From: Cytobacillus massiliigabonensis
GTDB lineage: Bacteria; Bacillota; Bacilli; Bacillales; Cytobacillaceae
Reading direction: 5' to 3'
Length of the DNA stretch: 64,000 bases
NCBI RefSeq assembly: GCF_900199725.1
Contig: NZ_LT904904.1
Span: 2,093,398 to 2,157,397, forward strand
Numbering within the stretch: position 1 is the first letter of the stretch; each line of letters begins with the position of its first letter. Under the pieces are notes generated by a model, which was given only the letters and a program-made list of their open reading frames with translations, made no database searches and had not been told where the DNA came from. The position numbers and the translations under genes are program-made. Shown piece by piece: positions 1 through 64,000 of this stretch.

Positions 1-422
1 AAATTATTCAAGCATTTTTTCAATCAGTGCCTATTCTAGGCATTTGCCTTGGGCATCAAGCGATAGGATATGCCTTTGGAGCCGCTATTGATCGAGCTAA
101 GGAGATCAAGCACGGAAAAATATCAAAGCTCAAACACAATGGTTCTTCCTTATTTCAATACATGCCACAGCCTATTGATGTTATGCGTTACCATTCATTA
201 GTGATTGTTTCAGGTACATTGCCTGGAAGTTTTAAAGTGCTTGCAAGATCATTAGAAGACAATGAGATTATGGCGATACGGCATGAGCAATATCCCCTTT
301 TTGGATTGCAATTTCATCCGGAATCGATAGGAACCGCGCAAGGGAAAAGGATAATCAGAAATTTCTTAAAATATATTGGGAGGGATAAGAATAATGAAGC
401 ATATTCTCCAGCAACTAGCTGA
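1..422 (+). CDS. trpG: Anthranilate synthase, glutamine amidotransferase subunit (5' end outside window)
   Basis: The reading frame is open from the window edge (codons begin at base 3) and encodes the C-terminal two thirds of a class-I glutamine amidotransferase. The nucleophile motif GICLGHQA and the catalytic His-Glu motif QFHPES are both visible. The subunit releases ammonia from glutamine for anthranilate formation by TrpE, which must lie upstream. The 3' end overlaps trpD by 29 bases, so the two are translationally coupled. A paralogous role as PabA in folate synthesis is possible for this family, but the trp context supports TrpG. The start codon is not in the window. Confidence 0.93.
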
Positions 423-1419
423 AGGAAAGTCCTTATCTTTAGAAGAAATAAAAGTTGCCTCAGAGAGTCTCTTTTCAGATGAGATAACCGAAAGTGAAAT
501 AGCAGCCTTTTTAATCGGACTGAAAATGAAAGGAGAAACGGCAGAAGAGATTGCTGGAATTGCAGCAGCTTTAAGGGAGAAAGCACTGAAGTTTAGCGGG
601 AGGATTCCGAATATTATGGATAATTGCGGGACGGGGGGCGATGGAGTAAAAAGCTTTAATATTAGTACAACATCCGCCTTTGTCATAGCAGGTGCAGGAA
701 TACCTGTAGCTAAGCATGGAAACAGAAGCATTTCCAGTAAAACAGGGAGTGCAGATGTACTGGAGCATTTTGGAATTGATTTAACTGCTTCTTCAGAAGC
801 AACTGAGGAAATTCTGGAAAAGGTGGGGATTGCCTTTTTATTTGCACCACATGTTCATCCCCAATTAAAAAGGATTATGAAAGTGCGAAAAGATCTGCGA
901 ATACCAACCATTTTTAATTTTATTGGTCCACTGACAAACCCAGTTGAATTAGAAACTCAGCTTCTTGGCATTTACAGACGTGATATGGTAGTTCTTTTTG
1001 CAGATGTATTAAAAAAACTAGGCAGAAAACGAGCGATTGTCGTTAATGGAGCCGGTTATATGGATGAAGCGTCTCTCCAGGGTGGGAATTATTTAGCCAT
1101 TCTGGAAAATGGACTGATCAAGGAAAAAGTCATAGTGCCAGGGGAATTTGGTCTATCCATTCAATCAAATGATTCAATCAGAGGAGGAGATGCAAAGGAA
1201 AATGCGGATATTCTTCTGAGAGTGTTAAAAGGTGAGGGAGGACCGTATCGGGATACTGTTCTTCTAAATGCTGGTCTTGGTATTTTCACTGCTGCAAAGG
1301 CAGATTCAATTCAAGAGGGGATTGAACTGGCAAGAGAAAGTATTGATTCAGGAGCTGCCCTTAATAAATTGTACCAGCTTATTATGGCAAGCAGATCCAA
1401 TCAAAAGCGGGTGATATAA
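394..1419 (+). CDS. trpD: Anthranilate phosphoribosyltransferase
   Basis: TrpD transfers phosphoribose from PRPP to anthranilate, the second committed step of tryptophan synthesis. The family's diagnostic glycine-rich PRPP motif NCGTGGDG and the [15 protein letters not shown] segment are present. The ATG at 394 is chosen because GGAGGGAT lies 8 bases upstream; an in-frame TTG at 376 would place the Shine-Dalgarno sequence inside the gene. The product is 341 residues, normal for the family. It overlaps trpG by 29 bases and abuts trpC without a gap. Confidence 0.96.
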
Positions 1420-2211
1420 ATGTCTACCATTCTTGACTTAATTTTGGCAGAAAAAAGCAAGCAGATTGTGAAATTAAAAGAGGAAATGGCAGGAGTTAAG
1501 ATACTAAACCAATATAAGAAAAGGCCATTCCTTGAACGACTGCAAACAGAACATCTTTCAATTATTGCTGAATTCAAACGGGCATCCCCTTCAAAAGGAG
1601 ATATAAATGTAAATATCAGTCTGAGAGAACAAGTCCTTGATTATGTTCATTTTGGTGCAGCTGCCATTTCTATTTTAACGGATACTCCATTCTTTAAAGG
1701 CAGCTTTACAGATTTGGCTACAGGTAGAAAGGCGGTGGATGTACCGATCCTTTGCAAGGATTTTATAATCGATGAAGTACAAATAAGGAAAGCGAAAATA
1801 GTTGGGGCTGATTTGATTTTATTAATTGCGGCGGCATTAGAAGCATCAAGATTGAAAGAGCTTTCTGATTTTGCATTTGAACATGGGCTTGAGGTATTAG
1901 TAGAGGTTCATAATGAGGCAGAGATGGAACTGGCACTTTCCTCTGGTGTGAAACTAATTGGGGTGAATAACCGTGATTTAAAGTCTTTTTCGGTCGATTT
2001 ATCGGTAACAGAATCGCTGGGTCCCATCATAAAAAAAGAAGGTGCTTTTCTAATTAGTGAGAGCGGAATCAAGTCAGTGGAAGATGTAAAAAGAGTCATT
2101 GCAGCAGGAGCAAATGGCATTCTGGTTGGCGGAGCTTTCATGGAGACGGATAACCTTGAAGAGATGTTTAAAGCATTGAAGTACGCTCAAATAGGAGGGA
2201 CGTTAGGTTGA
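1420..2211 (+). CDS. trpC: Indole-3-glycerol phosphate synthase
   Basis: This cytoplasmic TIM-barrel enzyme closes the indole ring of indole-3-glycerol phosphate. Visible family motifs are AEFKRASPSKG (substrate phosphate and catalytic Lys region), CKDFIID, VNNRDLKSF and LISESGI near the C-terminal phosphate site. The 263 residues match a monofunctional TrpC, not a TrpC-TrpF fusion. The ATG directly follows the trpD stop codon, and the last four bases overlap the TTG start of trpF. Confidence 0.96.
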   Translation: MSTILDLILAEKSKQIVKLKEEMAGVKILNQYKKRPFLERLQTEHLSIIAEFKRASPSKGDINVNISLREQVLDYVHFGAAAISILTDTPFFKGSFTDLATGRKAVDVPILCKDFIIDEVQIRKAKIVGADLILLIAAALEASRLKELSDFAFEHGLEVLVEVHNEAEMELALSSGVKLIGVNNRDLKSFSVDLSVTESLGPIIKKEGAFLISESGIKSVEDVKRVIAAGANGILVGGAFMETDNLEEMFKALKYAQIGGTLG

Positions 2212-2843
2212 AGGTGAAAATTTGCGGAATAACCGATCTTGATACAGCTTTAGCTGCCATTGAATGTGGAGCGGATGCACTTGGTTTCGTGTTTGCTGAA
2301 AGTAAAAGAAGAATCACAATTGAGCATGCGAAGAAAATTATCCGTTTACTGCCTGAAGATCTATTGAAAATAGGAGTCTTTGTGAATGAGCAAAAAGAAA
2401 CGATTGAGAAAATTGTTGAGGATACTGGAATCAATGCTATTCAGCTTCATGGCGATGAGTCACCTGATGAGTGTACTGGCTTTTCAACTCCAGTTATAAA
2501 AGCAATTAGTATTGGAACAGCTAAAGATTTATTGAAAGTTGATAATTACGGATGTGAGTATTTATTGCTTGATAGTCCAAAAGGCAAATATCGAGGGGGG
2601 AATGGTACTGCTTTTGATTGGAGTGTAGCTGCTGGGCATAGGGTAAAAGGAAAAAAGGTCATTTTGGCAGGAGGATTGACAGCTGAAAATGTGTCAAAAG
2701 CCATTGGAATGATTCATCCCTATATGGTTGATGTCAGCAGCGGGGTAGAATTAGACGGCAAGAAGGATAAAGGGAAAATAAAAAGGTTTATAGATGAAGT
2801 AAAGGGGAGGAAGAGAAATGGAAACTTACACTATGCCAGATGA
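2208..2843 (+). CDS. trpF: Phosphoribosylanthranilate isomerase
   Basis: TrpF catalyses the Amadori rearrangement of phosphoribosylanthranilate. The KICGI opening motif with the catalytic Cys, [16 protein letters not shown] and LAGGL are all typical. The TTG start at 2208 shares four bases (TTGA) with the end of trpC, a classic coupled start, with GGAGGGACG upstream. The 211-residue length is normal. Its 3' end overlaps trpB by 26 bases. Confidence 0.95.
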
Positions 2844-4017
2844 ACGCGGTCACTATGGAAAGTACGGCGGCAAATTTGTACCTGAGACGTTAATGCAAGC
2901 GATAATAGAACTGGAAGCAGCGTATAAGAAAGCGATGGAAGATTACCAATTTAACGCTGAATTAAAGAGGCTATTGAAAGATTATGTAGGGCGTGAAACA
3001 CCTTTGTATTATGCGGAAAGACTGACTGAATATGCAAATGGGGCAAAAATCTATTTGAAACGGGAAGATTTAAATCATACAGGTGCGCATAAAATTAATA
3101 ATTCACTAGGTCAGGCTCTATTAGCTTCAAGAATGGGGAAGAAAAAAGTTGTCGCGGAAACAGGTGCAGGGCAGCACGGAGTTGCCACAGCAACCGCATG
3201 CGCATTGTTGAATCTTGACTGCATTATTTTTATGGGGGCAGAGGATATCAAGAGGCAGCAGTTAAATGTTTTTCGAATGGAGCTTTTAGGTGCAAAGGTA
3301 ATTAGTGTAGATACAGGAAGTGCAACTTTGAAGGATGCTGTTAATGAAGCACTGCGCTACTGGGTTGCGAATGTAGTGGACACCCACTATATTCTAGGAT
3401 CAGTTATGGGACCTCATCCATTCCCAATGATTGTCCGTGATTTCCAAAGTATCATTGGGATGGAAACGAGACTGCAGTATATGGAAAAAGAAGGGAGGCT
3501 GCCCGATGCAGTGGTCGCCTGCATAGGCGGAGGAAGCAATGCAATGGGCATGTTTTATTCATTTATTAATGATGAAAGTGTACGAATGTATGGTGTAGAA
3601 GCAGCGGGATTCGGTCTAGAAACGAACAAACATGCCGCGTCATTAACGAAAGGCAGTCCAGGCATTCTTCATGGGGCTTTTATGTATTTGCTGCAGGATG
3701 CAAATGGGCAAATACAAGAAGCCCACTCCATTTCAGCTGGGCTTGATTATCCTGGGGTAGGACCTGAACATAGTTATTTAAAGGATATTGACCGTGTCCA
3801 ATATAAATCAATAACAGATAAAGAAGCATTGGAGGCATTACAGCTTCTTAGCCAATTAGAAGGAATCATTCCAGCGTTGGAGAGCGCCCATGCTGTTGCA
3901 TATGCGCTAAGACTAGCAAAGAAAATGAATGCCAAGGAAGGGATTGCAGTTTGCTTGTCTGGCAGAGGTGATAAGGATATGGAAACTGTTAGAGTTAAAT
4001 TGGGAGGAGATGAATAA
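2818..4017 (+). CDS. trpB: Tryptophan synthase beta chain
   Basis: The beta subunit condenses indole with serine using pyridoxal phosphate. The PLP-lysine motif [10 protein letters not shown], the phosphate-binding [10 protein letters not shown] loop and [11 protein letters not shown] are present. At 399 residues it is a standard TrpB1. The ATG at 2818 has GGGGAGG about 8 bases upstream and lies inside the end of trpF. The TAA stop shares its last A with the ATG of trpA, so stoichiometric expression of the alpha2beta2 complex is likely. Confidence 0.97.
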
Positions 4018-4805
4018 TGAATCGATTAGAAAAGGTGATGAAAGGCATAAAGGAAAATAATGAGAAAGCGTTTATCCCGTATATCATGGCAGGAGATGGA
4101 GGATTAGAAGCATTGCCGCAACAAATAACCTTTTTGGAAAAAGCAGGGGCAACGGCAATTGAAATTGGCATCCCGTTTTCAGATCCTGTTGCTGATGGAC
4201 CGGTTATACAAGCGGCAGGGATAAGAGCACTGCAAGAAGGGACTACATTGAAGGCGGTCATACAAACAATTGCAGCTGTTCGTCCGATTGTTCATATTCC
4301 CTTAATTTTTATGACCTATATGAACCCAATTGTTGCTTATGGAATGGAGAGGTTTTTCGAAGAAAGCTATCATGCAGGGGTTGATGGACTTATTTTACCT
4401 GATTTACCAATTGAGGAAGAAGGGATATTGGCACCTTTAGCAGAAAAATATGGCATTGAAATCATAAGACTTGTGACATTAACGAGTCCGCTTGAACGAA
4501 TTAGAGAGATCTCATCGATGGGTAATGGATTTATTTATGCAGTAACTGTTAATGGGATTACAGGGGCAAGAAATGGATTTGATAAGCGGATTAAGGAGCA
4601 TTTGAAAAGGGTGAAAAGCGTCAGCGCCCTGCCAGTATTTGCTGGGTTTGGCATTTCTACTCCTTCACATGTAGAAGAAATGATACATTATTGTGATGGA
4701 GTCATAGTTGGCAGTAAGATTGTTGAACTCTTTAGACAAGAAGAATTGTCAGCGATTGAAGAGCTGATTAAAGCTGCAAACATAATAGGGACTATAAAAA
4801 AGTGA
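4017..4805 (+). CDS. trpA: Tryptophan synthase alpha chain
   Basis: The alpha subunit splits indole-3-glycerol phosphate and channels indole to TrpB. Visible motifs are FIPYIMAGDGG, EIGIPFSDPVADGP (catalytic Asp region), YMNPIVAYG and GFGIS. The length of 262 residues is normal. Its ATG overlaps the trpB stop by one base. It is the last gene of the operon, since a strong terminator follows within 20 bases. Confidence 0.96.
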   Translation: MNRLEKVMKGIKENNEKAFIPYIMAGDGGLEALPQQITFLEKAGATAIEIGIPFSDPVADGPVIQAAGIRALQEGTTLKAVIQTIAAVRPIVHIPLIFMTYMNPIVAYGMERFFEESYHAGVDGLILPDLPIEEEGILAPLAEKYGIEIIRLVTLTSPLERIREISSMGNGFIYAVTVNGITGARNGFDKRIKEHLKRVKSVSALPVFAGFGISTPSHVEEMIHYCDGVIVGSKIVELFRQEELSAIEELIKAANIIGTIKK

Positions 4806-4824
4806 ACAATACTTATAAAAAGGC

Positions 4825-4855
4825 AAAAACCCCATTATAAATAACGGGGTTTTTG
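4825..4855 (+). terminator. Rho-independent terminator of the trp operon
   Basis: The arms AAAAACCCC (4825-4833) and GGGGTTTTT (4846-4854) form a hairpin that ends in a T-run 20 bases after the trpA stop. The A-rich 5' arm may also serve the convergent gene at 4859-5014. Confidence 0.9.
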
Positions 4856-4858
4856 ACC

Positions 4859-5014
4859 TTATTTTTTATTCACTTGTTTTCCGCTTTTTTTCTGACTTTG
4901 TGAAGAATTATTCCCAATCTGGAACTCTGAACCAAGTTCGATATCATTGTGCTTATCTTGTTTTTCAATTTGTTCCCTAGTTTGATCAGGGTTAGAATGT
5001 CCTTGTTTATTCAT
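4859..5014 (-). CDS. Small hydrophilic protein, 51 residues, unknown function
   Basis: Not recognised. The minus-strand ATG at 5012-5014 is preceded by an excellent AGGAGGG ribosome site 7 bases upstream, and a continuous 51-residue frame ends at 4859. The product starts MNKQGHSNPDQ, is rich in Gln, Asn, Lys and Asp, has no Cys or Trp and no hydrophobic segment, and ends in a lysine-rich tail. Its composition resembles small spore or stress proteins of bacilli, but no family can be named. It converges on the trp operon and shares its terminator region. Confidence 0.6.
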   Translation of the reverse strand: MNKQGHSNPDQTREQIEKQDKHNDIELGSEFQIGNNSSQSQKKSGKQVNKK

Positions 5015-5092
5015 AGTAAACCCTCCTAAAAATAATTACATATAGTAATATGCACTATATAAATTGAAATAATCATACTCCCGTTTAATGAA

Positions 5093-5266
5093 CTAAGGAT
5101 CAGTGTTCTTTTTGGATTTTATAAATAGCTGCTTGACCCATTTAGACAAAGCAAGCTCTAGGTTTGAAGCACCAAACACCCTCCTGTTTACAAAAAAATA
5201 AATCAGCTCCTCAACAATCGCAATAGTTATAATTGAAATAAAAAACAATAGGATCCAGAAAGTCAT
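5093..5266 (-). CDS. Small single-span membrane protein, 57 residues
   Basis: Not recognised. A start at 5266 (MTFWILLFF) is preferred because GAAGGAAGGGG lies 6 bases upstream; an in-frame start six codons earlier would bury that site. Residues 1-22 form one strongly hydrophobic helix with a Glu-Glu at its outer end, followed by a short basic cytoplasmic-type tail ending KSKKNTDP. It could be a small regulator or an accessory subunit. The neighbours give no hint. Confidence 0.55.
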   Translation of the reverse strand: MTFWILLFFISIITIAIVEELIYFFVNRRVFGASNLELALSKWVKQLFIKSKKNTDP

Positions 5267-5562
5267 GTTTTCCCCTTCCTTCATTTGCTTTCTTCATGTA
5301 TATTCAAAAGAAACGATGATTTTACTTTTTTAATACCCAATTCTATTTGATTTTTGTATAATATTGGATATGAATAGTAGGACAGAATTTGTTATGATTT
5401 TGTCATAGAAGATTCATCCCTACTTCTCAAGTCCTAGGGAATAATAGTTCTCTAGATTCTTATGGCGATTGTTAGATTTTGATTTAATAAAAGCGTAAAG
5501 AACGATTGGGATTATGATTTTAGATGATTCCTTTTCGATAAGTGATTGCAGGAGGATGATTT

Positions 5563-6114
5563 ATGGGAGAAAGGAAAGTGTATCTTCTGCTTACCGATAC
5601 AGGGACATTATTTACTAGAATGATAAGGTTGTATACGAAGGAAAGTCATAACCATGCGTCCATTGGCTTTGATTGTGATTTAACGGAAGTATATAGCTTT
5701 GGCAGAAAAAGACCAAGAAATCCATTTATTGGCGGGTTTGTGAAAGAGGATATGCGTTCGGAATTATTCCGAAATGCCACTTGTGCAGTATATGTTTATT
5801 CGGTAACAGAAAAGCAGTATGAAAAAATGCTTCGCCTAATTAAGGAAATAGAAGAAAATAAGCAAAAATATCGATATAATTTACTAGGTTTGTTTGCACT
5901 CGCATTAAATAAGCGAATCCAGCGCAAGCATGCATATTTTTGTTCTCATTTTGTCGCTACCATTTTAAAAGAAGGCAAGCTTTTAGAAACAAACAAACAT
6001 CTTTGTATGATTACCCCTCAGGATTTAAAACATGCATCTTCTAAAAAACTAGTTTATCAAGGGGATCTCCAATCTTATTTTTCATTTAAAGAAAATCAAT
6101 TAGAAGTAAACTGA
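5563..6114 (+). CDS. Permuted papain-like (NlpC/P60 superfamily) amidase-type protein
   Basis: The protein has 183 residues, with the His first (ESHNHASIGFD, about H31) and the Cys late (YFCSHFVATIL, about C127). This is the order expected of circularly permuted YiiX/YaeF-type NlpC/P60 enzymes. No signal peptide is visible, so it probably acts in the cytoplasm. The ATG at 5563 follows AGGAGGATGATT. It stands alone, with terminator structure after its stop codon. The substrate is unknown. The fold assignment is inferred from the motif order and spacing only. Confidence 0.7.
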   Translation: MGERKVYLLLTDTGTLFTRMIRLYTKESHNHASIGFDCDLTEVYSFGRKRPRNPFIGGFVKEDMRSELFRNATCAVYVYSVTEKQYEKMLRLIKEIEENKQKYRYNLLGLFALALNKRIQRKHAYFCSHFVATILKEGKLLETNKHLCMITPQDLKHASSKKLVYQGDLQSYFSFKENQLEVN

Positions 6115-6134
6115 TTTTGCCATTATATTATTAT

Positions 6135-6338
6135 TTATATAAAAACAAAAGAACCATCACTTATATCATTATAAGGTGAATGGTTCTTTTGTTTTTTCTG
6201 ACAGAGCAGATCTCTTTTTGTTTTCGTTTTCCTTGTTCTCATATCAGCAAATGCAAATGGGCTACGGTTCTCTTCCGGATTTCTTTTTCCTTCACGTGCT
6301 AACTTCTCACGAATTTTCTTAGCTTTTGATTTTGCCAT
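6135..6338 (-). CDS. yqkK: YqkK-like small basic protein (DUF3886 type)
   Basis: The 67-residue product opens MAKSKAKKIREKLAREGKRNP and carries the RSPFAFADMRTRKTKTK signature that I recognise from Bacillus YqkK-like proteins. The ATG at 6336-6338 has AAGGAGTG upstream, so the in-frame start seven codons earlier is not used. The C-terminal codons run into the terminator hairpin at 6141-6196, which is common for such compact genes. The function is unknown; the protein is very basic. Confidence 0.75.
   Translation of the reverse strand: MAKSKAKKIREKLAREGKRNPEENRSPFAFADMRTRKTKTKRDLLCQKKQKNHSPYNDISDGSFVFI
6141..6196. terminator. Bidirectional terminator between convergent genes
   Basis: AAAAACAAAAGAACCAT (6141-6157) pairs with ATGGTTCTTTTGTTTTT (6180-6196). 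An inner CAC...GTG stem extends the hairpin. T-runs flank it on both strands, so it can end the amidase gene (+) and yqkK (-). Confidence 0.85.
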
Positions 6339-6384
6339 AAAAAAACACTCCTTTTTCATCTCATTCCATAATGTAAGAATTCAC

Positions 6385-6714
6385 CTAAGCTTGTGGGATC
6401 ATATTTGTTATTAATAATACAAAGAAAATGAGTCCTATTACAAGAAAAGTGACCGAAGCTAATACAACATAGTTTAAGCGTAAGATAAATTCCTCCCTCT
6501 TCATCATGATTCCAGTCATGGCACTTGTCTGACTGTCAATATGTCTAGTCATTGCACCGCCGCTGCTCGAAAACCAGATTGTAATTGTCGAAAATGCAAT
6601 CCCTGTAAAAAACATTAATTCTATGAAGCGGACAGAGAAAAGCCTTGCAAGAATAATGGTCAGTCCAATTTCTATAATCAATGTAAAAGTAAATTTCACC
6701 ATATTTTTTTTCAT
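6385..6714 (-). CDS. Small membrane protein, three predicted spans (DUF3899-like)
   Basis: The 109-residue product begins MKKNMVKFTFTL and has two hydrophobic segments in residues 5-50 and one near the C-terminus (about 80-105), separated by a polar loop. The pattern resembles DUF3899-type proteins of bacilli, but I am not certain of the family. A GGAGGCG Shine-Dalgarno sequence is visible upstream of the ATG. It is transcribed away from the nitrate operon. Confidence 0.6.
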   Translation of the reverse strand: MKKNMVKFTFTLIIEIGLTIILARLFSVRFIELMFFTGIAFSTITIWFSSSGGAMTRHIDSQTSAMTGIMMKREEFILRLNYVVLASVTFLVIGLIFFVLLITNMIPQA

Positions 6715-6772
6715 TTATTCGCCTCCTTCATTAAAGATACGAATGAATAGTAAAAATGTTACAAAAATTTCT

Positions 6773-6848
6773 CCTGATATGGCGATTTTTATATGATTTT
6801 AATATCAGGGGATTTCCTCCAAAAGATAAGGAGTTTCCCCTATATATT
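6773..6848. promoter_or_regulatory. Dyad-rich upstream region of the nitrate reductase operon
   Basis: CCTGATAT (6773-6780) and ATATCAGG (6802-6809) form an 8-bp inverted repeat. Immediately downstream GGGGA...TCCCC forms a second, imperfect dyad (about 6807-6841). NreC-type regulators bind GC-rich dyads upstream of nitrate-respiration genes, so this is a candidate control region. No consensus FNR site (TGTGA-N6-TCACA) was seen. Confidence 0.4.
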
Positions 6849-6906
6849 ATAAATCTACAAACTTCTACAATGAGAGTAAGTTAAACGTTTTGAGGAGGAA
6901 TAGGAA

Positions 6907-7989
6907 ATGCAGGCAAAAGCTGCTGTTAACGAAAAGCCGGTCCATTCAATTAATAACGCATTTGCTTCAAAATTTGCAAAATCTATGTTTCTAGCTATTT
7001 GTGGACTTTTTATCTTAACATTCATTGGCACTAGGATGTTCACGCATATCGATTTGAATTTATACGGCTATATGGTTGGAACGATTGTCTTTCTTGGCGG
7101 GTTCTTTTACCGATTTATTGCATGGGGAGAAAGACCGCCAACAAAAATTATTATTAAAAAAGGGATCAAGCTTCTTTTTAGAAAATCGACACCAAAAACA
7201 TCTGTAGAGCATTTAGCTACATATCGATTCATCTGGAATAGGGGAATTTACCGATGGACGCAGCACTTACTTATAGGGTGGGGATGTATCCTCGCTTGCT
7301 GTGTAACATTCCCTCTCGTATTTGGCTGGATGTACTTCACGATGGATGATAATGGAATGTACAATATTATTCTTTTCGGAATACAAATCTTGACTGTTCC
7401 AGCTAATGGAATTATCGCTAACCTTTCATATAATGCCTTGAATATTACCGCTGTTATGGTCATTGCGGGTGTGTGTATGGTTCTTTACCGCCGTTTTAAA
7501 AATATGCAAGCAAGAGCAGAACAGAAGTTTATGTATGATTTCTTGCCATTAATTATGCTTCTATTAGTCAGTATTACTGGTTTACTATTAACATTTTTAA
7601 ATATTTTTATGCATGGTGAAGGTCAGCCTGCCATGTCCTTAATCCATCAATGGACGGTTATCATTACATTAATCTATCTTCCGTTTGGAAAACTTGCACA
7701 TATTCCATTCCGTCCAATGAGTGTTTTTGCGAAGAACTACCGTGAATTCTACGGAGAGCAATCTATGAAAAAATGTAAAGTATGTGAAACAGAATTTGTC
7801 TCAACAGAACAATCAAAAGATGTTGTCGAAGTACTCGGCGTAAACGATATACATTTCAAAACAGAGGAAGGCTACCATCTCGCTGAATTATGTCTTCCAT
7901 GTCGAAGAAAATACCGGATTGCACAATTTTCCGGCTTCCCTACCCATGAGGTAAAAGTGAAGGAGGCAAACCAGAATGCAAAGGGATAA
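6907..7989 (+). CDS. Membrane cytochrome b-like subunit of a molybdopterin oxidoreductase
   Basis: The 360-residue integral membrane protein is predicted to have six or seven spans (about residues 25-45, 52-72, 120-145, 155-195, 210-235, 245-265). Candidate haem-ligand histidines include H120, H247 and H265. After the membrane part there is a C-terminal soluble domain with two CxxC pairs (C290/C293 and C329/C332) that could hold zinc or an Fe-S centre. It is the first gene of the operon, behind GAGGAGGAATAGG. It probably takes electrons from menaquinol and passes them to the catalytic subunit, as NarI does. It is not a NarI homologue that I recognise, so the electron route is inferred from context. 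Confidence 0.75.
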   Translation: MQAKAAVNEKPVHSINNAFASKFAKSMFLAICGLFILTFIGTRMFTHIDLNLYGYMVGTIVFLGGFFYRFIAWGERPPTKIIIKKGIKLLFRKSTPKTSVEHLATYRFIWNRGIYRWTQHLLIGWGCILACCVTFPLVFGWMYFTMDDNGMYNIILFGIQILTVPANGIIANLSYNALNITAVMVIAGVCMVLYRRFKNMQARAEQKFMYDFLPLIMLLLVSITGLLLTFLNIFMHGEGQPAMSLIHQWTVIITLIYLPFGKLAHIPFRPMSVFAKNYREFYGEQSMKKCKVCETEFVSTEQSKDVVEVLGVNDIHFKTEEGYHLAELCLPCRRKYRIAQFSGFPTHEVKVKEANQNAKG

Positions 7990-10153
7990 GTTTTTTAAAG
8001 AAATTGCAAATGTAAATCACCCAAATGAAAAGTTAATTAAAACCCACTGTGCTTATTGTGGAATGCAGTGCGGCATGAACTTAAGGGTGAATACAACGAC
8101 TAATAAAATTATCGGAGTTGAACCTCGATACGACTGGCCGGTAACTGTTGGGAAAATGTGTCCTAAAGGGGTTACAGCTTACCAGCAAACAAATCATGAT
8201 GATCGAATTCTTAAGCCGCTTATACGTGATGATGCGTCATTGAAAGGAACAACTAAGGGTTTCCGTGAAGCTAGCTGGGATGAAGCATATGATTTAATTG
8301 CAAAGAAATTTAAGGAGATGCAAGCCGAGCACGGAAAAGATACGTTATCTGTTTTCAGTGGTGTGTCAATGACGAACGAAAAGTGCTACTTAACAGGGAA
8401 ATTTGCACGTGTAGCCCTCGGAACACGCTATATCGATTATAATGGTCGCTTCTGTATGTCAAGTGCTGCCGGTGGCTTCCTCCGTTCATTTGGGGTGGAT
8501 AGAGGTTCAACGTTGCCTTGGACTGATATTCATGAAACAGATTGCTTGTTTATTGCCGGAAGCAACACAGCGGAGTGCCATCCAACATCCATGTTCCGTG
8601 TTTGGAATGTACAGGAAAGAGGCGGATATCTTATCGTCGCTGATCCACGCGAAACACCGATTGCTAGAAGAGCAGATGTTCATCTTGATTTAAAACCAGG
8701 TACAGATCTTGCTCTTGCAAATGGGATCTTAAATCTATTAATCCAAAATGGGTATGCAGATGAGGCGTTTGTTAATCAGCATACAAATGGATTTGAAGAA
8801 ACAAAAGAGCTTGTCAAAGAATTTACTCCAGAATATACAAGTGAACTAACAGGAGTTGCACCTGAAAAAATTATCAAAGCTGCAGAAATTTACGGAAAAG
8901 CACCAAATGCAGTTGTAATGTTCGCGCGTGGAATTGAACAGCAGCATAAAGGTGTTGATAATGTTTCAGGATACACGAATATGGCGCTAGTTACTGGTAA
9001 AATTGGTCGTCCAAAATCAGGTGTTGCGACATTTACTGGTCAAGGAAATGGCCAAGGAGGCCGTGAGCATGGGCAGAAGTCTGATTTGCTTCCAGGTTAC
9101 CGGAAAATTACAAACCCTAAACATGTAGAAGAAGTCTGCCAAGTTTGGGGAATTACGCCAGATGAAATGCCGAAGCCAGGAGTTTCTGCTTATGAAATGT
9201 TCGAATTAATGGAAGAAAAGACAATTCGCGGATTGTACTTATTATGTTCGAATCCAGCTGTTTCTGCTCCAAATCAAAATTTTGTAAGAAAAGCGCTAAA
9301 AGGGTTAGATTTCATGGTGTGTGCAGATTTCTACCTTTCAGAATCTGCTGAATTTGCAGATGTTGTTCTTCCAGCCGTTACATGGTCAGAAGATGAAGGA
9401 ACAGTCACAAACATTGAAGGTCGTATAATTAAAATTAACAAAGCACAAGATCCGCTTGGTGAATCAAAGCCAGATTGGCAAATTCAAGTTGAGCTTGCAG
9501 AACGGTTAGGAAAGGGCAAATACTTCTCTCATCTAAAAACAGCAAGAGATGTAGCAGATGAATTCCGTTTGGCAAGTAAAGGCGGTTATGCGGATTACTA
9601 TGGTGCGACATGGGATAAAATTGATAAGCAAGATGGTGTATTCTGGCCATGTAAGGATGAAAACGATTCAGGAACTCCACATATGTTCCTGGATAAGAAA
9701 TTCTATCATCCAGACGGAAAAGCAAAAATTTGTGCACTTCCATACCGTCCGCCAGCAGAGGAGCCGGATGAAACGTATCCGCTGCGCTTAACAACTGGAC
9801 GTGTTGTTTACCATTACCTATCAGGGAACCAAACAAGAAGAATTCCATTTCTTCGCGACATGTGTCCAGAGCCATTTGTGGAAGTGCATCCGGAAACAGC
9901 AGCAAAATATAAGATGGAGCATGAAGAAAGAGTCCGCCTATTTACACGTAGAGGCGAGGCCGTCTACAAAGTGAAAATTACAGAAGCGATACGTAAGGAT
10001 ACGGTCTTTGTTCCCTATCACTTTGGTCACGAACAATCTATTAATCTACTAACAATTGCAGCACTGGATCCAATCTCAAGAATGCCAGAATTTAAAGCAT
10101 GCGCTGCACAATTAGAAAAAATTGAAAATGCTGAAATGAAGAAGGTGCAATAA
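7976..10153 (+). CDS. Molybdopterin nitrate reductase catalytic subunit (NasC/NarB type)
   Basis: The 725-residue enzyme belongs to the Mo-bis-MGD family. An N-terminal 4Fe-4S ligand set C25-x2-C28-x3-C32 plus C62 in KMCPKG is visible. The Mo ligand is probably C160 in GRFCMSS, the Nap/Nas-type cysteine. GQGNGQGGREHG and LLPGYR match assimilatory-type nitrate reductases. There is no Tat signal, so it should be cytoplasmic. The gene overlaps the membrane subunit by 14 bases and has AAGGAGG upstream. The NarK and Nre neighbours make nitrate the likely substrate; other oxyanions cannot be excluded. Confidence 0.85.
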   Translation: MQRDKFFKEIANVNHPNEKLIKTHCAYCGMQCGMNLRVNTTTNKIIGVEPRYDWPVTVGKMCPKGVTAYQQTNHDDRILKPLIRDDASLKGTTKGFREASWDEAYDLIAKKFKEMQAEHGKDTLSVFSGVSMTNEKCYLTGKFARVALGTRYIDYNGRFCMSSAAGGFLRSFGVDRGSTLPWTDIHETDCLFIAGSNTAECHPTSMFRVWNVQERGGYLIVADPRETPIARRADVHLDLKPGTDLALANGILNLLIQNGYADEAFVNQHTNGFEETKELVKEFTPEYTSELTGVAPEKIIKAAEIYGKAPNAVVMFARGIEQQHKGVDNVSGYTNMALVTGKIGRPKSGVATFTGQGNGQGGREHGQKSDLLPGYRKITNPKHVEEVCQVWGITPDEMPKPGVSAYEMFELMEEKTIRGLYLLCSNPAVSAPNQNFVRKALKGLDFMVCADFYLSESAEFADVVLPAVTWSEDEGTVTNIEGRIIKINKAQDPLGESKPDWQIQVELAERLGKGKYFSHLKTARDVADEFRLASKGGYADYYGATWDKIDKQDGVFWPCKDENDSGTPHMFLDKKFYHPDGKAKICALPYRPPAEEPDETYPLRLTTGRVVYHYLSGNQTRRIPFLRDMCPEPFVEVHPETAAKYKMEHEERVRLFTRRGEAVYKVKITEAIRKDTVFVPYHFGHEQSINLLTIAALDPISRMPEFKACAAQLEKIENAEMKKVQ

Positions 10154-10717
10154 ATGACTAAAAAAAGGCTGTATTTAGAACTAGAAAACTGTATCGGCTG
10201 CCGTTCATGCCTTGCCGCATGTACACAATGCGGCGGACATGAAGAGAGAAACAGAAATTATGTTTATGATGTAAACCCTCTAGTTAACAGACAAACGATG
10301 CCTTTAATGTGCCTTCATTGTGTGAATCCGGCATGTGCAAGAAGCTGTCCGGCGCAAGCTATTCAAATCCATGAAACAGGAGCTGTATTATCGGCTTTAG
10401 TGGAGAAATGTATCGGCTGTCAAAACTGTACGATTGCTTGCCCTTATGGCATACCGAAATTTGATACAGAACAAAACTTAATGTATAAATGTGATCTATG
10501 TATTGACCGGACAAAGGATGGCATTCCGCCGATGTGTGCAAGTGTTTGTCCATCTAATACACTTCAATGGCTGACAGATGAAGAAATTGAAAACAAGAAG
10601 CAGCAATTCAATTTAGATAATGGCAAATGGGTGACTAGCCTGCCATATCTAGAAGGTGAAACAAATGTAAAAGTAAATCTCCCTGGTATTTTACAGGGTG
10701 TTACTAAGCTATTTTAG
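10154..10717 (+). CDS. 4Fe-4S ferredoxin-type electron transfer subunit
   Basis: The 187-residue protein has four cysteine clusters. CIGCRSCLAAC and CPAQA lie near the ends of one pair, and CLHCVNPACARSC, CIGCQNCTIACPYG and CDLC...CASVCP complete the rest. This arrangement is typical of DmsB/NrfC/NarH-like subunits carrying four cubane clusters. It starts directly after the stop of the catalytic subunit and probably wires that subunit to the membrane cytochrome. No signal peptide is visible, consistent with a cytoplasmic site. Confidence 0.88.
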   Translation: MTKKRLYLELENCIGCRSCLAACTQCGGHEERNRNYVYDVNPLVNRQTMPLMCLHCVNPACARSCPAQAIQIHETGAVLSALVEKCIGCQNCTIACPYGIPKFDTEQNLMYKCDLCIDRTKDGIPPMCASVCPSNTLQWLTDEEIENKKQQFNLDNGKWVTSLPYLEGETNVKVNLPGILQGVTKLF

Positions 10718-10729
10718 GAGGGATTCGGA

Positions 10730-11257
10730 ATGCCATCAGATAAAAATAATAAAATTCCCTTTAATGAAGATAATTACACACATAATATTGAACGGAATAA
10801 TGAAAGAAAACTGGATAGACGAGGATTTATGAAAACATTAGCTGGGGCAGCGGGTGTATTCGCTGTTTCCTCCCTTCCATGGGGAGCTGTTGCAGCAAAG
10901 GAATTAATGGGACTCGGTGAGAAAGAATATCCGCATAAAAAAATTACCGATGTCAGCAAATTGGCGGTAGGGGATTCATTAGAATTTAAATTCCCTGGTG
11001 AGCATGATGATGCGATTATTATTAGATTAAATGAAAATAAGTATGTTGCGTATCAAAATGCATGTACACATCTTCGCTGCCCTGTATTTTGGGTGAAAGA
11101 ACAAAACCAAATGGTTTGTCCTTGTCATCACGGATTCTTCGATGCAGAAACTGGAGCACCGACTGGAGGACCACCAAGACGTCCGCTGCCCGAAATTCAA
11201 GTGAAAGTAGAAAATGGTGCAATTTTTGCAGTGAGGGTGAAGCGTTATGAAGCGTAG
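10730..11257 (+). CDS. Rieske [2Fe-2S] protein with Tat-type N-terminal anchor
   Basis: The 175-residue protein has a twin-arginine-like motif DRRGFMK (R30-R31) followed by a hydrophobic stretch to about residue 58. The Rieske motifs CTHLRC (C112, H114, C117) and CPCHHG (C130, C132, H133) follow. The extra cysteines C117 and C132 match the disulfide of high-potential bc-type Rieske proteins. This suggests an exported, membrane-anchored quinol-side electron carrier. It sits in the operon 12 bases after the ferredoxin gene and overlaps the next small gene by 11 bases. Pairing with the cytoplasmic catalytic subunit is topologically unusual. Confidence 0.88.
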   Translation: MPSDKNNKIPFNEDNYTHNIERNNERKLDRRGFMKTLAGAAGVFAVSSLPWGAVAAKELMGLGEKEYPHKKITDVSKLAVGDSLEFKFPGEHDDAIIIRLNENKYVAYQNACTHLRCPVFWVKEQNQMVCPCHHGFFDAETGAPTGGPPRRPLPEIQVKVENGAIFAVRVKRYEA

Positions 11258-11438
11258 TTACGTAGGAGTTGCCGTCCTTGCATTCATTTTGTTCCTTAAC
11301 ATTATATTTACACAATATATGGTTCACCAATTCTTTTATGAAAATTATGTAAACACATTGATATTTTGCGGGTTGAACATCTTGTTGTTCCCGATCGCAT
11401 TATTTGCTTATAAAAAGATGAAAAATGTAAAGGCGTGA
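11247..11438 (+). CDS. Small two-span membrane protein of the nitrate operon
   Basis: The 63-residue product has two hydrophobic helices (about residues 6-26 and 36-55) and a basic C-terminus. It overlaps the Rieske gene by 11 bases and is followed at once by the next gene, so it is clearly co-transcribed. The ATG follows GAGGGTGAAG. It is probably a small structural subunit of the membrane complex, inferred from position only. I recognise no family. Confidence 0.7.
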   Translation: MKRSYVGVAVLAFILFLNIIFTQYMVHQFFYENYVNTLIFCGLNILLFPIALFAYKKMKNVKA

Positions 11439-11443
11439 GTCAA

Positions 11444-11755
11444 ATGAACAGTGAAACATACCTTGATTTTTGTTTTATTAGAAAATCTTCCGGAAATTTT
11501 GCAGCTGAAGTAGACGAAATGTTATCGAAGCTATTCAAAGGTGTCCGCTTAAATTGGTATTTAGACGAGAAAATTGAGGATGACATGGAAATTGTCGTAG
11601 CTGAAGTTAAAGGCATGAGCAAATGGCAATCAGAAGAAGAAACAATTGCCTATATAGAGGAACATGCAGAAGAGACATTTTGGGATACACTTCAAGGCTA
11701 TAAAATGTTTATCTATCCGGCAAAGAGAGGGTGCGGTAGCTGTGGGACCCACTGA
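11444..11755 (+). CDS. Small soluble protein with C-terminal CGSCGTH motif
   Basis: The product has 103 residues from the ATG at 11444; a GTG at 11435 that overlaps the preceding stop is an alternative. The protein is acidic, with TYLDFCFIRK near the start and a C-terminal RGCGSCGTH that could bind metal. Its place between electron-transfer genes and narK suggests a maturation or assembly role comparable to a NarJ/NapD-type chaperone, but there is no sequence evidence for that. It overlaps the next gene by 14 bases if that gene starts at 11742. Confidence 0.6.
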   Translation: MNSETYLDFCFIRKSSGNFAAEVDEMLSKLFKGVRLNWYLDEKIEDDMEIVVAEVKGMSKWQSEEETIAYIEEHAEETFWDTLQGYKMFIYPAKRGCGSCGTH

Positions 11756-12029
11756 AATCGAAAAAATTGAGTCATTTATTTCTTATCGGGCTGAAGTAGC
11801 GATCTTAGATCAGCCCGGTGAAGATCAAGCACCTTTTGTGAAAAAAACGATAACGAAAACAGGGCTATGTCCTGATAAGACGCATTTGCGCATTTATTTT
11901 GATGATAAATATTTCTTCGCTGTACCCTTAAAAGCAGACGTAAGAATGAGCGAAAATGAATGGTCAGCGTATGACCATGAAGCAGGATTAAATTATGTTA
12001 TTAGAAGAGAGCGTGGACCAGATGCTTAG
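11742..12029 (+). CDS. Small soluble protein of the nitrate operon, about 95 residues
   Basis: A GTG at 11742 (VGPTEIEKIESF) with AGAGAGG upstream gives the shortest overlap with the preceding gene. A longer in-frame ATG at 11664 would overlap it by 92 bases and is less likely. The product has no membrane segment or cysteine cluster apart from one Cys, and has a beta-rich middle (HLRIYFDDKYFFAVPL). Its function is unknown. The tight packing argues for a role with the reductase or transporter. Confidence 0.55.
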   Translation: MGPTEIEKIESFISYRAEVAILDQPGEDQAPFVKKTITKTGLCPDKTHLRIYFDDKYFFAVPLKADVRMSENEWSAYDHEAGLNYVIRRERGPDA

Positions 12030-13527
12030 AAAAATTCAGCTCCCATTACAAACATTAAATCTTGTTGTCGGCTTTATGATTTGGGTGTTGATATCTTCGT
12101 TACTGCCGTTTATAAAAGAAGATATTGCTATTCCTGATAATCAATTGGCACTTGTTACAGCTATTCCAGTTATTCTAGGGTCGATATTACGTGTTCCTCT
12201 GGGTTATTATGCCAATCAATTTGGAGCAAGGAAAATTTTTCTTATCAGCTTTGTCCTGCTATTATTCCCAGTTTATTATATTAGTGTTGCGAATTCATTA
12301 GCAGATTTATTGGTAGGGGGATTATTTCTCGGAATTGGCGGAGCCGTGTTTTCAGTTGGGGTGACATCTCTGCCAAAGTATTATCCAAAGGAAAAACATG
12401 GCTTTATAAATGGGATTTACGGTGCCGGAAATCTGGGTACTGCCATATCTGCATTTGCAGCACCTGTTGTTGCAACAAAATTTGGCTGGTCAACAACTGT
12501 TCAGCTTTATCTCATTATTCTAGGCATTTTCATTCTTGCTAACTTTCTTTTAGGGGATAAACAGGAAACTAAAGTAAAAACACCGCTTTTAGAACAAATT
12601 AAAGGTGTATATAAAAATGAAAAGCTTTGGCTGTTGAGTTTGTTCTACTTTATCACATTTGGATCGTTTGTTGCATTCACGATCTATCTGCCAAACTTTC
12701 TTGTTGCGAATTTTGGTCTTGATAAGGTAGATGCAGGTTTTCGAACAGCTGGTTTTATTGTCATCGCTACACTCATGAGACCCATTGGCGGGTGGCTGGC
12801 AGACCGTTTTCATTCGCTAATTCTTCTGATGTTTGTTTTCGGTGTTTACACGGTTTCTGCTATGATCCTATCATTTGCACCTTCTATCGGCTGGTATACG
12901 TTTGGATGCCTAACAATCGCCCTTTGCGCTGGTATTGGGAACGGTGTGATCTTTAAGCTTGTTCCAATGTACTTTAGTAAACAGGCAGGGATTGTGAATG
13001 GGATCGTTTCTGCTATGGGTGGTTTGGGCGGATTTTTTCCGCCAATTATTCTCACCTTGCTGTTTAACCTGACTGGTCACTATGCTATTGGCTTTATGGC
13101 TCTATCAGAGGTGGCTCTTGCAAGCTTAATTTTAGTTGTCTGGATGTATTTTCAAGGAAAAATGAGTCTAGCTAATGAAGTTTTAAACCATACAGTTGAG
13201 GGAATTATGATTACCGATATGAGCGGAAAAATCATTTCTGTCAATCCAGCCTTTACAAAGATTACAGGTTTTGAAGCTTCTGAAGCAATCGGAAAGAATC
13301 CGAATATTCTTAAATCGACTAAACAAGCAAAGAATTTTTATGAAGATCTCTGGCGTTCGATTGAAACCAACGGGTTTTGGCAAGGGGAAATATGGAATAC
13401 CCGCAAAGATGGAGAGGAGTATCTCCAATGGTTAACGATAAGTGCGGTAAAGAACGATGCTGGTGAAGTAGTTCAATATGCAGGAATGTTTAGTGATATA
13501 TCAAATCATAAGAAGAGAAAAGCGTAA
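11995..13527 (+). CDS. narK: NarK-type nitrate/nitrite transporter fused to a PAS domain
   Basis: Residues 1-395 are a twelve-span major facilitator of the NarK/NasA class, with LGYYANQFGARKI-type and GGWLADRF loop signatures. Residues about 393-510 are a PAS domain (EGIMITDMSGKIISVNPAF, then GEIWNTRKDGEEY, then YAGMFSDI). The fusion puts a cytoplasmic sensor directly on a transporter. The start at 11995 has GCAGGA upstream; an ATG at 12022 (MLRKIQLPLQ) fits homologue ends better and is a real alternative. It overlaps the preceding gene. The same PAS subtype recurs twice in the kinase at 15416-17143. Confidence 0.85.
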   Translation: MLLEESVDQMLRKIQLPLQTLNLVVGFMIWVLISSLLPFIKEDIAIPDNQLALVTAIPVILGSILRVPLGYYANQFGARKIFLISFVLLLFPVYYISVANSLADLLVGGLFLGIGGAVFSVGVTSLPKYYPKEKHGFINGIYGAGNLGTAISAFAAPVVATKFGWSTTVQLYLIILGIFILANFLLGDKQETKVKTPLLEQIKGVYKNEKLWLLSLFYFITFGSFVAFTIYLPNFLVANFGLDKVDAGFRTAGFIVIATLMRPIGGWLADRFHSLILLMFVFGVYTVSAMILSFAPSIGWYTFGCLTIALCAGIGNGVIFKLVPMYFSKQAGIVNGIVSAMGGLGGFFPPIILTLLFNLTGHYAIGFMALSEVALASLILVVWMYFQGKMSLANEVLNHTVEGIMITDMSGKIISVNPAFTKITGFEASEAIGKNPNILKSTKQAKNFYEDLWRSIETNGFWQGEIWNTRKDGEEYLQWLTISAVKNDAGEVVQYAGMFSDISNHKKRKA

Positions 13528-13550
13528 GGATGGGTTAAAGGAGGGGTGAC

Positions 13551-14201
13551 ATGGAAAGACAGCCAGAAAAAACGGATATTAGTTCCTATATTATTCAATC
13601 ACAGGAAGAAGAGATTAAACGAATCGCACTCGAACTGCATGAAGGGGTCGGACAAACATTATATAGTCTTTATACAGGGATGCAGTTTATTGGAAATGCG
13701 GTTCAGCAGGATGAAATGAAGGGTTATGTGAGCGATATGGCTGAATTGCTTGAAAAAACAATTCAAGAAATACGGCTGCTGGCTGTCGAGCTGCATCCTC
13801 CTACCCTTACTACTCTAGGACTGCTTCCTGCGATGAAAAGCTACCTGAAGCTATACACTTCCACATTCGGAATTGAGGTAGAGTTGAAGACTTCTGGTAA
13901 GGAAGTGCCATTAGAGAATAGACAAAAAATTACTCTTTTTCGAGTCTGCCAAGAGGCTTTAGCAAATATTGCAAGATATGCGGATACAGTAAAAGCAGAA
14001 ATAACTTTTACATGGAAATTAGATCATTTATCCATTATCATTAAAGATAGCGGCAAAGGATTTGATATTGATGAGGGGTGGCAACAGTCGACTGGTCTTG
14101 CAGCAATGAAGGAAAGAATGCATTTAATCGGGGGAGAATGGCATCTTTCATCAAAGATCGGAGAAGGGACTACAGTCGAACTTTATCTACCATTAATATA
14201 G
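13551..14201 (+). CDS. nreB: Short NreB-type sensor histidine kinase lacking a sensor domain
   Basis: The 216-residue protein contains only the HisKA_3 dimerisation/phosphoacceptor segment (LELHEGVGQTLYS, H30) and an HATPase_c domain (CQEALANIARYA, DSGKGFDI, GEGTTVELYLP). The N-terminal cysteine cluster that senses oxygen in NreB of staphylococci is absent, so input must come from a partner such as the PAS domain of NarK, the GAF protein or the second kinase. The ATG follows AAAGGAGGGGTGAC, 23 bases after narK. Confidence 0.8.
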   Translation: MERQPEKTDISSYIIQSQEEEIKRIALELHEGVGQTLYSLYTGMQFIGNAVQQDEMKGYVSDMAELLEKTIQEIRLLAVELHPPTLTTLGLLPAMKSYLKLYTSTFGIEVELKTSGKEVPLENRQKITLFRVCQEALANIARYADTVKAEITFTWKLDHLSIIIKDSGKGFDIDEGWQQSTGLAAMKERMHLIGGEWHLSSKIGEGTTVELYLPLI

Positions 14202-14210
14202 AAGAAAAAA

Positions 14211-14241
14211 ACAAGGGATTTGCTATGACGCAATCCCTTGT
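14211..14241 (+). terminator. Hairpin between nreB and nreC
   Basis: ACAAGGGATT (14211-14220) and AATCCCTTGT (14232-14241) form a perfect 10-bp stem with an 11-base loop, followed by TATGTATTTT. It can act as a weak terminator or processing site separating kinase and regulator expression. Confidence 0.6.
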
Positions 14242-14287
14242 TATGTATTTTACGATTAACAATCGAACAAAGTTAGGGGGAGCTGGG

Positions 14288-14941
14288 ATGATCAAGATTC
14301 TGCTCTGTGATGACCATGCAGTTGTAAGAATGGGGTTGAAAATGCTATTAAACAATCATTCTGATTTAGAAGTGATAGGGGAAGCTTCTGAAGGGAATGA
14401 AGGCATTCAAAAGTCACTTGAATTAAAGCCAAATGTCGTTGTAATGGATTTAAGTATGCCGCATGGGAAAGATGGTCTTTCTGCAACAACAGAATTAAAA
14501 AAGCTGCTGCCTGAAACGGCCATACTTATACTAACAATGCATGATGATGAGGAATACTTATTTAGAGCCATTCAAGCGGGGGCATCGGGATGTATTTTAA
14601 AAAGCGCTCCCCATGATGAACTTCTTTCAGCAATCCGTTCGGTAGCTGCAGGAAATGCTTATTTGCATCCCTCAGCAACGAAAAGATTAATGGAAGAATA
14701 CATTGGAAATGTGAAAAATGGGAATGTTGACACGTTTAATCTACTTTCTGATAGGGAAAAAGAAGTGCTGACTTTAATTGCGAAAGGATTTTCAAATAAG
14801 GAAATTGCTGAACAGCTCGTTATCAGTGTTAAAACGGTTGAAACACATAAAGGAAATTTGATGGAAAAGCTGCAAATGAAAACAAGGCCGGAGCTAGTTG
14901 AAATAGCGTTGAAAAAGGGGTTATTAGGATATGGAATTTAA
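14288..14941 (+). CDS. nreC: NarL/NreC-family response regulator
   Basis: The 217-residue protein has a receiver domain with CDDH near the N-terminus and phospho-Asp D54 in VVMDLSMP, then a LuxR-type helix-turn-helix (LSDREKEVLTLIAKGFSNKEIA). The ATG at 14288 follows AGGGGGAGC; longer upstream starts overlap the kinase gene and its downstream hairpin and are not credible. It probably activates the nitrate operon when phosphorylated. It is the only regulator visible for two adjacent kinases. Confidence 0.9.
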   Translation: MIKILLCDDHAVVRMGLKMLLNNHSDLEVIGEASEGNEGIQKSLELKPNVVVMDLSMPHGKDGLSATTELKKLLPETAILILTMHDDEEYLFRAIQAGASGCILKSAPHDELLSAIRSVAAGNAYLHPSATKRLMEEYIGNVKNGNVDTFNLLSDREKEVLTLIAKGFSNKEIAEQLVISVKTVETHKGNLMEKLQMKTRPELVEIALKKGLLGYGI

Positions 14942-14956
14942 AGGGGGAGTGCAATC

Positions 14957-15394
14957 TTGAATCAATTATTTGAGATTGCACATACATGCGAGTTCATTTT
15001 ATCTAAAATAGCCGCTGATTTTGTCGGCCTTGCTTTGCAAAATAGGGAAGGACCTGATGTCAGATGGCATTATGCAGCTGGGAATAGCAATGATAAATAT
15101 AAGAAAATCACTGTTCGATATGGAAAAGGAATTGCTGGGAAAGTGATTTCGACTGGAAGTCCGATAACGATCAATAATTTTCCTGAGAATATACATGGAA
15201 AAGCGCTTGAATATCCGATTATGCTTGCTGAAAAGCTGCTTTATGCATTTGCTGTGCCGATTTATTTTAAAGGTGCGCCAAAAGGTGTATTACTGGTAGG
15301 GCGACGAACAAATACGCCGATTACCGTAGGGGAACAAAATATCGTCAGGCAGGCTGCACGAACTTTAGAAGGAATGATTAGCAGTCTGTTTTAA
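14957..15394 (+). CDS. nreA: GAF-domain protein, NreA-like nitrate sensor
   Basis: A single GAF domain fills the 145 residues. YGKGIAGKVISTGSPITI and AVPIYFKGAPKGVLLVGRR are typical GAF strands. In staphylococci NreA is a nitrate-binding GAF protein that holds NreB inactive, and the length and neighbourhood agree. The TTG start at 14957 follows AAGGGGGAG and lies 15 bases after nreC. The assignment to NreA rests on context as much as on sequence. Confidence 0.75.
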   Translation: MNQLFEIAHTCEFILSKIAADFVGLALQNREGPDVRWHYAAGNSNDKYKKITVRYGKGIAGKVISTGSPITINNFPENIHGKALEYPIMLAEKLLYAFAVPIYFKGAPKGVLLVGRRTNTPITVGEQNIVRQAARTLEGMISSLF

Positions 15395-15415
15395 CGGCAA
15401 TCAGGAGGAACAGAT

Positions 15416-17143
15416 ATGGACAGGGATAGTCAGACACAATTTAATTTTAATGACACTCCTAGTTCTGGAGATGCGACTATTCTAGTGAATGAAAAAGGGA
15501 TTATTTCATATTCGAATGAACGGGCATGTCACATATTTGGATATGAAAAAGATGAAATGATCGGAGCAGAGCTAATTCGTTTGATGCCAGAGATAAATCT
15601 TGTTGCTGCTAAAGAAGGAATGATCATTCATCAGTTTGGAAAACATCAGATGGGTTATGATTTTTCTTTGTTTTTTCGAATAAACTCTTTTTCACTTAGT
15701 AATGAAAATTTCTTCCTTATTGTTTTTAATGGTGTGAAGGATCAATCAAGACTTAAATCTCAGCATGCTTATTATATGAATGAGCTTGTCGATTTAAAAT
15801 ATGCCCTAGATGAATCAACAATCGTTGCTTTTACTGACCAAAAAGGAATCATCACATATGTGAATGATAAATTTTGCGAGGTTTCAAAGTATTCAGCCGA
15901 GGAACTAGTAGGGAAAGATCATCGAATTATTAATTCTGGTTTTCATTCAAAGGAATTTATGAGAGACCTTTGGAAGACAATTGGAAATGGGGAAGTATGG
16001 CGTGGAGAAATTAAGAATAAAGCGAAGGATGGTTCCTTTTACTGGGTTGATACGACCATTGTTCCTTTTCTTAACGAAAAAGGCATACCGTTTAAATATT
16101 TAGCCATACGGAATGAAATCACAGAGTATAAGCAAGTTGTGGAAGAACTGAAAAAGTCTGTTAATGAGTTGAGCGACCTTAAATTTGCACTTGATTCATC
16201 GTCAATTGTTGCTATTACTGATCAAAAAGGAACCATTCATTATGTCAATGATCAATTTTGCCGTATTTCTAAATATTCAAGAGATGAATTAATTGGCAGA
16301 GACCACCGGATTATTAATTCGGGATTTCATCCTAAACGATTTTTTGCTGATTTGTGGCGAACTATAGCATCGGGAAAAGTGTGGAAGGGTGAAATTAAAA
16401 ATCGAGCCAAAGATGGTACATATTATTGGGTAGACACGACAATCGTTCCATTCCTTGATGAACATAGACGCCCATACCAATATTTGGCGATTAGACATGA
16501 AATAACAAAGAGGAAAAAGGTAGAAGAAGAACTCCAATTAATGATGGCGAAAATCATAAATGTGCAGGAAGATGAGCGACGGCGGCTGTCCCGAGAATTA
16601 CATGACGGGATTGGACAAAACCTTTATAGCCATCTAATTACAATCAATCGGATGCAATCGGAACTGAATCATCCTTTATTAGATCAAATGCAGGATGAAG
16701 CAACTGAAATTATCGAAGAGCTCAGGGATCTTTCCTGGGCTTTGCGGCCTTCAGTTCTTGATGACCTTGGATTAATTCCAGCCATTCGTTCCTACCTAGT
16801 GCGGTTTTCCGATCATAGCCATATAAATGTTCATTTTGACTGCTATTTGAATACAAGATTAAGTGAAAATAAAGAAATAACCATTTATCGAATTATTCAG
16901 GAGGCATTGACCAATATAAGGAAATATGCGGATACGGATGAAGCAACCGTTACGATTCGAGAAATGGAAGATGAAGTGAGAGTCATGATTGAGGATAAGG
17001 GCAAAGGGTTTGATATACAAGAAGTTTCCCGAGGAGTGGGCCTTTTTAGTATGGAAGAAAGGGCCAAAGCCGTACAAGGGAGCATTAAGATCCAGTCAAT
17101 TAAGGATAGAGGGACAAAAATTATTTTGGACGTTCCACTATAG
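15416..17143 (+). CDS. PAS-PAS-PAS sensor histidine kinase, NreB-like
   Basis: The 575-residue cytoplasmic kinase has three PAS domains (about residues 10-105, 128-245 and 255-370). A HisKA_3 segment (RELHDGIGQNLYSH, H396) and an HATPase_c domain (IIQEALTNIRKYA, DKGKGFDIQ) follow. PAS2 and PAS3 are near-duplicates, sharing RIINSGFH and WVDTTIVPFL in both copies. No transmembrane segment is present. It follows the GAF gene by 21 bases behind AGGAGGAACAG, so it belongs to the same operon and probably phosphorylates NreC. The ligand of the PAS domains (haem, flavin or none) cannot be told. Confidence 0.88.
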   Translation: MDRDSQTQFNFNDTPSSGDATILVNEKGIISYSNERACHIFGYEKDEMIGAELIRLMPEINLVAAKEGMIIHQFGKHQMGYDFSLFFRINSFSLSNENFFLIVFNGVKDQSRLKSQHAYYMNELVDLKYALDESTIVAFTDQKGIITYVNDKFCEVSKYSAEELVGKDHRIINSGFHSKEFMRDLWKTIGNGEVWRGEIKNKAKDGSFYWVDTTIVPFLNEKGIPFKYLAIRNEITEYKQVVEELKKSVNELSDLKFALDSSSIVAITDQKGTIHYVNDQFCRISKYSRDELIGRDHRIINSGFHPKRFFADLWRTIASGKVWKGEIKNRAKDGTYYWVDTTIVPFLDEHRRPYQYLAIRHEITKRKKVEEELQLMMAKIINVQEDERRRLSRELHDGIGQNLYSHLITINRMQSELNHPLLDQMQDEATEIIEELRDLSWALRPSVLDDLGLIPAIRSYLVRFSDHSHINVHFDCYLNTRLSENKEITIYRIIQEALTNIRKYADTDEATVTIREMEDEVRVMIEDKGKGFDIQEVSRGVGLFSMEERAKAVQGSIKIQSIKDRGTKIILDVPL

Positions 17144-17144
17144 G

Positions 17145-17172
17145 AAAAAGCTGCCTGCTCGGCAGCTTTTTT
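17145..17172 (+). terminator. Terminator of the nitrate/Nre operon
   Basis: AAAAAGCTGCC (17145-17155) pairs with GGCAGCTTTTT (17161-17171), followed by further Ts. It lies directly after the last kinase gene. Confidence 0.92.
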
Positions 17173-17220
17173 CTCTGGCTGAATCATGATGATTTTGTCG
17201 AAAAATCGATATTTTTGTTT

Positions 17221-17313
17221 TTTCGCAGATATAACATATAATTTCGTAGATATATTTAATATTTCGTAAATAAATTTCTTTTTTCGTAGATATAATTATA
17301 TTTCGAAGATTTT
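17221..17313. repeat. Five degenerate 20-bp tandem units (TTTCGTAGATATA core)
   Basis: Cores at 17221, 17242, 17262, 17282 and 17301 read TTTCGCAGATATA, TTTCGTAGATATA, TTTCGTAAATAAA, TTTCGTAGATATA and TTTCGAAGATTTT, a period of 19-21 bases. The array fills the intergenic space between the Nre terminator and the exporter gene. A related array in reverse orientation lies at 45798-45890. Confidence 0.75.
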
Positions 17314-17430
17314 TATATCGTCATACAGGGCAAAACTTTCTAGATTGCTCTTTAATTCATACCACATTTCCTATATTATGAAGAAATATAATTAATTGTA
17401 GTAATGTAATATTGTTTAGGAGGGAAAAGG

Positions 17431-18186
17431 GTGGAAAATAGATTTCCCCAAACCTATGAAGTGATTGAATTATGTCTGCTTGCTGGGAAAATTATGCTGC
17501 AGTGCGGAGCAGAAACCTATCGAGTCGAGGATACAATGACAAGGATTGCGGCTTCGTTCGGCATTCCTCAATCACATAGCTATGTAACACCGACTGGAAT
17601 TATTTTTTCTATTGATGGAACAGAACCAGCAAAATTTATTCGAATATCCGAGCGGACAACGGATTTATATAAGGTTACACTTGTAAATGGAGTTTCGAGA
17701 AAGTTAAGCAGCGGAGAAATGACTTCTGAACAAGCGCTTAATCGATTGAAAGAAATTCAAAATGCTGACTTTACTTTTCCGATTTATCAGCAAATCATTG
17801 CTGCATCCATTGCTAGCGGCTGCTTCTTAATGATGTTTTTAGGACAGTGGAGTGATTTTATTCCTGCAGTCATTGCAGGAGGATTAGGATTTGTTTGTTT
17901 TGTCTATATTCATCAAATATTAAAGGTTAGATTTTTTTCTGAATTTGTTGCATCACTTGTAATCGGTCTAATTGCCTTTCTGTTTGTAAAAATGGGTGTC
18001 GGGACACAGCTTGATAAGATCATAATTGGGTCGGTTATGCCGCTTGTCCCAGGTCTATTAATTACCAATGCTGTAAGGGATTTGATGGCGGGGCACTTAG
18101 TTTCGGGATTATCAAAAGGGGCTGACGCATTCTTAACTGCCTGTGCGATTGGAACTGGAATTGCAGTTGTCGTCGCCTTTTATTAG
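17431..18186 (+). CDS. Threonine/serine exporter family protein, large subunit (ThrE N-terminal/YjjP type)
   Basis: The 251-residue protein has a soluble N-terminal region with the family motif QCGAETYRVEDTM and TPTGIIFSID. Five hydrophobic spans follow (about residues 120-250), with VPGLLITNAVRD near the end. Together with the next gene it reconstitutes a split ThrE exporter that moves small hydroxy amino acids or dicarboxylates out of the cell. The GTG start at 17431 follows AGGAGGGAAAAGG. The pair is likely one transcription unit. Confidence 0.88.
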   Translation: MENRFPQTYEVIELCLLAGKIMLQCGAETYRVEDTMTRIAASFGIPQSHSYVTPTGIIFSIDGTEPAKFIRISERTTDLYKVTLVNGVSRKLSSGEMTSEQALNRLKEIQNADFTFPIYQQIIAASIASGCFLMMFLGQWSDFIPAVIAGGLGFVCFVYIHQILKVRFFSEFVASLVIGLIAFLFVKMGVGTQLDKIIIGSVMPLVPGLLITNAVRDLMAGHLVSGLSKGADAFLTACAIGTGIAVVVAFY

Positions 18187-18209
18187 GATAAACGGAGGGT
18201 ATACAGCAA

Positions 18210-18656
18210 ATGATTGTACACTTAATAACAAGTTTCATTGCCTCTGCAGCGTTTGGCATTCTTTTTAATGCGCCTAAAAAGTCATTGCTGAAATGTGGGT
18301 TTGTTGGCATGGCTGGATGGTTTGTTTACATCTTCCTCGTGAATAAGGAATTCGATGCGGTTGTCGCGTCTTTAGTTGCCGCTTTTGTGATAGCGGTTAT
18401 TAGTCAAATCTTTGCTAGAATGTACAAAACACCAATCATAATTTTCAGTGTCGCAGGGATCATTCCGCTTGTTCCAGGAGGTTTAGCCTATGATGCGATG
18501 CGCCATTTTGTTGTCAACGATTATAATGGCGCGATTCAGCTAGCCGCAAAGGCCTTTATGATTTCTGGTGCGATTGCTGTTGGACTTGTCATTTCAGAGG
18601 TCCTTTATCAGTTAATAATGAAAATAAAATTTAAAAAGACGAAAAAAGCTCATTAA
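18210..18656 (+). CDS. Threonine/serine exporter family protein, small subunit (YjjB type)
   Basis: The 148-residue membrane protein has four spans and a VPGGLAYDAMRHFV segment equivalent to the VPG motif of the partner. It lies 23 bases downstream of the larger subunit with an ACGGAGGG ribosome site. YjjP and YjjB form a two-part exporter in other bacteria. No terminator is obvious after it, and the next gene starts 77 bases on. Confidence 0.88.
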   Translation: MIVHLITSFIASAAFGILFNAPKKSLLKCGFVGMAGWFVYIFLVNKEFDAVVASLVAAFVIAVISQIFARMYKTPIIIFSVAGIIPLVPGGLAYDAMRHFVVNDYNGAIQLAAKAFMISGAIAVGLVISEVLYQLIMKIKFKKTKKAH

Positions 18657-18733
18657 ATCAATTAACTTGTATGTTTATCAATCAAATCATATAATCCTAG
18701 TGATTGTATTTTTGGGACAAGGAGAAAAACGAT

Positions 18734-20449
18734 ATGATTCGCCGATTTTTTTCGTATTATAAACCGCATAAAAAACTTTTTACGATCGATTTTAGCAGTG
18801 CAGTCATTGTCGCAATTTTGGAGCTAGCATTTCCGCTTGCTGTACAATGGTTTGTAGATGATTTGCTTCCAAGCGGAAATTGGTCGAAGATTGTGTCTGT
18901 TAGTGCAGGACTTTTAACTTTATATTTAGTAAGCACCTTCTTGCAATATATTGTCAACTACTGGGGACACATGCTCGGAATTAATATTGAAACAGATATG
19001 AGACAGCAGCTGTTTCAGCATGTACAGCGGCAATCCTTCCGTTTCTTTGATAATACAAAGACAGGGCACATTATGAGCCGAGTGACAAATGATCTGTTTG
19101 ATATTGGGGAATTGGCGCATCATGGACCAGAAGATTTATTTATTGCGATCATGACTTTTGTTGGGGCATTCTGGATCATGCTTACGATTAATGTGAAACT
19201 GGCACTAGTTACGATAATTATTACTCCGTTTCTTATTTGGCTTATCTCCTTCTGCAATATCCGTATGAATAAAGCATGGAAGAAAATGTACGGTGAAATT
19301 GCCGATGTGAATGCAAGAGTAGAGGATAGTGTTTCAGGTGTACGTGTTGTTCAATCATTTACAAATGAAGAATATGAGATTAGCAGATTTAGAAGCAATA
19401 ATCAAAGATTTCGTTTAGCCAAGCTATCTGCCTATAAAATTATGAGTTTTAGTTCTTCTGGGATTTATATGCTTACGCGCTTAATGACTTTAATCGTCCT
19501 TGTTTTTGGTGCATGGCTGAGCTTTACCGGACAACTATCTTATGGAGAACTAGTTGGTTTTGTTCTTTATGTGAATGTTCTCTTAAAACCGATTGACAAA
19601 ATTAGTGCATTATTGGAGCTTTATCCGAAAGGAATGGCAGGATTCAAACGCTTTCTAGAGTTAATGGATTCAGAACCTGAGGTAGAAGATGCAGAAGATG
19701 CCATTGAAGTTGCCACCCTTCGAGGGGATATTAAGTTTAATGATGTTTCCTTCAGCTATGATGAGCATAAATCTGTGCTGGAAGGGATTAATTTACGAAT
19801 TAATAAAGGGGAGACAGTTGCGTTTGTTGGTCCTTCTGGCGCCGGAAAAACAACCATTTGCTCTCTAATCCCACGTTTTTATGATGTCAACAGCGGGAGC
19901 ATAACAATCGATGGCCTGGATGTTAGGGAATTGACGAAAAAATCGCTCCGTTCACAAATTGGCATTGTGCAGCAGGATGTATTTCTATTTACAGGGACAC
20001 TGAAAGAAAACATTGCCTATGGGATGCTGGGGGCATCGGATGAACAAATTGAAGAAGCGGCAAGAAGGGCCCACTTGGAAGACTTCATTGCTTCACTCCC
20101 GTTTGGCTATGAAACACAAATTGGGGAAAGAGGATTGAAGCTTTCAGGCGGTCAGAAGCAGCGGATTGCCATCGCACGAATGTTTCTAAAGAACCCGCCT
20201 ATTCTTATTCTTGATGAAGCAACATCTGCATTAGATACAGAAACAGAACAAATTATTCAAACAGCACTAACCGAGCTTGCACAAGACCGAACAACACTTG
20301 TTATTGCTCATAGACTAGCAACGATTCGTAATGCTGACCGTATTGTCGTGGTAACGGAAGATGGAATTGCAGAAGAGGGACGCCATGATGAATTGATTGA
20401 CCTTGGTGGCATATTCGCAAATCTTCATAAAGTACAATTCCAGAGATAA
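18734..20449 (+). CDS. ABC exporter, fused permease and ATPase (MsbA/Sav1866 type)
   Basis: The 571-residue half-transporter has six spans in the first 300 residues and one ATPase domain with Walker A GPSGAGKTT, signature LSGGQKQR and Walker B ILILDEATSALD. It should homodimerise to export lipids, drugs or peptides. The ATG at 18734 follows AAGGAGAAAAACG; an in-frame start 30 bases upstream precedes that site and is rejected. A strong terminator follows. The substrate cannot be told. Confidence 0.93.
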   Translation: MIRRFFSYYKPHKKLFTIDFSSAVIVAILELAFPLAVQWFVDDLLPSGNWSKIVSVSAGLLTLYLVSTFLQYIVNYWGHMLGINIETDMRQQLFQHVQRQSFRFFDNTKTGHIMSRVTNDLFDIGELAHHGPEDLFIAIMTFVGAFWIMLTINVKLALVTIIITPFLIWLISFCNIRMNKAWKKMYGEIADVNARVEDSVSGVRVVQSFTNEEYEISRFRSNNQRFRLAKLSAYKIMSFSSSGIYMLTRLMTLIVLVFGAWLSFTGQLSYGELVGFVLYVNVLLKPIDKISALLELYPKGMAGFKRFLELMDSEPEVEDAEDAIEVATLRGDIKFNDVSFSYDEHKSVLEGINLRINKGETVAFVGPSGAGKTTICSLIPRFYDVNSGSITIDGLDVRELTKKSLRSQIGIVQQDVFLFTGTLKENIAYGMLGASDEQIEEAARRAHLEDFIASLPFGYETQIGERGLKLSGGQKQRIAIARMFLKNPPILILDEATSALDTETEQIIQTALTELAQDRTTLVIAHRLATIRNADRIVVVTEDGIAEEGRHDELIDLGGIFANLHKVQFQR

Positions 20450-20456
20450 ATTTAGC

Positions 20457-20485
20457 GCACAAGCAAAATGCTTGTGCTTTTTTTT
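20457..20485 (+). terminator. Terminator of the ABC exporter gene
   Basis: GCACAAGC (20457-20464) and GCTTGTGC (20470-20477) form a stem with loop AAAAT, followed by eight Ts. Confidence 0.92.
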
Positions 20486-20590
20486 GCCTATTTTTAAGAA
20501 TATAGGGGGTTTTATTATGCATGTCCATCACTCATACATAACATGAAACTGTAAGGGTCCCTTAAATCTTTGTGAAAGGGGGGACTATTT

Positions 20591-20725
20591 ATGCTAGTAA
20601 TTCTTCTTCTTCTAATCATTCTGTTGTTTGCATGGATTTTGGCGATGATACTAGGCAGTGAAAATCAAGCACATACAATAAGAAATGCCATTCGTTCATT
20701 ATTTGTACAAACGCCTGCAGCATAA
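20591..20725 (+). CDS. Small single-span membrane peptide, 44 residues
   Basis: The ATG at 20591 follows GAAAGGGGGGA, a strong ribosome site. The product is one very hydrophobic helix (MLVILLLLIILLFAWILAMI) plus a short polar tail ending VQTPAA. The gene is framed by terminators at 20457-20485 and 20734-20766, so it is a separate monocistronic unit. Its function is unknown; toxin-like or complex-modulating small membrane proteins look like this. Confidence 0.6.
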   Translation: MLVILLLLIILLFAWILAMILGSENQAHTIRNAIRSLFVQTPAA

Positions 20726-20733
20726 TTAGAAGG

Positions 20734-20766
20734 TACACTGGGAAATGATCCTCCCAGTGTATTTAT
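20734..20766 (+). terminator. Terminator after the 44-residue membrane peptide gene
   Basis: TACACTGGGA (20734-20743) pairs perfectly with TCCCAGTGTA (20752-20761) and is followed by TTTATT. Confidence 0.85.
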
Positions 20767-20813
20767 TAGAAGGTGACTATATTTTTAAAAACTTTGAAAG
20801 GAGAGTTCACCAA

Positions 20814-21233
20814 GTGACAAGTAATAGTGAAGATACAGAAAAGCATTCTCTTAATAATGAATCAGCGATGAACTTAGTTACAAGCCTCCTGAAAAATGAA
20901 GATTCACTTAACTACAGTTCTTTAATGAATATGGCAAACAAGCTTTTGAATGATGAAACACTCATGGAGATTGTTGGAGAAATTGGCAATGCACCTGATG
21001 AAATGGAGGAAGAGCAGAATTTACAGCAAAATGAGGATCATGAGCTTTTCGTGTTACAAAAAAAAATAGAGGCAATGAACAAAGAGCTTATAAACACGAA
21101 ACAAGAACTAGCAAGCCTAAAAAAGCAAGACACATCAATCATCGGTTTAGGAATGAAGGTCATGCATGCAGCAAGCCAAGATTTGAAAAAAGGCGTAAAT
21201 ATTCTCACTGGAGTAATAAATCTGCTGAAATAG
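20814..21233 (+). CDS. Coiled-coil protein of unknown function
   Basis: From the GTG at 20814 (AAGGAG 11 bases upstream) the product is 139 residues. An acidic N-terminal half rich in Asn and Glu is followed by a helical coiled-coil stretch (residues about 85-115, LQKKIEAMNKELINTKQELA). The tail DLKKGVNILTGVINLLK is amphipathic. I do not recognise it. Longer in-frame starts would run through the preceding terminator. A terminator closes the gene. Confidence 0.6.
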   Translation: MTSNSEDTEKHSLNNESAMNLVTSLLKNEDSLNYSSLMNMANKLLNDETLMEIVGEIGNAPDEMEEEQNLQQNEDHELFVLQKKIEAMNKELINTKQELASLKKQDTSIIGLGMKVMHAASQDLKKGVNILTGVINLLK

Positions 21234-21262
21234 AAAGCATTGCTTATATAGTAATGCTTTTT
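21234..21262 (+). terminator. Terminator after the coiled-coil protein gene
   Basis: AAAGCATT (21234-21241) pairs with AATGCTTT (21253-21260), followed by Ts. An inner GC...GT extension stabilises it. Confidence 0.8.
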
Positions 21263-21421
21263 AACTGGAATTTAAATAGCAACAAAATAATATAGAAGGA
21301 ATCTATACTTTTGATGAAGAATAAAGATAAATAATAATAAAATGATCAATTTTTAATTGTTTAGGATAAATTCCCCAATTCCAATTGATAGAATCAAAAA
21401 ATAGAGAAATGGAGAAAAAGT

Positions 21422-21985
21422 ATGAATAAACAGGCAAAAAATTTGATAAGCGGAAGCGTACTTGCTGTAAGCTTGAGCAGCTCGCATACATTTAGTAAGG
21501 AAAATGTAAATAGGATTAAATTAGTGGAAGGACTTGGGGTAGAAGGAGACGCACATTCTGGCCTAACAGTCAAACATCGCTCAAGAGTGGCGCAGAATCC
21601 GAATCAGCCTAATTTGAGACAAGTACATTTCATTCAATCTGAGTTATTCGATGAATTACACGACCGTTTTGATATTAAACCTGGTCAGCTAGGTGAAAAT
21701 ATCACAACCCATGGGATCAACCTTCTTGAATTGCCTGCAGACACAATTCTTCACGTAGGTAAAGAGGCGATCGTTAAAATAACTGGTCTACGTAATCCTT
21801 GTCAACAAATAGATCATTTTAAGCCCGGTCTTTTGCAAGCAGTTATAGATAAGGATAGTGAGGGAAATCTTATTCGCAAGGCTGGCATTATGGGAATTGT
21901 TTTGAAAAGTGGTGAGATAGAGCCGGGAGATTCAATTCATATTAAGCTGCCTCCTAAGCCATATCGGAAACTTGAGCGAGTATAA
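21422..21985 (+). CDS. MOSC domain-containing protein
   Basis: The 187-residue protein is a stand-alone MOSC domain. GVEGDAHSG near residue 40, LGENITTHG near 100, and the conserved RNPCQQID cysteine motif near 125 are visible. MOSC proteins act in molybdenum cofactor sulfur chemistry or detoxify N-hydroxylated compounds. A link to the molybdoenzymes elsewhere in this window is possible but not shown. The ATG follows a purine-rich AATGGAGAAAAAG stretch. Confidence 0.85.
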   Translation: MNKQAKNLISGSVLAVSLSSSHTFSKENVNRIKLVEGLGVEGDAHSGLTVKHRSRVAQNPNQPNLRQVHFIQSELFDELHDRFDIKPGQLGENITTHGINLLELPADTILHVGKEAIVKITGLRNPCQQIDHFKPGLLQAVIDKDSEGNLIRKAGIMGIVLKSGEIEPGDSIHIKLPPKPYRKLERV

Positions 21986-22003
21986 CTAAAAGGAGCAGTA
22001 TCT

Positions 22004-22162
22004 TTGTTAATTAAGTATGGAAAGAATGAATCAATACCTGATAAAAAGAGTATGGATGGTCTAATATTTTTACATAAGAATAATTTTGTCAGTTTTGATC
22101 ATTTGATTCTCAAAATGGAAAGTGAAACAAAGGAACCCCGATTGAATGTGTGGGTTCCCTAG
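22004..22162 (+). CDS. Possible small protein, 52 residues
   Basis: A TTG at 22004 with AAGGAG 8 bases upstream opens a 52-codon frame (LLIKYGKNESIPDKK...). The frame ends inside an inverted repeat that looks like the terminator of the opposing carboxypeptidase gene. No family is recognised. The good ribosome site is the only positive evidence, and a chance frame is possible. Confidence 0.35.
   Translation: MLIKYGKNESIPDKKSMDGLIFLHKNNFVSFDHLILKMESETKEPRLNVWVP
22132..22158. terminator. Convergent terminator hairpin
   Basis: GGAACCC (22132-22138) and GGGTTCC (22152-22158) form a hairpin 18 bases beyond the stop of the minus-strand carboxypeptidase gene. Its U-tract on the minus strand is only CTTTGTTT, so it is weak. 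Confidence 0.5.
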
Positions 22163-22175
22163 TAAAATAGTAAGA

Positions 22176-23105
22176 TTATAATTGCTTATACACTTCAATT
22201 GCATCCGTAATGTTGAATTGTTCAGTTTGATGGTTTCCATTAGCACCTGCGGTAATTAGAAGATATTCATCTCCATTAATTACAGCGATGCTCGCCAGAC
22301 ACAATCCAGCTTGCTCTGTATAGCCTGTTTTCCCGCCAATAATCTCCCCGCTCAGAAAATTAGCTGGATCGATATTTTTAAACATACTGCTCTTAAATGT
22401 AATCCCATCTGGATGAAGATTTGATGGCAAAGTGGAATGTCTTTCTGCTGTAAAGATGGCTCGAAAGGTTTGATTTTTCAATGCATATTCCAATAGCACT
22501 GAAATATCCTTTACACTTGAATAATGGTCTCTATGATGTAGACCAGTAGCATTTATAAAATGCGTATCCTTCATACCGAGCTGCTTAGCCTTATCATTCA
22601 TAAGCTGAACAAATGCTGCTTCTGACCCAGCAATCTCATTTGCAAGCCCAATAGAAGCTTCTGCACCAGAAGGAAGCATTGTTCCGTAAAGAAGATCAAT
22701 GGCAGCTACTTTTTCATTTGGCAGAAATCCAGCCATTGATGCATTAGCCGCGTAAAGGTCGGAAAACAATCTTTCAGGTAGTAAAATCTGCTTATGCAAA
22801 TCAGATAAATTCTCAATAGCGACTAATGCAGTCATTATTTTTGTGAGGGAAGCAGGGAAGATGATTTCCTCACTATGTTTTTCCATCAAGATTTTATGAT
22901 CCTTTAAGTTTATTAAAATGGCATTTTGACTATGGAGATCACTTTCAATGGATGTATTACTTGCTATATGATTATTTGGCGTATCATGATCAGGTCTGTC
23001 TTGAATCAATCTATCGAACTTTTCCAACGGAATAAAAAAAATCGCTAGCACAATTAGAAAAGTAATGATCCAAGCAGTACGACTTGTACTTTTTCTTTTT
23101 CTCAT
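22176..23105 (-). CDS. D-alanyl-D-alanine carboxypeptidase, penicillin-binding (S11 family)
   Basis: The 309-residue protein has one N-terminal membrane anchor (about residues 10-26) and an extracellular serine peptidase domain. The active-site motifs are SLTK (S86-K89), SGA (S146) and KTG (K259). The second motif is SGA instead of the usual SxN, which is odd. The domain trims the terminal D-Ala from peptidoglycan stems. It lies next to and downstream of a VanRS-like pair on the same strand, 92 bases from the kinase, which suggests induction by cell-wall damage. It is serine-type, not the zinc-type VanY. Confidence 0.88.
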   Translation of the reverse strand: MRKRKSTSRTAWIITFLIVLAIFFIPLEKFDRLIQDRPDHDTPNNHIASNTSIESDLHSQNAILINLKDHKILMEKHSEEIIFPASLTKIMTALVAIENLSDLHKQILLPERLFSDLYAANASMAGFLPNEKVAAIDLLYGTMLPSGAEASIGLANEIAGSEAAFVQLMNDKAKQLGMKDTHFINATGLHHRDHYSSVKDISVLLEYALKNQTFRAIFTAERHSTLPSNLHPDGITFKSSMFKNIDPANFLSGEIIGGKTGYTEQAGLCLASIAVINGDEYLLITAGANGNHQTEQFNITDAIEVYKQL

Positions 23106-23197
23106 AAAAACAACTCCTTATCTCATTGCTTCACTAATTAAAACATAAAAGAAGGAGTGAGTTTTTAATTTTCCATTATTGAAATCTTAAGATTTTC

Positions 23198-24325
23198 TTA
23201 AGAGTGGATCGGAACCGTAACCGTAAATATCGTCTTTTCTTCATTACTCTCCGCAGAAATTGTGCCTCCATGAGCATGGACAATTTCTTTAGCAATAGCT
23301 AGGCCTAATCCAGCCCCGCCTGTTTGTGTAGTACGGGAAGTATCTAGTCTATAGAACTTTTCAAATATCATTTCTAACTTTTGAGGAGGAATGACCTTCC
23401 CTTTATTAGTAAAAGTAATGATTGCCTGTTCGTTTTTCCTTGTTCCGCAAATTTCAATGATGCTATTTTCATAGCTATAAGTGATGGCATTTTTTAATAT
23501 ATTGTTAAATACTCTTGCTAACTTATTTGCATCAGCATCGATCTTAAGATCTTCCTCGACATCCACTATTGCTTGCTTTCCATTTGGGGCAAGTAACGGA
23601 TAGAACTCATCTGCCATTTGCATAAGCATATAGTTCAGATTGATTGTTTCTTTTTCGAGTAAAATCGACTGTAGATTGAATCTCGTAATTTCGAAAAATT
23701 CATTGATCAATTGTTCTAAGCGTGTTGCTTTTTCCAATGTGATTTTTAGATATTTCTCTTTTTGCTCCATTGGCATATCGGATGCCTCATCTAATAGACT
23801 TAAATAGCCAATGACTGATGTCAATGGAGTTTTAATATCATGGGCTAAATAGACGACAAGATCATTTTTTCGCTGTTCTGCTTCCTTTGCATCCTTCGCA
23901 CGCTTTTCAAGTTTGCTTTTCACTGTATTAAGCTTTTTTTCCATAAAATCCAGTTCAGCAGGAAGTTGAATGTCGGTTTCAGATTCCTCAGTTAGCCTAT
24001 CCACTCCTTCGCTGATTTTGTTAAAATAGCGTGTAAATCGAGTGAGTGCCAGGTAAAAAATAACAAGCAGCAATAAAATGAAACCAACTGCCAGCCACAA
24101 TGATTTATTCATTTGAAATATTGATGAGTAAATATTTTGTGCAGTATAGAAATCGAGCTGAAGCACGTTTTCACAAAAGTAAATAAACATATTGGCAAAA
24201 GGATCCTGCAGGACACCATCAATGAATGCATAATAAATGAAATAACCGACAATGATCGTTAAGAGTAAAATTAAAGTAATCTGAAGAATAATTTTCCTTT
24301 TTAATTTGCTAAATTCATTATTCAA
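23198..24325 (-). CDS. vanS: VanS-like sensor histidine kinase
   Basis: The 375-residue kinase has two membrane spans (about residues 12-34 and 76-95) enclosing a short extracellular loop. A HAMP-like linker leads to HisKA with LAHDIKTPLTSVIGYLS (H162) and an HATPase domain (NNILKNA, GGAGLGLAI). The sequence around the His box and LINEFFEITR closely matches VanS as I remember it. The TTG start overlaps the regulator gene by 8 bases. It probably senses a glycopeptide or a cell-wall intermediate. No vanHAX lies nearby. Confidence 0.85.
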   Translation of the reverse strand: MNNEFSKLKRKIILQITLILLLTIIVGYFIYYAFIDGVLQDPFANMFIYFCENVLQLDFYTAQNIYSSIFQMNKSLWLAVGFILLLLVIFYLALTRFTRYFNKISEGVDRLTEESETDIQLPAELDFMEKKLNTVKSKLEKRAKDAKEAEQRKNDLVVYLAHDIKTPLTSVIGYLSLLDEASDMPMEQKEKYLKITLEKATRLEQLINEFFEITRFNLQSILLEKETINLNYMLMQMADEFYPLLAPNGKQAIVDVEEDLKIDADANKLARVFNNILKNAITYSYENSIIEICGTRKNEQAIITFTNKGKVIPPQKLEMIFEKFYRLDTSRTTQTGGAGLGLAIAKEIVHAHGGTISAESNEEKTIFTVTVPIHS

Positions 24326-25010
24326 TCGTATACCCCACTCCCCAGACTGTTTTTATATATTTGGGCTTTTCTGCGGAATCATTCATTTTTTCTCGCAAAT
24401 GTCTAATATGAACCATCACTGTATTATTGCTGCTAAAATACTTTTCGCCCCATACTTCCTTGAATAATTCCTCAGAACTAACGACGCGGCCCCGATTTAC
24501 ACTTAAAAACCATAAAATGGAGAATTCTGTCGGTGTCAGCGATAAAGCCTTTTCGTTTAGTTGGCACTTCCTCGTTTTTTGATCAAGGACTAAACCTGAG
24601 ACGGTGATGATATGTTCATTTTCTTCTGTATCCTGCTGATTATATTTTGTAAATCTCCTAAGCTGAGCTTTTACACGGGCAATCAGCTCCAAAGGGCGAA
24701 AGGGTTTTGTAATATAATCATCCGCACCCAATGTTAAGCCAGTAATTTTATCAATCTCTTCATCCTTGGCAGTGAGCATGATAACAGGGAAATGATATTT
24801 TTCTCTGATTTTCTGACAAATAGCAAATCCATCTGTTACCGGCATCATTACATCAAGAATGGCGAGATCCAGTTTTTCTGTGTTAATGCAATTTAGAGCT
24901 TCCTTAGCGGTATAATACTTAAAGACAGTATAATTTTCATTTTTTAAATATACTTCAATTAAATCTGCAATTTCCTTTTCATCATCAACGACTAAAATAT
25001 TCCTGCTCAT
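24318..25010 (-). CDS. vanR: VanR-like OmpR-family response regulator
   Basis: The 230-residue protein has a receiver domain (VVDDEKEIADLIE, phospho-Asp D53 in LAILDVMMP, TKPFRPLELIARVKAQLRR) and a winged-helix DNA-binding domain (LTPTEFSILWFL, NNTVMVHIRHLREKMND, IKTVWGVGYTIE). Much of this is near-identical to VanR as I remember it. It is the first gene of a minus-strand vanR-vanS-carboxypeptidase operon. Confidence 0.9.
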   Translation of the reverse strand: MSRNILVVDDEKEIADLIEVYLKNENYTVFKYYTAKEALNCINTEKLDLAILDVMMPVTDGFAICQKIREKYHFPVIMLTAKDEEIDKITGLTLGADDYITKPFRPLELIARVKAQLRRFTKYNQQDTEENEHIITVSGLVLDQKTRKCQLNEKALSLTPTEFSILWFLSVNRGRVVSSEELFKEVWGEKYFSSNNTVMVHIRHLREKMNDSAEKPKYIKTVWGVGYTIE

Positions 25011-25122
25011 TTATAAAGTTCCTCCATAAAATTTTGCCCTTCTTACCTACTTTAACAGCTTTTTGATTGGATTCAACTTTTTGGCCAGACGATACATTAG
25101 TAAAAATAATAAAGACAAATTT

Positions 25123-25152
25123 AAGTTACTCAAACTGCTGAGTAACTTTTTT
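25123..25152 (+). terminator. Orphan terminator-like hairpin, no gene upstream on its strand
   Basis: AAGTTACTCA (25123-25132) pairs with TGAGTAACTT (25139-25148) and is followed by TTTT on the plus strand. The nearest plus-strand gene upstream is more than 2.9 kb away, so it may end an antisense or small RNA, or serve as an operator near the vanR promoter. Confidence 0.45.
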
Positions 25153-25251
25153 AAATGTCCTTGTTTCCCTATAAGGAAATTGAAATTAGCGAATAATTAG
25201 TCTGTTTTTTGAAAGGTGAAAAAAATAGCATAGTATGTTATAGTAACAAAG

Positions 25252-25279
25252 AGTTTTTATACATTTTGGTATAAAAACT
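25252..25279. promoter_or_regulatory. Perfect 11-bp dyad upstream of murB
   Basis: AGTTTTTATAC (25252-25262) and GTATAAAAACT (25269-25279) are exact inverted copies around a 6-base centre. It lies between the divergent vanR and murB genes and is a candidate operator. Confidence 0.5.
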
Positions 25280-25284
25280 TAATA

Positions 25285-25360
25285 ATATCCTATGAGTGAT
25301 AGTCATTTGATCGATACACCTTTCTGGGATAGGTATCATTAAATATAGAGTATAGGATAT
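25285..25360 (+). promoter_or_regulatory. Structured leader candidate upstream of murB
   Basis: ATATCCTAT (25285-25293) can pair with ATAGGATAT (25352-25360). Inside that closing stem TGATA...TATCA and GATAC...GTATC can pair too, giving a nested fold that ends about 25 bases before murB. The fold is drawn by eye. Confidence 0.35.
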
Positions 25361-25384
25361 CTATTTAGGAATTAAAGGGGAAAA

Positions 25385-26302
25385 ATGATGAGTGAATATC
25401 AACATTTTATTAACACAATTACGGCAGATGTAATGAAGGAAAATATTAAATTATTGGAGCCGATCAGAAATCATACGTTTACAAAACTTGGTGGAGTGGC
25501 AGACCTTTTTATTACACCTTCTAGTTTTGCTGAGATACAGTCAGTCGTAAAGCAGGCAAAAAAGTTCGATATTCCTGTCACAATTCTAGGAAGCGGTTCG
25601 AATGTAATTGTAAGAGATGGCGGGATTCGCGGCATTGCATTATGTCTTACTAAGTTTAATCAAATATGTGTAAATGAAGATGTGATTACCGCTCAAAGCG
25701 GAGCCGCTATCATTGGTGTTTCTAACTTTGCATTAGAATATGAACTCACTGGATTAGAGTTTGCGTGTGGAATTCCAGGAAGTGTTGGCGGAGCATTATA
25801 TATGAATGCTGGTGCTTATGGAGGACAAATTTCAGATGTACTTGAAAAAGCGACAGTTATGACATGGGATGGCGACATTCTATCGTTGTCAAAAGAAGCT
25901 TTGCAATTAGGCTATCGTAAAAGTATTTTCATGAATGGGGATTATGTGATTTTAGAAGCTGAATTTCAGCTTAAACAAGGTGATCCCAAATCAATCAAAC
26001 AAAAAATGGAAGAATTAACCATTGCTAGACAATCAAAACAACCTCTTGAATATCCTTCTTGTGGAAGTGTATTTAAGCGCCCACCTGGACACTATGCTGG
26101 AAAATTAATTCAAGATAGCGAGCTGCAAGGTACAAGAGTTGGCGGAGCAGAGGTATCAAAAAAACATGCAGGCTTCATCGTCAATATTGATCAGGCTACT
26201 TCAAAAGACTATATTGAATTGATTAACGTAGTTAAAGGAACGGTAAAGAAAAACTTTGGTGTTGATTTAGAAACAGAAGTAATTTTTTTAGGTGAAGAAT
26301 AA
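25385..26302 (+). CDS. murB: UDP-N-acetylenolpyruvoylglucosamine reductase
   Basis: MurB is a cytoplasmic FAD enzyme that reduces the enolpyruvyl group to make UDP-MurNAc. At 305 residues it is a type II MurB. GSGSNVIVRDGG (FAD phosphate loop), CGIPGSVGGALYMNAGAYGG and the catalytic serine motif PSCGSVFKRP are all present. The start is ATG at 25385 or 25388, behind AAAGGGG. The gene stands apart from a division cluster, so the genome may carry a second copy. It is monocistronic, next to the VanRS-like locus. Confidence 0.95.
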   Translation: MMSEYQHFINTITADVMKENIKLLEPIRNHTFTKLGGVADLFITPSSFAEIQSVVKQAKKFDIPVTILGSGSNVIVRDGGIRGIALCLTKFNQICVNEDVITAQSGAAIIGVSNFALEYELTGLEFACGIPGSVGGALYMNAGAYGGQISDVLEKATVMTWDGDILSLSKEALQLGYRKSIFMNGDYVILEAEFQLKQGDPKSIKQKMEELTIARQSKQPLEYPSCGSVFKRPPGHYAGKLIQDSELQGTRVGGAEVSKKHAGFIVNIDQATSKDYIELINVVKGTVKKNFGVDLETEVIFLGEE

Positions 26303-26393
26303 AACTTGTAAGAATAGCAATAAGGTATGTTAGAACCTGCCTAAATGCATTAATATCTTGCAAATATTAATTATGATAGGTGGTAGAAATAGA

Positions 26394-27368
26394 ATGTCAG
26401 AAAACAATAAACCGTATAGAGTCCTTTTGTATTATATGTATGTCCCAATTGATCTTCCTGAAGAGTTTGCTAGCGAACATTTAAGAATGTGTAAGGAGCT
26501 TGATTTAAAGGGCAGAATTCTTGTCGCTGAGGAAGGAATTAATGGAACAGTTTCCGGTACTATCGAACAAACCGATCGTTATATGGAGACAATGAAAGCA
26601 GATCCTCGTTTTGCTGAAATGGTTTTTAAAATAGACGAGGCTGACGATCATGCTTTTAAAAAGATGCATGTACGTCCAAGAAAGGAACTTGTTACTCTTC
26701 GTTTAGAGGATGACATTAATCCGAAGGAAGTAACCGGCCAATATTTAAGCCCGAAAGAATTCTATGAAGCAATGCAGGATGAAAATACCATAGTGATCGA
26801 CGCCAGAAATGATTATGAATATGATCTAGGTCATTTTAGGGGCGCTGTAAGACCAGACATTAAGGCATTCCGTGAATTGCCTCAATGGATAAAGGAGAAT
26901 AAAGAGGAGTTTGCGGATAAAAAAATCCTAACCTACTGCACTGGGGGCATCCGCTGTGAAAAATTCTCTGGCTGGCTAGTTAAAGAAGGGTTCCAAGATG
27001 TAGGTCAGCTACATGGAGGCATTGTAACTTATGGAAAAGATCCAGAGGTGCAAGGTGAACTTTGGGATGGGCAATGTTATGTATTTGATGAAAGAATTAG
27101 TGTTCCGGTAAATCAGAAGGAGCATGTCATTGTAGGAAAAGACTTCTTTACGGGTGAACCATGTGAGCGCTATGTAAACTGTGCCAATCCCGAATGCAAC
27201 AAACAAATTATTTGCACTGAAGAAAATGAACATAAATATTTGCGCGGATGTACCCATGAATGTCGTGTTCACCCACGAAACCGTTATGTGAAAGAACATG
27301 AATTAATTGATGAAGAGGTTTCTGAGAGATTGAAGTTAATTAAGGAGAATATGGCAGAAGTTCAATAA
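26394..27368 (+). CDS. trhO: tRNA uridine(34) hydroxylase, rhodanese family
   Basis: The 324-residue protein matches the TrhO/YceA (UPF0176) family. It has an N-terminal acylphosphatase-like part ([21 protein letters not shown]), a rhodanese domain with the active loop [10 protein letters not shown] (C182, C188), and a C-terminal cysteine-rich segment ([12 protein letters not shown]). It makes 5-hydroxyuridine in tRNA wobble positions. The ATG at 26394 follows AGGTGGTAGAAATAG; an earlier in-frame start is less supported. It is a single-gene unit with a terminator downstream. Confidence 0.92.
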
Positions 27369-27409
27369 AAAAATGCACATTTGTGCAATATTATAAGGGT
27401 TTGTCTTTT

Positions 27410-27448
27410 CCCGATAAGATGGGATCACTCATCTTACCGGGATTTTTT
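27410..27448. terminator. Terminator of trhO
   Basis: CCCGATAAGATG (27410-27421) pairs with CATCTTACCGGG (27430-27441) with one mismatch, followed by TTTTTT. A small TGCACA...TGTGCA hairpin precedes it at 27374-27387. Confidence 0.85.
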
Positions 27449-27545
27449 CAATATTCAAGACAGCATATGCCTCCATAAAAGCAAAAAATGGACTCTACAT
27501 AGAGTAGTAATAAAAAAATGCTAACGACAAAGGCCGCCAGCATTC

Positions 27546-28181
27546 CTATTCTGAATCATAATCCTTTATTAAAAATCTGCAATGCGCATCATTGTCTGCC
27601 TTACAGGTTAGTCTTTTTACATTGCTGGTTCCTAAGACTTCCTTGAACATTTCAGTTTCACAAGAACAAGCTTTTTTATACTCTTTTGCAACGGCAAAGA
27701 TAGGACAGTTGTATTCTACTAATTCAAACGTTTTATTATCAATTCTTGTCACATCAGCCATATATCCTTTTTTTATCTGAATATTTTTAAGCTCTACTAT
27801 TTTTTCTTCGAAGTTTTTATGTTTCATGTGCATTATGTAACTATTTTTAAGCCGTTCACTTCTTTTTTCTAAAAGATAATCAATTATTCCTTCTCCATGT
27901 AATTCTTTTAAGTCATTCAGAAATTCTACAGTCATATTTTCATAACTTTTTGGGAATAGATCATTTGCTTTTTGTGATAAAGAATAAACAAGGATCGGCC
28001 TTCCCATTGGCTGTCTTACTTCCTTTATAGCCAGGAATAAATCTCGATCCAGTATATTTAAATGTTTTCGTACAGCCATTTCTGTAATTCCTAAAGACTT
28101 AGAAAGTTCATTAACAGTTAAATTTGTTTCTTTTTTTAATAGTTCAAGTATTTTATCTCTCGTAGAGACTCTAGAAACCAA
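27546..28181 (-). CDS. SufR-like helix-turn-helix regulator with Fe-S-type cysteines
   Basis: The 211-residue protein has an N-terminal winged helix-turn-helix (about residues 20-65, LTVNELSKSLGITEMAVRKHL) and a C-terminal half with Cys159, 172, 174, 193 and 201. The C-x12-C-x-C pattern near EYNCPIFAVA resembles SufR-type regulators that hold an iron-sulfur cluster. The TTG start at 28181 has only a weak ribosome site. It is divergent from cueP, 202 bases away, so it is a candidate regulator of that gene. Copper could be sensed through damage to the cluster, but that is inference. Confidence 0.75.
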   Translation of the reverse strand: MVSRVSTRDKILELLKKETNLTVNELSKSLGITEMAVRKHLNILDRDLFLAIKEVRQPMGRPILVYSLSQKANDLFPKSYENMTVEFLNDLKELHGEGIIDYLLEKRSERLKNSYIMHMKHKNFEEKIVELKNIQIKKGYMADVTRIDNKTFELVEYNCPIFAVAKEYKKACSCETEMFKEVLGTSNVKRLTCKADNDAHCRFLIKDYDSE

Positions 28182-28248
28182 CGGCAGTCACCGTCCCTAT
28201 TTTTGACAAATTAGCATTGAAAAGCCTAAATAAAATAGATGAAAATGA

Positions 28249-28275
28249 TATAATGAAATTAGAATTTTAATTCTA
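28249..28275 (+). promoter_or_regulatory. Candidate cueP promoter with palindromic operator
   Basis: A good -10 box TATAAT lies at 28249-28254. The inverted repeat TAGAATT-TT-AATTCTA (28260-28275) covers the expected transcription start. No convincing -35 box was seen. The position fits a repressor site for the divergent regulator gene. Confidence 0.4.
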
Positions 28276-28383
28276 TCATATTAATAGCAAAAAAAATATA
28301 TGTAGACTGCTAAATTTAATGCATAAAATCTGCATACTTTTTAGGTATTGTATTCATTGGCTGTGAAAGGAGGATAATTTGAG

Positions 28384-28920
28384 ATGAAAAGGAGATTTAT
28401 TGGTCTTACTTTGTTGGCCACTATTATGTTAGCTGCTTGCAGCGGAGGAAACACGAATGAAGAAACCTCTTCAAAAAAAGGAGAGACTGAAAACATTAAG
28501 GAGCTGGTCCATGATTATAGTACAGGCAAAATCAAGGATCATACAGCTTCAATCACATCAAAGCAACTCATTGTAACCGACAGCGATGAAAGTCAGTTAA
28601 CCTATGAATTGCCTGAGGACGAGTTTTTTGTATCGATCGCTCCTTATGTTAATGAAACCCATCCATGAACGAATCATAGCTTGACAGGTTGTCAAGGAGA
28701 AATGGTGGAGAAAGAGTTTGAGGTATACATTGAAGATAATGAAGGCAATGTAATTGTGAATGAAACAATGAAATCTCAAGCAAATGGATTTATTGATTTA
28801 TGGTTACCGCGAGATAAAAAGTATCATGTAACAATTTCGAATGATGGAAAAATGGTGGAGTCAAAGCTTTCTACTTTTGAAAATGACGGCACATGCATTA
28901 CGACCATGCAATTATCATAG
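28384..28920 (+). CDS. cueP: CueP-family copper-handling lipoprotein with in-frame TGA read as selenocysteine
   Basis: The full frame encodes 178 residues with one internal TGA (28666-28668, residue 95). A signal peptide and lipobox (LAAC, C19) predict an outer-face membrane lipoprotein. The family body reads FVSIAPYVNETHP-U-TNHSLTGCQGE, then LWLPRDKKYHVTI. From memory CueP of Salmonella has three conserved cysteines near 96, 104 and 172; here these are U95, C103 and C171, with the same spacing. A SECIS-like hairpin lies just after the TGA. AAAGGAGG precedes the ATG. Automated callers would report two broken genes. The alternative, a nonsense mutation, is less likely because everything downstream is intact. 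Confidence 0.85.
28680..28696 (+). promoter_or_regulatory. SECIS-like hairpin in cueP
   Basis: CTTGAC (28680-28685) pairs with GTCAAG (28691-28696) around an AGGTT loop. The loop begins 17 bases after the TGA, the same distance as in the E. coli fdhF SECIS as I remember it, where the loop is AGGTCT. The loop guanines are the positions read by SelB. Confidence 0.75.
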
Positions 28921-28922
28921 GA

Positions 28923-28964
28923 AAAACAAACCATTTTGATTCATCAAAATGGTTTGTTTTTTTG
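28923..28964. terminator. Terminator of cueP
   Basis: AAAACAAACCATTTTGA (about 28924-28940) pairs with TCAAAATGGTTTGTTTT, followed by more Ts. It is bidirectional and also serves the opposing 49-residue gene. Confidence 0.92.
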
Positions 28965-28974
28965 CTTTATATGG

Positions 28975-29124
28975 TTACTGGCTTTCTTTAGCATCAGATC
29001 TCTTGATAGACACATGTTGTGGAGGTTTTGGATAGGACGCCTTTTCTTTATCATCAGGTCCAGTAAGATCATTTCTTTGATCCAAAACCCGTCCTGTATA
29101 CTCGATCGGCTGTCTGTCGGGCAT
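28975..29124 (-). CDS. Small hydrophilic protein, 49 residues
   Basis: The minus-strand ATG at 29122-29124 follows TAGGTGGTG and opens a 49-codon frame starting MPDRQPIEYTGRVLDQ. The product is rich in Pro, Asp, Lys and Arg with no hydrophobic segment. It converges on cueP and shares its terminator. An alternative frame on the same strand is longer but has a less protein-like composition. The family is not recognised. Confidence 0.5.
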   Translation of the reverse strand: MPDRQPIEYTGRVLDQRNDLTGPDDKEKASYPKPPQHVSIKRSDAKESQ

Positions 29125-29214
29125 CTTAATTTCACCACCTAATTTCTATTAGTGTAAGAGCAATGGATTATCATAAGGTGAATTAAATTGGTACTAGTTA
29201 TTCTTGAAATTTTA

Positions 29215-29243
29215 AAAGGCAAGCATTCAATATGCCTGCCTTT
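29215..29243. terminator. Hairpin terminator downstream of the 40-residue gene
   Basis: AAAGGCA-GCAT (29215-29225) pairs with ATGC-TGCCTTT (29232-29243). On the minus strand it is followed by CTTTTAAAATTTC, so it probably ends the gene at 29289-29411. Confidence 0.6.
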
Positions 29244-29288
29244 ATAAATACAATGCGGAAAAGATAAATACGAAAAGAATATTCAGGC

Positions 29289-29411
29289 TTAATTGTATGC
29301 AGGCATTCTTAACAGTTCATCGAACTTCCATTTTATTTTCTTCAAAAAGAATGCACCTTTAATAAACAGAGTTAATAATGCTGATATTAAGCGGAAAAGA
29401 ATATTCAACAT
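29289..29411 (-). CDS. Small amphipathic/membrane peptide, 40 residues
   Basis: The minus-strand ATG at 29409-29411 lies 5 bases after GTGGAGGGA, and the 40-codon frame begins MLNILFRLISALLTLF. A hydrophobic helix is followed by a basic segment (LKKIKWKFDELLRM). A terminator lies downstream. This is a credible small gene of unknown function, supported by its ribosome site and terminator, not by homology. Confidence 0.45.
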   Translation of the reverse strand: MLNILFRLISALLTLFIKGAFFLKKIKWKFDELLRMPAYN

Positions 29412-29504
29412 GTATCCCTCCACATTTAGATTTAGTGTTAGTAGGTAACACCAGTTATATTATTTATCAACGAATCCATAATTATTCAAGAGAGAAATTT
29501 CAGC

Positions 29505-30518
29505 TTATTTATTTTTTCCTTTTATTAAACGAGGGCGATCCTCCATTTGCGGAGGTTCTTCTAACCAGCCATTTTTTATCATAATTTTAATCCCATCATT
29601 TGCATAAAAGAATATATCTTTGGCAAATAAAGAAGTTTTTAAGATAACATCATTTCTTAAACTAAATACGGCTCCGAAACTTCCGCCAACGATCCCAAAA
29701 CTATTTAAAAGATATACGCAAAACATCATAAGTTTTTGAGAAAATGGGGCGATTGTAGATGCTGTAACAGTGCTTCCAGAAGTAGCGGAAAACTGAACAT
29801 CGCTTTCAAGCAGTATTTGTTCATATTCCTTTATTTGTTTCTTTGCTAGTTCTTTTCCTTTAACAAAATATTGTTTTACTTCATCATCCTCCGCACATTG
29901 GGCAAAACCAGTAATAAGCTGCATGCCAATATTATTTGTTTCAATCCCATGATGGAGGTACCCTAATTCAATATCATTTAGGGATCTTTTGTCGCTAAAT
30001 AGTTTAAATCCCTTTAAATAGTCTTTGCTTTTAATAAACTCTGTGGTTTTGGGTATTGTTACGTTAGGTGGAAGGCTGAGTATTCCTTTTTCAAGTAAAT
30101 ATAATGTAGAAAGTTTATAAATTTTTTGGGTAATAGCAGTTAGTCCTTCGAAAATAGCCATCACATCATCACGGTAAGCCATATTCATGTTGATTGTGTA
30201 CATCCCCATACTAACTTCCTTTAATATTCGAATGAACATAATATCAAATCCATTGTCATATAATTTCGGGGCTTCTAAGTTAACATCCTCATTTGTAAAT
30301 CCTTTTGGGATCGCGGCTCCTTCATTTTTCAAAATCGTCTCTATTTTTTGAACATAATAGTGAAGTTCCTGCCATAAGCCGCCCATAATATTAATAGCCT
30401 GCTGGTCATCTGCTTTTGCGATAAAGTACTCTAATACTCTTAAAATAAGTGTTTTTTCTTGATATGTAAGCCAAAGTGTTCCTAGTTCGGATGAACTAAT
30501 AGGATTTTTATAATTCAT
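29505..30518 (-). CDS. DUF3231 family protein
   Basis: The 337-residue protein matches DUF3231 as I remember it from bacilli. Two similar helical halves start NPISSSELGTLWLTYQEK and LGYLHHGIETNN, resembling paired ferritin-like four-helix bundles. The ATG at 30518 follows TTTTGGAGTG. The function is not established; the family is common in spore formers. The C-terminus ends in a Pro/Arg/Lys-rich tail. Confidence 0.78.
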   Translation of the reverse strand: MNYKNPISSSELGTLWLTYQEKTLILRVLEYFIAKADDQQAINIMGGLWQELHYYVQKIETILKNEGAAIPKGFTNEDVNLEAPKLYDNGFDIMFIRILKEVSMGMYTINMNMAYRDDVMAIFEGLTAITQKIYKLSTLYLLEKGILSLPPNVTIPKTTEFIKSKDYLKGFKLFSDKRSLNDIELGYLHHGIETNNIGMQLITGFAQCAEDDEVKQYFVKGKELAKKQIKEYEQILLESDVQFSATSGSTVTASTIAPFSQKLMMFCVYLLNSFGIVGGSFGAVFSLRNDVILKTSLFAKDIFFYANDGIKIMIKNGWLEEPPQMEDRPRLIKGKNK

Positions 30519-30632
30519 AAGTTTAATCACTCCAAAAACAATTTAAATTAATTATGTTCGTTAAACCTATGAATTATTCTATCGTTAAAAAAGGACTGGA
30601 GTTTCTCCAGCCCTTTATAACAAAATATCTAA

Positions 30633-30974
30633 TTAAATATTCTGTACATATCTTTCATCAGGAATCTTGTTTAACATGACATACAAAGACGTATGTTCAT
30701 TTTCGCTGCTTGTAAAGGCAAATTCTTCATTGCCTCCAGCTAAAATTACATCTTTTTCACTTATATCTGTAGGTATACCATCTATTGAAAGGGTACCACT
30801 TCCTTGAAGTACCATTAAATAAACATTCGTTCCTGGATGCTTATGTGCGGGGAGCTGCTGTCCAGGCATAAAGTTTAGCACAAATACTGTACTTTCTCCT
30901 TCACGAAAAAGAATTCGTTTTGTAAATTGTTTCTCATTGAATTCTTGAGCAGCGGCAATTGATTTTTTCTCCAT
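30633..30974 (-). CDS. Cupin-domain protein
   Basis: The 113-residue single cupin has motif 1 PGQQLPAHKHPGTNVYLMVL and a motif 2 region near ILAGGNEEFAFTS. Motif 1 keeps two His positions (AHKH). Motif 2 lacks the usual His, so metal binding may be weak or absent. It is separated from DUF3231 by a hairpin (CTGGAG...CTCCAG, about 30595-30610). The ATG follows GGAGGTTAATAA. The substrate is unknown. Confidence 0.8.
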   Translation of the reverse strand: MEKKSIAAAQEFNEKQFTKRILFREGESTVFVLNFMPGQQLPAHKHPGTNVYLMVLQGSGTLSIDGIPTDISEKDVILAGGNEEFAFTSSENEHTSLYVMLNKIPDERYVQNI

Positions 30975-31180
30975 TATTATTAACCTCCATACTAGAGAGT
31001 ATATCGTACATATTAATGATAATTAATCTCAATAAAGATAGTAGTGATGAGTATCACATATTTTATCTAGAAAGAATTATCATGTGAAATTAATTTTTCC
31101 AAAAATTAGTTCTAATATTGCTGAAGGAAAAAGAAATAATATCGGTGTAAGTGATTAATTTAATGAAAGAAGGAATTGAA

Positions 31181-31381
31181 ATGACAGTAGGTACAAATAT
31201 CAAACAAACGATCGCTGGTTTAAAAAGCGCTCAAGCTAGCTTTGAAACATTCGCATTAGCAACAGATAATAAAGCAGCAAAACAGTTATATCAGGATGCT
31301 GCTCAGCAAACTCAGGCAATTATTGATAATGTTCAACCACGCTTGCAGCAAATTCAGCAAGAAGAGCCGCAATATAAATAA
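31181..31381 (+). CDS. DUF1657 domain protein, copy 1
   Basis: The 66-residue helical protein (MTVGTNIKQTIAGLKSAQAS) ends in the family tail EEPQYK. The ATG at 31181 follows GAAGGAATTG; earlier in-frame starts precede this site. DUF1657 proteins of bacilli usually occur beside DUF421 membrane proteins and SpoVA-type genes and are linked to spores. A terminator-like hairpin at 31392-31414 lies between it and the second copy. Confidence 0.82.
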   Translation: MTVGTNIKQTIAGLKSAQASFETFALATDNKAAKQLYQDAAQQTQAIIDNVQPRLQQIQQEEPQYK

Positions 31382-31391
31382 TTGCTTGGAT

Positions 31392-31414
31392 GGTTGGCTT
31401 TTCGCCAACCTTTT
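31392..31414 (+). terminator. Attenuating hairpin between the two DUF1657 genes
   Basis: GGTTGGC (31392-31398) pairs with GCCAACC (31404-31410), followed by TTTT. It may partly end transcription so that copy 1 is made in excess. Confidence 0.75.
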
Positions 31415-31438
31415 CATTATTTTAAAGAAGGTGGAAGG

Positions 31439-31645
31439 ATGACAACAGTTTCCAGTGTTAATCAATGTGTAGCAGCTATTCGCTCAATTGAAGCACAGCT
31501 ATCGAGTTTAGCATTAAATTCTCAAGAAGAAGCAGCTCAAAGGACATTCCATGAAATGATGAATATCATGAATGAGATAAAGAAAGACCTTCAATACCGG
31601 GTAAATGAAATGGTGTTAGAGGAGCCACAATATAAACAAACATAA
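31439..31645 (+). CDS. DUF1657 domain protein, copy 2
   Basis: The 68-residue protein (MTTVSSVNQCVAAIRSIEAQ) shares the helical plan and the ending LEEPQYK with the preceding gene. The ATG at 31439 follows GAAGGTGGAAGG. It precedes the DUF421 gene by 14 bases and is surely co-transcribed with it. Confidence 0.82.
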   Translation: MTTVSSVNQCVAAIRSIEAQLSSLALNSQEEAAQRTFHEMMNIMNEIKKDLQYRVNEMVLEEPQYKQT

Positions 31646-31659
31646 GGTGAGGTGAGCAT

Positions 31660-32520
31660 ATGTCGGATTGGAGCCATATTATTGTTCGATCTATTCTATT
31701 TATGATTGTATTATTTTTCTTTACAAAGATACTAGGGAAAAAACAAATTTCGGAAATTTCCTTTTTTGAATATATTTCTGGAATTACAATAGGAAGTATT
31801 GCAGGGGAAGTAATTATGGGACTGGAAAGTAATATGGCTCATGGAATTCTTGCCATTTTCTTATTCGGAAGTATAACATATTTAGTGGATTTTCTTTCTT
31901 TAAAAAGCAATTCATTTCGTGATTTTGTCGAAGGGAAGAGCACGATTTTTATTAAAGATGGAAAGATCATGGAGGATAATCTTAAGAAAGAAAAATATTC
32001 TACAGATGAGCTAGGAAGCTTATTAAGGCAAAAAAATGTCTTTAATGTAGCAGACGTAGAATTTGCTGTCTTAGAACCAACAGGCGATTTAAGTGTACTG
32101 TTAAAAAGGGAATACAGACCTATAACTGCAAAAGACTTAAATATGAAGGTCCCTAATGAAAAAGCACCACAAATGATCATAAGGGATGGAGAAATCGTTT
32201 ATGATGCACTTGCTGCTGTGGGAAAAAGCAGAAAATGGCTGGATTTAGAATTAGAAAAACTTAATGTGACACTCGATAATGTTTTTTATGGACAAGTTGA
32301 CTCGTATGGAGAACTAACTGTCGATCTTTTCGATGATAAAATCCAAGTGCCGCTCCCGCAAACCAGACTATTATTATTGGCAATGATGAAGAAATGTCAG
32401 GCTGATCTGGAGATATTTAGCCTTGAAACAGAATCTGAAGATGCAAAAAAAATGTATGAGAAAAATGCTAAGAAACTAAATGAGGTCATCAATATATTAG
32501 GTCCATATATAAGTAACTAA
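31660..32520 (+). CDS. DUF421 (YetF-type) membrane protein with DUF1657-like tail
   Basis: The 286-residue protein has three N-terminal spans (residues about 5-80), then soluble YetF-type domains (about 85-225). The last 50 residues (LLLLAMMKKCQADLEIFSLE...ILGPYI) resemble the two DUF1657 proteins encoded just upstream. That suggests the small proteins mimic or contact this tail. The ATG follows AAGGTGAGGTGAGC. The family is associated with spore membranes; its function is not established. Confidence 0.85.
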   Translation: MSDWSHIIVRSILFMIVLFFFTKILGKKQISEISFFEYISGITIGSIAGEVIMGLESNMAHGILAIFLFGSITYLVDFLSLKSNSFRDFVEGKSTIFIKDGKIMEDNLKKEKYSTDELGSLLRQKNVFNVADVEFAVLEPTGDLSVLLKREYRPITAKDLNMKVPNEKAPQMIIRDGEIVYDALAAVGKSRKWLDLELEKLNVTLDNVFYGQVDSYGELTVDLFDDKIQVPLPQTRLLLLAMMKKCQADLEIFSLETESEDAKKMYEKNAKKLNEVINILGPYISN

Positions 32521-32736
32521 GAAACCCCCAGCTAATTAGCTAGGGGCCAATAGAAGGAGAATTACAAAACAACGAATTTTGGTCATCGACCAATCCATAG
32601 CCATAGTTGGTCATCGGTCACAGGTAACATAATAAATGGTTAGTAGTTATTGGGTTGCCTTCACCATAATACTGTACTTAAAGGTACACGATTTTCTCCT
32701 TCTATGCCTTGAAGCGGAGTCTCACCACTTCAAGGT
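32521..32736. other. Intergenic region with direct and inverted repeats
   Basis: The region holds a CCCC-AGCTAATTAGCT-AGGGG palindrome just after the DUF421 gene, and two TTGGTCATCG copies (about 32578-32588 and 32609-32620). A hairpin CCTTGAAG (32707-32714)/CTTCAAGG (32728-32735) probably terminates the opposing gene. No credible coding frame was seen. Confidence 0.6.
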
Positions 32737-33252
32737 TTAGAAATATTTTTCACTGTCAAAGTCTAATTCAACTGTATAATTTTTTGCGTTGATGAAATTG
32801 GACAGCCTGTTTGCTTGACGTTCCATTTCGATAGCTTTCATGCGATAATCTTCAGGTTCAAATAGCGCCACTTTAATCATGGATCCTGAGTCACCAAGCG
32901 GATAGAGAAATTCCTCCTTTACTGCTGAACCGAACTCTTTATATTTGCGCGCTTTAGCCCGGAGCTGTGAGGCAAGTTCAATCGCTTCTACTATTGGAAG
33001 GGACTCCTGATTAAATTGTATTTCATGATCGATATTTGCTCTATACATTAACCGATCAAGCAGTCTAAAATCCAGTCGAATTTGTTCAATTTCTTCTTCA
33101 ACATCCTTCAATTGACGTGCCTGTTTTGGCAATTGGCTTCCTTTTTCTATCTCAATAAAGGAAACACGATCCATTTCCTCTTCTAATTCATGAATTCTCT
33201 TTGATAATACACTTTTTAGTTTAACTGCCTCTGCAAGCGAGATTTTAGTCAT
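32737..33252 (-). CDS. DIP1984-family helical protein
   Basis: The 171-residue soluble protein is long-helical and charged (LAEAVKLKSVLSKRIHELEEE) and carries QLKDVEEEIEQIRLDFRLLDRL and a late YTVELDFD segment. This matches the DIP1984 (septicolysin-like) family as I recall it. Its function is unknown. The ATG follows AAAGGAGATTTAA. It is alone on its strand with its own hairpin terminator. Confidence 0.7.
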   Translation of the reverse strand: MTKISLAEAVKLKSVLSKRIHELEEEMDRVSFIEIEKGSQLPKQARQLKDVEEEIEQIRLDFRLLDRLMYRANIDHEIQFNQESLPIVEAIELASQLRAKARKYKEFGSAVKEEFLYPLGDSGSMIKVALFEPEDYRMKAIEMERQANRLSNFINAKNYTVELDFDSEKYF

Positions 33253-33564
33253 ATTAAATCTCCTTTACTATATTCATAGGTAATTAATTATTACATCAAG
33301 ATTTATATTACCAATAAGTCTCTAGTTTTTTCAATAAATATACATATTAAAGTATTTTTTCAATTTTTTGGTACTGAATGAAATATTCTTGTAATATTAA
33401 TAACATCTTCCTGTCAAATTATGATGATATAATTCAACTTGCAAGTGAAAGAAATGTATATTCTGTCAAAAATAATCGAAAAACCAAGAAAAGAGTAACA
33501 TAATTATCTGAAATATTAAAATGTACATATAAAAACAACTAGAGTATATTGGAAGGCAGGCAAA
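33253..33564 (+). other. AT-rich promoter region of the cell-wall hydrolase gene
   Basis: This 312-base gap has no coding frame that I can support. A -10-like TATAAT lies at 33428-33433 without a convincing -35 box. No clear WalR box was found. Confidence 0.4.
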
Positions 33565-34821
33565 ATGATGAAGAAGCAACTAGTAATCTTAAATACGACA
33601 TTAATGCTTGGATTAGGAGGAGCGTTTGCTATTCCGTCTGTAAAAGCTGATTCCTTACATACACAAAAGTCATCTATCCAAAAACAGCGTCAAGGCATAC
33701 AATCTAGCCTTTCAAAAGCTGATCAGGAATTAACTGCAGTCCTTGAGGAGATAGCTAAATTAGATGCACAATTAAAAAGAATCGACCAAGCGATTCTTGA
33801 TAACAAACAACTTATTAAGAAAACAGAAAAAGACATTGTTAGTACGAATGCAGAAATTGAGGAACTTAATAACGAAAAAGCTGTCATACAAGAAAGAATT
33901 GATAAACGAAGCGTTATTTTAAAACAACGAGCGGTTTCTTACCAGGAAAATGGAAGCTCTCCGATTGGCTATGTTGAGGTCCTGCTTGGATCAACTAGCT
34001 TTGGTGACTTTATTGAAAGAGTTGGTGCTGTTACTAAAATTGTCCAGGCAGACCAAGATATTTTAGCTGAGCATGAAGCAGATAAAAAAGTTCTAGAAGA
34101 GAATCAAGCAAAAATAGAAAAGAAGTTAAATGAACTTCAAGATATGAAAACAGAGCTTCAAGGGATGCAGGAGTTAATGAATGAGCAAAAAGCTCAAAAT
34201 GATTCATTAAAGGAAGATCTTGAAGCAAAGGAAAAGAAAATTGCATCACTTAAAGATAGCTTACAAGTTAAGGATAGCGAGCTTGCTGCAAGAGAAGCTG
34301 AAATTAGAAATAGAATTGCTAGCCAATTCACGCCAAAAAGCGTTGCTGTAAATTCTAGTTCAAGTTCAAGTTCAAGTTCAAGTTCAAGTTCATCATCGAA
34401 TGAAAGCAGCTCTTCTCACTATGTGCCTTCTGCAAGCGGAGATTTAAGTACAATTATTGCAGCTGGATATAAATATATCGGAAATTCGGTTTATGTTTTT
34501 GGTGCAGGAAGAACAGCATCAGATATTGCGAATGGAAGATTTGACTGTTCAGGTTTTGTTTCTTGGGCTTTCTCCCAAGGAGGAATTAATCTTCCAGCAA
34601 GTACTTCATCATTAAGATATTCAGGATCGAAAATATCACCAAGTGATTTAAAACCAGGAGACTTGGTATTCTTCGACACGTATAAAAAAGATGGACATGT
34701 GGGCATCTATATCGGTGGAGGAAGATTTATCGGTTCTCAAACTTCTACAGGTGTTGCTGTTGCCAGCATGACCAGCGGATATTGGAAAGACCATTTTAAC
34801 GGACATGCTCGCCGTATATAA
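33565..34821 (+). CDS. CwlO-like NlpC/P60 peptidoglycan endopeptidase
   Basis: The 418-residue exported protein has a signal peptide (about residues 1-28, ending SVKADS) and a long coiled-coil region (about 30-260). A serine-rich linker (about 262-285) leads to a C-terminal NlpC/P60 domain with catalytic Cys328 (RFDCSGFVSWAF) and His378 (DGHVGIYIG). Such PcsB/CwlO-type enzymes cut the D-Glu-mDAP bond during elongation and are controlled through FtsEX. The linker is encoded by six AGTTCA hexamers (34357-34392), so its length may vary. A terminator follows. Confidence 0.9.
   Translation: MMKKQLVILNTTLMLGLGGAFAIPSVKADSLHTQKSSIQKQRQGIQSSLSKADQELTAVLEEIAKLDAQLKRIDQAILDNKQLIKKTEKDIVSTNAEIEELNNEKAVIQERIDKRSVILKQRAVSYQENGSSPIGYVEVLLGSTSFGDFIERVGAVTKIVQADQDILAEHEADKKVLEENQAKIEKKLNELQDMKTELQGMQELMNEQKAQNDSLKEDLEAKEKKIASLKDSLQVKDSELAAREAEIRNRIASQFTPKSVAVNSSSSSSSSSSSSSSSNESSSSHYVPSASGDLSTIIAAGYKYIGNSVYVFGAGRTASDIANGRFDCSGFVSWAFSQGGINLPASTSSLRYSGSKISPSDLKPGDLVFFDTYKKDGHVGIYIGGGRFIGSQTSTGVAVASMTSGYWKDHFNGHARRI
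34357..34392 (+). repeat. Hexanucleotide repeat (AGTTCA)x6 in a serine linker
   Basis: Six perfect tandem AGTTCA units encode Ser-Ser dipeptides in the linker of the NlpC/P60 protein. Flanking TCATCATCG codons are also serine. Slippage changes the linker by two residues per unit without a frameshift. Confidence 0.9.
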
Positions 34822-34822
34822 T

Positions 34823-34866
34823 AAAAAAGATCACGAGTGCGAACTGCACCTGTGGTCTTTTTTTTA
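34823..34866 (+). terminator. Terminator of the NlpC/P60 gene
   Basis: AAAAAAGATCAC (34823-34834) pairs with GTGGTCTTTTTT (34852-34863), and an inner AGTGC...GCAC stem and a T-run complete it. Confidence 0.85.
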
Positions 34867-34988
34867 TTTTGCTAAATTTTTAGAAAATTATTGAAACAAT
34901 TTATGATCCTATGCTATTCTGTACTTAACGGTAGAATGGAACAGTGTTTGGTAATAACAAACGATTGATTTAAAGGAGGCAATGAAGA

Positions 34989-37166
34989 GTGACGACTTAT
35001 CGAAAAATTGGAAATTTGCAAGTGGCCACTGAGTTATACGATTTTATTAATTCTGACGCACTTCCTGGAACAAGTATGGAGCAGGAGATGTTTTGGTATG
35101 GATTTGGAGACATTGTGAAGGAGCTCTCACCTATTAATAAACAGCTTCTTACTGAACGTCAGATGCTTCAAAATAAAATTAATTCATGGCATAGGGAAAA
35201 CAAAGACTTTAATTTTGCGAAATATAAAGCATTTCTTGAGGATATAGGTTATCTTGAGGACGAAGGTGATGATTTTGAAATTACAACGGCTGGTGTGGAT
35301 GATGAAGTTGCCATTCAAGCTGGACCACAGCTCGTTGTGCCTGTAAATAATCATCGCTATGCTCTCAATGCTGCTAATGCTCGTTGGGGCAGTTTGTATG
35401 ATGCCCTATACGGAACGGATGTTATTAGTGAAGAGAAAGGAGCACATCGCAGTGGAGGCTACAATCCAGTTCGTGGAAAAAAGGTCATTTCCCTTGCTCG
35501 TGAATTTCTTGATCAAACTGTACCATTACTAAGTGGATCGCATAAGGATGTGGTTCAATATCATATTACTGATGGACAATTAATTGCCACACTAAATAAT
35601 GGGAATGAAAGTAAATTAATCAACGGTGAGAAATTCGCAGGATATCAAGGGAGTTCGGACAATCCTTCAGCAATATTATTAAAAAATAATGGATTGCATT
35701 TCGAAATACAAATTGACAGGAATCACCCAATCGGAAAAACAGATGAGGCAGGTGTTAAAGATATTCTTCTCGAAGCAGCACTGTCTACGATTATGGATTG
35801 TGAGGATTCTGTTGCAGCTGTTGATGTGAAGGATAAAGTTGAAGTTTATCGCAGCTGGTTAGGTTTAATGAAAGGGGATTTAACTGCAACTTTTACGAAA
35901 GATCATCAAACAATGACAAGAAAACTGAATCCTGATCGCAGTTATACTGCACCTAATGGCGAAACCTTCACCTTGCATGGGCGGTCTTTGATGTTTATAC
36001 GGAACGTCGGTCACTTAATGACAAACCATTCGATTTTAGACGAGGATGGCGAAGAAGTGTATGAGGGGATTATGGATGCGGTTGTTACATCCCTAATCGC
36101 AAAGCATTCTCTAATAGGAGATAGACAATATCAAAATTCCAAAAAGGGCTCCATCTATATTGTGAAACCAAAAATGCATGGCTCCAAAGAAGTTGCCTTT
36201 GCAAATGTTTTATTTAATCGAGTAGAGGACTTACTTGGTTTACAGCGAAACACACTTAAGATAGGGGTAATGGATGAAGAACGCAGAACGTCCCTTAACT
36301 TAAAAGCTTGTATCCGTGAAGTAAAGGAACGAGTTGCATTTATCAATACCGGTTTTCTTGATCGTACTGGGGATGAAATGCATACATCAATGGAAGCTGG
36401 TCCAATGATTCGCAAAAATGATATGAAGTTATCGGCATGGCTGCATGCCTATGAAAAGTCAAATGTGAATAATGGATTGGCTGCAGGGTTCCAAGGCCGT
36501 GCCCAAATTGGTAAAGGAATGTGGGCAATGCCTGACTTAATGGCAGAAATGATTAAGCAAAAGCTCGGTCATTTAAAAGCTGGAGCCAGCACGGCTTGGG
36601 TGCCTTCGCCAACAGCAGCCACTTTGCATGCCCTTCACTATCATCAAGTTGATGTTAGAACGGTACAAAATGAATTAATAAAAGAAATGAAAGGCTTGCG
36701 GGATGAAATCCTGCAAATTCCAGTTGCTGCTAATCCAAGTTGGGGACAGGAGGAAGTGCAAGCTGAGCTGGATAATAATGCACAAGGAATACTTGGATAT
36801 GTTGTTCGCTGGGTTGAACAAGGAATTGGCTGTTCAAAGGTACCTGATATCAATAATATTGGGCTTATGGAGGACCGGGCGACATTAAGGATTTCCAGCC
36901 AGCATGTTGCTAACTGGCTCCATCATGGCATTTGTACGAAGGAACAAGTAGAAGAAACATTAAAACGTATGGCAATTGTTGTAGACAAACAAAATGCTGG
37001 TGATCCTATGTACCGATCAATGACGCCTAATTATGAAGAATCGGTTGCGTTCCAAGCTGCGTGGGAATTGATTTTTTCTGGGTATGAACAGCCGAGCGGT
37101 TATACAGAGCCGATCCTGCATCGCCGTAGATTAGAAGCAAAGGCTAAGTCTGCAATCGAGCAATAA
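34989..37166 (+). CDS. glcB: Malate synthase G
   Basis: The 725-residue single-chain enzyme condenses glyoxylate with acetyl-CoA to give malate. Family signatures include [40 protein letters not shown], and [21 protein letters not shown] near the active site. The length is typical of isoform G. The GTG start follows AAAGGAGGCAATGAAGA. The downstream IclR-type regulator probably controls it in response to glyoxylate or glycolate. No isocitrate lyase is seen here, so it may serve glycolate use. Confidence 0.96.
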
Positions 37167-37197
37167 TCTAAAGTTGCCAAACAGGAGCTGAAGGTAG

Positions 37198-37965
37198 TTG
37201 GAAAGAGAAAATATGGTGAAATCTGTTAGCCGTGCACTAGATATAATTAAGCTTGTCAGCATGAAAAAAGGCGGGCTGGGAGTAACAGAGATTGCCAATC
37301 AGATGGATATTAATAAAAGCTCAGTTTACAGAATCCTTTCGACGCTTGTTCAATATGGGTATGTTGAACAGGATAAGGACACAGAACGCTATAAATTAGG
37401 CTACCAATTTTTAGAGGTGAGTTCGAAACTATTAGATTCACTTGATTTGCGGACTGAGGCAAAGCCGTTTTTATTGGAGCTTGAAAAAGAGACGAATGAA
37501 GTGATTCATTTAGTTGTGTATGATCAAGGAGAGGTCGTTTATATTGAAAAGCTAGATGGAAACGAAGCTTTGCGTATGCACTCCAAGGTCGGTAAAAGAG
37601 CACCGATGCATTGTACATCTGTTGGCAAAGCGATTCTGGCACATTTGCCAGTAGATATTGTTCAGGAAATATTAGAAAGAAAAGGGCTGCCTGTTCATAC
37701 GGATAAAACCATTACAGATATAAATGTTTTTATCAAGGAGCTTGCTGAGGTGAAGAATAAAGGATTTGCACTTGACTTGCAGGAAAATGAATATGGAATT
37801 ACATGTATTGCAGTTCCGATTTTTGATCATTTAGGAAAGGTTGCTGCTGCTGTCAGCATTTCCGGACCGACAATAAGGATGACTGATGAAAGAATATTAG
37901 AGCTTCAGCCACGAATGATTGAAATAGGAAAGAATATATCATCAAGGCTAGGTTTTATTTGCTGA
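37198..37965 (+). CDS. IclR-family transcriptional regulator
   Basis: The 255-residue protein has an N-terminal winged helix-turn-helix (about residues 20-65, GVTEIANQMDINKSSVYRIL) and a C-terminal effector domain with HCTSVGKAILAHLP and CIAVPIFDHLGKVAAAVSIS. It starts at TTG 37198 (or ATG 37213) 31 bases after glcB, in the same operon, and probably represses or activates glyoxylate metabolism. A strong terminator follows. Confidence 0.9.
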   Translation: MERENMVKSVSRALDIIKLVSMKKGGLGVTEIANQMDINKSSVYRILSTLVQYGYVEQDKDTERYKLGYQFLEVSSKLLDSLDLRTEAKPFLLELEKETNEVIHLVVYDQGEVVYIEKLDGNEALRMHSKVGKRAPMHCTSVGKAILAHLPVDIVQEILERKGLPVHTDKTITDINVFIKELAEVKNKGFALDLQENEYGITCIAVPIFDHLGKVAAAVSISGPTIRMTDERILELQPRMIEIGKNISSRLGFIC

Positions 37966-37973
37966 AAAAAGTG

Positions 37974-38010
37974 TCCGAAACACCTTTAATATGGTGTTTC
38001 GGATTTTTTT
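37974..38010 (+). terminator. Terminator of the glcB-iclR unit
   Basis: TCCGAAACACC (37974-37984) pairs perfectly with GGTGTTTCGGA (37993-38003), followed by seven Ts. Confidence 0.95.
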
Positions 38011-38183
38011 AGGTAAATTTGTATAACTAATAATAAATATAATCATAATTTTATGAGAAGTGTATTTTTGTTAAAAAATGAATATGATTCTACGAGATTT
38101 GGATTAATTTTGCACAAGCTGAAATAAAAAACTCTAAATTACAATTAATGCCTGTCCTTGCGAACGGCATGTATGAAATTGAA

Positions 38184-39038
38184 TTACTTCTTCCAATTCT
38201 CAGAAAGTGAACCTGTTAAATCTGTAAATACTCCGGTTATTCCCCATTTTTTTAACTGATCCAATTCCTGTTTTGAATTTACTGTATATGGATGAACATG
38301 CAGTCCTGCTCTTCTTGCCATTTTAATATAAGCTTCATCTATCATTTGATAATTTGGACCAATGCCAACTGCGTATTGCTTCCATTTTTTAATTTCTGAT
38401 TTAGTTAACTTTGCAGGGCGTTGATAAGAGAGAAGCTGGATTAAAGGAATCTTTGGCTCTGCCGCATGTATTTGTTTAAGGCTTTTTTCACTAAAGGACT
38501 GAATAATCACTTTGTGCTCTTCAATGAGATCATATTTCCTAAGTAAGCGGATGAGTTTTTCCTCCATTTGCGGATATTTATCAGGTGATTTTGTCTCGAT
38601 ATAATAATTAGCTTCTTTTCCGAAATAATAAAAAATTTCTTCTAAGGTTGGAACGGATAAAAATTTATAGTTAGTGTCAGCGTACAATGGAAATTTTTTA
38701 TTGAACCATGAACCTGCATCAAGTCTTTTTATTTCCGCTAGTGTATGAGATTCTACACTTCCTATCCCGTTTGTTGTTCGATCAACTGATTGATCATGCA
38801 TCGCAACAAGTACGTTATCTTTAGTCATTTGCAAGTCAATTTCAATATAGTCAGCGCCAAGATCCCGCGCTAACTGATAGGACGCGATTGTATGCTCAGG
38901 AGCATAGGCAGAGGCTCCTCGATGACCAATAACAATAAAAGAATCTGAAATAATGGATGGATCAGGTGGCTCAGACTTCGAGCAGCCCCCCATGAAAAAT
39001 ATGAGGAAACCGCATGCTAATAGTGTTTTTTGCTTCAT
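38184..39038 (-). CDS. Glycerophosphodiester phosphodiesterase lipoprotein
   Basis: The 284-residue protein has a lipobox (MGGC, C19) and a GDPD TIM barrel with GHRGASAYAPEHT, EIDLQMTKDN and HDQSVDRTTNG. It should hydrolyse glycerophosphodiesters from phospholipids or teichoic acid outside the membrane to glycerol 3-phosphate. It is divergent from the ugp transporter genes, whose likely substrate is its product. The ATG follows TAAGGAGAAAA. Confidence 0.93.
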   Translation of the reverse strand: MKQKTLLACGFLIFFMGGCSKSEPPDPSIISDSFIVIGHRGASAYAPEHTIASYQLARDLGADYIEIDLQMTKDNVLVAMHDQSVDRTTNGIGSVESHTLAEIKRLDAGSWFNKKFPLYADTNYKFLSVPTLEEIFYYFGKEANYYIETKSPDKYPQMEEKLIRLLRKYDLIEEHKVIIQSFSEKSLKQIHAAEPKIPLIQLLSYQRPAKLTKSEIKKWKQYAVGIGPNYQMIDEAYIKMARRAGLHVHPYTVNSKQELDQLKKWGITGVFTDLTGSLSENWKK

Positions 39039-39208
39039 TTTAAAATTTTCTCCTTACATTTAATAGGCTGAAAGACTCCTTGTTTATGCAATTTTGATAT
39101 TGTTAGCATATTTGTGATTTTGTGTAATTAGAATATGAATGAGAGAAATATTTCCAATCTATAAAAATCTAGCTATAAAGCTCCCAAAATGCATGGAGGG
39201 ATGAATAG

Positions 39209-40342
39209 TTGAAGAAAGTAGAGCTAATAAATGTTTCAAAGACTTACGATAAAAAAACAGAGGTCATTTCTAATATTAATGTCATGGTAGAACCAGGTGA
39301 ATTTTTCGTGCTAGTCGGTCCTTCAGGGTGTGGGAAAAGCACCATGCTGCGAATGATTGCTGGTCTGGAAGAAATAACAGGAGGCATCTTGCGAATAGGT
39401 GAAAAGGAAGCGAATCAATTGCCTCCCAGTAAAAGGGATATATCAATGGTCTTCCAAAACTATGCTCTTTATCCGCATTTATCTGTTGAGGAAAATATCA
39501 TCTTCGGTCTGCACGTCAAGAAAATACCAAAACTAGAACGAAAGACTCGATGTAATGAGGTTGCTGCCATGCTTGGCTTAAGTGGGTATTTAAACCGTAA
39601 GCCTCGTGAACTTTCAGGGGGACAGCGCCAGCGGGTTGCTCTCGCGCGGGCAATAGTAAATGAAGCGCCTATCTGCTTAATGGACGAACCTTTATCTAAT
39701 TTAGATGCAAAGCTTAGGGCACATATGAGATCGGAAATTAAACAAATTCAAAGGCGGCTTGGGATCACGATGATTTATGTTACCCATGATCAAGTGGAGG
39801 CAATGACGATGGGGGATCGTATTATGATTCTTCATGATGGCAAAATTCAGCAAATCGGTAAGCCAATCGATATTTATAATTACCCAGCAAATCCCTTTGT
39901 CGCAACATTTATTGGTTCCCCTCCGATGAATATTGCTGAAGGTGTAATTAATAGACAGCTATCAGAATTACAGATTGGGGATGAATACAAAATTAAGATT
40001 CCCGAAGAAGATAGCAGGCTTTTACATACAGAGCAGATACTCGCGGGTATTCGGCCAGAGCATATAAAAGTCGCATCAAAGGAGACGAGCCCAGACAATC
40101 GAATAGTAGTAGAAGCAATTAATGTAGAAATCCTCGGTAATGAAACGATCTTTTCATTTAGAATAGGCAGCAAAGAATGGATGGCAAAATGGAATGGACA
40201 ATGGCGCCTGCATGTTGGTGATCAAATTCCGATTCAAATAAAATATGAATCCCTATGTTTATTTGATCGTAAAACAAATGAACGAATTAAAGCACCTACA
40301 GATATTGAAAATAATATCCTTGATAAAGAGGTGTTTTTATGA
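39209..40342 (+). CDS. ugpC: Sugar/glycerol-phosphate ABC transporter ATPase
   Basis: The 377-residue ATPase has Walker A GPSGCGKST, signature LSGGQRQR and Walker B ICLMDEP, and a C-terminal TOBE/OB-fold regulatory domain (from about residue 240). This is the UgpC/MsmX/MalK class. The TTG start follows GGAGGGATGAATAG. The last bases overlap the permease gene by 4. Placement with UgpA, UgpE and UgpB homologues and a GDPD gene supports glycerol-3-phosphate import. Confidence 0.9.
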   Translation: MKKVELINVSKTYDKKTEVISNINVMVEPGEFFVLVGPSGCGKSTMLRMIAGLEEITGGILRIGEKEANQLPPSKRDISMVFQNYALYPHLSVEENIIFGLHVKKIPKLERKTRCNEVAAMLGLSGYLNRKPRELSGGQRQRVALARAIVNEAPICLMDEPLSNLDAKLRAHMRSEIKQIQRRLGITMIYVTHDQVEAMTMGDRIMILHDGKIQQIGKPIDIYNYPANPFVATFIGSPPMNIAEGVINRQLSELQIGDEYKIKIPEEDSRLLHTEQILAGIRPEHIKVASKETSPDNRIVVEAINVEILGNETIFSFRIGSKEWMAKWNGQWRLHVGDQIPIQIKYESLCLFDRKTNERIKAPTDIENNILDKEVFL

Positions 40343-41256
40343 AGGGGAGCAGTGACGGTCTATTAGTAAAACAAAGTTTCTGGAAAAGATCATTTAATGC
40401 CCGGACTGCATTGCTATACTTATTCCCTTCGGTTTTGCTGTTTTCGGTGTTTGTTTTTTACCCTATGTTTCGGACAATCTATTTAAGTTTCTTCTTAACT
40501 GATCAGCATGGGAGTGCTGCTCTATTTGTCGGGTTGGAGAACTATGCCTATTTATTAGAATCGCAAGCTTTTCAAAATAGTATAAAGGCAACGATATTAT
40601 TTGTTTTATATACAGTTCCTGCAGGCGTTATTCTTGCTTTGTTTCTCGCGCTAATTGCGAATGAAAAGCTTAGAGGCATTGGCTATTTTCGTACGATATT
40701 TTCCTCATCGATGGGGATTTCAGTTGCTGCTTCTTCCGTAGTCTGGCTTTTTCTTTTCCATCCGAGCGTCGGTATGTTTAATCGTTTGTTAAATCTCTTG
40801 AATTTGCCAGAAGTACAATGGCTGCTCGATCCGGATTGGGCATTATTATCCGTTTCGATTTCTACTATTTGGCTCAATACAGGATTTTCATTCTTGATTC
40901 TCTTAGGTGGCCTTCAAAATATTGATGGGTATTTATATGAAAGTGCGAAAATTGATGGGGCTGGCTATTGGTATCAGCTCCGAAGAATAACGATTCCGAT
41001 GCTGTCGCCGACATTGTTTTTTATTATTACGATTTCATTAATTAATGCTTTTCAATCATTCGGACAAATTGATATTTTGACAAAAGGCGGTCCCTCTCAG
41101 GCTACTAATTTAATTGTCTATTCCATTTATCGAGAGGCATTTGTAAACTATCAATTTGGAACAGCAAGTGCTCAAGCAGTCTTTTTATTTTTGTGCATAC
41201 TGATCGTCACGATTTTACAGTTTAAGTTTGGCGAAAGGAAGGTGCATTATCAATGA
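40339..41256 (+). CDS. ugpA: ABC transporter permease, UgpA type
   Basis: The 305-residue permease has six spans and the EAA loop YESAKIDGAGYW that contacts the ATPase. It overlaps ugpC and ugpE by 4 bases each, so all are co-translated. A long N-terminus ahead of the first span is typical of UgpA/MalF-like subunits. Confidence 0.9.
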   Translation: MKGSSDGLLVKQSFWKRSFNARTALLYLFPSVLLFSVFVFYPMFRTIYLSFFLTDQHGSAALFVGLENYAYLLESQAFQNSIKATILFVLYTVPAGVILALFLALIANEKLRGIGYFRTIFSSSMGISVAASSVVWLFLFHPSVGMFNRLLNLLNLPEVQWLLDPDWALLSVSISTIWLNTGFSFLILLGGLQNIDGYLYESAKIDGAGYWYQLRRITIPMLSPTLFFIITISLINAFQSFGQIDILTKGGPSQATNLIVYSIYREAFVNYQFGTASAQAVFLFLCILIVTILQFKFGERKVHYQ

Positions 41257-42065
41257 GCATTCCGAAGAAAATTGTTTTCTACCTTTTGCTTTTATTCTCA
41301 GCCTTCCTGCTTTTTTTTCCGGTTATGTACGCTTTCATGATTTCCTTTATGACAGGCGGGGAAATCATGCAAGGCAAGTTTTTTCCACAATCCTTTACTT
41401 TAGATAATTATTTTAGGGTATTTGAACGTCTGCCATTGATGAAGTATTTAATGAATAGCTTCGTTGTTTCAACAGGTGTCATGTTTGGACAGCTGATCGT
41501 CTGCAGTATGGCTGCGTATGCGTTCGTATTCATTCCTTTTAAAGGAAGGGATTTTATATTTTTCCTATTTATTTCAACAATGATGATCCCTTGGGAAGCA
41601 ACAATGATACCGAATTTCTTTACCATTCAAAAATTGGACTGGACAAACACGTATCAAGGATTAACTGTTCCGTTTTTTGCACTGGCTTTCGGAACATTTC
41701 TATTGAGGCAGCATTTCAAGACGATTCCGAAAGAATTATATGAAGCCTCGCAAATTGCTGGTTTAAGTAGATTTGCTTTCTTTTTACGAGTGATTCTCCC
41801 AGTTTCAAAAACAAGTTTAGTAACTTTAGGGGCCTACGGATTTTTAACGACTTGGAATATGTATTTATGGCCATTATTAGTTACAAACAACGATCAAGTC
41901 CGAACAGTCCAAATTGGGCTGAAGCAGCTCCAGTCTCAAGAGGTCGCAACCGAATGGGGGGTGGTTATGGCTGGAGTAATTGTTGTCATTATCCCCACAT
42001 TGCTGCTGTTATTTATCGGTCAAAAGCAATTGCAAAAAGGATTAACACAAGGTGCATTAAAATAA
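41253..42065 (+). CDS. ugpE: ABC transporter permease, UgpE type
   Basis: The 270-residue permease has six spans and the EAA loop YEASQIAGLSRF. MalG/UgpE proteins have this length and pair with UgpA. The stop codon lies 18 bases before ugpB. Confidence 0.9.
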   Translation: MSIPKKIVFYLLLLFSAFLLFFPVMYAFMISFMTGGEIMQGKFFPQSFTLDNYFRVFERLPLMKYLMNSFVVSTGVMFGQLIVCSMAAYAFVFIPFKGRDFIFFLFISTMMIPWEATMIPNFFTIQKLDWTNTYQGLTVPFFALAFGTFLLRQHFKTIPKELYEASQIAGLSRFAFFLRVILPVSKTSLVTLGAYGFLTTWNMYLWPLLVTNNDQVRTVQIGLKQLQSQEVATEWGVVMAGVIVVIIPTLLLLFIGQKQLQKGLTQGALK

Positions 42066-42083
42066 TAGGGGGCGTTTGCCACA

Positions 42084-43448
42084 ATGAAAAAGAATGTAAA
42101 GCTTCTCTTTTTGTTCAGCTTGATCTTCAGCCTGATCTTTATGGCAGCTTGTTCGAATAATGAAAGTAAGCCAGAACCATCGGATAAAAATGACGGAGAT
42201 AAAGAAAAAGAAGAAAGTTCCGGCAAGGTGGAAATCAATTTCTGGCATGCAATGTCTGGTGCGGGTCAAGAAGCACTTGACACCATTGTGGCTGATTTTA
42301 ACAATTCACAAGACAAGTATACCGTCAATGCCGAATTTCAAGGTTCCTATGAGGAATCATTAACAAAACTACGCAGTGTAGGCGGAACGAAAGATGCACC
42401 AGCAATCACACAAGTGTTTGAAGTCGGCACAAAGTTTATGATTGACAGCGGGTATATTGAGCCAATGCAATCGTTTATTGATAAGGATAATTATGATCTT
42501 TCTCAACTGGAAGAGAATATCTTAAACTACTATCGCGTAGATGGAAAATTGTATTCGATGCCATTCAATTCCTCTACACCGGTAATGATCTATAACAAAG
42601 ATGCATTTAAAGAGGCTGGACTTGATCCGGATAAGGTGCCGCAAACCTTTAATGAAATAAAAGCGGCAGCAGAAAAACTGACAAAGCCTGATGAGCAATA
42701 TGGCTTTTCTATGCTAACTTATGGCTGGTTTTTTGAACAGCTTGTTGCCACACAAGGTGGTTTATATGTAAATGAAGAAAATGGCAGAGCTGGAGATGCG
42801 ACAGAGGCGGTATTCAATGGAGAAGAAGGTCTGCGAGTCTTTAATTTCTTAAATGATATGAATAAGGCAGGTACATTCGGAAACTATGGAACGAATTGGG
42901 ATGATATCCGTGCAGCCTTCCAGACGGGAAAAGTAGCGATGTACATGGATTCGTCTGCAGGTGTTGCGGCTGCTGTTAATAATTCCCCTTTTGAGGTGGG
43001 CGTAGCGTTTATCCCATACCCGGATGAAGTAGAACGTCAAGGGGTAGCTATTGGCGGAGCATCCTTATGGATGTCAAAAGGCATTGCAGCGGAAGAGCAG
43101 GAAGCAGCATGGGAGTTCATGAAATATTTAACTACACCTGAGGTTCAGGCAAAATGGCATATTGGAACAGGATATTTCGCGATAAATCCAGCAGCTTACG
43201 ATGAGGATATTGTTAAGGCAGAATGGGAGAAATACCCGCAATTGAAGGTAACAGTCGATCAGCTTCAGCAAACCAAACCGTCTATTGCAACACAAGGTGC
43301 GCTCATTTCTGTTTTCCCAGAATCCCGTCAGCAAATTGTTACTGCCCTTGAAAATTTGTATCAAGGTGCTGATCCGCAGGAAGTACTTGATCAAGCAGCA
43401 GAGGGAACAAATCGGGCGATAGAGATTGCTAATAAAACGAAGAAGTAA
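42084..43448 (+). CDS. ugpB: Glycerol-3-phosphate-type substrate-binding lipoprotein
   Basis: The 454-residue lipoprotein has the lipobox MAAC (C23) and a charged linker. The family-1 solute-binding body includes NFWHAMSGAGQEAL, AITQVFEVGTKFMIDSG and GKLYSMPFNSSTPVMIYN, matching UgpB. It binds the substrate outside the membrane and delivers it to UgpAE. It closes the ugpCAEB operon with a terminator. Glycerophosphocholine is an alternative ligand. Confidence 0.88.
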   Translation: MKKNVKLLFLFSLIFSLIFMAACSNNESKPEPSDKNDGDKEKEESSGKVEINFWHAMSGAGQEALDTIVADFNNSQDKYTVNAEFQGSYEESLTKLRSVGGTKDAPAITQVFEVGTKFMIDSGYIEPMQSFIDKDNYDLSQLEENILNYYRVDGKLYSMPFNSSTPVMIYNKDAFKEAGLDPDKVPQTFNEIKAAAEKLTKPDEQYGFSMLTYGWFFEQLVATQGGLYVNEENGRAGDATEAVFNGEEGLRVFNFLNDMNKAGTFGNYGTNWDDIRAAFQTGKVAMYMDSSAGVAAAVNNSPFEVGVAFIPYPDEVERQGVAIGGASLWMSKGIAAEEQEAAWEFMKYLTTPEVQAKWHIGTGYFAINPAAYDEDIVKAEWEKYPQLKVTVDQLQQTKPSIATQGALISVFPESRQQIVTALENLYQGADPQEVLDQAAEGTNRAIEIANKTKK

Positions 43449-43458
43449 GATTGAAAGG

Positions 43459-43488
43459 ATCAGTCCTTAAGAATGGACTGATTTTTTC
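43459..43488 (+). terminator. Terminator of the ugp operon
   Basis: ATCAGTCC (43459-43466) pairs with GGACTGAT (43475-43482), followed by TTTTT. Confidence 0.9.
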
Positions 43489-43640
43489 TATAGTGATAAC
43501 CCATTTTTAAAATATTCATAATGTAGTATAATAGAAAGTGTATTATGTGAATTTTGAAACGGTTCGAAAAATGTTGCAATCGCTTTCAAAATAATAGGGA
43601 TGAGGATGAAATCAACTATTCTTACGAAAAGGGAGGATAA

Positions 43641-45707
43641 ATGATGGGTGAAGCTGCAAAGGTAAAAACAGTCTGCGGCTATTGCGGAACAGGGTGTGGA
43701 CTCGTTGTTGAGGTAGACAATAATAAAATTGTGAAAATACGCGGAGATAAAGAAGCACCGGTTAATAAGGGGCAAACATGTGTAAAAGGTTCGTTTGCTT
43801 ATGAATATGTACATGATAAAAGCCGTTTAACTTCTCCGTTAATCCGCAAGGCAGGACAGCTTGTAGAAACAACTTGGGAAGAAGCGTATGCATTTATTGC
43901 AGAGAAGCTTGAGGCAATCAAATCCCAGTTCGGTCCTGAAGCCATCACAATGTTTGCAACTGCTAGAAGCACGAATGAAGTGAATTATGTAACCCAGAAA
44001 TTTATGAGAACAGTCATCGGCAGCAATAATATTGATGGCTGTAACCGAACGTGACACGCTCCGAGCGTTGCCGGTCTGGCAACTGTATTTGGAAGCGGAT
44101 TTCCAACGAATAGATTAGAAGATTTTGATCATACAGAAGTTCTCTTACTCATGGGTTCGAATACAACGGAAGCCCATCCGATTATTGCGAATCGCATGAA
44201 GAAGGCAGTGAAATCCGGCTTGAAAATTATTGTAATCGATCCTCGCCGGATTGACATGGTGAAAAGCGCCCATCGCCATTTACAAATTAATGTCGGTTCA
44301 GATATCGCGTTAATGAATGCTATGATTCAAGTTATTATTGAGGAAGAATTATATAATCCAGCCTTTATTAATCAATTTACAGTTGATTTTGACACGTTAA
44401 AAGAACAAGTGAAAAAGTATACACCTGAATTTGCCGCAGCAATTACTGGTCTCGAACCGCAGGACATTATCGATACGGCAAGAGAATATGCAAAAGCAGA
44501 TAAAGCAATGATTGCCTACACACTCGGAATTACAGAGCATCATTGTGGAGTAAATAATGTTTTTGATATTGCAAACTTAGCGTTATTAACTGGTCATATT
44601 GGAAAACCTGGCAGCGGGATTATGCCGCTACGCGGGCAAAATAATGTGCAGGGGGCAGGAGATATGGGATGCCTGCCTAATCAGCTGCCAGGTGCAGTCA
44701 GCATAACGAACGATGAGTACCGCGGGCGATTTGAGAAAGCTTGGGGCATGGAGATTAACCCAATAGCCGGTGATACGCAAACAAGAGCATTCGATAAAAT
44801 GGAAACTGGAGCGGTCAAAGCGCTTTATTGTCTTGGAGAAAATCCGTTAGTGGCGGATGTTCATATGACACACACAAGAAAGCTGCTCGAAAAATTAGAT
44901 CTTTTAATTGTTCAGGATATTTTCTTAACAGAGACAGCTAAGCTTGCTGATGTTGTTTTGCCTGCAAGATCATGGGGAGAAGTGGAAGGAACGTATACGA
45001 ATACAGACCGCCGTATTCAACGTGTACGGAAAGCAGTTGATGCCCATCCGAATACGAAAGACGATTGGGTTATACTTTGTGAACTAGCTACATTAATGGG
45101 TTATCCAATGAGCTATAATAGCAGTGAAGAAATCTGGGATGAACTGCGTGAGCTTGCATGGGAAATGTATGGCGGGATGCCTTATTCAAGACTGGAAAAA
45201 GAATACAGCCTCCATTATCCTTGTCCAGATGAGTCCCATCCAGGTACATTTGTTTTACATGAAAGGTATCATAACGAGGCTGCAGTTAGCGGAAAGCAGT
45301 CACCATTCGTTCCAGTCATGTATACAGAGCCGGTTGAGCTGCCGGATGAGGACTATCCATTTACACTGACAACTGGAAGACGCTATGAATCATATAATAC
45401 CCATACACAAACACGTTTTTATGCAAGCGGTGTAAAAATCAAGCAAAAAGAAGAAACGCTTGATATCCATCCAGACGATGCAGCAAAGCTTGGCATTGAA
45501 ACAGGTGAACTAGTTGAGATTAGCTCGAGAAGGGGCAGCCTGCACGTGAAGGCAAAAGTCACTGAGCAAGTTGCACCAGGACTCGTATTCATGAGCTTCC
45601 ATTTCAGTGAAGTTCCAACAAATGTCTTAACAATTAATGAATTTGATCCAATCTCAGGGACAGCTGAATTTAAGGCATGTGCAGTGAACATTCGATCATT
45701 AAAATGA
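43641..45707 (+). CDS. fdhA: Formate dehydrogenase, molybdopterin catalytic subunit, selenoprotein (in-frame TGA)
   Basis: The full frame is 688 residues with TGA at 44052-44054 (residue 138) in NNIDGCNRT-U-HAPSVAGLA, exactly the Mo-ligand Sec/Cys of FdhF-type enzymes. The 4Fe-4S ligands are C12, C15, C19 and C47, and RGQNNVQGAGDMG and GTYTNTDRRIQ follow. A SECIS hairpin lies just after the TGA. The enzyme is cytoplasmic, with no Tat signal. It oxidises formate to CO2 and passes electrons to a partner not encoded alongside. The ATG follows GGGAGGATAA. A split annotation into 137 and 518 residues would be wrong. Confidence 0.95.
44067..44083 (+). promoter_or_regulatory. SECIS hairpin in fdhA
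   Basis: GTTGCC (44067-44072) pairs with GGCAAC (44078-44083) around the loop GGTCT. The loop starts 18 bases after the TGA. The run TGACACG...GGTCT is strikingly like the E. coli fdhF SECIS as I remember it. Confidence 0.9.
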
Positions 45708-45718
45708 TTGCTTAAAGG

Positions 45719-45748
45719 AAAAGTGCTTAGCACTTTTCTTTTTTTTTT
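45719..45748 (+). terminator. Terminator of fdhA
   Basis: AAAAGTGC (45719-45726) pairs with GCACTTTT (45730-45737) with loop TTA, followed by C and ten Ts. Confidence 0.93.
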
Positions 45749-45797
45749 CCTAGAATTAGGGCTATTTCATATTAAACATAGCGCAAATTTGATATTT

Positions 45798-45890
45798 TAC
45801 TAGCAATTCTTAATAGTTATCTAGCCCTTCTAAAAGTTTATCTGCCATTATCTTTACTAAATCTCGCAATTTTAACAGTTTATCTCGCAT
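45798..45890. repeat. Degenerate 20-21-bp tandem units (TTATCTCGC core)
   Basis: Cores at 45798, 45818, 45838, 45859 and 45880 read TACTAGCAA, TTATCTAGC, TTATCTGCC, AAATCTCGC and TTATCTCGC. The reverse complement AATTGCGAGATAA resembles the TTTCGTAGATATA units at 17221-17313. It fills the gap between the fdhA terminator and the ytrA promoter. Confidence 0.65.
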
Positions 45891-45924
45891 TTTAAAAATA
45901 ACCTCTAAGATTTGAAAAAAGGGA

Positions 45925-45987
45925 TTGATTTCCTGCCAATTTGTACTATAATCAAACTGTATTAACTGTACTATGAGTCATAGTACA
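45925..45987 (+). promoter_or_regulatory. ytrA-type promoter with perfect palindromic operator
   Basis: The -35 box TTGATT (45925-45930) and -10 box TATAAT (45947-45952) are 16 bases apart. The operator TGTACTATGA-G-TCATAGTACA (45967-45987) has exact 10-bp arms and lies just after the expected start site. It is an excellent autorepression site for the GntR regulator that follows. Confidence 0.85.
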
Positions 45988-46011
45988 CTGCATACAGATG
46001 GGAGAGTGCGT

Positions 46012-46407
46012 ATGTTCGAGTTGGATATAAGGAGCCGCAAGCCGATTTATGAACAATTGGTTGAAAGGCTTAAAGAACTTATTATAACCGAAGTGTTAAA
46101 GACTGATGAACAGCTGCCTTCCGTCCGGACGCTCGCCCAACAGCTAACGATCAATCCGAATACGATTCAAAAAGCGTATCGCGAGCTTGAAATCCAAGGA
46201 TATATCTATTCGATTAAAGGAAAAGGAAGCTTTGTCAGTCCGGCAATTGACAGCCAAAATACAGAAAAGCTTCTAAAAGTAAAAAGTGACTTAATGAAGC
46301 TGTTATCAGAAGCGATGTACTTAGGCGTAACAGTGGAAGAATTAATAGTAACGATACAAGAACTACATGCTTCAATTGGGGGAGGGATAGAAAATGATCA
46401 AAATTAG
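46012..46407 (+). CDS. ytrA: GntR-family repressor, YtrA subfamily
   Basis: The 131-residue protein has a GntR winged helix-turn-helix (FELDIRSRKPIYEQLVERL, SVRTLAQQLTINPNTIQKAY, GYIYSIKGKGSFV) and a short C-terminal helical tail, as in YtrA-type regulators of ABC operons. The ATG at 46012 follows GGGAGAG; an in-frame ATG at 45973 lies within the operator. It overlaps the ATPase gene by 14 bases. It probably represses its own operon until cell-wall stress relieves it. Confidence 0.9.
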   Translation: MFELDIRSRKPIYEQLVERLKELIITEVLKTDEQLPSVRTLAQQLTINPNTIQKAYRELEIQGYIYSIKGKGSFVSPAIDSQNTEKLLKVKSDLMKLLSEAMYLGVTVEELIVTIQELHASIGGGIENDQN

Positions 46408-47299
46408 TCATGTCCGGAAATCATTTGATGGGCTGGAAGCGGTTGAAAATGTAAGTCTGACTGTCAACAAAGGTTCGATTTACGGCTTGCTCGGCTCGAA
46501 CGGTGCAGGGAAAACAACCCTTTTAAAGCTTTTAACAGGGTTATATGTGCCAGATGAAGGATTGATTTCGATTGACGGGCAGCCAGTTTATGAAAACCCG
46601 GAAGTGAAAGAAAAGATCTTTTTTATCCAGGACACACCCTATTTTCTGCCGCATTACACGACTAAACAAATGGCACAGTTTTACGCAAATCTTTATCCTC
46701 GTTGGAATGATGAACGCTATCAAGAGCTTGTAGCTATTTTTCAGGTCGATATACATAAGAAAATCCATCGTTTTTCAAAAGGAATCCAAAGACAGGTGGC
46801 ATTTATTCTTGCGTTATCTGCAATGCCAGAAGTGCTAATTCTTGACGAGCCTTTAGATGGACTGGATCCGGTCATGAGAAAAAAGGTAAAAGCTCTTTTG
46901 ATTGACGATGTGGCTGATAGAGAAATGACTGTACTAATTTCCTCTCACAACTTAAGAGAAGTAGAGGACCTATGTGATTTTGTAGGAATTATGCATAAAG
47001 GGCAAATGATGATTGAAAAAGATCTAGATGACCTTAAATCAGATACGCATAAGGTGCAGATTGCTTTTAAGGGCGGTGCTCCGATTCCAATTAGTATTTT
47101 TGATTCTGTTAAAGTGCTGCATAGAGAGAAGAGGGGAAGTATTCTCTTATTAATCGTAAAGGGCAAAGAAGAGGAAGTTACGGCAAGTATAAAAAAATAT
47201 CAGCCTGTCATTCTTGATATTCTTCCATTGACGCTTGAAGAAATTTTTATTTATGAAATGGGGGATGTTGGTTATGCAGTCGAAAATATCCTTGGTTAA
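46394..47299 (+). CDS. ABC transporter ATPase, YtrB type
   Basis: The 301-residue ATPase has Walker A GSNGAGKTT, a signature FSKGIQRQ replacing the usual LSGGQ, and Walker B VLILDEPLDGLDP. The degenerate signature motif is typical of YtrB-like subunits. The C-terminal 80 residues are a small domain of unknown role. It overlaps the regulator by 14 bases and the permease by 26, so the three are tightly coupled. Confidence 0.9.
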   Translation: MIKISHVRKSFDGLEAVENVSLTVNKGSIYGLLGSNGAGKTTLLKLLTGLYVPDEGLISIDGQPVYENPEVKEKIFFIQDTPYFLPHYTTKQMAQFYANLYPRWNDERYQELVAIFQVDIHKKIHRFSKGIQRQVAFILALSAMPEVLILDEPLDGLDPVMRKKVKALLIDDVADREMTVLISSHNLREVEDLCDFVGIMHKGQMMIEKDLDDLKSDTHKVQIAFKGGAPIPISIFDSVKVLHREKRGSILLLIVKGKEEEVTASIKKYQPVILDILPLTLEEIFIYEMGDVGYAVENILG

Positions 47300-49223
47300 T
47301 AAAGAAATAAGAAGAACGATCATTAGAAGTGTCGGCTGGGTTACAATTGTTCACTTTCTAGGATTAATTATTGCTCTTCCATTAGAAATTTTAATGACAG
47401 CAACAGGAGAACAAAGACAATATATTAGAGCAGAAAGCTTATTCTATTTTCACTTTGAAATTCAAGCAGTATTAAATATTGGAATTCCTGTCATATTAGC
47501 GGTTTTTTTATTCCGATACCTTCAAGTGAAGCCTTATAGTGATTTTATTCATAGTCTGCCGATTAAAAGAGATCGGCTCTTTCATCAATATGCATTAACT
47601 GGAATGATCCTATTAATCTTTCCAGTATTGCTGATCGCTATCATCATCTCAGCTTTGTATATTCCGCTGAATTTGGCTGAGTTTTTTACATGGACTGATA
47701 TTTTCAAGTGGCTTGGCATCACAATTATGTTTAATCTTCTTGTCTTTCTAGCGGGTGTTTTTACAGGAATGATATCGGGCATTTCAGCAGTGCAAGGGAT
47801 ATTAACGTATATATTTTTACTATTGCCAATGGGATTACTCGTCTTATTAGCTTATAATCTCCCATTCTATCTGTATGGATTTGCTGATCAGTATGTGATG
47901 GAAAGTAAGGTTGAATCATTTTCTCCATTAGTCGCACTCAGTCAAATAGATTACAGACCTTTAGGGGCAATTGAAATCATTGTTTATTGCTTACTTATAT
48001 TCATTTTATACGGTGTTTCTTTATGGGTGTATAAAAACAGAAGGCTAGAAGCTGTCACACAATCACTCGTATTTCCCTTGTTAAAACCAATTTTTAAGTA
48101 TGGGATGACCTTTTGTACGATGCTGTTAGGCGGTTTGTACTTTGGAATTATGGAGGGAAATACGACTTGGCTTATTGCGGGCTATGTGTTTGGGGCAATT
48201 CTTGGCTATTTTGTTGCCGAGATGGTTCTGCAAAAATCTTGGCGGATTATTATTCATATTAAAGGACTTATTATTTATGCAGGGGCAATGGCACTGTTAG
48301 TCATTTTATTTCAATTCGATTTTACCCAGTTTGAAAAAAAAGTGCCTAATTTAAGTGAGGTCGAAAGGATTCACTTAAGTGAAAATTATTTCATGTATAG
48401 TGATGCCGAGGATCCATTTTACCTAACTACCATTGAAAATATGGATTTAATTAGAAGGCTTCATAAGGAGATCATTGCAAATAAAAATGAGAATAAATTA
48501 AATGACAGGAGTGAACATGCCTTTTTTGTTTATGAATTGAAAAATGGGAAGAAGCTTGTACGGGATTACGTGATAAACAAAAAGGAATATGCTCATTATT
48601 ATAAACTAATCCATGAGTCGGAAGAATATAAAAGGGTAACTAACGGGATATTCAAATTAAAAGAAGACCAAATAGAAAAAATCACGATCCATCCTTATGG
48701 ACCTATTCAGAAAAAAGCTGTAATAGTAGATCCAGCTGACATAAAGGAAGCGATCGCAGTATTAAAAGATGAAATTAATACAGCAACCTATGAGGAAACA
48801 GAAGATGATAGAGATCCTCTTGCATTCATCGAAATTATGCAAAAAAACGAAAAAACGGTGGGAATCGAATGGAGAATATCATATAAGAATTTTGAGGAAT
48901 GGCTGGATAAAAAAGAGTTACTGGAGCAGGCAAAAGTAACAGCAGCTGATATATCATATGCCTATATTGTTGATACAAATGATCTTAAAATCAATTATGC
49001 CCAAGGATATTCCTATGAAGAATTATTTGAACAAATGAGAAAAATTGGCCATTCCATCAAAGTGACAGATAAAAAAAGACTTGAAGAAAGCTTAATTAAT
49101 GCCAGCGGAATTCATGATGGTCCGTACATGATTGGGTATTATTATAAAGCGGATGGGTCTATAGATATCAAAAGCTTTACAGCTGAGCATATTCCTGAGT
49201 TTGTACAGAAATATTTTAAATAA
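47274..49223 (+). CDS. Large ABC transporter permease, YtrC/D-like
   Basis: From the ATG at 47274 (GGGGGATG upstream) the protein has 649 residues. Eight to ten hydrophobic spans occupy the first 370 residues. A soluble domain of about 280 residues follows (from NLSEVERIHLSENYF), ending HIPEFVQKYFK. In B. subtilis the equivalent functions are split over YtrC and YtrD; here one long protein is present. The soluble part is presumably extracytoplasmic and might bind a ligand. The family beyond YtrC/D-like is not certain. Confidence 0.75.
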   Translation: MQSKISLVNKEIRRTIIRSVGWVTIVHFLGLIIALPLEILMTATGEQRQYIRAESLFYFHFEIQAVLNIGIPVILAVFLFRYLQVKPYSDFIHSLPIKRDRLFHQYALTGMILLIFPVLLIAIIISALYIPLNLAEFFTWTDIFKWLGITIMFNLLVFLAGVFTGMISGISAVQGILTYIFLLLPMGLLVLLAYNLPFYLYGFADQYVMESKVESFSPLVALSQIDYRPLGAIEIIVYCLLIFILYGVSLWVYKNRRLEAVTQSLVFPLLKPIFKYGMTFCTMLLGGLYFGIMEGNTTWLIAGYVFGAILGYFVAEMVLQKSWRIIIHIKGLIIYAGAMALLVILFQFDFTQFEKKVPNLSEVERIHLSENYFMYSDAEDPFYLTTIENMDLIRRLHKEIIANKNENKLNDRSEHAFFVYELKNGKKLVRDYVINKKEYAHYYKLIHESEEYKRVTNGIFKLKEDQIEKITIHPYGPIQKKAVIVDPADIKEAIAVLKDEINTATYEETEDDRDPLAFIEIMQKNEKTVGIEWRISYKNFEEWLDKKELLEQAKVTAADISYAYIVDTNDLKINYAQGYSYEELFEQMRKIGHSIKVTDKKRLEESLINASGIHDGPYMIGYYYKADGSIDIKSFTAEHIPEFVQKYFK

Positions 49224-49256
49224 GTCAGCTGTTTAAGGCAGAGAGGAGGGGTAAGA

Positions 49257-49778
49257 GTGGATTGCAATTGTATGGATATGAACGAACTTTTTAAATTGTA
49301 CAATAAGAGGCTTTTTCAAGTTGCCTACTGTATTACTAGAGATTATTATTTAGCTCAAGATGCCGTTCAGGAAACATTGATTAAAGCTTATCAGAAAATG
49401 AACACAATCGAAGACCCTGAAAAAGTAGGCGCGTGGCTTTCCGCAATAGCAACAAGATCTGCCATTGACATTGTCCGTAAAGAAAGAAAATTAAACGATC
49501 GAACGGCGAGTCATATCGAAATAGAAACGGCTAATATAAAAATGGATCAAAATGTCGAACAGGAAGTGGAAATGAATCTCTTAAAAGAACAAATCCAACA
49601 AGCTATAAACTCTCTTTCCCTCGATCAAAGGGAAGTGTTTCTTCTAAAAATAAATAGCGGATTAAAGGAAAGAGAAATAGCCACCCTATTAAAGATAAAC
49701 CAAAATACGGTGAAAACGAAAATATATCGAGTAAGAAAGCAGCTGAAGGAAATGCTGACAGAGAGTTTTTCCGCATGA
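49257..49778 (+). CDS. ECF-type RNA polymerase sigma factor
   Basis: The 173-residue protein has sigma region 2 (FQVAYCITRDYYLAQDAVQE) and region 4 (LSLDQREVFLLKINSGLKEREIA). The GTG start follows GAGAGGAGGGG, 33 bases after the permease, so it is in the ytr-type operon. No anti-sigma gene is adjacent, so the permease with its soluble domain might serve that role; this is speculation. A terminator follows. Confidence 0.9.
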   Translation: MDCNCMDMNELFKLYNKRLFQVAYCITRDYYLAQDAVQETLIKAYQKMNTIEDPEKVGAWLSAIATRSAIDIVRKERKLNDRTASHIEIETANIKMDQNVEQEVEMNLLKEQIQQAINSLSLDQREVFLLKINSGLKEREIATLLKINQNTVKTKIYRVRKQLKEMLTESFSA

Positions 49779-49798
49779 ATTTTTAGAGATAAAAATAG

Positions 49799-49843
49799 AA
49801 AACACATGGCTATTTATAATAGAAAATTGCCATGTGTTTTTTT
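49799..49843 (+). terminator. Terminator of the ytrA-sigma operon
   Basis: AAAACACATGGC (49799-49810) pairs with GCCATGTGTTTT (49829-49840), followed by Ts. Confidence 0.92.
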
Positions 49844-49872
49844 GTAATACATTTACAAAAGGCAGGATGAGA

Positions 49873-50559
49873 ATGATGAAAATTTTAATAGTTGAGGACG
49901 ATAAAACCATAGCATCGGGGCTTGAATATTCACTGCAGCAGGATTCTTATACAACTGTCATTTGTTATGATGCTGCTTCAGCGAAAAAGGTACTCCTAAA
50001 TCAATCTGATGAATTGGATTTATGTCTATTTGATTTAGCCCTGCCAGATGGAAGCGGCTATGAACTATGTAAGCTTGTGAAGGAAAGGAACGATACACCA
50101 GTCATATTTTTAACAGCAAATGATGATGAGATCAATGTTGTTATGGGACTTGATATGGGAGCGGATGATTATATCACGAAGCCTTTCCGAATACGTGAAC
50201 TCCTGTCTCGAATTAAATCTGTTTTGAGGAGATATCAAAAACAGCCCCCAAAAAATGCGACCATTCAAATTGAAAGCATTCGTATCAATTCGCTTGAAGG
50301 AAAGGTTTATAAGCATAGCGAAGAAATTGTCTTAACCGCATTAGAGTATCGATTATTGCTCATTTTCGCCAATCATATTGGTCAAGTACTGACAAGAAAT
50401 CAGCTACTTGAACAAATTTGGGATGTGGCAGGTGATTTTGTTAATGACAATACATTGACCGTTTACATAAAAAGACTGCGTGAAAAGCTTGAGGATGATC
50501 CTCAAAATCCAACACTGATTAAAACAGTTAGAGGCATGGGCTATAAGGTAGGTGGGTAA
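49873..50559 (+). CDS. OmpR-family response regulator
   Basis: The 228-residue protein has a receiver domain (VEDDKTIASGLEYSL, phospho-Asp D54 in LFDLALPDG, DYITKPFRIRELLSR) and a winged-helix domain (LTALEYRLLLIF, NDNTLTVYIKRLREKL). The ATG-ATG at 49873 has GGCAGGA 6 bases upstream. It overlaps or abuts the kinase gene. With the kinase and the ABC transporter downstream it forms a peptide-antibiotic-type sensing module as in Bce-like loci. Confidence 0.9.
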   Translation: MMKILIVEDDKTIASGLEYSLQQDSYTTVICYDAASAKKVLLNQSDELDLCLFDLALPDGSGYELCKLVKERNDTPVIFLTANDDEINVVMGLDMGADDYITKPFRIRELLSRIKSVLRRYQKQPPKNATIQIESIRINSLEGKVYKHSEEIVLTALEYRLLLIFANHIGQVLTRNQLLEQIWDVAGDFVNDNTLTVYIKRLREKLEDDPQNPTLIKTVRGMGYKVGG

Positions 50560-50560
50560 G

Positions 50561-51562
50561 ATGCTCCGTAATCGTGAAATTGCATTTTTACTGACGGCAA
50601 TGAGTACCATTAGTTTGATGTCTTGTATTACAGCAGCATTTTTTTCAATCAATGCCGCATTAATCACATTGATTACATCAGTTCTTCTGATAGGGTGCAG
50701 CTTGATGTTTACCCGTTGGAGGTATAAAGAGATAGAAAAGCTTTCAAGCTACTTGCGCCAAATTACTAGCGGCAATTATTCGCTTGATGTTCGTGATAAT
50801 CAAGAGGGAGAGCTTAGTATTTTAAAAAATGATATATACAAAGTAACACTCATGCTGTCTGAGCAAAAATCTGTCCTTAAGCTGGATAAAATATTGTTAA
50901 CTGATGCGATCTCAGATATTTCCCATCAGCTAAAAACACCGCTTACTTCTATGTTGATGATGGCTGATTTGTTATATGATGCCAAGCTTCCAGTAGAAAA
51001 AAGGACTGAATTTATCAAAAGTATTCGGATACAGCTTGAACGAATGGAATGGCTTGTTTCCTCGTTATTAAAGCTTTCAAAAATTGATGCGGGCACTGTT
51101 TCATTCAAAAAAGATCAAATTTACGTGAAGAAACTAATTGAAAAAGCGGCAGAGGCGATTATGATTCCAATAGATATTAAAGAACAAACTCTATCATTTG
51201 AAGGGGAAGATAAGACTTCCTTTATAGGGGACTTCAACTGGACATGCGAAGCGATTATAAATATTTTAAAAAACTGTGTAGAGCATACTTCAGCAGGTGG
51301 TACCCTTTCTATTTCTTTTTCAGAAAATGTTCTTTTTACAGAAATATTGATTGAAGATGATGGAGAGGGCATTCCAAAGGAAGATATTCCTTATATATTT
51401 AACCGTTTTTATAAAGGGAAAAATGCATGTGAGGATAGTGTTGGTATAGGACTTGCCATGGCTCATAGCATTATAAAACGCCAAAATGGGGACATTCATG
51501 TAAAAAGCGAGCTGAATAAGGGCACACAATTTCAACTGAAGTTTTATAAACAGATTATTTAA
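50561..51562 (+). CDS. Sensor histidine kinase
   Basis: The 333-residue kinase has two adjacent N-terminal spans (about residues 8-30 and 34-50) with almost no extracellular loop. HisKA with ISDISHQLKTPLTS (H122) and an HATPase domain (INILKNCVEH, DDGEGIP, GIGLAMAHSI) follow. Intramembrane-sensing kinases of this kind usually need their ABC transporter as the actual sensor, which fits the neighbouring ABC genes. The ATG at 50561 lies one base after the regulator stop codon, with GGTGGG upstream. Confidence 0.9.
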   Translation: MLRNREIAFLLTAMSTISLMSCITAAFFSINAALITLITSVLLIGCSLMFTRWRYKEIEKLSSYLRQITSGNYSLDVRDNQEGELSILKNDIYKVTLMLSEQKSVLKLDKILLTDAISDISHQLKTPLTSMLMMADLLYDAKLPVEKRTEFIKSIRIQLERMEWLVSSLLKLSKIDAGTVSFKKDQIYVKKLIEKAAEAIMIPIDIKEQTLSFEGEDKTSFIGDFNWTCEAIINILKNCVEHTSAGGTLSISFSENVLFTEILIEDDGEGIPKEDIPYIFNRFYKGKNACEDSVGIGLAMAHSIIKRQNGDIHVKSELNKGTQFQLKFYKQII

Positions 51563-51602
51563 GTGACTAAATAGTCATATTCTAAGTCACCTAATAGTCA
51601 TT
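51562..51602 (+). promoter_or_regulatory. Direct-repeat operator upstream of the ABC transporter
   Basis: AGTGACTAAATAGTCAT (51562-51578) and AGTCACCTAATAGTCAT (51584-51600) are direct copies 22 bases apart, about two helical turns. This is a typical tandem site for an OmpR-family regulator and lies 47 bases before the transporter gene. Confidence 0.65.
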
Positions 51603-51648
51603 TTAGACAGGTAAACTAGAACCATTAGCAAAACATGGAGGTATTTCA

Positions 51649-52332
51649 ATGGATATTTTGAAAATAGAGAATCTGTCTAAAATATATGGAAAAGGCGAAA
51701 CAGCAGTAAAGGCACTTGATAATGTTTCTTTTTCGATTAAAAAAGGAGAGTTTGTCGCGATTATTGGTCCGTCTGGTTCTGGAAAATCTACCTTGCTTCA
51801 CATGCTTGGAGGAGTAGACAGACCAACAAGCGGAAAAGTGCTTGTCGATAACACCGATATATATCAGTTGAATGAAACACAGCTTGCTATATTCAGACGC
51901 AGACAAATCGGCTTAATCTATCAATTTTATAATCTTATCCCTGTTCTAACAGTAGAGGAGAATATTACGCTTCCATTACTATTGGATGAACATAAAGTGG
52001 ATAAGAAGGAATTGGCAGAGGTTGTAAAAATATTAAATTTGCAAAATCGCTTAACCCATCTTCCTAATCAGCTTTCTGGCGGACAGCAGCAAAGAGTTTC
52101 AATCGGCAGAGCGTTGATCAGTCATCCGGCAATTATGCTTGCAGATGAGCCAACAGGGAATCTGGACAGTAAAAACAGCGGTGAAATCATTGATCTTTTA
52201 AAAATGTTTAATAAAACGTATAATCAAACGCTTATTGTGATTACCCATGATGAACGAATTGCTCTGCAAGCTGATCGAGTAATTACCATTGAAGACGGGA
52301 GGATTGCCAATGATGAGGTGATTCGTCCATGA
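51649..52332 (+). CDS. ABC transporter ATPase, MacB/BceA type
   Basis: The 227-residue ATPase has Walker A GPSGSGKST, signature LSGGQQQR and Walker B IMLADEPTGNLD, as in LolD/MacB/BceA proteins. The ATG follows ATGGAGGTATTTCA. It overlaps the permease by 4 bases. It probably powers a mechanotransmission-type exporter or antibiotic-resistance pump controlled by the upstream two-component system. Confidence 0.92.
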   Translation: MDILKIENLSKIYGKGETAVKALDNVSFSIKKGEFVAIIGPSGSGKSTLLHMLGGVDRPTSGKVLVDNTDIYQLNETQLAIFRRRQIGLIYQFYNLIPVLTVEENITLPLLLDEHKVDKKELAEVVKILNLQNRLTHLPNQLSGGQQQRVSIGRALISHPAIMLADEPTGNLDSKNSGEIIDLLKMFNKTYNQTLIVITHDERIALQADRVITIEDGRIANDEVIRP

Positions 52333-54917
52333 ACATAGTCAATAAATTAACGGTTAGGCATTTGAAGCAAAATAAAAAACGTACACTTGTGACAATTATA
52401 GGTGTCATCATTTCAGTTGCCATGGTAACAGCTGTTGCTACCCTTGGATTCTCTTTTATGGATCTGATGCAAAGACAGACAATTGCAAGCGATGGAGAAT
52501 GGCATGTTCAGTATAAGAATGTCAATCCAGATCAGCTCCAAGCCATCACAGCAGATGAAGAAACGGAAAAAGTGATCTTATCAAGGGATAATGGCTATGC
52601 ATTCTTAGAAGGAAGTGAAAATGATTACAAGCCGTATGTATTTGTCAAAGAATACAATGATGATGGCTTCAAGCAGTTCCCAATTGAATTAAGTCAAGGA
52701 AGACTTCCAGAGGCACCGAATGAAGTCGTCCTTTCAGAAGAAATTGCTTTAAATGCAAAAGTTGAGTATAAAATGGGGGATTCGTTGCAGCTTGAAGTGG
52801 GTAACCGGATAAGTCCATCTGGAGACAAAATACTAACACAAAATGACCTGTTGCAAATAGAAAATGGGGAATTGCTTGAAAGCTTAAGTGTTGAGCAAAC
52901 AAAAAATTATACAATTGTCGGTTTTATCAAACGTCCAACGTGGGAGCCAGCGTGGTCACCAGCATATACGATTCTCGCATATTTGGATGAGCATGCGATC
53001 TCGGAAAAAAATACTGTGAATGCGACTGTCGTACAAAAGAAAGTTAAACGTTCATTATATGAACATGCCGAAAACGTAGCGAAGAAGAATAATATTCCAT
53101 TAAAATCTATTTCTTATAATAATGATTTGCTGCATTATTATGGTTTGACAAATAACAATGGACTAAAGAATACACTTCTATCATTATCAGTCATTATTAT
53201 GGCAGTCATTATTATTGGATCGGTTTCATTGATCTATAATGCCTTTGCCATCTCTGTCTCGGAACGTTCTCGTCACTTAGGGATGCTTTCAAGTGTAGGG
53301 GCGACGAAAAGGCAGAAGAGAAATTCTGTGTTTTTTGAGGGTGTAATTATTGGTTTAATTAGTATTCCAATTGGAATAGTAAGCGGCCTTGCAGGCATCG
53401 GGATTACTTTTATGTTTATTAACTCGATTATTCAGGGTGCTCTAGGGGTTACTGAAAAGTTAATGGTCACTGTCACACCAGTTTCTATTCTCATTGCCTG
53501 TGGCGTTTCTATAATAACTATTTTCATATCAACCTTTGTCCCAGCAGTGAAAGCATCAAAAATTTCCGCCATTGATGCCATTCGGCAAACAGCCGATGTG
53601 AAACTAACTGGGAAATCAGTAAAAACATCAAAATTAATTCGTTGGCTTTTCGGCATTGAAGCAGAAATCGGTTTAAAAAACTTAAAGAGAAACAAACGCA
53701 GATACCGGGCAACAATTTTTTCTTTAGTAATTAGTATTGTTTTATTTTTATCAGTGTCTTATTTTACAGCGAGCTTGAAGAAATCATTGGAATTGTCACA
53801 GTCCGGTGTGGAATTTGATATACAGGTATCTATTGATGATGAAAAAGATGACCTGATAGAAAAAATTACAACTCTAGGGGATGTGAATGAATTTAATGTG
53901 ATTAAAGAATTAAACGCGACCTCAATGATAAAAGAATCAGCAATTGCCAATGAATTAAAAGAAATGGTAAAGGCTGGAGAAACCTCCCTTGAAAATGGAC
54001 AGTATCCGTATTATATTCGATTACATGCACTAAGTGAAGATGCCATAAAATCATATGCGAAAATAGCTGGCACGGATGTTAAGAAGCTTAACAATCCAGA
54101 GCATATCGCAGGTATTATTGTTGACACAATTACGTATGAAGATATGAATGCAGGAAAGTTTGTTGAAACAAAAGCGATTCATACCAAAATTGGGGAAAAA
54201 ATTAATATACTTTATGCAGATTGGGAAACAGGAGAGCAGACAAAGCTCGAAAATATTGAAGTGGAAGCAACGACTGATCAATACCCTATGGGCGTTCAAT
54301 CAGGAGGAGTTGGCGGATTAGATATCATTGTTTCTGAACAAGTGATGAAAAAGCTGACTGATCAGCTTCCTAATCCGGAAATTGCCACCTCCATTTATTT
54401 GAAAAGCTCAGATCCGATGAAAACACAGCAGGAAATGGAAGAAATGAAGGAAAACGGGCTTTCTTTCTATAATATTTTTCAACAGAGACAGCAGGAAGAG
54501 CAAATGATCATGCTTATGTCTGTCTTTACGTATGGATTTATTGTCTTAATTACGGCCATTTCGATTGCAAATATTTTTAACACCATCTCAACAAGCATTG
54601 CCTTGCGAAAGCGCGAGTTTGCGATGTTGAAATCGGTTGGGATGACACCAAAAAGCTTTAATAAAATGATTAATTATGAAAGTATCTTTTATGGAGTCAA
54701 CTCATTACTTTTTGGACTTCCGATTAGCATTATCGTCATGTATTTAATTTATAAGGGAACAATGAATAGCTTTTCTTATGCATTTTCCCTCCCTTGGTTA
54801 AGTGTATTGTATTGTCTAGTTGCTGTTTTTGTCATTGTTCTTTCTGCGATGCTTTACTCAAGCTCAAAAGTGAAGAAGGAAAATATAATTGATGGATTGA
54901 AGCAAGAGAGTATATAG
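52329..54917 (+). CDS. ABC transporter permease with two FtsX-like domains
   Basis: The 862-residue permease has an N-terminal span, a large extracellular domain (about residues 45-285) and an FtsX segment (about 290-420). A second span and extracellular domain (about 460-720) and a C-terminal FtsX segment (about 730-860, ANIFNTISTSIALRKREFAML) follow. LGMLSSVGATKRQ and FAMLKSVGMTPKS are equivalent coupling motifs. This is the MacB-like long type, larger than BceB. It likely moves or detaches peptides at the membrane. A terminator follows. Confidence 0.9.
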   Translation: MNIVNKLTVRHLKQNKKRTLVTIIGVIISVAMVTAVATLGFSFMDLMQRQTIASDGEWHVQYKNVNPDQLQAITADEETEKVILSRDNGYAFLEGSENDYKPYVFVKEYNDDGFKQFPIELSQGRLPEAPNEVVLSEEIALNAKVEYKMGDSLQLEVGNRISPSGDKILTQNDLLQIENGELLESLSVEQTKNYTIVGFIKRPTWEPAWSPAYTILAYLDEHAISEKNTVNATVVQKKVKRSLYEHAENVAKKNNIPLKSISYNNDLLHYYGLTNNNGLKNTLLSLSVIIMAVIIIGSVSLIYNAFAISVSERSRHLGMLSSVGATKRQKRNSVFFEGVIIGLISIPIGIVSGLAGIGITFMFINSIIQGALGVTEKLMVTVTPVSILIACGVSIITIFISTFVPAVKASKISAIDAIRQTADVKLTGKSVKTSKLIRWLFGIEAEIGLKNLKRNKRRYRATIFSLVISIVLFLSVSYFTASLKKSLELSQSGVEFDIQVSIDDEKDDLIEKITTLGDVNEFNVIKELNATSMIKESAIANELKEMVKAGETSLENGQYPYYIRLHALSEDAIKSYAKIAGTDVKKLNNPEHIAGIIVDTITYEDMNAGKFVETKAIHTKIGEKINILYADWETGEQTKLENIEVEATTDQYPMGVQSGGVGGLDIIVSEQVMKKLTDQLPNPEIATSIYLKSSDPMKTQQEMEEMKENGLSFYNIFQQRQQEEQMIMLMSVFTYGFIVLITAISIANIFNTISTSIALRKREFAMLKSVGMTPKSFNKMINYESIFYGVNSLLFGLPISIIVMYLIYKGTMNSFSYAFSLPWLSVLYCLVAVFVIVLSAMLYSSSKVKKENIIDGLKQESI

Positions 54918-54929
54918 AGTACTTCAGAT

Positions 54930-54975
54930 AGGAAGATGAATTTCTACAGTATGTGGGATTCAACTTCCTTTTTTT
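54930..54975 (+). terminator. Terminator of the two-component/ABC operon
   Basis: AGGAAG-TGAAT (54930-54941) pairs with ATTCA-CTTCCT (54958-54969), followed by Ts. Confidence 0.75.
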
Positions 54976-55033
54976 ATAAGTGATGTGTTACCTTCTTATA
55001 TATCTACATATTGTAAAAAAGGGGAGAAGACAA

Positions 55034-55759
55034 ATGAATGTTTATATCATAACAGGTGCATCAAAAGGAATCGGGTTTGAACTTGCAAAACAATTGAGCG
55101 AAGCAGGAAATTACGTTGTTGGGGTTGCAAGAACAAATATTAGTCAAGATGGAGTGAAATTTTTTCAGGCGGATTTATCGGAGCTAGAGAAATTAGAATC
55201 TCTTACGTATGATATCGTTGGCTCTGTCCCGGAGGAAGTGGAATCCATTACTCTTATAAATAACGCAGGAATGGTTGATCCCATTGGATTGATCGGCACT
55301 GTACATGCTGCAGAAATGGCTAAGGCAATGGCAGTTAATTTAACCGCACCCATGATTATTTCCAATGTGTTTATCTCAAAGCTGGAGAATTTTAACGGGA
55401 AAAAGAGAATTGTTAATATCTCTTCTGGAGCAGGCAGAAATCCTTATGAAGGCTGGGGAACGTACTGTACGACAAAAGCAGGATTGGATCATTTTTCAAG
55501 GGTTATCGCTCTTGAGCAAGAAAATGCAGAAAGCCCAGTTGAGATTATTTCGATTGCCCCAGGGATTATCGACACCGGTATGCAGGAAATTATTCGTGCA
55601 AGCAGTGAGGATGCATTCCCGCTTTTAGACCGGTTCATTGATTATAAAGAACAAGGAAAGCTAGTTAGTGCGGAGGAAACGGCAAAGAAACTTATTTCAA
55701 TCATTGAGAATGGCAATTTTAATGAGATTGGTCCTATTGCCGATATTCGGAATTTTTAA
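55034..55759 (+). CDS. Short-chain dehydrogenase, benzil reductase type
   Basis: The 241-residue SDR has the cofactor motif TGASKGIGFELA, NNAGMVDP, and a YCTTKAG active site (Tyr-x3-Lys). The overall sequence resembles YueD, the (S)-benzoin-forming benzil reductase/sepiapterin reductase group. The ATG at 55034 follows AAGGGGAGAAGAC; an upstream in-frame start overlaps a terminator-like stretch. NADP preference is likely. The natural substrate is unknown. Confidence 0.85.
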   Translation: MNVYIITGASKGIGFELAKQLSEAGNYVVGVARTNISQDGVKFFQADLSELEKLESLTYDIVGSVPEEVESITLINNAGMVDPIGLIGTVHAAEMAKAMAVNLTAPMIISNVFISKLENFNGKKRIVNISSGAGRNPYEGWGTYCTTKAGLDHFSRVIALEQENAESPVEIISIAPGIIDTGMQEIIRASSEDAFPLLDRFIDYKEQGKLVSAEETAKKLISIIENGNFNEIGPIADIRNF

Positions 55760-55818
55760 TACGTTGCGTTTGTTTAGTGAGGGAAGTTACCGAAAATGTA
55801 CCCATTAGGGGATCGATT

Positions 55819-55971
55819 GCGTCCAAAAATGGGAGAAGGTTGAAAAATTGGTAGCCATGGAAGCTTTATGTCGCCCGAAATTGGAGAAGGTAGAAAAATT
55901 GGTAGCCATGGAAGCTTCATGGATCCCGAAATTGGAGAAGATAGAAAAATCGGAAGCCATGGAACCTAAAT
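55819..55971 (+). repeat. Three tandem 51-bp repeats, open in two frames
   Basis: Copies start at 55819, 55870 and 55921 and keep an exact 51-base period (17 codons). One frame reads KLEKVEKLVAMEAS-type units. Another reads PEIGEGRKIGSHGSFM-type units with a stop codon in copy 1. No start codon or ribosome site supports translation, so it is listed as a minisatellite. Confidence 0.75.
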
Positions 55972-56040
55972 GGTGAGGAACAATTATTTAGATAGCAAAA
56001 TTCGGTGGTCATCTAGATTTAGTTATTACATAGCTGCCAG

Positions 56041-56084
56041 GATGTAGTCAAAAATTTGTGTTTAGGTAAATTTTTTACTACATC
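56041..56084. promoter_or_regulatory. Long 17-bp inverted repeat upstream of the sigma-clpP2 operon
   Basis: The left arm at 56041-56057 begins GATGTAGT and the right arm at 56068-56084 ends ACTACATC. They match at 16 of 17 positions around a 10-base loop. No T-run follows on either side. It may be an operator or an RNA hairpin. The rest of 55972-56177 shows no coding frame. Confidence 0.5.
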
Positions 56085-56177
56085 ATTCTGCGGATAAAAT
56101 ATGTAATTAAATATTTTATATACCCGTATCTTTTCAGTCCCCCCTAACCGTTATTAAGGTAAGGAGGTTCAAAAGGA

Positions 56178-56879
56178 GTGAATGGAATGGTTTCTAATGA
56201 AAGCTTGTTTGCCAATGAAAGGGTTCAGATAGAGAAAGGAAGTAATCATTTGAATCAGCTGTATCCAGGTCTTCTAAGGTATTGCCGTTTTCTGGCGAAA
56301 AACAAATGGGATGCTGACGATCTTGTTCAGGAATCAGTCTTAAAAGCAATCCAGTATTATCCTTCTTCCGAAGTAAGTCCTGCACTTTTGAACAAAATTG
56401 CTTACCATCAATGGATTGACACGATTAGAAAAAGAAATCGCGAAGTTATCAGCTTTCACGAGGAGAAATCAGCAAAAGTTGATCCATTTAATACTGATGA
56501 ACTGCTTGATACAGTAAAGTTTTTAATAACTAAGCTAACACCAAAACAAGCAATCATCTTCTTATTGAAAGAAGCTTTCAGGTACCAGGCAAAGGAAATT
56601 TCGGATTTGCTGGATACATCGGAAATGGCTGTAAAAGCGATTATTCATAGAACAAGGAAGCGGCTAGAGAAGGAAACAAATCTCCAAACTGTGGATTCCT
56701 ACTGGTGTGAGGAAGAAAGGGAAATGCTAGGGAACCTGATTTATCAATCCTTACAATCTGAAGACCCATCCATATTAATTGAGTATGTATCGAACATTCC
56801 TTCATTGGCAGATGTCCCCAAGCTGTCTAAGAAAAAATATTCTCAATCTCCTCTTGACCTTTATTGTATCGCAGCATAA
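56178..56879 (+). CDS. ECF-type sigma factor with C-terminal extension
   Basis: The 233-residue protein has sigma region 2 ([23 protein letters not shown]) and region 4 ([22 protein letters not shown]). About 60 extra C-terminal residues end in [10 protein letters not shown]. The start is placed at 56178 behind a strong AAGGAGG; an ATG at 56187 is close. Its end is only 17 bases before a second clpP gene, so the pair is one operon. Proteolytic control or a ClpP2 stress regulon is a possible meaning. Confidence 0.85.
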
Positions 56880-56896
56880 TAAAGGGAGGAATTTTA

Positions 56897-57478
56897 ATGG
56901 GTACAATTCCATATGTGATTGAACATTCCAATCGTGGAGAACGCTCATATGATATTTATTCACGTCTTTTGAAGGATCGAATCATCATCATTGGGGAAGA
57001 AATTAATGAGCAAGTCGCAAACAGTGTTATTGGCCAGCTATTGTTTCTGGAAGCGGATAATCCAGAAAAAGATATTTCTATTTACATTAATAGCCCTGGA
57101 GGATCGACAACAGCTGGCTTTGCGATCTTTGATACGATGGAGTATATTAAACCAGATGTAAGCACCATTTGTATGGGAATGGCTGCATCATTTGGAGCAT
57201 TGCTGCTAATTGCTGGTACGAAGGGGAAAAGGTTTGCCCTTCCAAACAGCGAGATTATGATCCATCAGCCGCTTGGAGGCGCAAGAGGGCAGGCAACAGA
57301 AATTGAAATCTCTGCACGAAGAATTCTAAAACTCCGGGATCATGTCAATCGAATTATTGCTGATCGCACAGGACAGCCTGTTGAAAAAATTGCTAAAGAC
57401 AGTGATCGTGATTTCTATATGACCGCCGAGGAAGCACTGGAATACGGGATTATCGATAAAATTATCACTAAAAAATAA
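56897..57478 (+). CDS. clpP: ClpP protease paralogue
   Basis: The 193-residue serine protease keeps the catalytic triad Ser98 ([11 protein letters not shown]), His123 (MIHQPLGGA) and Asp172, the same numbering as the main ClpP of bacilli. The main ClpP usually has GMAASMGAFLL, so this is probably a second copy. It lacks an obvious propeptide. The ATG at 56897 follows AAAGGGAGG. It would work with ClpC or ClpX. Co-expression with the sigma factor suggests a condition-specific protease. Confidence 0.9.
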
Positions 57479-57487
57479 TGATTAAAG

Positions 57488-57521
57488 CGCTTTGCTTCGA
57501 AAAGGGGTAAAGCGTTTTTTT
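57488..57521 (+). terminator. Terminator of the sigma-clpP2 operon
   Basis: CGCTTT (57488-57493) pairs with AAAGCG (57509-57514), followed by seven Ts. Confidence 0.8.
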
Positions 57522-57574
57522 ATTAAGTTAAATTTCAGAATTTGTGGTAAAATTTAGAAAAAGAGGTGTGTTTT

Positions 57575-57815
57575 ATGATATTAGATAATTTCGAAGAATA
57601 TGATGACCCAAAGACATATGATAGTGAAAACGAATCGTATAAAGAGGATCTACCCTTTCTATTGAAGTGGGCTGCGGTATGTGTACCCGAAAGAAATGGA
57701 ACGAATTTTATCTGCTAATGGTTTTGAAATCGAACATCTCTATCAAGATTGGAATGAAACGCCAATAACTGCTGATAGCACGCAAATGGTGTATGTTTGT
57801 AAGAAAGTAAAGTAA
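57575..57815 (+). pseudogene. Class I SAM methyltransferase remnant with internal deletion
   Basis: The ATG at 57575 (AAGAGGTG upstream) starts a typical methyltransferase N-terminus (NFEEYDDPKTYDSENESY, then PFLLKWA), but the SAM-binding core is missing. After about 57680 a different frame encodes the C-terminal end (YPKEMERILSANGFEIEHLY ... VYVCKKVK, ending 57815). An internal deletion of several hundred bases with a frameshift best explains this. Confidence 0.7.
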
Positions 57816-57844
57816 AGTGATCCATTAAGGATGTGGGGTTAAAC

Positions 57845-58414
57845 ATGAATGTAATAAACTTACTAAATTATATTTTTGACTTTCTTTTGGCTCCATTTAA
57901 TTTATTTCTGATGGCCATTAGTATTGTGATTGTTGCCATGATTATGAGTTTATTTTTTAAAACAAAGAGATCAGTGGGGATAGCTGTAACGGTTGTTGTA
58001 TTAGGAACAATCCTTATTTTCAACCAATTGAAATACACAAATTTTGAAAAGCATTTTGCAAAACAGCTCAATGAGGCAACGATTGTTCCCAGTATCACAA
58101 TTTATACAGTTGATCATACAGGCAATAGGCAAGCACATGTAACGATAAAAAATGAGAATTTCATAAACAGTATTTTGGAGGACTTATCCGATGTAAAATT
58201 AAAAAAAGATAACAATCTTTCCAATACTTTTAGAGAATATCATTTAAGCATTCTTACGACCAACGAGAAGGAGGAGATTACACAAACTGAAAGTTTTAAC
58301 TTAGATTTGGATAGTGAATACATTAATAATTTTAAAATAATCAGTGACTCCAATCATTTAAAAACAATTGAGTTACTCTTAGATAGTGAAGCAATTGATT
58401 GGATAGTTGATTAA
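57845..58414 (+). CDS. Membrane-anchored protein of unknown function
   Basis: The 189-residue product from the ATG at 57845 (AAGGATGTGGGG upstream) has two hydrophobic segments (about residues 14-38 and 43-60). A polar, beta-rich extracytoplasmic domain (about 75-189) rich in Asn, Asp, Thr and Ile follows. I do not recognise it. A GTG start at 57833 is an alternative. No partner gene is obvious. Confidence 0.6.
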   Translation: MNVINLLNYIFDFLLAPFNLFLMAISIVIVAMIMSLFFKTKRSVGIAVTVVVLGTILIFNQLKYTNFEKHFAKQLNEATIVPSITIYTVDHTGNRQAHVTIKNENFINSILEDLSDVKLKKDNNLSNTFREYHLSILTTNEKEEITQTESFNLDLDSEYINNFKIISDSNHLKTIELLLDSEAIDWIVD

Positions 58415-58436
58415 GAATAATTCCTATCACATATGG

Positions 58437-58529
58437 ATTGGTTCCCGTTATCCAAGAATACGAGTGAAAAATGAACTCAATAAGGGTGATTGATTCCCGT
58501 TACCCAAGAATAAGAGTGAAAAGTGAACT
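58437..58529. repeat. 41-bp direct repeat, two copies 52 bp apart
   Basis: Copies at 58437-58477 and 58489-58529 share TCCCGTTA, CCAAGAATA, GAGTGAAAA and TGAACT in the same order with a few changes. They fill the gap before the DUF1992 gene. A GGGAC...GTCCC hairpin follows at 58593-58609. Confidence 0.75.
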
Positions 58530-58655
58530 AATACAGTCAACAGGTTCAGGATGAGGGGCCAAGCTTCATAGTCATCATTATATTTAATTATATGGGACAG
58601 TACCGTCCCTCTGTCTCAGTAAGGGATTGAATAATTTGACCTAAGGAGTGGTTCT

Positions 58656-58994
58656 ATGACCAGGGAATACAATGATCTTATAGGCGAGATTTTGGAGCGT
58701 GCAGGTGAGAAAGATAATTTTGATTATAAAGGGAAAGGAAAGCCGCTATCTAAAGAATATTTGCAGATGGACACATTCCAGCACTTTCAAAAGATTGCAA
58801 AAGATGCTGGTTATTTGCCACAATGGGTGAAGCTGCAAAAGGAAATCTCCCAATTAGTCCATACTTGTGAAACAAATAATGATGTCGAAGAGATTAATAA
58901 AAAAATCAAAAAATATAATAAGATTTGCCCTCATCAATTACAAAAGGCACCTATAAGCTTGGAACATATTGAAAAGTATAAGAATATTTGGTGA
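58656..58994 (+). CDS. DUF1992 (DnaJ-homologue subfamily C28-like) protein
   Basis: The 112-residue protein has the family pattern IGEILERAGEKDNFDYKGKG followed by KPLSKEYLQMDTFQHF. In this family GKGKPL is conserved. Despite the name it lacks a J domain. The ATG follows AAGGAGTGG. The function is unknown. Confidence 0.8.
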   Translation: MTREYNDLIGEILERAGEKDNFDYKGKGKPLSKEYLQMDTFQHFQKIAKDAGYLPQWVKLQKEISQLVHTCETNNDVEEINKKIKKYNKICPHQLQKAPISLEHIEKYKNIW

Positions 58995-59015
58995 ATGAAG
59001 AGTTATGTCTTTTGA

Positions 59016-59351
59016 TTAAATCAGCAGAACCCTAAGAGATATTGTGATTAATTTTAACAGTGATGTTTTATATGAATGTTTTCGGGTCGGTAAATTCTTT
59101 GCATAATTTCCATAATTGCTAATAAATTGTGTACAAAAGTTTTGAATCGAACGGAAGGAGGACATATCCACTTTCATAAGATGGATATTTTTATTATTGG
59201 ATGCTTTAATAATTTCAGAATGTGCTGCTTTACTAGTTTCCAGATTTCGGCATGCCATAATGACAGTGCATCCTTTAGATGCAAACTGTATCGCAGCTGC
59301 TTTTCCAATCCCTGAATTAGCACCAGTAATAATTACATAGCGTTCGTGCAT
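59016..59351 (-). pseudogene. Truncated short-chain dehydrogenase remnant
   Basis: The minus-strand ATG at 59349-59351 opens a canonical SDR N-terminus (VIITGANSGIGKAAAIQFA, VIMACRNLETSK, VDMSSFRSIQNF). After about residue 80 the sequence loses all SDR motifs (no NNAG, no YxxxK) and drifts to a stop at 59016. The gene has lost most of its catalytic domain. Confidence 0.7.
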
Positions 59352-59535
59352 TGGATAATCCTCTTCTTTGGTCCAGTGTATCTATTAGTTGAAAATCATT
59401 TAGATTTTATGCTGGAAGTACTTAAGTATGATTGATTAATTTCTTACATTGAAACGATTTAGTTATATATGGGGAAAATGTAAGATTTGAAGGGCTAACA
59501 AACAACTAAGCCAAATTTTTAAGGGTGTGTAAAGC

Positions 59536-59790
59536 ATGGAAGAATTAATGGGTCTTTTGTTAGGTACTTTGAATTTGTTTTATCCTTTGCTTATAGCATC
59601 AGTCAGTCTTTTTATATATGCACTTATTAAGCAATCTTGGGGACTGATGTTAATCAGTGCCATTTTCCTTTATCCGGATGTATGGTATTTTAGCGGGTCT
59701 CCACGTTTTCCTTGGGCAATATTTGTTCCACTTATTCATGTCATTTTAGCAATATTGCTTTATCTAAAAAAAAATAAAATATTTTATTAA
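59536..59790 (+). CDS. Small membrane protein, 84 residues
   Basis: Three hydrophobic stretches (about residues 5-28, 32-50, 60-78) are separated by short loops with a YPDVWYFSGSPRFPW segment. The ATG follows AAGGGTGTGTAAAGC. I do not recognise the family. It may be co-transcribed with the following membrane protein and sigma factor. Confidence 0.6.
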   Translation: MEELMGLLLGTLNLFYPLLIASVSLFIYALIKQSWGLMLISAIFLYPDVWYFSGSPRFPWAIFVPLIHVILAILLYLKKNKIFY

Positions 59791-59852
59791 AATGAACTTT
59801 TTCCCCTTCTTGAATGTAAAGGTTAGTAAAGAGAGAAAAGGGGTTTTTTATA

Positions 59853-60224
59853 ATGGATACTGGCTGGATTATTTCCTTAATTGTGGGTGGAGTGTTCATG
59901 GTGCTTATAATAGCAATTGTGATTCCAATGGATCGTAAACATATTGTCCGAGAGAATGGCAAAATTAATTTTAAGAAAACAAAAATATATTTACGCTGGA
60001 ATGTTTTTGATACACTCACACTCTGTCTTGCAATTTATGCGATAGTTTGTGTTCAAGTTCTAAATCTATTAATTTCGAACGGACAAAATGTTGAGAATAA
60101 TTTTGTCCAGTTTTTTACGAATCAAGCACAGGTTTGGACACTTGTGTCGATGATTTACTTAATTACAAGAGTTTCACTAACCCTAAAGGCGATTAAAGAG
60201 CGCTGGGGAGATCAAATTGATTGA
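59853..60224 (+). CDS. Membrane protein upstream of a sigma factor
   Basis: The 123-residue protein has three spans (about residues 5-25, 50-72, 92-110). The ATG follows AAAAGGGG. Its 3' end overlaps the sigma factor gene by 8 bases, so it is translationally coupled and is a candidate membrane partner of that factor. I do not recognise the family. Confidence 0.65.
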   Translation: MDTGWIISLIVGGVFMVLIIAIVIPMDRKHIVRENGKINFKKTKIYLRWNVFDTLTLCLAIYAIVCVQVLNLLISNGQNVENNFVQFFTNQAQVWTLVSMIYLITRVSLTLKAIKERWGDQID

Positions 60225-60756
60225 GCGTGCTGATGAGTTAATGATTGCTTATCAAAATGGAGATGATGATGCACTAGCTGGTATTTATACCCTTTTAAAG
60301 CCTGCTTTATATTCGTTTATATACAGATATTCAAGGGATCAGCAATTATCGATTGATATCGTTCAAGATTCATTTGTCAAGCTTCAGCGTTACAAATATC
60401 ATTTTCATCCAGGAAAAGGGAAGATAAAAAATTATCTATTTCAAATAGCATACCGTTTACTGATAGATAAATTAAATCGGCGGAAAAAATGGCAATCGTT
60501 TATGCCTTTTTTAGCCCCAATTACGAAAGGTGAACTGCACCATACGGATCGGCTGACGATTCGGGAAGCCATTTCAAATCTCCCTGAAAAACAGCGGGCA
60601 GTCATTCTTTTATTCTATTATCATGATATGAAACATGAAGAAATTGCAGAAATACTGAATATACCAAAAGGAACGGTCAAATCGAGATTACACACAGCAA
60701 TCCAAAGTTTAAAAGAAGAACTGGAGGATGATTTCAATGAATCACGATCCATTTAA
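60217..60756 (+). CDS. ECF-type RNA polymerase sigma factor
   Basis: The 179-residue protein has region 2 (YSFIYRYSRDQQLSIDIVQDSFVKL) in two parts and region 4 (LPEKQRAVILLFYYHDMKHEEIA, IPKGTVKSRLH). The plan resembles SigY of B. subtilis. The TTG start follows GGGGAG. It overlaps the membrane protein before it and the small membrane protein after it, an arrangement expected for a sigma factor with membrane-bound control proteins. Confidence 0.88.
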   Translation: MIERADELMIAYQNGDDDALAGIYTLLKPALYSFIYRYSRDQQLSIDIVQDSFVKLQRYKYHFHPGKGKIKNYLFQIAYRLLIDKLNRRKKWQSFMPFLAPITKGELHHTDRLTIREAISNLPEKQRAVILLFYYHDMKHEEIAEILNIPKGTVKSRLHTAIQSLKEELEDDFNESRSI

Positions 60757-60988
60757 TAAGGCACATCATCTTCGTACAAAGTTAGATGAATATCATGTGG
60801 ATATTCCAAATTTTCCAATGCAGTCTAAGAAGAAGAGATGGGAGCGTTTAATCAATTTTCTTGCCTCACCTGCGAAAGACCCATTAGAGCCACTTGTTTC
60901 AACAACAGCTTGGTTTACTGTATTAAAATTTGCACCAATTATGGGAATGGCAGCATTCTCTATTATTCAGCTTTTCTTTTTAACTTAA
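60737..60988 (+). CDS. Small membrane protein, candidate anti-sigma partner
   Basis: The 83-residue product (MNHDPFNKAHHLRTKL) has a soluble N-terminal 60 residues and one C-terminal membrane span (about 62-82). The ATG at 60737 lies inside the sigma gene's end, with GGAGGATG upstream. Such a topology and coupling are typical of a small anti-sigma or accessory protein. No sequence motif confirms it. Confidence 0.65.
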   Translation: MNHDPFNKAHHLRTKLDEYHVDIPNFPMQSKKKRWERLINFLASPAKDPLEPLVSTTAWFTVLKFAPIMGMAAFSIIQLFFLT

Positions 60989-61028
60989 AAAAATAGGAGG
61001 AGGGGTCAGACCCCTCCTCCTATTTTTT
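60987..61028. terminator. Very strong bidirectional terminator
   Basis: AAAAAATAGGAGGAGGGG pairs with CCCCTCCTCCTATTTTTTT around TCAGA. It serves both the sigma operon (+) and the MFS pump gene (-). Confidence 0.95.
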
Positions 61029-61060
61029 TGTAATTGGTTATAGTCAGTGAACCTATCCCT

Positions 61061-62434
61061 CTATCTTACTGCAAGTTCTGACTCTTTCTTTCTGATAAGC
61101 ACACCGGTTACAACGAATGAACAGACCGCTAATACAACTAGTAATATAAATACAGAGTGCAAGCTTGATTCTAATGAGGGTCCTTTTAGCTGATCACTTA
61201 GCAATAGACCGGAAACGGCAATTCCGATGGTTTGTCCTAAGTTTTTCATTAAATTATGGGATCCCATTGCAGCACCACGAAGCTGCCATTCAACAGCTGA
61301 TTGCACGGCAACCGTATATGCGGTAAATGCTAGACCAAAACCGATTCCAATAAATGCGGTAACCACCATCATGATATATACTGGTGTATTTGTCTGGAAA
61401 AATACAAAGCCAGTACAGCTTAAAATAACCACTAAAGTACCTATTAAGGTAACATGGGCAATTGATTTATTTCCTAACCATTTTCCACAAAAGATCGCTC
61501 CAATCGGCCATGTGACAGACATTGGCAGCATCGCAATTCCCGAATAAGTGGCATTTAAATTCGTTACTCCCTGAACCCATAATGGGATATAGAACGTTAC
61601 CGTTACAAGGATAAAGCCTAATAAAAATCCGGCAATATTTGAAACGGTAATAAGTGTATTTTTAAATAGAGTAAGCGGCAGCATGGGTTCTTTCCCTTTT
61701 GCTTCAATCCAAATAAATAAGCAAAGACCGATAAAAGCAATAACTAGGTATACTGTGATGCTTCCGGTTAAATGTTTGTGCTCCTTTAGAAGTGTTAATG
61801 CATATAAGAAGGATGTCATACAAATAGCAAATGTGAGAATCCCAGCATAATCGATCACTTGCTTTTTCTTTTCTATTTGCTCTTTTAAAGAAACCCATAA
61901 TAAAATTAATGATATGATTCCAAATGGCAGATTCATGTAGAAAATCCAGTGCCATGAGATGGTGTCGACAATAAACCCGCCAACAAGCGGACCTGCAATC
62001 CCTGCAATTCCCCACATACTGCTAATCCACCCTTGAATCTTCGCCCTCTGTTTAAATTCAAAAACATCTCCAATAATGGTGAATGGAATTGTTGTCAGGG
62101 CTCCAGCTCCAATCCCTTGAATCAATCGGAATAGTACAAGCTGTTCCATTGATTGTGATAGCCCTGAAAGCATAGAGCCAATGAGGAAAATGATTGTTCC
62201 AATGGTAAACATTAGTTTTCTGCCGTATAAATCAGCGAGTTTTCCAAAAACGGGTGTACTGATAACTGTAGCTAAAAGATAAACAGATATAACCCATGTA
62301 TACAGTTCACTTCCGCCTAAGTCTTCCACAATTTTCGGCATAGCCGTGCTGACAATTGTGCCTTCAATTGCTGTTAGAAAGGTTGCAATTAACAAGGCTA
62401 CAATAACGGATGTATGTTTTGTTTCGTTATTCAA
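61061..62434 (-). CDS. MFS multidrug efflux transporter, DHA2-type
   Basis: The 457-residue transporter has twelve or more spans, an N-terminal LTAIEGTIVSTAMPKI motif with the TM1 acidic residue, KLADLYGRKL (motif A) and GAGALTTIPFTIIGDVF (motif C-like). These fit proton-driven drug export. The ATG is preceded by AGAGGAGACAAA. A perfect 12-bp dyad lies in its upstream region, pointing to local control. The substrate is unknown. Confidence 0.9.
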   Translation of the reverse strand: MNNETKHTSVIVALLIATFLTAIEGTIVSTAMPKIVEDLGGSELYTWVISVYLLATVISTPVFGKLADLYGRKLMFTIGTIIFLIGSMLSGLSQSMEQLVLFRLIQGIGAGALTTIPFTIIGDVFEFKQRAKIQGWISSMWGIAGIAGPLVGGFIVDTISWHWIFYMNLPFGIISLILLWVSLKEQIEKKKQVIDYAGILTFAICMTSFLYALTLLKEHKHLTGSITVYLVIAFIGLCLFIWIEAKGKEPMLPLTLFKNTLITVSNIAGFLLGFILVTVTFYIPLWVQGVTNLNATYSGIAMLPMSVTWPIGAIFCGKWLGNKSIAHVTLIGTLVVILSCTGFVFFQTNTPVYIMMVVTAFIGIGFGLAFTAYTVAVQSAVEWQLRGAAMGSHNLMKNLGQTIGIAVSGLLLSDQLKGPSLESSLHSVFILLVVLAVCSFVVTGVLIRKKESELAVR

Positions 62435-62473
62435 TTTTGTCTCCTCTTTTCTTACTTAATTCGCCAATAGAAA

Positions 62474-62501
62474 ACCTTCCAATTTCAGAAAATTGGAAGG
62501 T
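62474..62501. promoter_or_regulatory. Perfect 12-bp dyad upstream of the MFS gene
   Basis: ACCTTCCAATTT (62474-62485) and AAATTGGAAGGT (62490-62501) are exact inverted copies around CAGA. The site lies 40-67 bases before the MFS start. It may be an operator or a 5'-leader hairpin. A plain terminator is unlikely because no gene lies upstream on that strand. Confidence 0.6.
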
Positions 62502-62581
62502 GATTAATATGCATTATATAGTATAGCATGTTTTACTGTAAAAATTTATTAAAAAAATGGGTTTAATAAGCCATAATAGAT

Positions 62582-62798
62582 TATATTGAAAAAATAATTC
62601 TTTATGAAATATCTTATTTTGAAGAAAATGAAACAGTTTACATGGTGATGAAATACTTTGTGGGAGAGACATACGGCAAATTTATTGAAAAGCAGATTCC
62701 ATTATATCTAACTGTTTCCTAAAAGAAGTTTTTTAACACTTATCTATACAATTCAATTTGTTCATGATCATTGGGTGATCCAACGGGACATTTTTAAA
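62582..62798 (+). pseudogene. Serine/threonine protein kinase remnant, frameshifted
   Basis: One frame reads LYEISYFEENETVYMVMKYFV (split here as LYEISYFEEN and ETVYMVMKYFVGET), and a second frame reads IQFVHDHWVIQRDIFK. Both match the kinase N-lobe hinge and the VHDHGVIHRDIKP catalytic loop, with the catalytic HRD changed to QRD. A frameshift near 62717 separates them. No complete kinase frame exists. Confidence 0.5.
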
Positions 62799-62890
62799 AT
62801 ATGTTTACATAAAATTAACCAAACTATGCTATCTTTTAATTCCTCATCCTTTATAAAATATAGGAACTAAGGTTGAGGAAGGTCTGCATA

Positions 62891-63301
62891 ATGAAAAGAC
62901 ATTTTGAAAATAGTATAAAGTTAATCCCGATAATTTTACAAATTATTTTGAATGTTTCTCTAGTCATTTTGGCATGCATTTTATCAGTGTTATTAGTAAA
63001 GGAGCTAATTATTTTTATTCAAATGCTTTTCAATGATGAAAGCAATGACTATAAGCTATTTCTTGCCAATATACTTATCTACTTTTTGTATTTTGAATTT
63101 ATATCAATGATTGTGAAGTATTTTAAGGAGAATTATCATTTCCCCTTGAGATATTTTATATACATTGGCATTACCGCGATGATTAGGTTAATTATCGTCG
63201 ACCATGAAAATCCATTAAATACATTATTCTATTCATTTGTTATATTAGTGTTAATTTTAGGATATTACATCATGCACATGACCCCTCGTGAAAGGAGTTA
63301 G
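62891..63301 (+). CDS. psiE: PsiE-family membrane protein
   Basis: The 136-residue protein has four spans, and [20 protein letters not shown] and [12 protein letters not shown] match phosphate-starvation-inducible PsiE. The ATG at 62891 follows GAGGAAGG. PsiE's function is unknown. An upstream in-frame TTG at 62873 is less likely. Confidence 0.82.
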
Positions 63302-63572
63302 ATCTGCTAATTGCTTTTCACAGAACTTATGCTAAAAAAATGTGATCACAGTTGCAAAGGAATTTTTACTGAGAACCTTGTTCATTTATAATTGGACAGG
63401 TTTTTTCTGATTAAAAAAATAAATATAATGCAAGATTTATTATTTGATACAAAATGTTTTCGAGCCGTATTAATAGTTAAAAAAAATTATTTACTGAAAC
63501 AGCGAGAAAAAAACTTTTTCATCACGTTGTATAGGATGTAAAAGCTTTTACAAAAGTATAAGGGGAATAGAC

Positions 63573-64000
63573 ATGAAATGTAATGAAAATAATTATATCC
63601 AGCGGTTACAGCGTCAAAAGGAAGATGCGTTAGAATTTATCGTTGATAAATATTTGCCATTAATGAAGGGGATTGCCTATAAGGTCCTATCCCCGCTTCA
63701 AAATGAAGGAATCATGGAAGAATGTGTTAACGATATTTTTCTATCAATATGGAACCATTCGAAGAAATTTCAAGGGGATGCCAATGATTTTAGAAAATGG
63801 ATCTGTGCAATTGCTAAGTTTAAAGCAATTGATTACTACCGAAGAACGAGCAATAGAAAGGAATTTTCTAGTGATATCGTTGAGGAGACTGCTGAGAAAT
63901 CAGCAGAGGATGAACTTGTAATCTTGGAAGATAAAACAGAATTAATCCAGTTAATTAATCAATTAGAACCTGTTGACAGGGAGATATTCATAATGAAATT
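63573..64000 (+). CDS. ECF-type sigma factor (3' end outside window)
   Basis: The ATG at 63573 (AAGGGGAATAG upstream) opens a frame that stays open to the window end (142 codons). It contains region 2 (MKGIAYKVLSP, EECVNDIFLSIW, FRKWICAIAKFKAIDYYRR) and the beginning of region 4 (LINQLEPVDREIFIMK). The C-terminus is cut by the window edge. It is the fourth sigma factor gene within 15 kb. Confidence 0.85.
   Translation, partial: MKCNENNYIQRLQRQKEDALEFIVDKYLPLMKGIAYKVLSPLQNEGIMEECVNDIFLSIWNHSKKFQGDANDFRKWICAIAKFKAIDYYRRTSNRKEFSSDIVEETAEKSAEDELVILEDKTELIQLINQLEPVDREIFIMK

Follow-up and report, generated by a model that had tools for sequence, protein, structure and literature searches.

A cueP gene with an in-frame TGA codon

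The gene cueP-U, located on the forward strand at positions 28384 to 28920 of the 64-kb stretch of DNA that was analyzed (the window), almost certainly encodes a selenocysteine (Sec)-containing CueP protein and, judged by sequence comparison, Sec-CueP is a widespread selenoprotein conserved in many Bacillaceae. The basis of this reading is formed by the in-frame codon, the Sec machinery of the genome, a covarying hairpin, and the predicted CueP fold.

A preliminary description of this DNA had proposed that cueP-U reads as one CueP protein if its TGA is decoded as an amino acid, with the downstream part being intact. In agreement with this proposal, ORF translation with read-through yielded a protein of 178 amino acids, in which the only in-frame TGA (28666 to 28668) corresponds to residue 95 and no other in-frame stop occurs up to the terminal TAG. 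The standard code splits the gene into open reading frames (ORFs) of 94 amino acids (28384 to 28668) and 79 amino acids (28681 to 28920), and plain gene calling ends the product at residue 94. Scored with Cys in place of Sec, the read-through product reached 198.3 bits with the NCBIfam model NF038094 (cut-off 60) and 154.6 bits with the Pfam model PF21172 (cut-off 27). With the Salmonella-type model NF038095 it reached 150.6 bits, which is below the cut-off of 195, and it was therefore assigned to the wider NF038094 family rather than to the Salmonella-type model. An AlphaFold model, likewise with Cys for Sec, had a pLDDT of 88.3, and its top structural match was Salmonella CueP (PDB 4gqz; E value, 1.9e-15; rmsd, 1.5 to 1.8 Å); the predicted fold of the product is that of CueP.

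In the alignment with 4gqz, residue 95 falls on the Cys of 'HPCFNHSLSGCQGE', which is the first Cys of the THPC..H...GC motif, and the TGA thus stands in place of a conserved CueP cysteine, as had been supposed. In an alignment of 57 Sec-form sequences, residue 95 (Sec read as Cys), His93 of the THPU motif (28660 to 28662), His98 (28675 to 28677), Cys103 (28690 to 28692), and the third cysteine, Cys171 (28894 to 28896), were all invariant. The 8-residue spacing indicates that Cys103 is the counterpart of Salmonella Cys104 and Sec95 that of the first Cys of the pair, which we take to be Cys96. The cueP-U product and Salmonella CueP (NF038095/PF21172) share the fold, the motif THPC..H...GCQGE, the third Cys, and export, which is predicted in the case of cueP-U, but the cueP-U product has Sec for the first Cys and is a predicted lipoprotein of a Gram-positive bacterium.

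Several further elements on the same strand were read from the sequence. A ribosome binding site, AAAGGAGG, is located at 28366 to 28373, and a lipobox (LAAC) has Cys19 (28438 to 28440) as the predicted lipidation site; a lipobox-like motif was present in 114 of 122 TGA-form cueP genes. The terminator reported previously was recovered as an intrinsic terminator-like hairpin followed by a T run at 28920 to 28963 (1 found versus 0.3 expected). Promoter-like sites were not above chance (2 found versus 4.0 expected), and an Rfam scan of the 64 kb gave no families.

Distribution of the TGA codon among CueP homologues

CueP over the cut-off was found in 104 of 193 genomes of the window's family (87 with the TGA form, 16 with Cys only, and 1 with a fragment), in 88 of 397 genomes of the order, and in 9 of 398 genomes of the phylum. 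Of the 88 from the order, 12 belong to the window's family, and the remaining 76 consist of 30 with the TGA form and 46 with Cys only; the two genomes from the phylum sample with a TGA both belonged to the window's family. Within these samples the TGA form is therefore restricted to this order. An Ammoniphilus record, placed in the Paenibacillaceae by NCBI, also has a TGA-form CueP.

In the column of residue 95, the 191 aligned hits had TGA in 123 cases, a Cys codon in 65 (47 TGT, 18 TGC), TAC in 1, and a gap in 2; locus L121 gave no hit. The 123 TGA-form genes, including that of the window, come from 117 genomes of the family and order, one per species, which excludes a sequencing error at 28666 to 28668. 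Also counted in the TGA set are L120 (a draft with a broken reading frame) and L196, each with additional in-frame TGAs, and L200, which has extra stops; a few cueP remnants (G140 and second fragments in G375, G392, and G396) were left out. Elsewhere in the domain, in-frame TGAs were found only in damaged-looking copies (L120, L195, L196, and L200). One of these, L195 (G350:C1:355100-356800), is the second CueP copy of its genome and has decayed: it contains an internal TAG, its first Cys is replaced by Tyr, and the position of the second Cys is occupied by TGA. This genome has no SelB over the cut-off.

Homologous Cys-form CueP proteins of Bacillales, and of plasmids from Exiguobacterium and Staphylococcus, share the motif with cueP-U but have a Cys codon (THPC). 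Both forms occur within the single genomes G044 and G224. More than one TGA-form gene was seen in G182 (L019, L045, L054), G007 (L044, L108), G097 (L025, L057), G220 (L163, L178), and G346 (L168, L198). A tree calculated from 182 rows (117 Sec, 65 Cys, identical proteins being used once) and 144 columns, in which many forks are unsettled, indicated a minimum of 7 switches of the form when only supported branches are counted, and 19 switches on the best tree.

A conserved hairpin downstream of the TGA codon

The putative SECIS hairpin CTTGAC-AGGTT-GTCAAG is located on the forward strand at 28680 to 28696. It has a 6-bp stem and an AGGTT loop, and its first paired base is the 12th base after the TGA, exactly as described before; a distance of 17 bases, which the preliminary description also gave, is correct for the loop but not for the hairpin. 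RNA folding extended it to 7 bp with a GGU loop, with −7.3 kcal/mol over 39 nt and −9.0 kcal/mol over 60 nt. The 11-nt spacing and the AGGU-type apical loop are the same as in the Escherichia coli fdhF-type SECIS, the stem sequence of which is unlike that of cueP-U. In a May 2026 review (PMC13188914), the bSECIS consensus is given as a loop of 3 to 9 nt with G in the first two loop positions, a stem of 4 to 16 bp, a UGA-to-loop distance of 16 to 37 nt, and a minimum free energy of −7.5 kcal/mol or lower. Both versions of the cueP-U hairpin (a 7-bp stem with the GGU loop and a 6-bp stem with AGGUU) lie within the loop and stem ranges and have G in the first two loop positions, and the distance of 17 nt to AGGUU or 18 nt to GGU is likewise within its range; the energy of the isolated 39-nt hairpin is just short of the limit, that of the 60-nt segment is below it.

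Compared with shuffled sequences, the fold energy was unremarkable (z −1.73, with 13 of 200 shuffles as stable; for 60 nt, z −0.99 and 27 of 200), and the case for the hairpin therefore rests on its conservation. When up to 2 mismatches were allowed, the combination of TGA and hairpin occurred once in the window and in none of 100 shuffles. For counts across homologues, 187 of the 191 aligned hits were used (122 TGA, 65 Cys); the remaining four, which were left out, were the two hits with a gap, L195 with its TAC, and L201, a TGA gene at a contig end. The six pairs and the AGGUU loop were present in all of the 122 TGA genes whose segment is complete, so that the homologues with TGA and the same hairpin that the preliminary description had suggested looking for do exist. 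Cys homologues lacking the hairpin, which it had named as evidence against its reading, exist alongside them: among the 65 Cys genes, six pairs were found in 10, AGGUU in 14, and both in 3 (L009, L012, and L177), leaving 62 without the full hairpin plus AGGUU. The hairpins of L009, L012, and L177 are read as traces of recent Sec-to-Cys changes.

The codons under the hairpin were nearly frozen in the TGA genes (ACA in 117 of 117 Thr codons, GGT in 122 of 122, TGT in 120 of 122). In the codon-variation test, performed with the 182 rows of the tree, synonymous heterozygosity at codons +5 to +9 was 0 to 0.17 in Sec genes versus 0.36 to 0.74 in Cys genes, and at codons +6 and +7 the Sec genes had 0, the Cys genes 0.64 and 0.74, respectively. 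Differences between the two sets were much smaller at the majority of the other conserved codons, although lower values in the Sec set were also seen at His +3, Phe +17, and a small number of further positions. The second pair covaries from U-A to C-G across two codons: Leu TTG was combined with Gln CAA in 110 genes and CTG with CAG in 12, and mixed combinations did not occur. On the best tree, at least 4 changes were required for each of the two codons. At the fifth pair, 2 genes have G-C and 3 have G-U. In Cys genes the association of the Leu and Gln codons was weaker (32, 6, 6, 6; p 0.025), mismatched combinations were present, and base composition is perhaps its source.

Selenocysteine machinery and co-occurrence with SelB

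The genome carries the sel genes for which the preliminary description had proposed a search. Over the respective cut-offs, selA (558 bits) was found on contig C8 at 2836755-2838134, selB (377.5 bits) at C8:2940583-2942442, and selD at C8:2838695-2839621; the latter is of the Sec type, with an in-frame TGA of its own in the motif KAGUGCKIGP. A single tRNA-Sec exceeded the gathering score (C6:14361-14453, anticodon TCA). It is adjoined (L034 1497-1593) by an ORF of 344 amino acids (L034:332-1366 in G000:C6), named by eye as a phage-type tyrosine recombinase, and a mobile element may use the tRNA-Sec as its insertion site. Formate dehydrogenase (TIGR01591) was matched by 185 of the 193 family genomes, some having one TGA among the matches listed.

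SelB over the cut-off was present in 115 of 117 TGA genomes versus 23 of 62 Cys-only genomes, 39 of which were without it (Fisher's p 8e-21, relatedness being ignored). In this comparison genomes with both forms were counted as TGA, and the fragments of G138, G140, and G141 were in neither class. The two TGA genomes without SelB over the cut-off were G078, which is 66% complete, and G389, which is 96% complete in 480 contigs. The phylogeny-corrected test was weak and not significant: of 7 supported pairs, 2 to 3 were concordant, none was discordant, and 4 to 5 showed no difference. As 23 SelB genomes keep only a Cys CueP, Sec is not obligatory.

A scan of 84,980 species genomes with the TGA-plus-hairpin pattern gave at least 100 stretches, and among the 100 matches listed 99 were CueP, 90 of them flagged by script and 9 recognized by reading the translations, which were cut, disrupted in frame, or altered in the motif; L270 was the only non-CueP match. 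Of these 99, 97 came from Caryophanales (the NCBI order name), including 92 from Bacillaceae. The other two, L215 and L296, are titled Chryseobacterium and Pseudomonas; these labels are probably wrong and the true origin is probably the window's family (as for G081 and G056). Because the pattern was built from CueP genes, with the His98 codon included, and many loci share genomes with the family and order set, the scan tests specificity and supplies names but is not independent evidence.

Genomic neighborhood and copper context

No copper operon was seen around cueP-U in the window: none of the five neighbors scanned was named as a copper gene, and two matched no family. A SufR-like regulator (27546 to 28181, reverse strand; 116.9 bits, below the cut-off of 178.8) is divergent from cueP-U over a shared upstream region, and it was not a recurrent neighbor among the 99 named cueP loci. 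No gene family recurred beside cueP in more than 11 of these 99 loci when ORFs of at least 80 codons within 4.5 kb, where the locus reaches that far, were considered. A membrane protein named by eye as CcdA/DsbD-like was near cueP in 5 of the 99, including L252, and might supply electrons to the Sec site.

On the plasmids of Exiguobacterium and Staphylococcus, a Cys-form CueP adjoins a multicopper oxidase gene (H1), and a Cys-form stretch that is not annotated adjoins a copper ATPase gene (H2), which supports a copper role of CueP in Gram-positive bacteria. On the Staphylococcus equorum plasmid NZ_CP068578.1 (L314, 601-912), such a Cys-form CueP-like stretch, for which no gene is listed, is located upstream of a copper ATPase gene. 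SodC, the client of CueP in Salmonella, was found in 46 of 87 Sec-CueP genomes; the corresponding numbers were 13 of 16 for the Cys genomes and 77 of 90 where no intact CueP is present. Since only 46 of the 87 Sec-CueP genomes have SodC, delivery to this enzyme was rejected as the general role of Sec-CueP.

Discussion

From the features of the gene and its homologues we infer that CueP-U contains Sec, is exported, binds copper through its selenium, and depends on selenium. SelB and Sec-tRNA(UCA) would recognize the hairpin 11 nt past the UGA and insert Sec at residue 95, and the protein would be exported and lipid-anchored at Cys19, with Sec95 on the outer face of the membrane. There, Sec95, Cys103, Cys171, and the nearby His93 and His98 would form a copper/redox site in which Sec takes the place of the first Cys in a C-x7-C pair. 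Sec95 may be a selenolate ligand of Cu(I), or form and break an Se-S bond with Cys103, or both; selenium would make the re-reduction of this bond easy. When selenium is lacking, translation would halt at a 94-aa stub, and copper handling via cueP-U would therefore depend on selenium.

For Salmonella CueP, a copper site of Cys and His residues clustered on the C-terminal domain is described in a review (PMC7558416), and Cys104 is described as a metal thiolate, the exchange C104S abolishing copper resistance (PMC13201067). From the correspondence of Cys103 to Cys104 and of Sec95 to the first Cys we infer a Sec95-Cys103 copper/redox pair; the chances that Sec95 itself is a copper ligand are about even. 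We give an equal chance of being right or wrong to a more comprehensive proposal, namely, that Bacillaceae have a cell-surface selenolate site in which Sec95 is a direct Cu(I) ligand of an exported metallochaperone, that copper tolerance is tied to the selenium supply, and that many Sec/Cys interchanges have left decaying SECIS relics.

Alternatively, Sec might be inserted but be valuable for redox chemistry, CueP-U being an extracytoplasmic reductase or scavenger that acts via a Sec95-Cys103 bond, with copper being secondary. The 8-residue distance between Sec and Cys is compatible with this function, most characterized selenoproteins combine a thioredoxin-like fold with a redox motif according to PMC13188914, and Salmonella cueP is also switched on by N-chlorotaurine via Cpx, as reported in PMC13201067. 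However, the predicted fold is that of CueP and not of thioredoxin, the invariant His93 and His98 fit a metal site, and no conserved reductase partner is encoded nearby, the by-eye CcdA/DsbD-like gene being near 5 of the 99 cueP loci. We consider this alternative a serious one, yet rather doubtful.

A different question is whether a Sec-containing CueP has already been recorded, for example as a RefSeq selenoprotein annotation or in another paper. In favor of this, four families in PMC13188914 are known from GenBank annotation alone. On the other hand, CueP is listed neither in the table of 119 selenoprotein families and subfamilies of that review nor in the selenoprotein table of a 2022 review, bearing out the earlier remark that it is missing from selenoprotein lists. 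Literature searches on CueP with selenoprotein, or on selenoproteins in Bacillaceae, yielded no report, broader matches being surveyed in part; the main text of the deep-Sep paper mentions no Bacillus, Bacillaceae, Bacillota, or copper, and the one-line description of NF038094 makes no mention of selenium. A previous record is thus unlikely. The predicted selenoproteins in PMC13188914 that are metal related by name (CopZ-type 2Fe-2S, the SO_0444 Cu/Zn efflux transporter, SaoB/SaoC, and MbdU) belong, by the table identifiers, to other domain families, and none is CueP.

It is very improbable that the UGA is decoded as something other than Sec, be it Cys, Trp, or by general suppression. Sec machinery in a genome is in itself no proof of the identity of the inserted residue, but the TGA forms carry the hairpin and go together with SelB. 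In addition, TGA terminates 8 of the 42 ORFs of 180 amino acids or longer that were called mechanically in the window, which marks UGA as an ordinary stop here, and general UGA suppression was rejected on these grounds. Although standard translation does give a 94-aa ORF, the idea that cueP-U is a pseudogene or nonsense allele with this truncation as its sole product can practically be dismissed, given the TGA in the same column of 123 aligned genes with the downstream half kept open, the synonymous and compensatory conservation of the hairpin, the near-exclusive occurrence with SelB, and the different appearance of the truly decayed copy L195.

A Sec-containing CueP would have consequences beyond the single gene. 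The SECIS, fixed within five codons and showing compensatory changes, offers clean natural data for studying recognition by SelB and for tracing the gain and loss of Sec codons. Many members of the bacterial group to which the window belongs grow with oxygen. With CueP, a copper metallochaperone would join the selenoproteins in such a group, where Sec is held to be disfavored (PMC13188914). Because both forms are found among related species, and in G044 and G224 even within one genome, the gain that selenium may offer over sulfur at a copper site becomes directly testable.
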